Source: a virus. From it: a stretch of 34,574 bases of DNA. The stretch covers positions 1-34,574 of the IMG/VR virus record IMGVR_UViG_3300009285_016361. One strand, given 5' to 3'. The notes under the pieces are model-generated. The model saw only the letters and a list, made by a program, of their open reading frames with translations. It had not been told where the DNA came from and searched no databases. Of this stretch, positions 1 to 34,574 are shown one piece after another (within the stretch, counting starts at the first letter, position 1; each line of letters starts with the position of its first letter). Both the position numbers and the translations under genes were made by a program.

Positions 1-345
1 ATGAGCAAAACATACACCTACAAATCAATTCAGGATTTATTAAAAGCCGTGCTGGACGAACACCCAGAGGCGAAGAATAACTACAACGAAATGGTGTTGC
101 GGGTGTGGCAGGCGTGCGGGGCAAAAGTGCCAGAAGCGCTGATCACCTACACGAAGTGGCACTGCCCATCACCAGAGACAATCTCCAGGGCGCATCGGGA
201 CTTGAAGAATGTCAGCAAGATCGTGTCAACGCCAGAAGGAAGCAAACTGACCTACCCCTACCGACCCGACCCAGATGTTCTGGCAGCCAGGAAATCAAGG
301 CAAATCGAAATGACCGATATGTTTAGAAATCAAAAAAAACCATGA
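1..345 (+). CDS. Hypothetical phage protein, possible helix-turn-helix
   Basis: This 114-residue protein is not recognised. The window begins exactly at its ATG, so a longer upstream form cannot be excluded. Residues around 57-70 (SPETISRAHRDLKN) look like a short helix-turn-helix segment, and the C-terminus is basic and polar. The stop overlaps the start of the RusA-like gene (ATGA), so the two are probably translationally coupled. Its place beside a resolvase suggests a role in phage DNA metabolism or its control. That is inference from context only. Confidence 0.6.
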   Translation: MSKTYTYKSIQDLLKAVLDEHPEAKNNYNEMVLRVWQACGAKVPEALITYTKWHCPSPETISRAHRDLKNVSKIVSTPEGSKLTYPYRPDPDVLAARKSRQIEMTDMFRNQKKP

Positions 346-713
346 AACAAATAACGCTCACAATACCAGATCACCAAGCCATCAGCTGGAACGTTCTCTA
401 CGAGCAACAACACTGGACAAAACGCCAGGAACTCGCCCAGACGATCCATAACTTCGTGGTAGCTGCTATTCCTCCAGGGAGTAAATGGTTTGCAAAACCA
501 GTCGACATCAAAATCACCGCCTACTTCAAAAACAAACTGCGCAGGGACAGCGACAACATCGCCAGCAAGCTCTACATCGATGGCTTGAAATACAGGCTGA
601 TCGAAGACGACGACACCCGCTTCGTCCGCAGAGTAACCACCGAAGCAATCAACGGCGCAAAAAAGAACGAGGTAATTATTAACATCAGAGAAAAAGGAGG
701 TGAAAACCTATGA
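342..713 (+). CDS. rusA: RusA-like Holliday junction resolvase
   Basis: The 123-residue product has the length and acidic signature of the RusA family, which cuts four-way DNA junctions as a dimer and helps resolve replication or recombination intermediates before packaging. The visible signature is D69-x-D71-N72, K76, D80 followed by Gly-Leu, and the acidic cluster D89-D91, matching the family pattern DxDN..K..DGL..DD. The start overlaps the preceding stop by ATGA, and the stop overlaps the next ATG. There is no Shine-Dalgarno sequence, only an A-rich stretch before the start. The assignment is confident. The exact substrate is known only from the family. Confidence 0.9.
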   Translation: MKQITLTIPDHQAISWNVLYEQQHWTKRQELAQTIHNFVVAAIPPGSKWFAKPVDIKITAYFKNKLRRDSDNIASKLYIDGLKYRLIEDDDTRFVRRVTTEAINGAKKNEVIINIREKGGENL

Positions 714-868
714 CAGATAAAAAACCAAAATTCCACTTTGAGGGGAAACGGAAAAACCCCAAAGGCAAGGATGTCTATGTCCTACTCGATCTGGCAACCA
801 AAAAAGAGGTCGAGGTAGACGCAGGAACATTCGCCAAAAAAGACGAAGCTGGCGAAATTGAAAGATAA
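710..868 (+). CDS. Small charged protein, 52 residues
   Basis: A short gene starts with a strong ribosome binding site (AAGGAGGTG, about 7 bases before ATG) and overlaps the RusA stop by ATGA. The product is 52 residues, lysine-rich at the N-terminus, with a predicted beta-strand segment (VYVLLDLATKKEVEVDAGTF) in the middle. No family is recognised. The strong initiation site and coupling to the resolvase support it as a real gene. Confidence 0.65.
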   Translation: MTDKKPKFHFEGKRKNPKGKDVYVLLDLATKKEVEVDAGTFAKKDEAGEIER

Positions 869-875
869 AAAAACT

Positions 876-1142
876 ATGAAAACCAGAAAGCAATTACTAG
901 AAGAACTGCACGACAGCGTTCGCTACGAGATACTGCAACGTGAGGTGGCAATAAAGCTCCATGAAGGCGAGCCAGACAGCCAGGTCATCGATGGCTTTAT
1001 GCAGAAGTCTCCCCTCGGCATGGAGCGCCCGATCACCAAAAAAGACCTAGTGGAGCGGTACACCAAAGAGATCGCCGAACGACAAAAAACACTGACAGCA
1101 ATAGAGGAATTATTGAAACAGGAAGGAGGTGAATCCGTATGA
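876..1142 (+). CDS. Hypothetical helical protein, 88 residues
   Basis: The reading frame is open from a TTG at 858, but the ATG at 876 is the likelier start. It follows an A-rich segment ending in AACTATG, the start context used by many genes here, and lies just past the preceding stop. The product is highly charged and probably alpha-helical throughout, with heptad-like spacing near residues 55-82. No family is recognised. Its 3' end carries the strong ribosome binding site (GGAAGGAGGTG) of the next gene and overlaps that gene's ATG by 4 bases. Confidence 0.65.
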   Translation: MKTRKQLLEELHDSVRYEILQREVAIKLHEGEPDSQVIDGFMQKSPLGMERPITKKDLVERYTKEIAERQKTLTAIEELLKQEGGESV

Positions 1143-1336
1143 AGCAAGTAGTCAAATGTGTAGGTTGTAGCAAGATCGTGGGGCTTTATAAGTCCTACAG
1201 CGTGACTGTGACCGAGACTCCGATTGTAAACGGCGTGCGACTGGCAGAAGTGACATACAAAGCAAGAATTTGTGTTAAATGTGCCAAAGATGCAGGTTAC
1301 AAAATCGGAATCAAACATGAACCAAAAAAAGTCTAG
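1139..1336 (+). CDS. Small zinc-ribbon-like protein
   Basis: The 65-residue product has two CxxC pairs, C7-x-x-C10 and C45-x-x-C48, separated by a stretch of alternating beta-type residues. This is the layout of a small treble-clef or zinc-ribbon fold, and zinc binding is inferred from the spacing. Such proteins in phages often bind nucleic acid or other proteins. Nothing here narrows the role. Translation is well supported by GGAAGGAGGTG upstream and by the ATGA overlap with the preceding gene. Confidence 0.7.
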   Translation: MKQVVKCVGCSKIVGLYKSYSVTVTETPIVNGVRLAEVTYKARICVKCAKDAGYKIGIKHEPKKV

Positions 1337-1469
1337 GTTATTAAAAAAGCTGGCAAACAGTCTCGGACTACCCCGCAAAGTGGTTAGGAGAAATTACAAA
1401 CGGCTCAACTCTCCGCAACGAGACGAGATCGCCAGGGAGCTGAAACGGATTCAAAGAGCAAGCATATGA
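1317..1469 (+). CDS. Small basic protein, 50 residues
   Basis: The frame is open upstream, but the first ATG that fits the operon is at 1317, inside the last 20 bases of the zinc-ribbon gene. The product is very basic (about one third Lys plus Arg) and looks helical, with LPRKVVRRNYKRLNSPQRDE reading like a small helix-turn-helix or nucleic-acid-binding segment. No family is recognised. Its stop overlaps the ATG of the next small gene (ATATGA). The upstream GGA at about -12 is only a weak ribosome binding site, so the start is uncertain. Confidence 0.55.
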   Translation: MNQKKSRLLKKLANSLGLPRKVVRRNYKRLNSPQRDEIARELKRIQRASI

Positions 1470-1645
1470 TCGACCTAAAACCAATTGAACCAATGCTAAA
1501 AGAAGACTATGTCTCCCCTCATCTTGAGGAGGAGCAACAGAAGCGTGAGATTAAACCGATACTAAGAGAAGGGCTGAGTTGGTGGGAGCGGGCATGGCTT
1601 TTTATAGTTCGAGCCGTTACTAAATTCTTAAGAAAATATGGATAA
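1466..1645 (+). CDS. Small protein with amphipathic C-terminal helix
   Basis: This 59-residue ORF fills the gap before the methyltransferase gene. It starts in an ATGA overlap with the preceding gene and its stop lies 8 bases inside the next one. The N-terminal 40 residues are charged. Residues about 39-58 (SWWERAWLFIVRAVTKFLRK) form a hydrophobic or amphipathic helix with positive flanks, suggesting membrane or protein contact. No family is recognised. Support comes from exact gene packing rather than homology. Confidence 0.6.
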   Translation: MIDLKPIEPMLKEDYVSPHLEEEQQKREIKPILREGLSWWERAWLFIVRAVTKFLRKYG

Positions 1646-2891
1646 CAAAACAAACTACCCAAAAATCGCAATAACGAAACTGAGGTATGCCGAATACAAT
1701 CCCAGGCAGATCACCAGGAGCGTCATTGAGTCATTGAAAAAATCGCTGAAAGAGTTCGGCTGTCCTGTGCCGATAGTAATAAATACCTCCAAAGGCAGAG
1801 AGAATGTGGTCGTCGGCGGTGAGAAAAGAGTGCGGGCAGCCACCGAGCTGGGCTGGACTGAGATGCCTTTCAGCATAGTGGAATTACCCCTAGATAAAGA
1901 GAAAGCGCTCAACCTGGCATTAAATAAAATCGAAGACAAGTGGGATGACGAAAAACTGGCGCAGGTAATAACCGATCTAACCAAATCAGACTTTGACCTC
2001 TCGCTGACAGGCTTCAATGAAGTAGAGATCAGCAACCTCCTCGACACCACAATGCTCCTACCCGAAGAAGAAGCCTGGGACACAGAACAAGAGCTGGCAA
2101 AAATAACCGAGCCAATCTCAAAACTCGGCGAGGTTTATCAGCTAGGCAAACACCGACTCATGTGCGGGAGTGCAACCAACCTAGACGACATCCAAAAACT
2201 GATGGACGGCAAGACAGCCGACATGATCTTCACCGATCCGCCCTACAACGTCGCCCACACCAGCAAAGAGAAAAAAGGCAAGTTCCACACTAAAGAAGGT
2301 ATTATTCTCAACGACGACATGAGCGACGAATCGTTCAAAGAATTTACTCACGACTTCTTCGTGAGCTTCCACACAGCACTAAAGCCAGGCGGGGTGATTT
2401 ATGTCTGCACAGGCTACAGCTCCTACCCCCTGTTTTACTACCAGATGATGAACTCAGGCTTTGAATTTAGCTCGACAATAGTTTGGGTCAAGCCGTCCTT
2501 CGCCATCGGCTGGGGTGATTACAAAAAACAATACGAGCAAGTGATGAGGGGTAAAAGAGGCGCTGGCAAGAGCAAAGCCGAGCCGATCCTCTACGGCTGG
2601 AAACAGGGAGAACGCCACAACTTCGAAGGCGACGCCAACGAAAGCGATGTCTGGGAGATGCCCAGAAAAGCAATCACCGAAATGGTTCACCCAACCGAAA
2701 AACCAGAGTGGCTGATTATGAAAGCAATCAAAGGCGGAAGCAGAGTCGGACAGATGGTCGTCGATTTATTCGGCGGAAGCGGATCAACTTTGCTGGCAGC
2801 TCACAAACTGGGGCGCACCGCCTACCTTATGGAGCTAGACCCAAAGTTCTGCGATTTAATCAGAAAACGAGCAGAAAGGCTGAAGACATGA
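1638..2891 (+). CDS. ParB-domain / DNA methyltransferase fusion
   Basis: This 417-residue fusion is common in phages. Residues about 8-110 form a ParB/sulfiredoxin-like domain (NPRQ near 21-24, GGEKRVRAA at 60-68). Residues about 160-417 form a DNA amino-methyltransferase. Its catalytic DPPY tetrad is at 200-203, HPTEKP at 351-356 and the S-adenosylmethionine loop FGGSGST at 378-384. Catalytic motif before cofactor motif is the circularly permuted beta-type order. Such enzymes make N6-methyladenine or N4-methylcytosine, and the target site cannot be read from sequence. A likely role is protection from host restriction or marking DNA for packaging, since the terminase genes follow directly. 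Confidence 0.93.
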   Translation: MDNKTNYPKIAITKLRYAEYNPRQITRSVIESLKKSLKEFGCPVPIVINTSKGRENVVVGGEKRVRAATELGWTEMPFSIVELPLDKEKALNLALNKIEDKWDDEKLAQVITDLTKSDFDLSLTGFNEVEISNLLDTTMLLPEEEAWDTEQELAKITEPISKLGEVYQLGKHRLMCGSATNLDDIQKLMDGKTADMIFTDPPYNVAHTSKEKKGKFHTKEGIILNDDMSDESFKEFTHDFFVSFHTALKPGGVIYVCTGYSSYPLFYYQMMNSGFEFSSTIVWVKPSFAIGWGDYKKQYEQVMRGKRGAGKSKAEPILYGWKQGERHNFEGDANESDVWEMPRKAITEMVHPTEKPEWLIMKAIKGGSRVGQMVVDLFGGSGSTLLAAHKLGRTAYLMELDPKFCDLIRKRAERLKT

Positions 2892-2897
2892 GGTTTG

Positions 2898-2962
2898 CTA
2901 GCCTCGTCGACGCCGTGTAACGCCCCAGGAAGGGCGATACGAGGCAAAGTCGACCAACTAGC
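2898..2962 (+). other. Nested inverted repeats before terminase genes
   Basis: The 83-base gap between the methyltransferase and small terminase genes folds on itself. A 7-base perfect repeat (GCCTCGT 2901-2907, ACGAGGC 2939-2945) encloses a small hairpin (CGCCC 2921-2925, GGGCG 2932-2936, six-base loop). Outside them GCTAG at 2898-2902 can pair with CTAGC at 2958-2962, in competition with the 7-base stem, and GTCGAC occurs twice. Because packaging sites often lie next to or inside the small terminase gene, this is a candidate terminase recognition site or an mRNA structure. The function is inferred. Confidence 0.45.
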
Positions 2963-2974
2963 CATCAAAAACAT

Positions 2975-3556
2975 ATGGCAAGAATAAAAAAAGAAAATCT
3001 ACCAAAAATAAAGACTTCGCTGATGCACAGAGAAACTGAGCAGCAATATCATGCGTGGCTTTTATACAACGAGACAGGAAGCATAGAAAGACTGCTAAGG
3101 GCGTGGGAACGGATACACCAGGGCTACTCCAAAGATACACCAGAAATTGAAGGGCTAAGAGACAGATTAAACAAACCGCCAGCGCTCGACACACTCAAAG
3201 ATTGGTCGAGGAAATATCAGTGGGTAAACAGAACCGAGCTACTCCTCGGCGAGGAGATGGAACAGCAGAAATTAAAGGTCGAAAGATTCAGGGCAAAGCG
3301 CAAGTTCCTCGTCACCGACATCCTAATGAGCAAAATGACCAAACTGCAGAAGCAGGCACGCACAGAAACAGCCACAGTCCCAGAAGTTAAATACCTCTGG
3401 GAAATGCATAGGACAGAATTCGGTGAGTCCACAGGCAAGACTGAGGTCACCCACCACATTGATGAGAGCGAGCAAGTCCCACCAAGCCAGGAAGAAGTCG
3501 AACTCGGAAAGCAGATCGATGAGTTAATCGAAAAACACTATGAACAAAAACTTTAA
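2975..3556 (+). CDS. terS: Terminase small subunit (putative)
   Basis: The 193-residue protein sits directly upstream of, and overlaps by 17 bases, the large terminase gene. Small subunits recognise phage DNA and hand it to the packaging motor. The N-terminal half contains a helix-turn-helix-like region ending in TLKDWSRKYQWVNRTELL (about 74-91), a pattern typical of small terminases. The second half is helical and charged, fitting an oligomerisation region. The start ATG follows AAAACAT and lacks a Shine-Dalgarno sequence. The call rests on position plus the helix-turn-helix pattern, with no catalytic motif to test. Confidence 0.75.
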   Translation: MARIKKENLPKIKTSLMHRETEQQYHAWLLYNETGSIERLLRAWERIHQGYSKDTPEIEGLRDRLNKPPALDTLKDWSRKYQWVNRTELLLGEEMEQQKLKVERFRAKRKFLVTDILMSKMTKLQKQARTETATVPEVKYLWEMHRTEFGESTGKTEVTHHIDESEQVPPSQEEVELGKQIDELIEKHYEQKL

Positions 3557-5099
3557 TCGAGACAAAAGCAGTGTCCTCCACTGGATACTGGATAACGAGA
3601 TCAAAAACGAAAACAGTATGCCGATAGAGTTTACCAGCCATAAATTCATGCTGAAGATTTATGCTGACCGCTCTCCCATCCAGGTGATCCAAAAAGCCTC
3701 ACAGGTGGGCGCAAGCACAATGGAGATCATCCGCACTCTGCACGGCGCACGCTTCTGGGGCATAAACCAGATTTATACCCTACCAACCAGCGACGATGTC
3801 CTTAAATTCGTGCAAAGCAAGGTAAATAGAATCATCAAAGTGAACCCCTGCATCCAGGAGGGAGTCGATCCCAAAAGCACTGACTCGGTAGAGCAGAAGG
3901 AAATCGGTAAGTCCTTTGTCTTCTTCAAGGGAACATTCACCGAGCGGGAAGCAATCATGCTAACCTCAGACCGCAACATCCACGATGAGCTGGACAAATC
4001 AAAGCCAGAGGTGGTGAGAGATTATACCTCCCGTATGGGCTTCTCAAAAATAAGAAGCCAGCACTTTTTCTCCACGCCCACGATCCCAGACTTCGGCGTT
4101 AATAAACTCTTCGAGCAATCAGACCAGAAGCACTGGCGCTTCAACTGCCCCCACTGCAACTTCCGTCAGCACATGGAGTGGGAAAAGAATGTCGACCAGG
4201 AGCGAGGAATTTATATCTGCCAGAAGTGCCAAAAGGAAATCACACCCCAGCAGATAAACGAGTTAGGAAGCTGGGAGGCACGCTTCCCAGGCAGAAAGAT
4301 ATCAGGCTACTGGATCAGCCAAATGCACTGCCCCTGGAAGACAGCAGCCGACCTGATCAAAGAGAAAGTAGATGCCGACGACGACACCTACTTCTACAAC
4401 TTCGTCCTGGGACTGCCATACCTCGCAGCCGACCAGAAAATCCCGCAAAGCCTGTTTATACGCAACCTGACAGAGGTGGATGCGGTAGCAGCTGACGATC
4501 ACTACAACGTGATGGGCATCGACACAGGCATGGGATCAGGCAAAGGCAACCATGTAATTATAGGCAACAAGACAGGAATCTTCTGGATAGGAATACTCAC
4601 CGACAGTGAAGGACATGACCGCTTCCAGCAGGCAGCCGACCTTATAAAGTTTTACGACATCAGGGTGGTTGTGATCGATGGACAACCCTACACCGAGGAA
4701 GCATGGAATCTAGCCAAAGAATTCCCCTACAGGGTCTACCTAAGCTGGTTCAAGGACGACCCAAAGATGCTGGAAGTAGTGCGCTTTTTTGATGAGGAAG
4801 AAGGCAAAGACAAAGAGATGACCGACGAGGTGAAAGTCTACTCCTCCCGCACCAGAATCATGGACGACACCATCTCAGCGCTCAGGCGGGGCGAGATCAA
4901 GTTCGCCATGAAGTCCGACAGTCCCACTTTCAAAATGCTGATCGATCACGCCCAGACAATGTACGCCAGGAATGTGACCGACAAGTTCGGGCAGACCAAG
5001 CGGGAATGGGCAAACACAGGCGCAAACGACTTCTGGCTGGCACTTATCTACTGGCACATCGCATTAAAAAAGAGAAATAAATATGAGCCAAACAAATAA
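3540..5099 (+). CDS. terL: Terminase large subunit (GpA-like)
   Basis: The 519-residue protein is the packaging ATPase and nuclease. A GpA-type Walker A stretch, KASQVGAST, lies at residues 52-60, and a Walker B with catalytic acid (IHDELD, D149-E150) follows, then STPTIPD near 178-184. A zinc-ribbon insert (C203, C206, C227, C230) is typical of the GpA family. The C-terminal nuclease domain begins around 322 with GID328TG, and a second acidic strand VVVID380 follows. The length suits the family and the gene is intact. It overlaps the small subunit gene by 17 bases and the next gene by the same amount, indicating one transcript. Confidence 0.93.
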   Translation: MNKNFNRDKSSVLHWILDNEIKNENSMPIEFTSHKFMLKIYADRSPIQVIQKASQVGASTMEIIRTLHGARFWGINQIYTLPTSDDVLKFVQSKVNRIIKVNPCIQEGVDPKSTDSVEQKEIGKSFVFFKGTFTEREAIMLTSDRNIHDELDKSKPEVVRDYTSRMGFSKIRSQHFFSTPTIPDFGVNKLFEQSDQKHWRFNCPHCNFRQHMEWEKNVDQERGIYICQKCQKEITPQQINELGSWEARFPGRKISGYWISQMHCPWKTAADLIKEKVDADDDTYFYNFVLGLPYLAADQKIPQSLFIRNLTEVDAVAADDHYNVMGIDTGMGSGKGNHVIIGNKTGIFWIGILTDSEGHDRFQQAADLIKFYDIRVVVIDGQPYTEEAWNLAKEFPYRVYLSWFKDDPKMLEVVRFFDEEEGKDKEMTDEVKVYSSRTRIMDDTISALRRGEIKFAMKSDSPTFKMLIDHAQTMYARNVTDKFGQTKREWANTGANDFWLALIYWHIALKKRNKYEPNK

Positions 5100-5316
5100 C
5101 CAAAAACCAAAAGAACCAATCCTGCTCACCGAAGCGGAGCGAGAGATTATCGACGACATCCGCCAGGTCAAATACGGCAGAGTGATCGTATTTATTGACA
5201 GTGGAAAACCCTTCCGCAAAGAGATCGTCGCCCAGAGCAGGATCGGCAAAGAAGACGGCGGAAGCGCTGGAGAATTTATCACCAAGCCCAAAGGAGGCGC
5301 TGGCGTCGAAATGTAA
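5083..5316 (+). CDS. DUF2292-like small protein
   Basis: The 77-residue product has a core at residues 13-55, with a helix followed by VKYGRVIVFIDSGKPFRKEI, that matches the pattern of DUF2292 (YezD-like) proteins: a short helix, then YGxV and two beta strands. The function of that family is not established, although a link to nucleic acid has been suggested for small proteins of this shape. The tail (about 56-77) is Gly and Lys rich and looks disordered. The start lies 17 bases inside the terminase gene and lacks a Shine-Dalgarno sequence. Confidence 0.72.
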   Translation: MSQTNNQKPKEPILLTEAEREIIDDIRQVKYGRVIVFIDSGKPFRKEIVAQSRIGKEDGGSAGEFITKPKGGAGVEM

Positions 5317-5320
5317 AACT

Positions 5321-5536
5321 ATGCAACAAAGAACATTCTTCAGAACCTACCCCACCCTGGAGAGCTGTAAGGAGGCGTGTTGGCGTAGCAACCAGCATCG
5401 TAACCCAATCAAGCTAAGGAATGGGCGCTGGGCTGCAATGACCTACCAGGACAAACAAGAATACGAGAAACGCTTCGGGAAACTCCCTCCCCAGCCAGAG
5501 GAAAACCCAGAAGAATCAATTCGCTTGACTTCCTAG
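5321..5536 (+). CDS. Hypothetical protein, 71 residues
   Basis: The reading frame is open further upstream, but the ATG at 5321 follows the preceding stop by 4 bases and has the AAAACTATG start context used repeatedly in this genome. The product has a Cys pair (C16, C20) within SCKEAC, aromatic residues, and a Pro/Glu-rich tail. No family is recognised. The end of the gene contains the -35 element of the promoter for the downstream regulator. Confidence 0.6.
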   Translation: MQQRTFFRTYPTLESCKEACWRSNQHRNPIKLRNGRWAAMTYQDKQEYEKRFGKLPPQPEENPEESIRLTS

Positions 5537-5552
5537 GAAATATAGAGATAAT
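5525..5552 (+). promoter_or_regulatory. Promoter of the MerR-type regulator gene
   Basis: A sigma70-like promoter: -35 TTGACT at 5525-5530, a 16-base spacer and -10 GATAAT at 5547-5552. Transcription would start near 5559, only one to three bases before the regulator's ATG at 5561, giving a leaderless or nearly leaderless mRNA. Confidence 0.5.
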
Positions 5553-5560
5553 GGTATCAA

Positions 5561-5917
5561 ATGGTAAGTAATAAACAGACAGTAACCATCACAAAGAAGG
5601 ACTTCCTCGCCTACCTGAAAGTCCAACGCTCAGGGGTAACTAACATGTTTGACACCCCAGTAGTAAAAAAACTGAGCGGGCTTTCCAAAGATAAAATCCT
5701 CGACATCATGAAGCACTACTCAAAATACAATGAGCGCTGGAATCCAGACGAGCTACTCAAAATGATTGAGGTTAGTAAGCTACTCAAAGTCCACCCCAAC
5801 ACCCTGCGCCAATGGGACGCCAAAGGAATCCTCAAGGCGATCAGATTCGGGCAAAGGCAGGACAGACGCTACCGCAGAAAAGACATAGAGAAGTTGATAG
5901 AAAGGAGGGAAGCATGA
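5561..5917 (+). CDS. MerR-type helix-turn-helix regulator or excisionase
   Basis: The 118-residue protein has two parts. Residues about 8-60 are a helical region of unknown family. Residues about 68-116 form a winged helix of the MerR/excisionase type: SKLLKVHPNTLRQWDAKG is the helix-turn-helix and RRYRRKDIEKLI the wing and following helix. It therefore probably binds DNA, either as a transcription switch or as an excisionase partner of the integrase at the far end. It appears to have its own promoter with almost no leader. No conventional cI-like repressor is visible elsewhere, so this protein is a candidate for the lysogeny switch. Confidence 0.8.
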   Translation: MVSNKQTVTITKKDFLAYLKVQRSGVTNMFDTPVVKKLSGLSKDKILDIMKHYSKYNERWNPDELLKMIEVSKLLKVHPNTLRQWDAKGILKAIRFGQRQDRRYRRKDIEKLIERREA

Positions 5918-6093
5918 AAGCAACATTAGGATTTATCGGCGAAGTTGCAGGATACTGGCTCTGGCTGGCACTCTTCTGGGGCTTCCTCGCCATCATCGCA
6001 CTAGGACTGAACACCGAAGTCGGCTGGGCTTTGACATTTTTATTTATAATTGCACTCCTGGGAAAAATCACCTACGGAGTAATTAAAAACTAA
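5914..6093 (+). CDS. Two-helix membrane protein, 59 residues
   Basis: The ATG at 5914 overlaps the regulator stop (ATGA) and follows GAAAGGAGGGAAGC, a clear ribosome binding site. The 59-residue product is almost entirely hydrophobic, with two probable membrane helices near residues 14-31 and 36-55 and a short lysine-bearing tail. Very small proteins of this shape can be holins, pore regulators or exclusion factors. Its position just before the MltG-like gene suggests an envelope-related role, which is inference. Confidence 0.73.
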   Translation: MKATLGFIGEVAGYWLWLALFWGFLAIIALGLNTEVGWALTFLFIIALLGKITYGVIKN

Positions 6094-6094
6094 T

Positions 6095-7084
6095 ATGACA
6101 AAAACAAAGAAACTGATCATCGGAGGACTTATAACAGCAGGTGTAGCTATAAGCCTGACAGCCACTATCGCCTACAACACCCTCTTCAACGCACCGCAGA
6201 AGCAAGCAGAGGCGGAAGTCTTCGTAGTAAGCACTGTCGCAGAGCAACAGGATATCAAAGGCAAACTCAAAAGCCAGGGATTTATAAAGAACACCTGGGC
6301 ATTCAACTACGCCCTAACCAAAACAGACGGCAAGATCGACCCAGGAGGCTACCGAATAAACATGAGTATGGACGCCTGGACGATGGCAAAAACACTCGCA
6401 GCCGAACCAGCAATGAAATGGGTCACAATCCCAGAGGGCTTGCGCAAAGAGGAAATCGGAGAACGCCTGGCAAAGATACTGGGCTGGGATGAGAAGGCAC
6501 TGCACGAATGGACTTATACCTACACCGCAATGGACTACGACCACCTGGAAGGAGTCTACTTCCCCGACACTTACCTTATACCAACAGACGAAAACGGACT
6601 AGACGCAGCCAACCGCCTCCGCAGGCGCTTCGACGAGCAATTCGCACCCTACATGACCAAATTCTTGAAGCAAAATGTCAAATGGACAACAGCACTCAAG
6701 ATAGCCTCTATAATCCAAAGAGAAGCAGGAGGCAAAGCAGACATGCCACTGATCGCAGGAATCCTCTGGAATCGTCTCGACAAAAACATGAAGCTGGAGG
6801 TCGACGCCACAGTGCAATACGCCAGGGATGACCGAGACGAGCTGACCACAGGCTTCTGGAAGCCAATCAAAGTAGCCGACAAAGAGATCGACTCAAAATA
6901 TAACACCTACAAATACGCAGGACTCCCACCCTTCCCAATAGCCAACCCAGGAATGGACGCCATCGAAGCGGTGCTGAACCCCACTGAAACAGAGTGCTTA
7001 TACTACCTGCACGATGCAGACAGGCAAATCCACTGCGCCGAGACATACGAAGGGCATAAAGAAAACATCGAAAAATACCTATGA
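6095..7084 (+). CDS. mltG: Endolytic murein transglycosylase, MltG-like
   Basis: The 329-residue protein has an N-terminal membrane anchor (about 7-30) followed by an extracytoplasmic MltG/YceG domain. The signature is clear: ASIIQREAGG at 204-213 with the probable catalytic glutamate E210, then IAGILWNRLDKNMKLEVDAT, YNTYKYAGLPPFPIANPG, and a C-terminal YYLHD segment. MltG cuts nascent glycan strands in bacterial walls and is normally a cellular housekeeping gene. Its presence between terminase and portal suggests acquisition from a host and use in wall remodelling during infection or lysogeny. The domain is complete, and it is followed by a 4-base overlap with the next gene. Confidence 0.92.
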   Translation: MTKTKKLIIGGLITAGVAISLTATIAYNTLFNAPQKQAEAEVFVVSTVAEQQDIKGKLKSQGFIKNTWAFNYALTKTDGKIDPGGYRINMSMDAWTMAKTLAAEPAMKWVTIPEGLRKEEIGERLAKILGWDEKALHEWTYTYTAMDYDHLEGVYFPDTYLIPTDENGLDAANRLRRRFDEQFAPYMTKFLKQNVKWTTALKIASIIQREAGGKADMPLIAGILWNRLDKNMKLEVDATVQYARDDRDELTTGFWKPIKVADKEIDSKYNTYKYAGLPPFPIANPGMDAIEAVLNPTETECLYYLHDADRQIHCAETYEGHKENIEKYL

Positions 7085-7344
7085 AAAACAAAACACTAAT
7101 TTTAATCATCACAGGCGCAATAGGTGTGCTACTGGGCATCCTGACAAACCAATTCATCCCCAGGACACCGAAAAACTGCGCCGTCATTGGACAACAATAC
7201 CTGGAGATGGCAAAGGGACAGTATAATGTCACCGACTACGGAAGCGACAGGTGGAATCAGCTGATTGAAAGAGAGACAGCACTCACGAATTTATGCTATG
7301 AGAAATTAGAATTTGAAACACCGAAAGGAGGTGAGAAAGAATGA
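7081..7344 (+). CDS. Membrane-anchored small protein, 87 residues
   Basis: A single N-terminal membrane helix (residues about 4-25, LILIITGAIGVLLGIL) is followed by a short exported-looking domain with two cysteines (C33, C72), which could form a disulfide outside the membrane. No family is recognised. The gene overlaps MltG by 4 bases (ATGA) and its own end carries the strong ribosome binding site of the next gene (AAAGGAGGTGAG). It probably works with its neighbours at the envelope. Confidence 0.7.
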   Translation: MKNKTLILIITGAIGVLLGILTNQFIPRTPKNCAVIGQQYLEMAKGQYNVTDYGSDRWNQLIERETALTNLCYEKLEFETPKGGEKE

Positions 7345-8051
7345 AAGGAAAGATAATCTTAATCGGAGCAATGGCGATCATCGCTCTAGGAGTATTTGCT
7401 TATACCCAACAGGGCAAAGCGGAAACCAGCGTCACAGCAACCGAGGACACCAAAGCCCAGCAAATTGCTGAAGCCGAGGCACGTCTCAACAGCTTCAAAG
7501 ACAAAGGGTCTCAGGAATATAAAGAGGCAATGCAACAATTCTGCGCATTGCGATCTCGCCCAGCAAAAGAGCGAGAACAGGCAGTAGCCAATGTTAGGGA
7601 GTTTCTGGGAATGCCAGATGTTGATGTGGAATTCACCTGCGGGAGAGGCAACGCCGAGTATTACGAGGCAGCCAGATTTTTAATCAGCATCGATCCTAAA
7701 ACCAACTACATCATCGAGGTTGGCGAAGCTGAGCGCAGATGGGGAACAAAAGAAGACGGCACACGCTGGAACGATCCAATGCCAGAGTATGACTACTCAG
7801 GGCGCTACAGCACACCTGAAGCGATCCGACCAGTAGCCGAGAAGTTCCTGACCGACCACAAGGACATCTTCGGAATCGACATAACCAAGATGACCTACGA
7901 GTTCCAGGGAACGAAACCAGGCAACTTCTTCCTCAAATGGAAGATAGTCGACGGAAGCGGAAAGACCACCGAGCTGGTGAGCATAACCATCACCAACGGC
8001 GGTCAGGTAATCGTCTATGACAACGATACCTACGACCTGGCAAGAAACTAA
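7341..8051 (+). CDS. Exported or membrane-anchored hypothetical protein
   Basis: The 236-residue protein begins with a signal or anchor helix (about 4-20), followed by a charged helical region (about 33-90) and a C-terminal beta-rich domain (about 150-236) whose pattern, a helix then WKIVDG and ITNGGQVIVYDND strands, resembles PepSY-like domains. That resemblance is weak. The protein probably sits outside the cytoplasm. It overlaps the preceding gene by 4 bases and has a strong ribosome binding site. It closes an envelope-associated set of four genes that ends at a hairpin. Confidence 0.7.
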   Translation: MKGKIILIGAMAIIALGVFAYTQQGKAETSVTATEDTKAQQIAEAEARLNSFKDKGSQEYKEAMQQFCALRSRPAKEREQAVANVREFLGMPDVDVEFTCGRGNAEYYEAARFLISIDPKTNYIIEVGEAERRWGTKEDGTRWNDPMPEYDYSGRYSTPEAIRPVAEKFLTDHKDIFGIDITKMTYEFQGTKPGNFFLKWKIVDGSGKTTELVSITITNGGQVIVYDNDTYDLARN

Positions 8052-8071
8052 GCCCAGATCGGGTCGGAAGG

Positions 8072-8095
8072 TCTAGCCCCAGGCAAGGGGCTAGA
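8072..8095 (+). terminator. Strong hairpin, possible terminator without U-tract
   Basis: A perfect 9-base stem (TCTAGCCCC 8072-8080, GGGGCTAGA 8087-8095) closes a six-base loop after the envelope gene set. The following bases (TCAGTTCTGTTG) are only partly T-rich, so this is a weak or factor-dependent terminator at best. It separates the upstream genes from the new promoter at 8105. Confidence 0.45.
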
Positions 8096-8104
8096 TCAGT
8101 TCTG

Positions 8105-8133
8105 TTGATAATTTATTAATAAAAGCCTATAAT
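8105..8133 (+). promoter_or_regulatory. Promoter of the thermonuclease gene
   Basis: A near-consensus sigma70 promoter: -35 TTGATA at 8105-8110, a 17-base spacer and a perfect -10 TATAAT at 8128-8133. The start would be near 8140, leaving a short leader containing AGGA before the ATG at 8157. The nuclease can therefore be expressed independently, possibly from a prophage. Confidence 0.78.
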
Positions 8134-8156
8134 CCAGGCATAATTCAGGAAAACGA

Positions 8157-9155
8157 ATGAAAAGACTATTTGAAGGCAAGCGAAAACTGATCACAATTCC
8201 TCTCATAGGGATTTTATCCCTTGCGCTCTTCCCGTTTGCCATAGGGCTAGGAGCGGGCTGGCTGGTCTATAAAAAAGTCGGCAATCCAAAAATAAAGTAT
8301 TCCCTCCTGGCAATGATCGCCCTTTTTACTTTATTCGTCGGCAGTGCCTGGGTCTCGGCAGTAAACTCTCCCAGCACACCAGAACAAAAACAAACTGCAG
8401 AAATCACCCCTACTCCACAAACGCAGACAGCAACTGAAACAAAACAAGAGCAAGCAACCACCCCAACCGCAACTGAAGAAGACCCAAAGACAAATAAACA
8501 GGAGGCAAAAGTAACGAGAGTTATTGATGGCGACACAATCGAGGTCTCACTCAACGGCAAAACAGAAACAATAAGATTTATAGGAATAAACACACCAGAG
8601 ACAGTCGATCCCAGGAAGCTAGTTGAATGTTTCGGCGAAAGAGCATCGGCAGTCGCAAAAGAAAACTTGAGCGGTGAGACAGTCTGGATCGAAGCCGACC
8701 CAACCCAGGGCGAAAGAGATAAATACAATCGGCTCTTAAGGTTTGTGTGGACTGACGACGCCACAGTCGACTTCGGCAAAGTGATGATCGCCACAGGCTT
8801 CGCCTACGAATACACCTACAACACACCCTATAAATACCAGGCGGTATATAAGCAGGCACAGAAGGAAGCAGAGCAAGGCAAAAAAGGACTCTGGGCAGAC
8901 AACGCCTGCCCAGTAGCCACTACAAAGCCCACTGTCGTCCCAACTCAATCAACTAGCACCAATCAACCACCCGCAAATCAAGGTGGCGGAGCATGTAAAT
9001 ACTCCTGCAGCAGCCCAGATCGAGACTGTTCGGACTTCTCATCTCACGCCGAAGCACAGGCGTTTTTCAACTGCTGCGGATTTACTGCCACAAACGATCC
9101 GATGAAGCTGGACTCCGTAGGAGTTGGAGACGGCGTCGCCTGCGAATCAATATAA
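8157..9155 (+). CDS. Membrane-anchored thermonuclease with Excalibur-like tail
   Basis: The 332-residue protein has two N-terminal membrane helices (about 11-38 and 48-69), a Thr/Gln/Pro linker (70-115), a staphylococcal-nuclease domain (about 116-252) and a C-terminal Cys-rich Excalibur-like domain (about 279-332). Nuclease residues are visible: D124 and D126 in RVIDGDTIEV, R140, E148 in INTPE, and R192 in KYNRLL. The tail has DCSDF and DGVACE motifs that usually bind calcium outside the cell. The domain should therefore act on DNA or RNA outside the membrane. It has its own promoter, a typical feature of genes expressed from prophages. The tail style resembles proteins I associate with CPR bacteria. 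Confidence 0.92.
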   Translation: MKRLFEGKRKLITIPLIGILSLALFPFAIGLGAGWLVYKKVGNPKIKYSLLAMIALFTLFVGSAWVSAVNSPSTPEQKQTAEITPTPQTQTATETKQEQATTPTATEEDPKTNKQEAKVTRVIDGDTIEVSLNGKTETIRFIGINTPETVDPRKLVECFGERASAVAKENLSGETVWIEADPTQGERDKYNRLLRFVWTDDATVDFGKVMIATGFAYEYTYNTPYKYQAVYKQAQKEAEQGKKGLWADNACPVATTKPTVVPTQSTSTNQPPANQGGGACKYSCSSPDRDCSDFSSHAEAQAFFNCCGFTATNDPMKLDSVGVGDGVACESI

Positions 9156-9167
9156 TCTTACAAAAGA

Positions 9168-9200
9168 AAAACCAGTCCCTTCATTAAAGAAACTGGTTTT
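9168..9200 (-). terminator. Terminator of the minus-strand gene pair
   Basis: The hairpin AAAACCAGT 9168-9176 pairs perfectly with ACTGGTTTT 9192-9200. Read on the - strand the stem is followed by TTTTTCTTTTG, a good U-tract, so it ends transcription of the receiver gene. It could also stop + strand transcripts leaving the nuclease gene, with a shorter T run. Confidence 0.68.
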
Positions 9201-9212
9201 GGGAAACATCGA

Positions 9213-9571
9213 TTAAAGTTTCGTTACTACTTTTCCTATATCGACACAGTTAGCCTTCCCAAGATCGACATCAACTCCACGCACCCTGTCACCTGATAAA
9301 CCCACAGTTTTTACTCCAGTGCTTTTGCTCGAATTGCTGCAAGGACTGATTGACCATCAACGCCACTCGTGTCCCATTCGTTCAGATTTCCATCGATGGT
9401 AGCGACATTAACACCAAGTTCACCTAAACGATCCACAGCAGCTAGTGCCTCGGCTAATGTGCCAGCACTAAGAACAACTGAGTGACCAGAATCGGCTAAC
9501 ATCTCACGGAGAGTGTCTCGCCAATCTTTATCGTCCTCACTTACAAAAACTCTTGCTTTTTCTGGTGACAT
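9213..9571 (-). pseudogene. Response-regulator receiver domain, frameshifted
   Basis: The intact frame (9311-9571, 86 residues) starts after GGAGATGAAATT and reads as the first part of a CheY-like receiver: acidic pocket E12-D13-D14 and phospho-acceptor D60 in TIDGNL, then VLAAIRAKALE and a stop. The missing part is still present one frame away: from the base after GCACT the frame reads GVKTVGLSGD, then VDVDLGKANCVDIGKVVTKL, ending at 9213. This supplies the expected beta4, the conserved lysine strand and the last helix. Restoring one base near 9319-9324 gives about 120 residues, the normal receiver length. It is therefore a single-base frameshift, either a true mutation or a sequencing or assembly error. 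No output domain is present. Confidence 0.75.
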
Positions 9572-9603
9572 AATTTCATCTCCTTTCTAAAAATAATTTG
9601 TAA

Positions 9604-10047
9604 TTAAATGTTCGGGTAATGCTCCTTAAACCAAGCGTCTAGCACTGCTTCCTTAGCAGTGTCGCCAGACTTCAAGGCATCAGTAAGTTCTCGCAGTTTG
9701 TCGTGATAAAGGGTGTCGCCGTCATAAACATCGATCTGCTGTTGGGCAACAGGATCACCTGCATATTCCGTTCTTTTTTGTGCATAAATCTTTCTCTGCT
9801 CTTCCTTTGATTTCAGATGCAGACCATTCAAAAAACCATGATCTACAGGCTTCAAACCCGCCATACAAACAGGTTCTTCACCAGGAAGAATCCCTTCAGG
9901 TCTATGGGCTGCAACGATCTGTTCAGCTTGAGACATGAGCTGGGGAGGGACAAGGCGACGGATAGCAGAATCGTAAGCCTCCATTGAGGCAGGAGAAAGT
10001 GGAAGTCCAGAAAAACCAGCTGTGGGTGCAATAATTTCTTTTGGCAT
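9604..10047 (-). CDS. Hypothetical protein, minus-strand accessory gene
   Basis: The 147-residue product is not recognised. The N-terminal third is rich in Ala, Pro and Leu, and the C-terminal half is helical and charged, ending in DAWFKEHYPNI. It has a convincing promoter at 10100-10128 and an AAGGA sequence about 14 bases before the ATG, and is followed 32 bases later by the receiver gene. The two genes point against the rest of the accessory block, have their own promoter and terminator, and so look like a moron (an independently expressed cargo unit). Confidence 0.73.
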   Translation of the reverse strand: MPKEIIAPTAGFSGLPLSPASMEAYDSAIRRLVPPQLMSQAEQIVAAHRPEGILPGEEPVCMAGLKPVDHGFLNGLHLKSKEEQRKIYAQKRTEYAGDPVAQQQIDVYDGDTLYHDKLRELTDALKSGDTAKEAVLDAWFKEHYPNI

Positions 10048-10099
10048 AGTCGTTTAATCCTTCTGTGTTGCTTTCCTAGCAATCCTATAACTCGACGAG

Positions 10100-10128
10100 A
10101 GTATACCAAAGTAGATCAAAAAAAGCAA
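10100..10128 (-). promoter_or_regulatory. Promoter of the minus-strand gene pair
   Basis: On the - strand: -35 TTGCTT at 10128-10123, a 17-base spacer and -10 TATACT at 10105-10100. It lies about 50 bases before the ATG at 10047 and is divergent from the portal promoter that begins 18 bases away, so the two may influence each other. Confidence 0.7.
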
Positions 10129-10145
10129 ACGATTATCAAAACCAC

Positions 10146-10175
10146 TTGCATTTTTAATTCGAACTTTGTTAGAAT
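10146..10175 (+). promoter_or_regulatory. Promoter of the portal leader (unit 1)
   Basis: -35 TTGCAT at 10146-10151, an 18-base spacer and -10 TAGAAT at 10170-10175. The bases CACTTG at the -35 and ATGAAAGCAGT from the -10 onward are shared with the second unit at 12167, showing that the promoter was duplicated together with its leader. Confidence 0.75.
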
Positions 10176-10181
10176 GAAAGC

Positions 10182-10267
10182 AGTAAAGTAATCCGCCTAA
10201 CGAATTGATCGGGGCTTGGGTTTCTCTATTCGAAAGAGTAGGAAAACCTAAGCCCCTTTTTTGTTGG
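10182..10267 (+). ncRNA. Leader RNA unit 1, before portal
   Basis: The transcript from the promoter above would begin near 10182. It carries CTAACGAATTGATCGGGG (10197-10214), identical in unit 2 at 12221-12238, and then runs into a long hairpin followed by six T and GTTGG. ATCC at 10191-10194 can pair with GGAT at 10266-10269 around the whole hairpin. The RNA either ends at the terminator, giving a small RNA of about 80 bases, or reads through into the portal gene, whose ATG is at 10278. Which occurs is not visible. Confidence 0.6.
10211..10262 (+). terminator. Intrinsic terminator / attenuator of unit 1
   Basis: GGGGCTT at 10211-10217 pairs with AAGCCCC at 10250-10256, the stem continues with GGTTT and AAACC, and the inner CTCT/AGAG closes a small loop. 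Six T follow at 10257-10262. It lies between the promoter and the portal start, so it must be bypassed for this promoter to express the portal gene. Confidence 0.75.
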
Positions 10268-10277
10268 ATAAAATCAT

Positions 10278-12161
10278 ATGCCAGAAGTCAAAGAAGAAAA
10301 AATCACACAACCAGGTCGCTACGAACCAACGGAAGCCGACTCCAAACTGATCGAGAAATGGAAGAAAAGGTTCAAGCGAGCAAAAGAATTCAGAGAGCCA
10401 TACCAAGCAAAATGGTTGAGGCTTTATCAACTGTATCGAGCTTATCAAGCCAAGCTGAACTACGCCTACAACACCCGCCTGATGCCCCCTATCGCCTTTG
10501 AAATCGTGAAGACTGTGGTGTCCAGGCTGGCAACCGCCAAACGCAAGACCAGAATCCTACCAAGAGAAAAAGCCGATCTAAAATCCACCTCCCTCAACTC
10601 CTGGGATGACTTGGTAAATTACGACTTTGACATTATCGAGCTGGCAAAGAAACTCCCCAACTGGATCGAAGCATCAACCATTTACGGCAACGGCATCGTG
10701 AAGCTGGCATGGAAAATGCTGACCACAACCAACAGCGAAGGCAAGGTAACCACAATCTACGACGACCCCACCATGAGCCTAGCGGATCTCTGGGACTTGC
10801 TCCCCGCCCCTGAAACGGAAGACCTGCAGGAAAGTTGCCCCTGGCTCATTCACCGCATAGTCAAACCTAAAACCAGGATAGAGAAAGAGGAAAAAACCAG
10901 AGGCGAAGACAAGATTTATAAGAACATGGAATTTGTAGAGGACAAAACAGTTGAGGACTGGAAGAAAGAACGATACGAAATCAACGCTAAAAAGATGTCC
11001 CAGATGGGCGGAAGCGAAAAGGAAAATGAGAGTGGAGAGAGCAGAATCCTCCCCGAAAAAATGGATGGCGAAAAGCAGGTAGAAATCTGGGAATGCTGGG
11101 ACTGGGAAGAAGACAGGCTGGTCGTCATTATGAACCAGGAAATCCTAACGAGAGACGATGAGAACCCCTACCTGGGAATCAACGGCGGAAGGGTCTTCGT
11201 CGACCTGCCAGACATGCCACTCCTCTGGGAGTTCTGGGCAACAGGACACATCGAGCCAGTCGAAACCACGATCCTCGAAATCGCAGACCTTCGAAACCAG
11301 CGCATGGACGACATCATCATGATGCTCGACCCAGTGGTTAAGATCAGAAAAGAATCAGGCATAACCAAAAACGACATCATCTTCGCACCAGGCGCAGTCT
11401 GGGAGCTGAGGAAAATGGACGACGCCGTGATTGAAAGACCGCCTGAAATCAGCCTCATGGGAGTGAACGAAGACAAGATGATGAGGGACGAAATCAGCAG
11501 AACTCTGGCGCTGGGAGAGTATATGCAGGGCATGCCCCAGTCCTCCAGCGAACCGCTCGGCAAGGTGGCGATGCTTCTCGGACAGAGCAACCTCCGCCTG
11601 AGCATGAACGCCAACAACATCGCAATAGCGCTAACCCAGGTGGCAAACATCCTGATCGACATGAACCGAGAATTTATCAGCGAAGACAAACTCTACCGAG
11701 TTGTTGGAGAGGAAGTCAACTTCAAGGAATTTAAGAAGGATGACAAAAAAGTGAAGGTTGACGCAATCGTCGAAGTCGACCCAGTGATACCACCAGACCA
11801 AACAGCCAGAATAAACCAGATACTGATGCTCTACGACAAGCTCATCGCCCAGGACAAACCCAACCCCAACGACGCAAACGAAGTAAAGACCTGGCTCAAG
11901 AGAAAGAGAGAGTTGCAGAAGATGCTCCTAGAGGAGCTGGATCTCGACTCTTATATCGATCTACTGCTGGGCGCAGACCCAAATGAGGCAGGTGTAGAGT
12001 CAACGGAGACACCGACAGAACCCAGCGCCGTTGCCCCCGTGTCGCCCGCTGTCGGGGCTTTGCCAGCTCAGTCGGCTGGTAATACCCCTGCAAACGCAGG
12101 CGGAGGGATGCGGGCAATGCTAAAGCAGATTCCCCTGCTTGGGAAAATGATGGCGCAATAA
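10278..12161 (+). CDS. Portal protein
   Basis: The 627-residue protein is the expected size and position for a portal, the dodecameric ring through which DNA is packaged and to which the tail adaptor binds. Supporting stretches are the N-terminal helical clamp region with RLMPPIAFEIVKTVVSRLAT (about 71-90), a long stem or wing segment around 325-360 (VETTILEIADLRNQRMDDII) and a helical crown-like region around 415-470. The last 50 residues are Pro/Ala/Gly-rich and disordered. The start ATG has no Shine-Dalgarno sequence. Position before the scaffold and capsid genes supports the call, though there is no single diagnostic catalytic motif. Confidence 0.88.
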   Translation: MPEVKEEKITQPGRYEPTEADSKLIEKWKKRFKRAKEFREPYQAKWLRLYQLYRAYQAKLNYAYNTRLMPPIAFEIVKTVVSRLATAKRKTRILPREKADLKSTSLNSWDDLVNYDFDIIELAKKLPNWIEASTIYGNGIVKLAWKMLTTTNSEGKVTTIYDDPTMSLADLWDLLPAPETEDLQESCPWLIHRIVKPKTRIEKEEKTRGEDKIYKNMEFVEDKTVEDWKKERYEINAKKMSQMGGSEKENESGESRILPEKMDGEKQVEIWECWDWEEDRLVVIMNQEILTRDDENPYLGINGGRVFVDLPDMPLLWEFWATGHIEPVETTILEIADLRNQRMDDIIMMLDPVVKIRKESGITKNDIIFAPGAVWELRKMDDAVIERPPEISLMGVNEDKMMRDEISRTLALGEYMQGMPQSSSEPLGKVAMLLGQSNLRLSMNANNIAIALTQVANILIDMNREFISEDKLYRVVGEEVNFKEFKKDDKKVKVDAIVEVDPVIPPDQTARINQILMLYDKLIAQDKPNPNDANEVKTWLKRKRELQKMLLEELDLDSYIDLLLGADPNEAGVESTETPTEPSAVAPVSPAVGALPAQSAGNTPANAGGGMRAMLKQIPLLGKMMAQ

Positions 12162-12166
12162 ATCAC

Positions 12167-12196
12167 TTGACAAAGGGTCAAGGACTTTATTACAAT
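12167..12196 (+). promoter_or_regulatory. Promoter of leader unit 2
   Basis: -35 TTGACA (consensus) at 12167-12172, an 18-base spacer and -10 TACAAT at 12191-12196. It is the stronger of the twin promoters and starts 6 bases after the portal stop. The spacing equals that of unit 1. Confidence 0.85.
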
Positions 12197-12202
12197 GAAA
12201 GC

Positions 12203-12301
12203 AGTTAAGAAGACCAACGCCTAACGAATTGATCGGGGCTAAGACTTCTGGATATACGCAAATGCGTGTGTTTAGAAGTTTTAGCCCCTTTTTTGTTGGT
12301 C
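12203..12301 (+). ncRNA. Leader RNA unit 2, before decoration-like gene
   Basis: This unit shares with unit 1 the block CTAACGAATTGATCGGGG (here 12221-12238), the T tract and GTTGG after it. The stem and loop sequences between are different but still pair. GACCAAC at 12212-12218 can pair perfectly with GTTGGTC at 12295-12301, enclosing the whole element and ending just before the ribosome binding site of the next gene. It is a terminated RNA of about 90 bases or a read-through leader. Confidence 0.65.
12235..12294 (+). terminator. Intrinsic terminator / attenuator of unit 2
   Basis: GGGGCTAAGACTTCT at 12235-12249 pairs with AGAAGTTTTAGCCCC at 12274-12288, with one or two G-U pairs. An inner ATACGC/GCGTGT hairpin (12254-12269) closes it, and six T follow at 12289-12294. 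It also serves as the end of the portal transcript. Confidence 0.8.
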
Positions 12302-12320
12302 TAGGAGGTGAAAGAAAAAT

Positions 12321-12722
12321 ATGAAAACACTAAGACAAAATATCCAAATCAAACAAGTCCTCCCTATTCAAGTCATCGTCGACACCACAGAAGGCGCAGC
12401 CATTGATACCCGTCAAGGCGGAGGCAACAACTTCGACACCGCTCTCGTTAATGTAGAAATCGGCGACCTCGGAACACAAGCCACCACCGCAGTAAAGATC
12501 GAGGAATCGGACACTTCCGATTTCAGCGCAGGCAATCAAGTCGCCAAAGGCGGAGAGGAAGTGACTGTCGCAGCCGACACCTCCTACAAGATGGAAGTCG
12601 AAAGAGCTAAGAGATACCTGAGAGCCGTCGTGACCTTCGCAACGCCAGGAGTAACGCCAACAGCAGAAGTATTTATTGGAGCAATTCTGTGGAATGCCCA
12701 AAAGCCATTCCCAGTCGTATAA
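12321..12722 (+). CDS. Head decoration-like virion protein
   Basis: The 133-residue protein follows leader unit 2 with a good ribosome binding site (TAGGAGGTG). It is predicted to be all beta, ending in AEVFIGAILWNAQKPFPV, a pattern I associate with small phage capsid-associated proteins that report an experimental-value-like beta fold. Acidic residues (EIGD, EESDTSD) are common. It is the first gene after a strong promoter, which fits a protein needed in many copies such as a decoration protein. The name is provisional, resting on position, size and fold pattern. Confidence 0.72.
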   Translation: MKTLRQNIQIKQVLPIQVIVDTTEGAAIDTRQGGGNNFDTALVNVEIGDLGTQATTAVKIEESDTSDFSAGNQVAKGGEEVTVAADTSYKMEVERAKRYLRAVVTFATPGVTPTAEVFIGAILWNAQKPFPVV

Positions 12723-12726
12723 ACCT

Positions 12727-13026
12727 ATGCCAGACCAAGTAATACAACCAGAAAACCAAGCGCCAGTAGCCCCACAAGTAGGACTGAAAAAAGCTCCTGT
12801 TGAGGATAAGCAGGCAACCTGGGCAAAGATTGAGGCGGTTTATACCGCAGCGAAGACAGCATACCTGACGAAGGGTGCAACCCTGGTCAATGTTCTGGAC
12901 AGTTTAGCAGCAACTCTAGCAGACATTAAAAACGCCGAGACGCAAGGCATGGGAGGCTTAGGAGCAGGACAGCCCGAAATGGAACTGCCAGCACCGCCAG
13001 CGCCAGAGGAAATGCCGACAGCTTAA
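12727..13026 (+). CDS. Small virion-region protein, paralogue A
   Basis: Translation from ATG at 12727 (context AAACCTATG, no Shine-Dalgarno) gives 99 residues: a Gln/Pro-rich N-terminus, a helical centre (WAKIEAVYTAAKTAYLT) and a Gly/Pro tail (GGLGAGQPEMELPAPPAPEE). The second half resembles the protein at 13293-13613 with the same order of Trp, AA-x-x-AY, Asp/Leu helix and GGLG-x-x-Q-x-x-x-ELPA, so the two are probably duplicates. No family is recognised. It may be a scaffold-related or head-assembly chaperone-like protein, which is inference from location. Confidence 0.7.
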   Translation: MPDQVIQPENQAPVAPQVGLKKAPVEDKQATWAKIEAVYTAAKTAYLTKGATLVNVLDSLAATLADIKNAETQGMGGLGAGQPEMELPAPPAPEEMPTA

Positions 13027-13032
13027 AAAGCT

Positions 13033-13287
13033 ATGACTGACAAAAACGAAGAAAAACTAGAAAAAGGACAAGCCGTCTGGGAAATGACCCAGACAGAAGG
13101 CTGGCAAGTTATAAAAAGCCAGATTGAAGCGGAGGCAAAGATCGAGACAGACGAACTCCTCGACTGTCCCGAAGACGAGGTCAAAGAGCATCGAGGAGCG
13201 ATCAAGGCTTATAGAAAAGTCCTGAGCATGGTCGAGACTGCCGAGAAAGAAAAACAGGAGGCAGCTGAAAACCTGCGAAATCAATAA
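13033..13287 (+). CDS. Hypothetical helical protein, 84 residues
   Basis: A highly charged, probably all-helical protein placed between the two paralogues of the neighbouring genes. Residues about 5-80 alternate Lys/Glu, with WEMTQTEGWQVIKSQIEAEA as the clearest helix. Proteins with this sort of EGW-x-x-I-K pattern occur near phage portal and scaffold genes, but no function is established. The start context AAAAAGCTATG has no Shine-Dalgarno sequence. It lies 6 bases after the preceding stop and 5 bases before the next ATG. Confidence 0.7.
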   Translation: MTDKNEEKLEKGQAVWEMTQTEGWQVIKSQIEAEAKIETDELLDCPEDEVKEHRGAIKAYRKVLSMVETAEKEKQEAAENLRNQ

Positions 13288-13292
13288 AACAT

Positions 13293-13613
13293 ATGGCAGA
13301 CGAAAAAGATAAAAAACCAGAGGAAGGGAAAGACACCACAGAAGGCAATGTGGTTCTCGCCAAGTTTAAGAAAGACCAGGCGAAAGAAGACAGACGCAAA
13401 AAATGGCGTGTTGTCGAAGAAGCAGTCTCAGCAGCCAGGCAAGCCTACTGCGGAAGCTACGACAACAACAAAGAAGAAAAACTAGCAACATTTGATACCG
13501 CCCTCAAAGACTTAGTTGAAGTCTTGAACGGAGTCCTTGATGGCGAGATTAAATTAGGAGGTTTAGGTGAAGACCAGGGAGGGATCGAACTCCCCGCCTC
13601 TGCCGAATACTAA
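13293..13613 (+). CDS. Small virion-region protein, paralogue B
   Basis: The 106-residue protein has a charged N-terminus (1-35) and then a segment parallel to the protein at 12727: KWRVVEEAVSAARQAY, a helix with DTALKDLVEVL, and GGLGEDQGGIELPA near the end. The shared order and the conserved GGLG-Q-ELPA tail suggest duplication followed by divergence. Function unknown. The tail may be a short binding peptide for a common partner such as capsid or scaffold. Start context AAAACATATG lacks a Shine-Dalgarno sequence. Confidence 0.7.
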   Translation: MADEKDKKPEEGKDTTEGNVVLAKFKKDQAKEDRRKKWRVVEEAVSAARQAYCGSYDNNKEEKLATFDTALKDLVEVLNGVLDGEIKLGGLGEDQGGIELPASAEY

Positions 13614-13619
13614 AAAACT

Positions 13620-13835
13620 ATGCCATACGGAATAAAAGGTAAAACAAAAAAATGGGAGGAAGGCACGAAGACAGGGCAAAAGCTCGACGCCAGGATTGAA
13701 AAATGTGTCGCAACGAAAATGGCTGACCCTGACTTTAAGCCACAGGAAGGCAGAACCAAAAAGGAATCAGCCATCGCCGTATGCAAAACAGCGATAAGCA
13801 GATCAAAAGAATTTAGCACGCAATTATCAAAATGA
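13620..13835 (+). CDS. Small basic phage protein, 71 residues
   Basis: A lysine-rich protein with two cysteines (C29, C55) in helical segments EKCVATKM and SAIAVCKTAISRS. The K-x-ESAIA-x-C pattern recurs in small proteins near phage head genes. Those proteins have no established role. The start is in the AAAAACTATG context. It ends just before the scaffold-like gene, whose ribosome binding site GAGGT overlaps its stop region. Confidence 0.65.
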   Translation: MPYGIKGKTKKWEEGTKTGQKLDARIEKCVATKMADPDFKPQEGRTKKESAIAVCKTAISRSKEFSTQLSK

Positions 13836-13845
13836 GGTAATGACT

Positions 13846-14691
13846 ATGCCAGAAGAAAAAAACACAGAACAATCAGAACTAGAGAAACTCTTAAACGAGC
13901 CTGATGAAGGTGGCGATGAGGGTGAGGAAAATGCCGAGGAAAACAAGGGTAAGGAAGGCGAAGAAGAAAATAAAGGCAAAGAGGGCGAGGGTGAAGAAGA
14001 AAACGAAAACGGCGAAGGTGAAGACGGAGAGAACGAAGAAGGCGCTGACGACGGCGAGGAGGACGAATTCAAAGGCAAAAGCCGAGAAGAAGTCATCAAA
14101 ATGCTCAAAGATCAACGCAAAACAGCAACCGACCTAGAAGCCAAAGGCAAAGATAAAGGCAAAGAGGAAGACGACGAAAACAAGGGTAAAGATAAAAAAG
14201 AGGATGACGAACTGACTGTCCCGACAGCAGAAGAACTGCAAAAAATGACGCCATCAGACTTCGCAAAATGGGTTCTGGCACGCATCGACGAAGGGGTAAA
14301 AAAGACTATCGAGAGCCAGGGCAAAGTGCAAAGCGCAGTCAAAAAAGAGATCGCCGACGCCAAGAAAGAACACAATCTCGGTGATCCCGATTATAGAAAA
14401 ATGGTCTTAGCAATTATCGAGGCAGCCAGTGCTAAAGGCACTGTGATGCCACTCAAAGACGCTTGCAAGCAGGTTGACGCCTTCTTAGGCAAGCACAAAG
14501 GTAAAGATGAAGGTGAATCTGAACAATTATCAGACGAGGAAAAGAGCCGCCTTAAAAAAGCAAAGGCTCAAGTAGAGAGCGGAGCGGGCGCTCCGACTAA
14601 ACCCGATGGCTCGGATGCCGAATCACAACGCATCCAGAAAGCTCTCGGAGGTAGCGGTCAAAACAGCCCTCTAGGAGGATTAGGAATTTAA
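13846..14691 (+). CDS. Scaffold-like capsid assembly protein
   Basis: The 281-residue protein lies directly upstream of the major capsid gene, the usual place for a scaffold. Residues about 10-75 are an acidic low-complexity tract of Glu, Gly, Asn and Lys in repeating EEN-KGKEGE-like units. A charged helical region follows, then a more ordered helical part (about 125-215), and a C-terminal basic then Gly-rich segment (LGGSGQNSPLGGLGI). Scaffolds are typically acidic and helical with a basic capsid-binding end. An in-frame ATG at 13840 is too close to GAGGT, so the ATG at 13846, 7 bases downstream of it, is preferred. Confidence 0.75.
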   Translation: MPEEKNTEQSELEKLLNEPDEGGDEGEENAEENKGKEGEEENKGKEGEGEEENENGEGEDGENEEGADDGEEDEFKGKSREEVIKMLKDQRKTATDLEAKGKDKGKEEDDENKGKDKKEDDELTVPTAEELQKMTPSDFAKWVLARIDEGVKKTIESQGKVQSAVKKEIADAKKEHNLGDPDYRKMVLAIIEAASAKGTVMPLKDACKQVDAFLGKHKGKDEGESEQLSDEEKSRLKKAKAQVESGAGAPTKPDGSDAESQRIQKALGGSGQNSPLGGLGI

Positions 14692-14692
14692 T

Positions 14693-14728
14693 ACCCCCTC
14701 CTAAATAGTTATTAAAAAGAAAGGGGGT
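14693..14728 (+). promoter_or_regulatory. Hairpin covering the capsid ribosome binding site
   Basis: ACCCCCT at 14693-14699, just after the scaffold stop, is perfectly complementary to AGGGGGT at 14722-14728, which is the Shine-Dalgarno sequence of the major capsid gene (ATG at 14740). Pairing would hide the site until ribosomes finishing the scaffold gene open it, coupling capsid output to scaffold translation. The loop is 22 bases. Confidence 0.5.
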
Positions 14729-14739
14729 GAAAAAAATAT

Positions 14740-15924
14740 ATGCCATCAGCAACAGGAATCAGAGGAACAAACATAGCACCAGGGTCAGCGACAGTAATGC
14801 CGACTCGTAAGTACGATGTCGCAGATGTGATATCGCTATTGGATGTCAACAGATATCCGCTTTTAGCGATCTTGACAAATGCAGGGAAAGACCCAGTGAC
14901 CAAGCAAGGAAAAGCCATGAAAAAGGTCGAGACAATCGACCCGCAATTCAAGTGGTTTGAGGATGAATTTGGAAAGAGACAACTGACAGGATCAAGCACT
15001 GTCGACCCAGACGGAGGCAACTTGACCATCACTGGTCAAAGCCAATATCTGCAAGTCGGTGATGTGATTATGGTAGCAGCGCAGAAATGGGTATTCCAGG
15101 TAACAGTGATCGTCGACGCAGACACAGTCACAGTGGGAGCAGAACTAGGAGGGGCAACAGGCGCAGCTGCAACCGCAGTCGGAGATGTCTGGCTCATCGG
15201 AAACGCTAACGAGGAAGGTGCAGGACTTCGAGCAATCAAATCCACGCTCGCAGCAGAGATCTACAACTACTGTCAAATCTTCAGAACGCCAGTGGGTATC
15301 ACGGAGACAGCCAAAAATACCAAGATGTGGACGAAGGAAAACGACTTTGACTATCAGAGACGCAAGAAAGGGATTGAACACATGGTCGATATCGAGAGAG
15401 CATTTCTCTTCGGTAAAAGAGGACTTATCACGTCAGGAACGCATCCTAAGAGGTTTAGCGCTGGAATTCTAAGCAGGATCAGCACCTACGCCACAGGAAA
15501 TGTCGACACGGAAGCAGAATTCGAGACATGGTTGGAGAGCTTGTTCGCACACGGAAATGTGGAGAAATACCTCTTTGCAGCATCATCGGTGATCTCAATG
15601 ATCAACCAGTGGGCAAAGGGCAAACTCCAAGTAATGCCAAAGGATAAGACCTACGGATTGTCAATCGTCACATTCGAATCGCCACACGGAACGCTACACA
15701 TGGTGAAGCATCCGCTATTGACTGGAACGACCTATGGAAACTATGCAGTTGGACTTGATTTGGAATGTTTGACATACCGCTACCTAAGTAATCGAGACAC
15801 CAAACTCTTGACTAATCGTCAGGGGAATGATGAGGACAGCCAGGTCGACGAGTACTTGAGTGAAGTCGGATTGCAAATGGAACAAGAGTCCCGCCACGCC
15901 ATCATGAGCATGGGCGCACTCTAA
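14740..15924 (+). CDS. Major capsid protein (SU10/DUF5309-like)
   Basis: The 394-residue protein has the size, position and style of a SU10-like (DUF5309) HK97-fold capsid protein. Features are an N-terminal arm, then VSLLDVNRYPLLAILTNAG-like helix region (about 30-50), FKWFEDEFGKR (about 70-80), a beta region around 90-150, a helical GIEHMVDIERAFLFGK (about 211-226) matching the family's ER-x-x-LFGK stretch, and a C-terminal acidic tail. It is preceded by the scaffold-like gene, and its ribosome binding site can be hidden in a hairpin. The gene is intact. Confidence 0.88.
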   Translation: MPSATGIRGTNIAPGSATVMPTRKYDVADVISLLDVNRYPLLAILTNAGKDPVTKQGKAMKKVETIDPQFKWFEDEFGKRQLTGSSTVDPDGGNLTITGQSQYLQVGDVIMVAAQKWVFQVTVIVDADTVTVGAELGGATGAAATAVGDVWLIGNANEEGAGLRAIKSTLAAEIYNYCQIFRTPVGITETAKNTKMWTKENDFDYQRRKKGIEHMVDIERAFLFGKRGLITSGTHPKRFSAGILSRISTYATGNVDTEAEFETWLESLFAHGNVEKYLFAASSVISMINQWAKGKLQVMPKDKTYGLSIVTFESPHGTLHMVKHPLLTGTTYGNYAVGLDLECLTYRYLSNRDTKLLTNRQGNDEDSQVDEYLSEVGLQMEQESRHAIMSMGAL

Positions 15925-15947
15925 GTTTAACAACTTAAAGGAAAGCT

Positions 15948-16010
15948 ATGACTAAAAGGAATCGAACTAGGAAGTCACTGCACACTTTCTTACTCAGTGC
16001 AGTCGCTTAA
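15948..16010 (+). CDS. Possible 20-residue peptide ORF
   Basis: A tiny ORF begins 23 bases after the capsid stop with AAAGGAAAGCT before its ATG and encodes a very basic then hydrophobic peptide (MTKRNRTRKSLHTFLLSAVA). It overlaps the first of two hairpins. The ribosome binding site is the only support, and it may be chance. Confidence 0.28.
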   Translation: MTKRNRTRKSLHTFLLSAVA

Positions 16011-16037
16011 GCCAGGGGTGAGCGTTATCACTCTGGC
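15977..16037 (+). other. Two hairpins after the capsid gene
   Basis: Hairpin 1: ACTGCAC 15977-15983 with GTGCAGT 15997-16003. Hairpin 2: GCCAG 16011-16015 with CTGGC 16033-16037, extended by GTGA/TCAC with one bulge. Neither is followed by a T tract (the second is followed by AACCTTTAG), so they are better read as mRNA-stabilising or processing structures than as terminators. Confidence 0.4.
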
Positions 16038-16091
16038 AACCTTTAGAAAAACAAAATTATTTATTAAAAAAATGAAAGAAGGTGACAAACA

Positions 16092-16685
16092 ATGACAGAC
16101 CAAGAAAGCAAACCATTAGAAGAAATGTCTATGCCCGAACTCTGGGCGGAAGCCAAGAGACTCGGCATCCCGAAAGACGGCAAGAAAGACGAACTAATCG
16201 AGCGGATCAAAAACGCTCAGGGAGGGGGTGAAGAAAATATGCCTAACGAAAAACCAAAAGCAGACAAAACAGCCAAAAAACCAGTCGAGCAGACTTATAT
16301 TTCCAAATATCATGAGCTGAGATTGGTGAACCGATCCTCCTACACCAAAGAGGTGGCAGGCAGAGTGGTCGTAGTCCCAGGGACTTCGATCCAATTCCAT
16401 GAAGGGGTCTACAGGACAAGCGATCCAGATGAGATCGGCTTCCTTGAAAACCATCCTAACTTCGGAAACGTGTTCACTAAGGTTGAAAGAAAAGACCAGA
16501 GCAAAGCCGTGAATGAAGTAATCGCCGAGCGCTACAAAGACCTGGAAGCAAGAGAAAAAGAGGTCGCAGCCAAAGAAGAAGCGTTGAGAAAGAAAGAGAT
16601 GGCAGCCAAAGGACAAGCAGAGGGCGCAGAGCAGCCAAAATCAGTCGAAGGGATTAGAAGCACGGCTGACCAGCCGAAGTTTTAA
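16092..16685 (+). CDS. SAP/HeH-domain head protein (putative)
   Basis: The 197-residue protein starts after GAAGGTGA. Residues about 8-42 (LEEMSMPELWAEAKRLGI, then KKDELIERI) form a helix-extended-helix of the SAP/LEM-like kind that can bind DNA. Residues about 72-135 form a compact beta-rich region (ELRLVN, VVVVPGTSIQFHEGVYRT, DEIGFLENHPNFG) common in phage head-completion proteins. The C-terminal third is a charged coiled coil (about 148-178) and a disordered tail. Location after the capsid gene suggests head completion or DNA contact inside the head. Confidence 0.7.
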   Translation: MTDQESKPLEEMSMPELWAEAKRLGIPKDGKKDELIERIKNAQGGGEENMPNEKPKADKTAKKPVEQTYISKYHELRLVNRSSYTKEVAGRVVVVPGTSIQFHEGVYRTSDPDEIGFLENHPNFGNVFTKVERKDQSKAVNEVIAERYKDLEAREKEVAAKEEALRKKEMAAKGQAEGAEQPKSVEGIRSTADQPKF

Positions 16686-16700
16686 TAAGGCAAAAAATAT

Positions 16701-17018
16701 ATGTCAAACGCAAGTAGACCAGATTTTACAACTGGCTCAAGAACCTGCACGAACAACGTGGACACAGGCGGGGCTTGGAGCAGTTATTACACACTAGCCG
16801 ACGCAGTCAAGGCTGGTGAAGGATGTCCTGTTGTCGTCAAATCAAGAGACACCAACACAGGGAAGATTTATGTTGCCAAAAACGTGTCTGCCTCAAAGAT
16901 GAGTCCATTCAGACTAAACCCTGGAGAGTCAGTGGAACTGAGAGTCAAAGACCTAAGTGGAATCCTAGTAGGCGCAGAGGTTGCAGGAGAGATCGCCGAT
17001 TACATCGTCGAGTTATAA
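16701..17018 (+). CDS. Small structural protein, 105 residues
   Basis: A beta-rich protein with PFRLNPGESVELRVKDLSGILVGAEVAGEIADYIVEL at the C-terminus arranged as alternating strands, and two cysteines (C16, C42) in the N-terminal part. This sort of small beta protein after the capsid gene is often a decoration or tail-associated protein. No family is assigned. The start has only AAGG about 10 bases upstream. It is followed at 4 bases by the stand-alone module gene. Confidence 0.7.
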   Translation: MSNASRPDFTTGSRTCTNNVDTGGAWSSYYTLADAVKAGEGCPVVVKSRDTNTGKIYVAKNVSASKMSPFRLNPGESVELRVKDLSGILVGAEVAGEIADYIVEL

Positions 17019-17022
17019 AACT

Positions 17023-17619
17023 ATGGCTAAATTTAAACCAGACAACAAACTAGAAAAGAAAGTCCTCAGCCTTCTGCAGGTGCTTATAAACAGCGATGAC
17101 GGCGAGGAAGACTATGACACGACCTGGTATCCCAACGGATTCGGAAGCAACCAGATCAGCATCGGTCATGACGGCACTGGCAGTAATGACGGAGCGTTTA
17201 GATTTCTCCGCTCGGTCATTCCTAACAATGCCAAGATTGTCAAAGCGGTCATTAGGCTGAAGTCAGGGGTCAACTCGACCAAAAGACCGACCTTCGTGAT
17301 CAAAGGAATCAAAGAGCCAAGTCCGAATACATTCGCAGCAGGAGGTGCGGATCGCCCATCAACCAGGACAAAAACAACAGCGACAGTCGCATGGATTCCA
17401 GGAGCAGACTGGGCAATTAACACCTGGTATGACAGCCCAGACATTAAAACGATCATTCAGGAGCTTATCGCTCAGCCCGAATTTACAGGCAAAGCAATCG
17501 CCCTGGTAATTGAGGACAACGCAAGCACGGCGAATCATTACGAAAATATCTATGACCTTAATAGCGGAGTAGCAAACTCAGCAAGGCTAGTGTTAACTCT
17601 AGCACCAAATATAAATTAA
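17023..17619 (+). CDS. Stand-alone copy of the tail-lysin module
   Basis: Translation from ATG at 17023 (AAAACTATG context) gives 198 residues. From residue 22 the protein closely matches the first module of the 862-residue lysin at 18922: SDDGEEDY, then WYPNGFGSNQ, GHDGTG, NSTKRP, RPSTRTKTTATVAW, PGADW, SPDIKTIIQEL and ALVIEDN. The pattern fits a DNRLRE-like or carbohydrate-binding beta sandwich. A free copy beside a multi-copy version suggests the two assemble together or are alternative attachment proteins on the particle. The fold is inferred from alternating strands, not proven. Confidence 0.75.
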   Translation: MAKFKPDNKLEKKVLSLLQVLINSDDGEEDYDTTWYPNGFGSNQISIGHDGTGSNDGAFRFLRSVIPNNAKIVKAVIRLKSGVNSTKRPTFVIKGIKEPSPNTFAAGGADRPSTRTKTTATVAWIPGADWAINTWYDSPDIKTIIQELIAQPEFTGKAIALVIEDNASTANHYENIYDLNSGVANSARLVLTLAPNIN

Positions 17620-17650
17620 AAAGTTAACGCAAAAAGGGGGTGAAACCAGA

Positions 17651-17932
17651 ATGCAAGAAAGCACAGACGCAACATTATTAGAACAAATCATAAAAGCCTT
17701 TGTTGACGAGCCAGAGAAAGTGACAGTTGAGCGCAAAGTCGACGAAATGGGAGTGCTTCTTTTAGTCAAACTTGACGAAAAAGATGCAGGATTAGTAATT
17801 GGCAAGGCAGGTAGCACGATCATGGCACTCAGAAAAATCATGGGAGTGATCGGTATGAAAGCCAATGCCAGATACAATATCAAGCTCGATGTCCCAGATA
17901 AAAAGGGAGGCGAAAGAACCCCCCGACATTAA
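17651..17932 (+). CDS. KH-domain RNA-binding protein (KhpA-like)
   Basis: The 93-residue protein is one KH domain. LLEQIIKAFVDEPEKVTVE is the first helix and turn, followed by a beta strand (VLLLVKLDEKDAG), the diagnostic RNA-binding loop IGKAG within VIGKAGST (about 59-66), then helix MALRKIMGVIG and a final strand. This is the arrangement of the small bacterial KhpA/YlqC proteins, which bind RNA, often with KhpB. The ribosome binding site AAGGGGGTG is strong. A cellular-type RNA-binding protein among virion genes is unusual, and a role in control of phage mRNA is plausible but unproven. Confidence 0.85.
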   Translation: MQESTDATLLEQIIKAFVDEPEKVTVERKVDEMGVLLLVKLDEKDAGLVIGKAGSTIMALRKIMGVIGMKANARYNIKLDVPDKKGGERTPRH

Positions 17933-17942
17933 ATAAAAACAT

Positions 17943-18446
17943 ATGGCAGCAACAGTAAGAATAAACGAATACAACGCAGCTGGCGAGGTCGAAACGACCA
18001 ATATCGGTGATACCGACATGGGTTCAGTAGACCAAGCCAATCTCGATCCAGTCGCCAACCCTATCGTCCCAGGGGAGAATTCCTATGAGAAGTGGCAGAA
18101 GCTGGAAGTATCGGCAATGGGTGGATCTTCCAAAATCCACAATCTGAAGGTCTGGAGAACAGGCGCACTGGGAGGTGCAGCAGCGCACAAGACCAACGCT
18201 AGAACCGCAACCTACGGAGGCGCTGAAGCCTATGCAACTCCGACAGATGGCGCTTCAGCAGTCGCCGACCAGGTAATGCCAGCAAGTGAGCCAGCAACGG
18301 CAAACTTAGGCATCGGAGGGGCGCTCGCAGGCGAATTGACAGCAGCAGGCTACTCAGACTATCTCGTCCACCAAATGCAAACCGACGCAGGCGATGTGGC
18401 TGGCTCTACCAGCACGCTCAACTATCAATACGACGAGGTAGCTTAA
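17943..18446 (+). CDS. Putative structural protein, 167 residues
   Basis: An Ala/Gly/Thr-rich protein with predicted beta strands (MAATVRINEYNAAGEVETTNI, then KIHNLKVWRTGALGG), which is typical of tail or connector components. The middle (about 85-115) is repetitive in Ala, Thr and Gly and the C-terminus ends in LNYQYDEVA. No family is recognised. It begins 10 bases after the KH gene, in the AAAACATATG context, and is followed by a 62-base gap. Confidence 0.73.
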   Translation: MAATVRINEYNAAGEVETTNIGDTDMGSVDQANLDPVANPIVPGENSYEKWQKLEVSAMGGSSKIHNLKVWRTGALGGAAAHKTNARTATYGGAEAYATPTDGASAVADQVMPASEPATANLGIGGALAGELTAAGYSDYLVHQMQTDAGDVAGSTSTLNYQYDEVA

Positions 18447-18480
18447 AACGCCAATGATCGAGACAAGTAAAAAATTAAGG

Positions 18481-18512
18481 GCAATACAATGCTCCTTCGA
18501 GCAATACAATGC
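18481..18512 (+). repeat. Tandem 12-base direct repeat
   Basis: GCAATACAATGC occurs at 18481-18492 and again at 18501-18512, 20 bases apart. The second copy contains the start codon of the 18509 gene. Each copy also contains TACAAT, but no matching -35 element is seen, so it is more likely a local duplication around the start than a promoter pair. Confidence 0.55.
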
Positions 18513-18925
18513 AAAAACAATTTACATTCACCAAACCAGAAACAGGCAAAACCGAAATAGTGATTCGGGAGCGCTGGCGATGGGTCGTCCACTATAAAGA
18601 CGGCACAAAGCTCCAGCAATTCGATGACGAGGCGGGCATTTTTCACCAATTCAGAGAGATAGACCAGGCAAACCTCGAATCCTTTCAGATGGTCTCGGAC
18701 AAAAACCCCGAAGGCATCAGCCTTCTCATTCCCCAGAACAAAGCAGACCTGATCCATTTTTACCGCAATGTGAGACTGGCAGGACGAAAAGACTGGATCA
18801 AGCTCTACTTCTTCGGCTGGAAAATCCAGGACGACAAAGGCAGAAGCCTCAAGAAAATGATCTGTATTTACCCCAACGACTGCATCGCTTTAATTGACGA
18901 AGCGGAAGGAGGTGGCGGTCAGTGA
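18509..18925 (+). CDS. Hypothetical protein, 138 residues
   Basis: Soluble protein with aromatic-rich beta segments (ERWRWVVHYKDG, KLYFFGWKIQDD, MICIYPNDCIALI) and a central helical portion. The C-terminus ends in GGGGQ and the last bases contain GGAGGTGG, the ribosome binding site for the lysin gene, whose GTG start overlaps this stop (GTGA). No family is recognised. Because it is translationally coupled to the lysin, it could be a chaperone or regulator of it, which is inference. Confidence 0.7.
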   Translation: MQKQFTFTKPETGKTEIVIRERWRWVVHYKDGTKLQQFDDEAGIFHQFREIDQANLESFQMVSDKNPEGISLLIPQNKADLIHFYRNVRLAGRKDWIKLYFFGWKIQDDKGRSLKKMICIYPNDCIALIDEAEGGGGQ

Positions 18926-21510
18926 TCAAAGAAATTCTCATAAACTCCGACGACGGAGAAGAAGATTACAACACAGACTGGTATGAGAACGGCTACGCCA
19001 GTAACCAGTCCACCTTCGGTCACGACGGCACGGGCGACTGCGATGTCGGGCTTATATTTGATGACACTGCCATTGCCGAAGCAGCCAATATCCTCTCCGC
19101 AAAAATAAGAGTTAAGTGCGCCATCAACTCCACCAAACGACCAGTCCTGGTAATAAGGGGCATCCTGCAAGCTGACCCAGCAACCTGGGCAGTAGGAACT
19201 AGACCATCCACCCGACCCAAGACCACCGCATCGGTGGCATGGAGTCCAGGAGCTGACTGGACATTAAACAGCTGGTATGAGAGTCCCGATATAACCAGCA
19301 TCATCCAGGAGATAGTCAACCAGGCAGGATTTAGCGGGGCAATCGCCCTGGTGATCGAAAACAACGGCAGTCCAGGTAATAACTACGAGCTTATCTGGGA
19401 CTACAACTCAGGCGGGGCAAACGCACCAGAGCTGGATGTAACCCTCGGATCGACAACGAAAATAGAAAAGTCCCTCTCCTACTATCTCGAACCGCAGGTA
19501 AATTCCTACAACCTGCCAAAACAGCTGAGGTATGCGGTCAACTCCACCCCCGCCCCAGTCCAAAAGAGCCTGACCTACCGCATCGATCTGCCAGGAGTGG
19601 CTCTCATTCAGAAGCAGCTTAAATACTACATAGCGACTACACCCGATCCAATCGAAAAAAGCCTGAAATACTGCATTGCCAAAGCGCCAGCCAAAATAAC
19701 CAAAAGCCTGCGCTACACAGTCACACCCCCGCCCCCGATCCAAAAGAGTCTGCACTACGCCATTAAAACCGAAGGGCTGATTGAGAAAGAGTTGCGTTAC
19801 TTCATCCAGCCAGCAATAACGCCAACAGAGAAATCTAGGAATCAAGTCCTGAAAATTAAAAGAATCATCGACCAAAACTCCGACGACGGCAGAGAGGACA
19901 GCGCAGGGGTCTGGAGCAAGAACGGTAATGTCGGTCACATCATCACAATGGGTAACCTAAGCGGGCTAACCCACACAGGAGCATTCCGCTTCCGCCATGT
20001 CGATGTCCCGAAAAACGCCGTGATATTCTTCGCCAGACTGAAACTGCGCTCGGCATACACCGACGCCAGCGCATTCACCACGAAGCTAAGGATCAAAGGA
20101 ATCAAAGAAGCTGATGTAAAGCCCTTCAGCACCATAAATAAACCCAGCATCAAACCGAAGACAGTCGACTCAGTCGCCTGGGAGATTTATAAGCAGTGGC
20201 AAATAAACGAATGGGTGCAAACCCCCAACCTGCACCTGGTCGTCCAGGAGCTGGTGAGGCAAAGCGACTGGAAGGCAGGCAATGCGATGGCATTCGTGAT
20301 CGAAGACGACGGCAGCACTGCAGAAAACAGCAAAACCTGCTGGGACAGCTCAAGCGGAGTGGAAGATAAAGTCGAGCTGGAGATTTACTACTTCGACAAA
20401 GAGGTCAATGTCTCCTTCCTGCAATTAGATGATCGGGACGGAGAGGAAGACTACAGGGATTTAGAGCTACCCGACAACGCCTGGTATCCAAGCGGATATG
20501 CCCAAAACAGAATCACCTGCGGGGATGACGGCGAACTCTCGCCTGCAGAATCGCCCAACGACGCAGGCTATATATTCAGTCCGATCCAAATTCCCAAAGG
20601 GTCGCAGGTCGTCTCCGCACGCCTTTTGCTGACCAGCGACAATCAAAACAACTCAATGGTCAACTGGATTATAAAAGGTTTCGCCGAGGACAACGCAGTG
20701 CCATTCGCCACCGATGGCTCGAACCGACCATCGACCAGGGCAAAAACCACCGCTCAGATGCAATGGGCACTGGGAGTGGCATCGGGGGGAATTCTGTCAG
20801 GTGTCCACTGGACAGCCCAAAGCGTCTACGAATCACCAGAACTAAAAGAAATCATCCAGGAGATAGTGGATCGGGCAGGCTGGATCGGAGACGCAACCCA
20901 AAAGCTGGGATTGGTAATTGAGAGCGAACACAGCGCAAGCGGAAACATCAAGTATATCGTCGACTGGAGCAAAGGGGGCGCAGGAAAATGGGCAGCCAAA
21001 CTGATCATCGCCTGGCAACCAATCAGGCGCACCACGACGACTAAAAAGGATAAACCATTTTACGACAAGGCAAACTATCCCGAATATATCATCGTCCACC
21101 ACACGGCAACAGCCAGAGACGCAACACTGTTTATAACAATAAAAAATGCCCATATAGGATACGGCTGGGAGGACATCGGCTACCACAAATGGATTAGCGG
21201 AGCGCTCGATGGTGATGGTATACTGATAGCAGGTAGACCAGAGAACAAGGTTGGAGCGCACACCGACACCAACAAGATGAACTACCGCTCAATCGGAGCA
21301 GTAGTATGCGGAGAATTTGACAGCGAAACCCCGACAGCAGCACAGCTTGCCACACTACAGCAACTCTTAGACGATCTTCGAAAGCAACGCCGTATTCCCA
21401 AAGAAAATGTATTAGGACACACAGAAGTTCCTGGCGCAGCCACAGACTGCCCTGGGAGTAATTTGTTGCCTTATATCGTTAATTATAGGCTAACAGGGAG
21501 TTTAACCTGA
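18922..21510 (+). CDS. Modular tail-associated amidase (PGRP-type lysin)
   Basis: The 862-residue protein starts at GTG in the GTGA overlap. Modules: beta-sandwich-like module 1 at 1-177, a run of eight KSLxY-type repeats at about 181-302, module 2 at about 315-490, module 3 at about 497-699, then an N-acetylmuramoyl-L-alanine amidase (PGRP) domain at about 718-862. All three modules share SDDG/GEEDY, W-Y-x-x-GY, RPSTR-K-TTA, a Trp-rich centre and IIQE-V. In the amidase, H726-H727, H833 and C843 (TDCPG) are the zinc-ligand positions, and GYHKW at 753-757 supplies the tyrosine. It should cut peptide from glycan at the wall while the modules hold it to the particle or envelope. Confidence 0.9.
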   Translation: MIKEILINSDDGEEDYNTDWYENGYASNQSTFGHDGTGDCDVGLIFDDTAIAEAANILSAKIRVKCAINSTKRPVLVIRGILQADPATWAVGTRPSTRPKTTASVAWSPGADWTLNSWYESPDITSIIQEIVNQAGFSGAIALVIENNGSPGNNYELIWDYNSGGANAPELDVTLGSTTKIEKSLSYYLEPQVNSYNLPKQLRYAVNSTPAPVQKSLTYRIDLPGVALIQKQLKYYIATTPDPIEKSLKYCIAKAPAKITKSLRYTVTPPPPIQKSLHYAIKTEGLIEKELRYFIQPAITPTEKSRNQVLKIKRIIDQNSDDGREDSAGVWSKNGNVGHIITMGNLSGLTHTGAFRFRHVDVPKNAVIFFARLKLRSAYTDASAFTTKLRIKGIKEADVKPFSTINKPSIKPKTVDSVAWEIYKQWQINEWVQTPNLHLVVQELVRQSDWKAGNAMAFVIEDDGSTAENSKTCWDSSSGVEDKVELEIYYFDKEVNVSFLQLDDRDGEEDYRDLELPDNAWYPSGYAQNRITCGDDGELSPAESPNDAGYIFSPIQIPKGSQVVSARLLLTSDNQNNSMVNWIIKGFAEDNAVPFATDGSNRPSTRAKTTAQMQWALGVASGGILSGVHWTAQSVYESPELKEIIQEIVDRAGWIGDATQKLGLVIESEHSASGNIKYIVDWSKGGAGKWAAKLIIAWQPIRRTTTTKKDKPFYDKANYPEYIIVHHTATARDATLFITIKNAHIGYGWEDIGYHKWISGALDGDGILIAGRPENKVGAHTDTNKMNYRSIGAVVCGEFDSETPTAAQLATLQQLLDDLRKQRRIPKENVLGHTEVPGAATDCPGSNLLPYIVNYRLTGSLT
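19462..19827 (+). repeat. Eight coding repeats of about 15 residues
   Basis: Residues 181-302 of the lysin consist of eight units with consensus [IVL]-x-K-x-L-x-Y-x-[IVL]. The units begin IEKSLSYYL, LPKQLRYAV, VQKSLTYRI, IQKQLKYYI, IEKSLKYCI, ITKSLRYTV, IQKSLHYAI and IEKELRYFI, separated by Pro-rich turns of variable length (period 14-17 residues). A ninth partial unit TEKSRNQ follows. The units look like paired beta strands forming an elongated rod. Confidence 0.8.
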
Positions 21511-21524
21511 GAGGGGGTGAAAAT

Positions 21525-22205
21525 ATGCAATTTCAAGAATTTACACAAGATTTAGATGCCAGAATCGCAGCCAGCAAAGTAACAGGCTTCTGGAAACCAG
21601 AAGACAAAGAGCGCTGGATTAACAAGTCTGTGGTGAGAGCCTGCAACTATGCAGCCTGGAAATTCCTAAATCACCACGCAACCCAGGCAATCGAGCTGGA
21701 AATTGACGACACGCTGAAAGAAGATTACTACCTCCCCTTTGATTTCAAACCAGGCGGAATGATATTGCTCGCAGCCTACGATCCTTTAACCGAGGAAGCA
21801 AAGAAACACTTCAAGGTAGACATTGACGCATACCATGCCAAGACCTACCCCTACGAGCGGGTTTATACCATCGTGGGTGACGAGTATTTCCTAAACCTGA
21901 AAGAAATAACCAGCGACGAAGATGTGGCAGGGCTGGAAAGCAAAATCATCGATCTTTACTACAAGAGACGACCAGTAAAAATGGTCGAAGACACCGACGA
22001 GCCGATAACGCCAGAGGAAATGGACGAGCCGATTATTAAGTTTGCCTTTGCGATTTGTCTCTCAAAGACACCAGGCAGAGCAAGCGAAGCGGTCAAAGAA
22101 ATTCAGGAAGCGAATACCATGCTGCAACAATTGAAAGACAGAGAGGAAGAAGAACCGCAGAGTGTGTTCAAAGGGCAGGCAACGAGCATGCGCTGGCAAA
22201 GGTAA
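21525..22205 (+). CDS. Head-tail adaptor-like protein
   Basis: The 226-residue protein starts after GAGGGGGTG. The N-terminal half is helical (LDARIAASK, KPEDKERWINKSVVRACNYAAWKFL), followed by a beta region (about 55-125), then a helical charged C-terminus with LYYKRRPVKM, and it ends MRWQR. Proteins of this size between portal-proximal genes and a nozzle candidate are usually adaptors that seat below the portal (gp4-like of P22). The call rests on position and size, without a diagnostic motif. Confidence 0.72.
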   Translation: MQFQEFTQDLDARIAASKVTGFWKPEDKERWINKSVVRACNYAAWKFLNHHATQAIELEIDDTLKEDYYLPFDFKPGGMILLAAYDPLTEEAKKHFKVDIDAYHAKTYPYERVYTIVGDEYFLNLKEITSDEDVAGLESKIIDLYYKRRPVKMVEDTDEPITPEEMDEPIIKFAFAICLSKTPGRASEAVKEIQEANTMLQQLKDREEEEPQSVFKGQATSMRWQR

Positions 22206-22262
22206 GCCCGCCAGACCAATCGTGTGGGGCTTTCAAAGGCAAGGTGGCAAGGTAACACCTTG
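22204..22262 (+). other. Two hairpins between adaptor and nozzle genes
   Basis: AAGCCC at 22204-22209 pairs with GGGCTT at 22227-22232, and CAAGGTG at 22240-22246 pairs with CACCTTG at 22256-22262 (nine-base loop). The 76-base gap has no T tract, so these are probably mRNA structures. They may tune how much of the downstream protein is made. Confidence 0.35.
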
Positions 22263-22281
22263 AAATTGCATAAAGAAAAAT

Positions 22282-23745
22282 ATGGCACTAAACGCTTACA
22301 GAATACAAGGCTACCGAGGAGGGATCGCCGACGATCCCTACAAAGGAGTGCGTGAAGCATTCCGCTTCGGCTATGGCTTAAATATCCGAGGCGAAGAAAA
22401 CACCCTCAAATGCAACCAGGCGCTCAAAGCAGACCTGGGCAATGAGGTAATTGTTGATTTGATTTTATTCTTCGTTCCCGCCTCCAACGGACAGCTTTAT
22501 GGCTTCGGCGACACAGGAAAGGTATACAGGAAAGCTACCCCCACCTCAGCATGGGAATTGGTATATACAGACGCCAACGGCAAGATCACAGGCGCTTCCG
22601 AATATACCAACGATGACGGATCGGGAAGCAACTATGTTCCCTACCTTTACTGGTTCACCGAAACCAACGCAAGCAGAATCCTGCTGAGTAAAGCTGATGA
22701 GAATAACTGGGCAACCGATGTCGAACACAACTGGCAGACATTAAATGGCGATCCCGCCTGGCACACGGCAATAGAAGCTCTAGGTGTGCTTTTGATTTGT
22801 GACGCCCAAAACCTGGCAATGGTCGACTATGAGGGAGGCTTCAATCTTGAAGCCCTGGATGTTCCCAAAGGACACCGCCACAAAGCGTTGCTGAGCCAAG
22901 ATCAGCTGGTGCTTGTCGGATCGCACAAAGGAAGCAATGTAGAACAGGGCTGGCTGTGGACATGGGACAAAATCCAACCATCATGGATTCAAAGACGCAT
23001 GGTCGCAGAAAAAGGCGTCAACGCTATGCTCCAGGGCGAGTTCCTGACAATTCAAGCAGGAATAAAAGGAGCGCTCTACTTCTGGGACACGGCAACTTTA
23101 ATGAGGATCAAGAAATTCCCAGGAGAATACGGCTGGGTCAACCCAGGAGGTGTCTGCAACCTCGGAGGGCTACCTCTCTACGGACTAAACGGCAGCGATA
23201 AGTGCGGAGTTTATTCCTACGGCAGGCTAAACAAGAACGATCCCTATGCGCTGAATCTGGAGTATGTCCCCTCGCACGGCAAGTTTGAGGACGTCACAAT
23301 CGGAGCGCTGACAGTTTATGGCGACGACTTGTTCGTCTCAACCCAGGACGGCGCAGAGTTTGGCGTCGACACCATCGATGAAGCCAACAAAGCAGAGGGC
23401 AGATTCGAAGGGTTGGTATTTGACGGCGGAGAGAGCTTCACTCAAAAAGGATTCAGACACATAAAACTGGTAACCAAGCCCCTGCCAGCCGACTGTAGCA
23501 TCGAGATATTTTACAAGGTCAACCAGGAAGCGGTGTGGAAGGTGGCAACCATGCAGGACGAATCGGAGCTTTTCGATAAAGTCGGGCAGACAAAAGCGGT
23601 ATTTACCATCGAAACAGGAGGCGACGAAGACAATCCAGGCGAGGGCGAAGAATACGAGCTGGCAATGAGCCTGCATCCCAACGGCAACGACACACCAGAC
23701 ATTATATCGGCGACAACTTATTTCGAGCCATTAGGCATTTTATAA
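22282..23745 (+). CDS. Tail nozzle-like protein (beta-propeller pattern)
   Basis: The 487-residue protein has repeated short beta blades (NGQLYGFGDTGKVYRK, YVPYLYWFTETNASRIL, GALYFWDTATLMRIKKF, LPLYGLNGSDKCGVYSYG, GDDLFVSTQDG), a pattern that fits a beta propeller. Short-tailed phages use such a protein as the nozzle below the adaptor (gp10-like of P22). The N-terminal GGIADDPYKGVREAFRFGYGLNIR resembles the start of such tail proteins. It follows the adaptor candidate by 76 bases. The call is moderate and rests on pattern and order. Confidence 0.75.
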   Translation: MALNAYRIQGYRGGIADDPYKGVREAFRFGYGLNIRGEENTLKCNQALKADLGNEVIVDLILFFVPASNGQLYGFGDTGKVYRKATPTSAWELVYTDANGKITGASEYTNDDGSGSNYVPYLYWFTETNASRILLSKADENNWATDVEHNWQTLNGDPAWHTAIEALGVLLICDAQNLAMVDYEGGFNLEALDVPKGHRHKALLSQDQLVLVGSHKGSNVEQGWLWTWDKIQPSWIQRRMVAEKGVNAMLQGEFLTIQAGIKGALYFWDTATLMRIKKFPGEYGWVNPGGVCNLGGLPLYGLNGSDKCGVYSYGRLNKNDPYALNLEYVPSHGKFEDVTIGALTVYGDDLFVSTQDGAEFGVDTIDEANKAEGRFEGLVFDGGESFTQKGFRHIKLVTKPLPADCSIEIFYKVNQEAVWKVATMQDESELFDKVGQTKAVFTIETGGDEDNPGEGEEYELAMSLHPNGNDTPDIISATTYFEPLGIL

Positions 23746-23749
23746 AACT

Positions 23750-25081
23750 ATGTCACTAACAGATCAAATCAAAAAAGTATTCGGCAACCAGGAAGTGGCA
23801 GATCAGCCATTTCCTGAAGTGCAAACGCATACTCACAACGGCATAGACTCTGTGCCGTTAGCACCGCAGTCGGTAGGAAGCGTGCAGCTTAAAAGTAATT
23901 CAGTTGGTGATAGCAACCTCATAGATTTATCGGTGACCGAGGAGAAGCTGGCAGCTCTAGCCGTCGCCACAGGCAAGATAAAAGACGACGCCATAACAGC
24001 AGCCAAAGTGTGGAAAGGCGGAGCTGTTATCACTCTATCTGCCCAAATGGGAGAAGCGGTCATCGGCACAGCTCACATCCAGGACGCAGCAATTATAAAC
24101 GCTAAAATTGGCAATCTAGAGGTCGGCAACAGCAAATTGATGAATGCCTCCATCAGTACGGCAAAGATTCAAGACCTGGCAGTGACCAACGCAGAGATAG
24201 CCAACGAAACAATTACCAATTCAAAAATTGGCATGCTTCAGGTCGGAAACTCCAGAATCATGGAAGCAGCGATAAGCACCGCTAAAATCCAAGACCTAGC
24301 GGTAACCTGGGCGCAGATCGGAAACCTAGCCGTAGGTAACAGCAAGATTATGAACGCATCGATCTCGACAGCCAAGATTCAGGACTTGGCTGTAACCGAT
24401 GCAGAAGTAGCCAACCTGAATGCAGGGAAAATAACCACAGGATCGATGTCAGCCGAAAGAATCTACGGAGGGATTGCTTACCTCACTAGCCTAAATATCA
24501 TGATGTGCGGAATGCAGGCACTCAATGTGGCAGGCAATATCAACAAAACAGGCTGGTGCAATTTTACGATTCCCCACCCACTGCAAAAAGGAAAACTGCT
24601 GGTTTATACAGGCATCGAAGCAGCAGAAGTGTTGCTCGTTCATAGAGGATCAGACAGGCTGATAAACGGCGAAAGGAAGATAGCCTTCCCCGCCCACTTC
24701 CCAGCAGTAAGCGACGCCAGGAATGTGACCGCCTATGTGACACCCAGAGAAGACTGCAAAGGATTGTTCGTCAAAGAGGTCGATAAAACCCACCTGATGG
24801 TCAAAGAAAGCGCTGGAGGCAACTCAAACACTGCCTTTGACTTTATCGTTTTTACAATCAGAGACGGCGCATTCGACAAAGAATTCGAGCCAGAGGGAGA
24901 GATCATTGTCAAAGAAGCAGACGAAACCGAGGAGTCATTCAAAAAGAGATATTTCGATCATCGGGTCAAGCAAATTAGGAAAGCGGGCGGATCGGATGTT
25001 AACAAAAAAGTTACTGATTTTTCTAGGGCGTGGCAAACCAACCCTGGAGTCATAAAGGAGGCATATGTTCAACCAAACTAA
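23750..25081 (+). CDS. Tail fibre or spike protein with tandem repeats
   Basis: The 443-residue protein begins with an anchoring-type region including HTHNG (27-31), followed by repeated ISTAKIQDLAVT units in the first half and a more globular C-terminal part (about 240-400). Repeats with regular Ile/Val/Ala every few residues are typical of trimeric beta-helical fibres. The C-terminal domain could bind receptor. The next gene overlaps its last 17 bases and has its ribosome binding site there. Position after the nozzle candidate supports a fibre role. Receptor specificity cannot be read. Confidence 0.78.
   Translation: MSLTDQIKKVFGNQEVADQPFPEVQTHTHNGIDSVPLAPQSVGSVQLKSNSVGDSNLIDLSVTEEKLAALAVATGKIKDDAITAAKVWKGGAVITLSAQMGEAVIGTAHIQDAAIINAKIGNLEVGNSKLMNASISTAKIQDLAVTNAEIANETITNSKIGMLQVGNSRIMEAAISTAKIQDLAVTWAQIGNLAVGNSKIMNASISTAKIQDLAVTDAEVANLNAGKITTGSMSAERIYGGIAYLTSLNIMMCGMQALNVAGNINKTGWCNFTIPHPLQKGKLLVYTGIEAAEVLLVHRGSDRLINGERKIAFPAHFPAVSDARNVTAYVTPREDCKGLFVKEVDKTHLMVKESAGGNSNTAFDFIVFTIRDGAFDKEFEPEGEIIVKEADETEESFKKRYFDHRVKQIRKAGGSDVNKKVTDFSRAWQTNPGVIKEAYVQPN
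24104..24403 (+). repeat. Three coding repeats in the fibre
   Basis: Units of 30-40 residues recur at residues 119, 159 and 189 with consensus IGN-L-x-VGNSK-[IL]-M-[NE]-A-x-ISTAKIQDLAVT. ISTAKIQDLAVT is identical in all three. The first unit is longer by about 10 residues (NAEIANETITNSK). The DNA is diverged more than the protein, so the repeats are old or under protein-level selection. Confidence 0.75.
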
Positions 25082-25298
25082 AAAACTCAAAAAAGAAGAC
25101 CTGATCGAATTGCAGGAAAAAGCCAAGCTGGTCAGACAGCACATCGCCATAAGCCAAGCACTCGAAGTCCAGAAAAATGTCTGGTTAGTGAGCCTGTTCT
25201 CGAAATACGGCTTAGACGGCAATAAAGAGTGGAGCTTTAACCTAGTCACAGGAGTAATTACAGAAGTAAAACAACCAATGAAAGGAGGTGAAAAATAA
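25065..25298 (+). CDS. Hypothetical small protein, 77 residues
   Basis: Starts with a good ribosome binding site (AAAGGAGGC before ATG), overlapping the fibre gene by 17 bases. The product is charged and helical with a middle segment LVRQHIAISQALEVQKNVWLV and a C-terminal beta part (WSFNLVTGVITEV). Its location next to the fibre suggests a fibre chaperone or tail component. Its last bases hold the strong ribosome binding site of the next gene. Confidence 0.7.
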   Translation: MFNQTKKLKKEDLIELQEKAKLVRQHIAISQALEVQKNVWLVSLFSKYGLDGNKEWSFNLVTGVITEVKQPMKGGEK

Positions 25299-25299
25299 C

Positions 25300-26361
25300 A
25301 TGGCAGACGCAAAACAATACGGCGGATGGTATGACAACCCAGCTACTGGTAAAAACCAAAGGTGGTGGGGTGAAAACATCTGGACTGGCGGAGAAGAACC
25401 AGCCAAACAGCAATCAGCAGGAAGCCTAGCCACAGGGCTAAGTAGCTTGGGTGGTGGTAGCAATTTATTCGGCTATGACCTGCCGACGCTACAGACCAAC
25501 TTCCAGGATACCTACGGCAAACTGCAGGGAGCGGAATCAGAGTTGCAAGGCTATCAAACCAGGCGCTATGAGGAGGAGTACGGCAAATCAGGACTGGAAG
25601 GAGTCAAAGGTGAAATCGACACCCTGGATACTAGCATCGCCACTGAAAAGAACCTAAGAGACGAATCAGTATCCAAAGTTCGAAAGAACCCAGGATACTC
25701 AGCAGCCACAATCACAGGAGAAACAGGCGAAATTCAAAGACTCGCCAACGCCAAGATTAACAACTTGATCGATGAGAGAAACACGAAAGCAGGAACTTAT
25801 AACGCCAAACTCGGTGAGATCACCAATAAAGTTGGCATGGAGACAAAAGACAAAGAATCGACAGTCAACAGCATGCGCTACAACCTGCAATTCCTAGGAG
25901 GTTTATTGCAAACCTACCAGACAGCAAGAACGCAAGAATTATCAGCTCAAGCCGAGACAGGTAGATGGGAAAAAGAGTTCGAACTAAAACTCTACGAAGC
26001 ACAGACAGGCAGAATCAACGCCAGCAAAGGCGGATCGGGAGCAAGCCAACAGCAAGTCAAAGACGCCTGGGGCAACATAGTTGGATATTTTGACCCATCA
26101 ACTGGAAAAACAACCTACTACGAAGCAGAAGGAGGCGGGACAGCAGCGACAACACAAGCAATCCCATCAGCAGGACTAAACATGAAGATCAGAGACGCAT
26201 GGAAGCAAGGATACACGCCAGACCAGCTAAAGAGCGCCTATGGACAAGCAGTCACTGACAAAGGAGAGAGTGTCTCAAGCATCATCGACGAAGAATGGAA
26301 TATCAAAAACGCAACTGGTGTCGGTGGCTTCCTAGGCAGATTGTTCAGGTTAGGAGTTTAA
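25300..26361 (+). CDS. Putative internal or tail virion protein
   Basis: The frame opens with GTG at 25288, but AAAGGAGGTG lies at 25282-25291, so the ATG at 25300 is the better start (353 residues). Residues about 60-215 form a long charged coiled coil with GEIDTLDTSIATEKNLRDE and YNLQFLGGLLQTYQTART. The N-terminus is Gly/Trp-rich and the C-terminal part contains a DAWGNIVGYFDPSTG beta hairpin and a helical end (GGFLGRLFRLGV). Its place before the giant polyvalent gene suits an internal or ejection protein. Confidence 0.73.
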   Translation: MADAKQYGGWYDNPATGKNQRWWGENIWTGGEEPAKQQSAGSLATGLSSLGGGSNLFGYDLPTLQTNFQDTYGKLQGAESELQGYQTRRYEEEYGKSGLEGVKGEIDTLDTSIATEKNLRDESVSKVRKNPGYSAATITGETGEIQRLANAKINNLIDERNTKAGTYNAKLGEITNKVGMETKDKESTVNSMRYNLQFLGGLLQTYQTARTQELSAQAETGRWEKEFELKLYEAQTGRINASKGGSGASQQQVKDAWGNIVGYFDPSTGKTTYYEAEGGGTAATTQAIPSAGLNMKIRDAWKQGYTPDQLKSAYGQAVTDKGESVSSIIDEEWNIKNATGVGGFLGRLFRLGV

Positions 26362-26418
26362 CGACCCCCAAACCAGCTGATGCCATGAAGCCCATCGAAA
26401 GAAGGGATTAAAAATACT

Positions 26419-29400
26419 ATGCCAAGCTTTTTAGATCAACTAAAAACAAACATACTAAGCCCTATCGAGAAGGGAGTATCTTCTATGGGAAAAACCCTGG
26501 GGGATATTTTCAAGCCAGTAGGAACGACAGCAAGCAACCTCTTCAAGCCAATAGCCGAGCTGGGCAGACAATCCGAATATGCGATTCCAGGAGACAAAGG
26601 CGGAAGCTACAAACCATACGAGAATCTCTGGGTAGAAACCGCAGCTCAAACCTTCGGGATCGGTGCAAGAGAGTCAGGATTCTGGGAACGGCTACCAAGC
26701 GCCACAATAGGCGCACTCGGAGGAGCTGGCACAGGACTCGCCAAAGCATTCACCTTCGGCTGGTGGAATCCAGAGATTAAATACGCCGACGACACTGCAG
26801 AGATGGCAGCAAAAATGACCGATGTCGAATTTAACATCATCGGCACTGTCGGAACATTCCTGGTGGGCGGTGGACTGGTAACAGGCGCAGCAAAAGGTAT
26901 CCCTGCAGTCGCCAGATTTGCCAGAATTGCACCCAAAACTTTCTCACTCTTAACCAACGGACTAACCTTCGCAGGTCTAGGTCAGATTCAAAAAGAAGAA
27001 TTTTATAAAGACGCAAAACAGCGTGCTACAGATTTTGGAGCTGACTTCGCTCTGGGAGGGGCATTCTCAATAGCGGGCATGAAACCCAGCTACTTCAAAT
27101 CAACAGGGATCATCGCACCCGCAGCCTATGTCACCTCGCTTATAAAAGGCGACTCACCAGAAGACGCTCTGAAAAACACGGCAGCAGTCGTGGCACTCCA
27201 CTCCGCTAACTTCGCCGTCGCCAAAGCATTCCCATCACAGGCAGCACAACTACAGAAGAACATGGAGAAAGCAGCCAGTGAGCAATTATCGATCACTAAA
27301 AAGCAGGCATTCGACTATCTCGGAGTCAACGAGAAAGCAAGTGCCGATCAGATCAAAACCGCATGGAAACAAAAAGTCATCGAAATAACTAAAACATTCC
27401 CAGCTCAAGCCCAGCAGACACCACAGCAGGCAGGGCAATTCAACCAGGCGTGGAATACAGCCAACAGAGCCTATGAGTTTTTAGCAAAAGTACAAAACCC
27501 GACAGGCTACACAGGCAAAACATTCAAACAAGAATTTAATGACTTATTCTACGAACTCTGGGTAAAAGTCCCAGACAAAAGAGCGCTGGTCTTAAGCACC
27601 ATCCGCAATATGCCAGCAGGACTCTCGATCCGTGCCACTCTAAGCACCGAACAACGAGCTGAAGTTATAAAAGGATTGGGAGGAGAAGAAGCCAAAACGA
27701 AATTCGGACTAACTGCAGGCAAGCTCTCAGATCAGGATTTAATCAACCTGGCAAAAGAACAAAAAATTGCAGTGACACCATCAAAGGGAACGCCAGAACA
27801 AGCAATCGCCGAGGTAGCGAAAGCTCCTGAGACAACCCAGCCAACAGTCGAAAGAACTGAAATCTGGAATGTACCAGGAGATCTTATGCCAGCAAGAGGA
27901 AAACCCACTTGGAAGCACAGCAAAATGCTCTGGAATACCATGCGCAATCAATTCGGCATGACCAACACCTGGAGTAAAGACATCACCAAAAACAAAGGGG
28001 CGGTCTCGTGGATTATCGACACTCTCGAAAACGGACTATCAAGCACCAAAGACCTAATGACCGAAGCCAGGAAAACTAAAGGGGTGCGAATGGACAGCCA
28101 TCAGTATAAAAAACTCTACGCCATGTTTAAGTCGCACGACTACGACATCGAAGGCTACAAAAAAGTGATGGCAACTCTGAAAGGTCTCAAACCCGCAGTG
28201 GTAGAAAAAACTGTCGAAGCACCGAAAACTGTGCCAGTAACCCCAGCCACGCCTGAAGTGCCAGTGGCACAGAAACCAGCAGAGATGGTAGAAACTGCGC
28301 CACCTGCGGTAACACCTAAAATCCCAGCAAAAGCAGAGGTAAAACCAACAGAGGAAGCGGTCACTCTTTATCACGGCACAACACCAGAAAACGCTACAGC
28401 GATCCAAAAAACAGGCTTCGAAATCAAACCGCCAGTTCACGGCAGACAAGTAATCGGAGAGGGCGTCTATCTCACCCCTACCAAAGAGGAAGCAGCCACC
28501 TTCGGCAAAGAGATAATCGAGACAACACTCAAACCAGGAGTAAAAATCCTACGACTCAATGATCCAGGAGAATACCATCAGCTCTGGCAAAAAGTGGCAA
28601 AAGAGTCAGAAGCATTCGGAGCAAAAGAAGTGAACATGGACAAAGCTATGAGCGACTGGCTGAAAATGCGGGGCTATGGCGGGATCGAGGTAAAAGGCTT
28701 CGGAGCAAAAGGAGAAACTTATATCTCGGTCTTCGATCCAAAAAACATCGAGATTAAAACAACCAAGCCACCAGATGTAGCACCTGCCAAAGAAGTGACG
28801 GCAAAACCAGCAACAGTAACGCCAGGCAAAGTGAGTCCGCAAGTCGAGCAATTGCAGTTGAAAAAAGATGCTCTCGAAAAACTGCGCTACGCCAACCCAG
28901 GCGACGACAAAATCGTCCAAGCCATTAAAAAGATTGATGGTCAGATCGCCCAACAATTCACAGCTCAGGAACAAAAAGCAGCAAAGGCAGAGGAAATAAG
29001 ACTCAAATACAGCCCAGAGGAAAAAGAGCTTCTGGAAGCGGAGCGAGTCCCAAGTGTCGGTGAAATTCTCAAGAGCGAAGACTATCTGAAAAAATTCAAA
29101 GACAGGATGGAGGGTAAGGTCAAAGCACCCAAGAAAATGCGTGCTGATGAAATGGTAACTCCTCCATCGGGAAGCGCACCACGTCCGCCAAAAGAAGACG
29201 CCATCGATCAAGCCCCTCCTCCGATAGAAGGTAGCGCCCTGGAGGAAATCGACAAAATGGTCGGCACACTAAGCAAAAAACAACAACTCGGCGACTGGCT
29301 CAAAGGGGTCAAGCCCTGGTTTAGCAGAAAGTTCACTGATCGGTATGCTCCCATGAAGCAGTTCGAGGAAAATGTAAGCAAACTGCAAGGGCAACCAATA

Positions 29401-31848
29401 GATATCAACTCCAGCCCCTACATCGCAGCCAGGTTATACGCAGGCAGATTCGGGACAATAGAGGTCGCCTTCCGAGATTTGCAAAGGATCGTAACGCCAG
29501 TGAGGAAATTCCGAGCCGACTTCACCCGCTATGTCCTGGCGCAGCGTGCCATTGAAAGAGCCGAGCGAGGCTTTGATAACCCAGCAGGTGTGACCAAAGA
29601 GACAGGAGAACAAGCACTCACTGAGCTGAAAACCAAAGTCAGTGAAAAAGTATATAAGCAGTTCGAACAAGCAGGACAAGCGATCCAAAACTGGTCGATA
29701 CGAGAAATCCTCGAACCGATGCGAGACACAGGACTTATAAGCAAAAAGGCATTCAACTCGATAGTCGAAAAGAACAAGCACTGGATGCCGTTCCATGTCC
29801 TCGACTACCTGCCAGACCAACACCAGATGGATCAAATGCAGTCGGGCAGCGAAACATTCTCGGTAGGAAAACAAGGCATCATCAAAGGACTGAAGGGAAC
29901 GGAAAAACAAGTCCGTGATCCCTTCGAATCGATAATCGACAACATCACCAAAGCGGTGAGTTTGGTAAAACGAAACGAAGTCGCCAGGAAATTCATCGAC
30001 CTGAGAAAGAGCCACCCAATAGCCAGCGAATCAATAAAATATCTGCACGGCGACGCCAAAGCGCCGAGAGACTGGGATACGATCAGCGTATTTATAAACG
30101 GCAAAGCGACACGCTGGGCAATACCAAAAGACCTCTCCGAAGCGATGCACGCCCTCAGCCCAGCCGAAGCGGGCATCATGGGTAAATTAGCACTGGCATC
30201 GACCAAAGCCTTCAAAGCAGGCACAACCACGCTGTATATTCCCTTCACCTTAAGCAATGCGATCAGGGACTACCAGACCGCATCGGTAGTGGCAAAGTGG
30301 GGCTTCAACCCAGCTAACTGGGTGTCGGGTTTCTATGACGGACTGAAAGGGGCATTCAAGTGGGAGTCCAAACCCTACGAAGACTTCATGAAAAACCAGG
30401 GAGGATACGGAGGCTACATCGGCAACGCCAGGCAAATCTCAATTGCCTCAAAAGAATTATTCACCCCCAGCTGGTGGACAAAAACCAAAGCTGTAATCAA
30501 CCCGTTCAATCTGATCAGCAACTTCTCGGAAGCGGTAGAACTCGCACCGAGACTGGGCATTTATAAAAAAGGCATTGCCAAACCAGGAGTGACGACAACC
30601 GAGGCAGCCTTCGAAGCCCGAAACGCCACAGTCGACTTCGCAAAATCAGGCACAGAGATGCGGATTATCAACCAATGGATTCCCTTCGTGAACGCCAGAT
30701 GGCAAGGACTCCTCCGAGTAAAAGACGCCTTCAAAGAGCATCCGTTCAAGTCGGCATTAAAAGCAATGGCACTCATGGTGATACCAGGAATAGCGACCTA
30801 CTTTTACAACATTCTCAACCACGAAGAACTGTGGGACGACATCCCACAGTGGGCAAAGGATCAGTATTTTATTATCATTCTCGGCTCGGAGCTGGATGAG
30901 GATGGCAAGACAGTCCCGAAAGTGTTGCAGATTCCCAAAGGCGACATGGGTGCAATTTTCTTCAACCCGCTGATGTATGCCTTCGAATATACCAGGAAGA
31001 AAGAGCCAAGCAATGTTCTGAAACTGGCAGTCGAATGGACAAGCCAGCTCTCACCGATCCCCTTCAGCAGGGATGGTGAACTATCAGGTAGTGCATTCCT
31101 GGCAGGAGCGCTCCCGCCAGCCTTGAAAACCCTAGTCGAAGAAGTCACCAACACAAATCTATTTACAGGTTTCCCGCTGATTCCAAGAAAACTGGAGAAG
31201 GTTGCACCAACCGAGCAATACAATGAAAACACACCAGCGCTGATGGTGGCACTGGGACGAGCCGTCGGCGCAAGCCCGATGAGAATCTCCCATGTCCTAA
31301 GCGGGCTACTCGGCTCAAGCAGTAGATATGTCTACGATCCAGCCGATGTCTTCGGAGCATCAGTGAAAAGATTTGTCAGAACCCAGGGAGGGGCAAAGGA
31401 GCAGGCAGCCTGGCAAGTAAAAGACGACGCCGAGATAGGCTATAACACCGCCAGAATCCAGGTGCAAAAAGCATTGCAGGCAGGCAATCTACAGCAAGCC
31501 CAAAAACTGGCAACCGACTGGAACGCCAAAGTCCAACTGGCGATCCCCCAGATCGTGCCTTTATTATTCGCCGACGATCCAAAAGAAGCGGTGAGCTTCC
31601 AGAAAAGCGTGATGTTTGACGCAGCCGACCTGCAACGGCTGATGAAGCTAAACGCTCCACCAACAAAACCAGGATCGGCGCTCAAACCACCTGGTGGGGC
31701 TGTTAACGCACCGAGCAACCAAAACGACCCATTGGGACTGATGGGAGGCAAAAGCCCAGCTCAACCCGCTCAGCAGCCAACGATGGGGCAAATGTTCCCG
31801 ACTGGCGGAGGAACAGTTAAAAGTGATCCGCTAGGACTGTTTAAGTAA
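26419..31848 (+). CDS. Giant polyvalent protein with ART and J-like domains
   Basis: The 1809-residue protein is a mosaic typical of phage polyvalent proteins, which are packaged and injected with the DNA. Regions: a hydrophobic Gly-rich N-terminal part with possible membrane segments (about 90-190), a J-like domain (about 291-356), a variable region, an ADP-ribosyltransferase-like domain (about 648-780, with H652 in YHGT, Y684 in GVYLT and E767 in ETYISVF), coiled coil (about 805-905) and a long C-terminal LPD38-like region (about 1000-1620, including RNATVDFAKSGTEMR and INQWIPFVNARWQG). The J-like domain lacks the HPD tripeptide. The gene ends 15 bases before the endolysin. The protein would act inside the cell at infection. 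Confidence 0.9.
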   Translation: MPSFLDQLKTNILSPIEKGVSSMGKTLGDIFKPVGTTASNLFKPIAELGRQSEYAIPGDKGGSYKPYENLWVETAAQTFGIGARESGFWERLPSATIGALGGAGTGLAKAFTFGWWNPEIKYADDTAEMAAKMTDVEFNIIGTVGTFLVGGGLVTGAAKGIPAVARFARIAPKTFSLLTNGLTFAGLGQIQKEEFYKDAKQRATDFGADFALGGAFSIAGMKPSYFKSTGIIAPAAYVTSLIKGDSPEDALKNTAAVVALHSANFAVAKAFPSQAAQLQKNMEKAASEQLSITKKQAFDYLGVNEKASADQIKTAWKQKVIEITKTFPAQAQQTPQQAGQFNQAWNTANRAYEFLAKVQNPTGYTGKTFKQEFNDLFYELWVKVPDKRALVLSTIRNMPAGLSIRATLSTEQRAEVIKGLGGEEAKTKFGLTAGKLSDQDLINLAKEQKIAVTPSKGTPEQAIAEVAKAPETTQPTVERTEIWNVPGDLMPARGKPTWKHSKMLWNTMRNQFGMTNTWSKDITKNKGAVSWIIDTLENGLSSTKDLMTEARKTKGVRMDSHQYKKLYAMFKSHDYDIEGYKKVMATLKGLKPAVVEKTVEAPKTVPVTPATPEVPVAQKPAEMVETAPPAVTPKIPAKAEVKPTEEAVTLYHGTTPENATAIQKTGFEIKPPVHGRQVIGEGVYLTPTKEEAATFGKEIIETTLKPGVKILRLNDPGEYHQLWQKVAKESEAFGAKEVNMDKAMSDWLKMRGYGGIEVKGFGAKGETYISVFDPKNIEIKTTKPPDVAPAKEVTAKPATVTPGKVSPQVEQLQLKKDALEKLRYANPGDDKIVQAIKKIDGQIAQQFTAQEQKAAKAEEIRLKYSPEEKELLEAERVPSVGEILKSEDYLKKFKDRMEGKVKAPKKMRADEMVTPPSGSAPRPPKEDAIDQAPPPIEGSALEEIDKMVGTLSKKQQLGDWLKGVKPWFSRKFTDRYAPMKQFEENVSKLQGQPIDINSSPYIAARLYAGRFGTIEVAFRDLQRIVTPVRKFRADFTRYVLAQRAIERAERGFDNPAGVTKETGEQALTELKTKVSEKVYKQFEQAGQAIQNWSIREILEPMRDTGLISKKAFNSIVEKNKHWMPFHVLDYLPDQHQMDQMQSGSETFSVGKQGIIKGLKGTEKQVRDPFESIIDNITKAVSLVKRNEVARKFIDLRKSHPIASESIKYLHGDAKAPRDWDTISVFINGKATRWAIPKDLSEAMHALSPAEAGIMGKLALASTKAFKAGTTTLYIPFTLSNAIRDYQTASVVAKWGFNPANWVSGFYDGLKGAFKWESKPYEDFMKNQGGYGGYIGNARQISIASKELFTPSWWTKTKAVINPFNLISNFSEAVELAPRLGIYKKGIAKPGVTTTEAAFEARNATVDFAKSGTEMRIINQWIPFVNARWQGLLRVKDAFKEHPFKSALKAMALMVIPGIATYFYNILNHEELWDDIPQWAKDQYFIIILGSELDEDGKTVPKVLQIPKGDMGAIFFNPLMYAFEYTRKKEPSNVLKLAVEWTSQLSPIPFSRDGELSGSAFLAGALPPALKTLVEEVTNTNLFTGFPLIPRKLEKVAPTEQYNENTPALMVALGRAVGASPMRISHVLSGLLGSSSRYVYDPADVFGASVKRFVRTQGGAKEQAAWQVKDDAEIGYNTARIQVQKALQAGNLQQAQKLATDWNAKVQLAIPQIVPLLFADDPKEAVSFQKSVMFDAADLQRLMKLNAPPTKPGSALKPPGGAVNAPSNQNDPLGLMGGKSPAQPAQQPTMGQMFPTGGGTVKSDPLGLFK

Positions 31849-31863
31849 AGGAGAAAAAAAACT

Positions 31864-32937
31864 ATGGCAGACATAATAAGACCAATTGAACCATTCGAAC
31901 TAACCCAGAGCTTCGGGGAAAATCCCGCAGCCTATGCACGCTTTGGATTAAAAGGGCATAACGGCTGGGACTTCAAAACAAAATTCCCAGACACGCCCAA
32001 CGGCTTCCGCAATATCCTTGCGCCCTGGCTGTCGAAGTTTTACTCGCAGGGCAATGAAGGCAATGACGGCTTCGGACTTTACTTTGAGACGATAATCCAG
32101 CTCTACAGCACCTGGAAACTAACCTTCGCTCACTGCAATTCGATAGAGAGCTTCCAAACCAAAAATGAGGGCGAGACGCAGGCAATCAGCGACAACACAG
32201 GCAACTCAACAGGCAGCCACCTGCACCTGACAGTTAAAAAGGGATCACTCTCAAACGGAAAATTCAATGTCGATAACTACAACAACGGCTACTTCGGAGC
32301 AATCGAACCGCAGATATTCTTCGACGAGCTGAGGAAATACAAAAAAGAACATGGTACGGCAACAACACCAGAGAGCTGTCTCGTTCCCAACACACCAGAG
32401 TGGAGGCAAAAATACGAAGTTTTAGTAGGCGGGGCAACGAAGTGGGCGGAAACCCTCAAGATTTTAGAGATAACCGACGACCCCTCCACTACCCCCAGCG
32501 ACAAAATCAAGAGTGTAGTCGCAGGGTATAAAGCGAGGGAAACTGACCAGGGAAACAAGCTCATAGATAAACAAAAAGAGGTGGATGTGGCAAACCAGGA
32601 AATTAAGAACCGCATCGAACAAGTTAGCAGACTAGAACAGCTAGTGACAGACAAGGAAAAGTATTATAAAGACCTGCTTAATGCGCTTAAATCGGACATC
32701 AAAAATCTGCCAAAAATCGTAGAGGAAGCCCAGGGTAGGATTGGGGTACTGGAGGGGCAACTGGATGAAGCCAATAAAGCCAAAGGCAGGGCGCTAAACG
32801 AGTCAGCAGGCTATAAAAGCCAGCTCGAAGCCTGCCAGAAGGGTCAGCCACCAGCCCAACCAACAAACATTCTAAGCAACCTGATCACATTTTTATTAAA
32901 CATAATCAGGAAGAAGGAGGTGAAAAAAGATGGGTAA
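31864..32937 (+). CDS. M23-family endolysin with coiled coil
   Basis: The 357-residue protein begins with an M23 peptidase domain (about 1-160): H32 and D36 in GHNGWDF, H90 in FAHC and the HLH pair H119/H121 match the zinc and catalytic residues of that family. Such enzymes cut peptide bridges in peptidoglycan. Residues about 215-320 are a coiled coil, and a hydrophobic C-terminal stretch (NILSNLITFLLNI) may attach it to the membrane. It starts after AAAGGAGAAAAAAAC and overlaps the holin by 8 bases, forming the lysis cassette. Confidence 0.9.
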   Translation: MADIIRPIEPFELTQSFGENPAAYARFGLKGHNGWDFKTKFPDTPNGFRNILAPWLSKFYSQGNEGNDGFGLYFETIIQLYSTWKLTFAHCNSIESFQTKNEGETQAISDNTGNSTGSHLHLTVKKGSLSNGKFNVDNYNNGYFGAIEPQIFFDELRKYKKEHGTATTPESCLVPNTPEWRQKYEVLVGGATKWAETLKILEITDDPSTTPSDKIKSVVAGYKARETDQGNKLIDKQKEVDVANQEIKNRIEQVSRLEQLVTDKEKYYKDLLNALKSDIKNLPKIVEEAQGRIGVLEGQLDEANKAKGRALNESAGYKSQLEACQKGQPPAQPTNILSNLITFLLNIIRKKEVKKDG

Positions 32938-33211
32938 TTTTAGCGATATTGGCAAACTATATCCAGAGTGGAAGAAAGACGCCTGGCAACTGTTGCGAAC
33001 CTTTATTTCAGCATTTCTAGTCGGCGGATCGATAATCTTAATCAATGCAGGAACACCAGCCTTTACAAGCTGGGCAAACTTCCTGAACCTCCTAGTCTAT
33101 CCCTTCCTGCTTGCAGGAGCGGTGGCGGGGGTCAACGCCGTCGGGAAACTGATTAGAAGTTTATTCGGAGCAGAAACTAAAGACAGCCTGATAGACAAAC
33201 TGCCGTTCTAA
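32930..33211 (+). CDS. Holin
   Basis: The 93-residue protein has two probable membrane helices (about 21-39 and 48-69) with a short loop, a charged N-terminus and a charged C-terminal tail (GAETKDSLIDKLPF). It is placed between the endolysin and an XhlA-like gene, and has a strong ribosome binding site (AAGGAGGTG). Size, topology and neighbours suit a holin that makes holes for the endolysin. No conserved holin motif is needed or seen, so this rests on topology and context. Confidence 0.8.
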   Translation: MGNFSDIGKLYPEWKKDAWQLLRTFISAFLVGGSIILINAGTPAFTSWANFLNLLVYPFLLAGAVAGVNAVGKLIRSLFGAETKDSLIDKLPF

Positions 33212-33227
33212 CAAAAACAATAAACCT

Positions 33228-33479
33228 ATGGCAAAACAAAAAGGATCAACCAATACGGAAATCGTCGAAAGAGTCGCCAAACTTGAGGTGCGGGTGGATC
33301 TTGGCATGGACTTCCTCAAGGGAGAATTAAACGAGATAAAAAACAACCACCTCCACACGCTTCAAACCGATGTGAATGACCTGAAACTAAAGGTTAACAC
33401 CCTTGCGGTTAAAATGGGTTTGATCGTGGCAGTGGTGACGATTGTAATCGACATTGCCATTCGGTTTATTTTCAAGTAG
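33228..33479 (+). CDS. XhlA-like coiled-coil membrane protein
   Basis: The 83-residue protein has an N-terminal coiled coil (about 10-60, VERVAKLEVRVDLG then ELNEIKNN) and a C-terminal membrane helix (about 62-80, GLIVAVVTIVIDIAIRF). That arrangement is the one of XhlA-type proteins, which assist holin-endolysin lysis. The gene lies 16 bases after the holin and is the last + strand gene. Its 3' end overlaps the convergent small gene by 8 bases. Confidence 0.75.
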   Translation: MAKQKGSTNTEIVERVAKLEVRVDLGMDFLKGELNEIKNNHLHTLQTDVNDLKLKVNTLAVKMGLIVAVVTIVIDIAIRFIFK

Positions 33480-33765
33480 ACTGCTCCGCTTTTGCGCCAG
33501 CCTCGATGTGATCCTTCACGAACTCCATAAGGAGATCAAACCCTTCGGCGTGGTTTGTTTGGATTTTTCTTAAAATCTCCTGACACTTAGCAACATACTC
33601 CACCGAGGTTTTATAGGGAGCAGAGTCCTCACCGAACTGCTTGCGCCGAGCTTCCTTGACACCATCCAGGTAGTTAAAAAGCTCCTCGACAGTCCCTTCA
33701 AAAGCATCAGATAAATTGTAGGCACGGATGACAATCTCCTTCGCCTTAGTTTTATGGTCAGACAT
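33472..33765 (-). CDS. Hypothetical helical protein downstream of integrase
   Basis: The ATG at 33765 gives 97 residues (an upstream TTG at 33771 is less likely). The product is charged and helical, with KEIVIRAYNLSDAFEGTVEELFNYLDGVKEARRKQFGE and YKTSVEYVAKCQEILRKIQ as main helices. No family is recognised. It lies 17 bases after the integrase stop on the same strand, so it may belong to the same lysogeny unit. It converges on the lysis cassette with an 8-base 3' overlap. Confidence 0.65.
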   Translation of the reverse strand: MSDHKTKAKEIVIRAYNLSDAFEGTVEELFNYLDGVKEARRKQFGEDSAPYKTSVEYVAKCQEILRKIQTNHAEGFDLLMEFVKDHIEAGAKAEQST

Positions 33766-33773
33766 ATCCAATA

Positions 33774-33779
33774 ATTATA
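33774..33779 (-). promoter_or_regulatory. Possible -10 element before the small minus gene
   Basis: A perfect TATAAT on the - strand ends 8 bases before the ATG at 33765 and would give a nearly leaderless mRNA. The -35 position has no good match, so this is weak. It lies just downstream of the integrase stop. Confidence 0.3.
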
Positions 33780-33782
33780 CAA

Positions 33783-34574
33783 CTACTTCTTAAGAGAAAG
33801 TTCAAAGGAGAAACCCTCATTCCGCTCGGTGAGAGTGTAGTCAAAACGATCATCTCCGTGCAGCTTAAAGGACTTGATCTCCTCTTTCACGCTTTCGATA
33901 ATAGCATGTGGGTCTTGAGATTTGCGAATCAAAGGATGCTTGAGCATCGCCTGGCGAAGGTCATCAACGACCATGTGAGTATAAATCATGGTGGTATCGA
34001 CCTTGCGATGCCCAACAATCCGCTGAACTTTGGAAATCGCCACATCCTGGCGAAGCATTTCAGTCACAAAAGAATGGCGGAAACTATGGGCATGGAAGCG
34101 TTTATCGACATGCAGACCAGCACGCTTGGCACGCTCCCTGATGATTTTATTTATCATTGACTCACCGATGCGAGAATTGGGGCGGGTGCGGGCAAAGTGC
34201 ATGGTGATAAACAATGGAGAGGACGGCGGGATTTTACCCCTGCCCTCAATCCATGCCCTCATTTTAGCGGGCATGTCAGGAGGGATCGGAACGATGCGCT
34301 GTTCGTCGGTTTTTGTCTCACGGATTATAAACTCGTCCGTGCCAAAATTAAGATCGCCGACATTAAGCCCGATCACCTCACCAGGACGACAGCCAGTCTT
34401 GGCAAGAAACTCCAGAAGCAAAGACCACATCTCATCGCACTTTTTATACTTCGGGTAAAGGTGAGGCTTGCCAAAAACATTATAGTTATTCTTGCGAGGG
34501 GGCGGATTGATTAGCTTCTCGATCTCCCCGATAGAAAGAGTCTCATAAAGGACAAACTTCTTCTTCGGGCGCAA
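33783..34574 (-). CDS. int: Tyrosine integrase, N-terminus outside window
   Basis: The visible 263 residues comprise the catalytic domain of a tyrosine recombinase, which joins phage and host DNA at attachment sites. Catalytic residues, numbered from the window-edge codon, are R63 in TGCRPGE, K88 in ETKTDEQ, H163 and R166 in HSFRH, H189 in GHRK and Y198 in MIYTH. The first visible codon is TTG at the window edge and the usual N-terminal DNA-binding region is missing, so the gene most likely continues beyond the window. A repressor or attachment site was not identified next to it. Confidence 0.92.
   Translation of the reverse strand: MRPKKKFVLYETLSIGEIEKLINPPPRKNNYNVFGKPHLYPKYKKCDEMWSLLLEFLAKTGCRPGEVIGLNVGDLNFGTDEFIIRETKTDEQRIVPIPPDMPAKMRAWIEGRGKIPPSSPLFITMHFARTRPNSRIGESMINKIIRERAKRAGLHVDKRFHAHSFRHSFVTEMLRQDVAISKVQRIVGHRKVDTTMIYTHMVVDDLRQAMLKHPLIRKSQDPHAIIESVKEEIKSFKLHGDDRFDYTLTERNEGFSFELSLKK

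Follow-up and report, generated by a model that had tools for sequence, protein, structure and literature searches.

In an uncultured phage family, paired leader units with a predicted antiterminator fold precede the portal and capsid-tail operons

In this study, we analyzed a 34,574-nucleotide stretch of viral DNA (IMG/VR record IMGVR_UViG_3300009285_016361; hereafter the window), a phage fragment that carries a terminase gene (3540–5099), a portal gene (10278–12161), a capsid protein gene (14740–15924) and, after these, tail genes. The portal protein is 627 residues long (PHROG 332/156/1216) and its gene starts at an ATG at 10278 without a Shine-Dalgarno sequence; one is also missing from the portal genes of relatives that stand behind the type of leader described below, and several other genes of the window have AAGGAGGTGA-type sites. 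The next gene of interest, here called the H gene (12321–12722, 133 residues), belongs to PHROG 5707, which has no assigned function, and is the first of a head-tail operon encoding a scaffold-like protein, the capsid protein and tail proteins. The capsid protein is a major capsid protein of the SU10 type (PHROG 1328, major head protein); its orthologue in the related phage G004, where the operon is about 18 kb long, is 78% identical, and one protein of that G004 set matches SU10_MCP. A fold model of the H protein was poor (pLDDT 61) and all-beta, and the only structures that this low-confidence model matched, weakly, were jelly-roll capsid and cement proteins.

No recognizable portal relative was found by tblastn among annotated phages, and the phage therefore has no cultured relative and no host assignment; portal relatives were found at 44 loci in IMG/VR. 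The phage group is probably temperate, as judged from the genes of G004, among them those for a repressor-like HTH protein, an M78 peptidase and a resolvase. A YceG/MltG-like gene, recorded in the window (6095–7084) and in G001, G004, G005, G006 and G010, is in most of these phages located between the terminase and portal genes. Another window gene (5561–5914) is a fusion: residues 1–62 match a gene near the terminase in G001, G003, G004 and G010, and residues 63–118 correspond to an HTH gene that stands alone in G001, G003, G010 and L072, where it is divergent from the portal leader. The latter gene is MerR/excisionase-like, and its predicted product is a candidate regulator of the promoter rather than an RNA-binding factor.

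The portal and H genes are each preceded by a promoter-leader-terminator unit (the P-unit and H-unit, respectively), whose elements lie, like the portal, H and major capsid genes, on the plus strand. In the P-unit, a promoter (10146–10175; TTGCAT at 10146–10151, 18 bp, TAGAAT at 10170–10175) is followed by the sequence ATGAAAGCAGT (10174–10184), an 18-base block (10197–10214), a terminator hairpin GGGGCUUGGGUUU...AAACCUAAGCCCC (10211–10256) and a U-run with a conserved GTTGG (10257–10267; six T at 10257–10262, GTTGG at 10263–10267). The H-unit repeats this order, with a promoter at 12167–12196 (TTGACA at 12167–12172, 18 bp, TACAAT at 12191–12196), ATGAAAGCAGT at 12195–12205, the block at 12221–12238, a hairpin that begins GGGGCUAAGACUUCUGGAUAUACGC at 12235–12288, and a U-run with GTTGG at 12289–12299 (six T at 12289–12294, GTTGG at 12295–12299). 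Direct reading placed every element of this twin arrangement, including the 18-base promoter spacing, where the first-pass annotation had located it. The block occurs at only these two sites in the window when up to three mismatches are allowed (0.01 expected), and the folding energies of both hairpins lie far below those of dinucleotide shuffles (−32.2 kcal/mol, z −4.5 for the P-unit; −42.6 kcal/mol, z −9.1 for the H-unit; 0 of 200 equally good). Promoter-like sites are unexceptional alone (13 versus 14.2 expected in the scanned half of the window), and in the same scan the H-unit site scored 11/12 and the P-unit site was absent from the list. The promoters carry weight because their position is conserved in relatives, in which promoter-like hexamers stand at the place matching the P-unit promoter and in several classes read TTGACA-18-TAAAAT.

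The two units had also been described as having a common sequence from the −10 element onward. ATGAAAGCAGT is indeed present in both, but this likeness is specific to the window, as the P- and H-unit promoters of relatives have no obvious similarity. Upstream of the blocks, the two window units are alike at 43 of 60 positions, whereas those of relatives have 29–37 gapped identities in 60 compared with 19 of 21 within the block. The greater resemblance of the window's upstream sequences suggests recent gene conversion, likely a local event between its two copies.

The P-unit, comprising block, hairpin, U-run and GTT, was found directly 5' of the portal gene in G001, G003, G004, G010, L052/L016, L056 and L072, with the block consensus CGCCTAACGAA-NNNN-TCGGGGCT, and the GTT after the U-run is invariant in 13 aligned leaders. 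Orthologous H-units precede the H gene homologue (PHROG 5707) in G001, G003, G004, G010, G016 and G021, and an H-unit was present in six of six block-class H-gene relatives from IMG/VR. Other genes stand between terminase, portal and H gene in relatives; in G001, G003, G004 and G010 the portal and H genes are 8–14 kb apart, yet both keep their units. All non-coding block matches in the IMG/VR scans were 5' of a portal or H gene, the rest being apparently coding chance matches, and each genome had at most two copies, at orthologous sites, with none convincing elsewhere. Exact 18-mer matches, one in IMG/VR and two in GTDB contigs, were rejected as apparent chance since they have no hairpin of the unit type. 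The confinement of block matches to the fronts of the portal and H genes indicates that the two late operons have one leader in common, and sequence comparison thereby confirms the units as real elements, conserved across an uncultured phage family at both its portal and its capsid-tail operon. The U-runs of relatives' H-units are poorer (UUUUUAGUU, UAUUUAGUU, AUUUUAGUU, AAUUUAUUAG), which may mean leaky termination there or a different role for the hairpin.

The terminator stem was assessed in an alignment (A3) of 13 block-bearing leaders from related phages. Pairing was retained in 98.4% of cells, seven pairs were changed on both sides, there were 24 both-side changes compared with 8.5 in shuffles, and covariation was 0.389 versus 0.202 ± 0.019 in shuffles; when the partner was shifted by one base as a control, pairing fell to only 48–60%. 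These values uphold the initial proposal that compensating changes mark the stem as a conserved RNA structure, and a covariance model built from the 13 leaders (R1, below) located leaders of a diverged class. A perfect 7-base closing helix reported for the H-unit (GACCAAC 12212–12218 with GTTGGTC 12295–12301) fared less well, as it is not conserved in relatives. Its sole remnant, UAAC with GUUR, has three of four pairs invariant and the fourth broken in one sequence, and is unproven. Nothing in the window reached the gathering threshold of any Rfam 15 family, with stray matches, mostly to models of eukaryotic snoRNA or miRNA, scoring far under the cut-off, and the portal leaders of relatives (14 loci) likewise had no match above threshold. 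The proposed attenuator leader is absent from Rfam and appears to have been unnamed so far, in agreement with the first impression that no named RNA family has this block.

New here is the recognition that the 5' block can fold, by base-pairing prediction, into a structure that competes with the terminator. The GGGC of the terminator's 5' arm can pair with an upstream GCCU (P1), enclosing AA and a CGA/UCG helix (P2). In the P-unit this domain, the proposed antiterminator, spans 10195–10215 (P1, GCCU 10195–10198 with GGGC 10212–10215; an AA bulge; P2, CGA 10201–10203 with UCG 10209–10211), and in the H-unit it spans 12219–12239 (P1, GCCU 12219–12222 with GGGC 12236–12239; P2, 12225–12227 with 12233–12235). 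Since P1 and P2 use the terminator's own 5' arm, the two folds are mutually exclusive. P1/P2 is the minimum-energy fold of the nascent P-unit leader, and it appeared unprompted when truncated leaders were folded for both window units, the block-class leaders sampled and most leaders of the diverged class B, although the 5' fragment of B_L063 prefers another fold. The energy of the isolated domain, with a P1 of 4 bp and a P2 of 3 bp, is unexceptional (z −0.1 and −0.7).

P1 can form in all 22 aligned leaders of classes A and B, a result equaled by 15 of 20,000 shuffles; in the concatenated alignment A7, which leans to the structure, 100% of cells were paired and 1 of 500 shuffles was as good. 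The pairs 6-24, 7-23 and 8-22 add little to these figures because they are partly fixed by the motif that set the leader register (pyrimidines at 6–7, U at 8, purine-G-G at 22–24). The telling position is 5-25-75 (10195/10215/10252 in the window), at which 19 leaders have G-C-G and three have A-U-A (the H-unit of G021 and the class B leaders L057 and L058), with no mixed combination. The triple change from G-C-G to A-U-A thus occurred in two separate lineages and in each kept both folds possible. Position 8-22-78 changed from U-G-C to U-A-U in L057. Only one P1 pair has changes on both sides, arising from about two evolutionary events. Two hallmarks of an attenuator are found in the units: a terminator hairpin and U-run between promoter and gene, and an exclusive upstream helix on the terminator arm, as judged from sequence evidence that the aligning motif partly fixes.

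A diverged class of leader lies before the portal in seven more phages. R1, the covariance model built from the 13 block-class leaders (A3), gave weak matches in the correct position before the portals of class B phages (L060, L067, L059, L063 and L042; 31.1 to 17.8 bits in 613 kb). The class B layout is CCTGACGGC, an optional small hairpin, and then CGGGGCTACGACTTCTGTC with its terminator. We take classes A and B to be homologous because R1 places class B and because GGGGCT..GACTTCTG is common to class B and the H-units. L064 has kept the hairpin and has no block. Leaders of class C (L068–L070, L090) are unrelated in sequence and have the same order of TTGACA promoter, short leader, strong terminator and portal; their first folds are small hairpins that exclude their own terminator. 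Strong TTGACA-18-TAAAAT promoters are found in both classes B and C. In a distant clade (around L076–L089, about 40% portal identity) promoter-like sequence is present near the gene, and a hairpin of the unit type is absent before the portal.

Several other observations were made on these loci. A looser class B pattern had 16 further matches, all coding-like, which were discarded. A LOOT RNA, a member of an orphan family (RF03000, 79.4 bits), is located at L061:2516-2640, directly upstream of a class B portal promoter, and this placement upstream of the promoter ruled out class B being LOOT RNA itself. In L063, L064 and L067, the stretch from the class B unit to the portal ATG contains one more terminator-like hairpin, upstream of which is a stem (GCAUCGC/GCGAUGC in L064 and GCAUCCC/GGGAUGC in L067) with a loop able to pair with a stretch before the terminator; possibly, this is a pseudoknot attenuator. 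An AAGGTCGR-like sequence is located immediately after the stop codon of the portal gene in four relatives of class B/C (L010, L011, L012, L015). In L006 (G001), GCTCTTTAACA, which resembles the rRNA boxA consensus, lies ~60–70 bases past the portal stop, 5' of a gene with a signal-peptide-like start.

We propose, with a probability of roughly 55%, that each unit acts as an attenuator of transcription ahead of a phage late (virion) operon and carries its own antiterminator. The proposal builds on what the aligned sequences display, namely the anatomy, its conservation at two operons, the covariation of the terminator, and a block strictly compatible with P1 that includes the triple covariation. 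RNA polymerase would start at the sigma70-like promoter and produce a leader of about 80–90 nucleotides, the first part of which (GCCUAACGAANNNNUCGGGGC) would fold at once into P1 (GCCU/GGGC), AA bulge and P2 (CGA/UCG), occupying the terminator's 5' arm. By default the terminator would win, being much more stable (−32 and −42 kcal/mol versus about −6), and transcription would halt 5' of the gene. A factor acting in trans, most likely encoded by the phage and produced late, would bind the conserved block and hold P1/P2, so that the base of the terminator beside the U-run is blocked and polymerase continues into the portal gene at the P-unit and into the head-tail operon at the H-unit. Such a factor would read RNA, because the P- and H-units of relatives share the transcribed block and no obvious promoter sequence. 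We infer, then, that termination and antitermination both occur, that the "on" state corresponds to P1/P2 and that there is such a factor.

The same anatomy could be read in other ways. The hairpin might be a plain intrinsic terminator like lambda tR', with the block or promoter loading a processive Q-, N- or put-like factor that rides with the polymerase and ignores terminators, and with P1/P2 not an antiterminator at all. We consider this rather unlikely, although the logic of strong promoter, early terminator and late genes is that of lambda pR'-tR', the H-unit is followed by a long operon (about 18 kb in G004), the promoters of classes B and C are strong, and L064 has a terminator without a block. 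Q reads DNA (PMC6606751), yet within a genome the two promoters bear no obvious resemblance to each other (29–37 gapped identities in the upstream 60 nucleotides of relatives, which speaks against a Q-like DNA site) and it is the transcribed block that is shared; the triple covariation, moreover, ties that block to the terminator arm. In the phage records, which may be incomplete, matches above cut-off were found neither to the NusG domain (PF02357; 0 of 16 records, with the control positive in 10 genomes) nor to Phage_antitermQ (PF06530; 0 of 14, for this Q family only).

An arrangement with no switch, be it constant partial termination, protection of the mRNA 5' end or a promoter-terminator cassette that is mobile in the manner of the T4 PeSLs, appears unlikely to us. 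The weak U-runs of several H-units and the other genes between terminase, portal and H gene in relatives would fit it, as would the PeSLs, composite promoter-terminator motifs tied to modular shuffling (cited in PMC4503421). However, a mobile cassette should precede many genes, and in no genome are sites used other than the two orthologous ones; simple trimming needs neither an invariant block nor a triple change. The first-pass annotation had left the choice between a small RNA and antitermination, and of these antitermination is favored, since in every sampled phage with the block the unit stands before these two late operons and the block can pair with the terminator's 5' arm. That the promoters yield a stable trans-acting small RNA of about 75–90 nucleotides with the block as its targeting sequence is improbable: the block is mostly unpaired in the terminated form and the terminator is strong, as such an RNA would have it, but the units always stand immediately 5' of either the portal or the H gene, the same block is retained in two copies at two operons, and it can pair and co-varies with its unit's own terminator arm.

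If the attenuator reading is correct, the leader would be an RNA-level late switch common to two operons, and would bear on how virion genes are switched on in uncultured temperate phages without recognizable Q- or NusG-type antiterminators. It would also provide an RNA signature by which portal and capsid operons can be searched for in phage dark matter. More tentatively, and against our own expectation, a whole uncultured phage clade might use a new family of leader-RNA antiterminators to open the portal and capsid-tail operons jointly. On this same speculative footing, the family might be read by a phage protein or by RNA alone, and classes A, B and perhaps C, for all their apparent differences in sequence, might share a CCUNACGR-like core beside the terminator arm.

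The units have counterparts among known systems. They resemble the T4 PeSLs in that a composite promoter is followed by a stem-loop, but differ in occupying two fixed orthologous sites rather than existing in many copies, PeSLs being associated with gene shuffling in T4-like phages (cited in PMC4503421). HK022 put is nascent phage RNA that controls termination, as summarized in PMC9378689, and control of the same kind is proposed here; put suppresses early-gene termination, whereas our block overlaps a terminator arm and precedes late operons. As in lambda and phage 21, where Q acts at pR'-tR', temperate-phage late genes lie behind a promoter and early terminator. Q, however, recognizes DNA located between the −35 and −10 elements, together with a −10-like pause site (PMC6606751), whereas the shared element here is transcribed, and no Phage_antitermQ protein was found.

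Leaders controlled by ANTAR proteins (EutV/NasR/AmiR) have small hairpins exclusive with intrinsic terminators at several sites (PMC3369931), and our units are similar in that a short conserved block overlaps the terminator's 5' arm at several sites and a small hairpin excludes the terminator. ANTAR targets are two hairpins with hexanucleotide loops bearing A at 1 and G at 4 (PMC3369931), whereas the predicted 5' fold of the units is a 4-bp stem, an AA bulge, a 3-bp stem and one 5-nucleotide loop, in place of two hexaloops. No ANTAR domain (PF03861) scored over the cut-off in 14 phage records, an absence that is weak because the control genomes gave no match either. In the RAT of BglG/LicT, the antiterminator hairpin overlaps the 5' arm of the terminator. 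The units differ from that system in having no carbohydrate operon and no CAT_RBD protein (PF03123; 0 of 14 phage records, which may be incomplete, with the control positive in four genomes). The BglG/SacY antiterminators overlap the terminator (PMC3369931), and it is by this anatomy, rather than by sequence, that the predicted antiterminator hairpin of the phage units, which overlaps the 5' arm of its own terminator, can be likened to the CAT_RBD-bound RAT.
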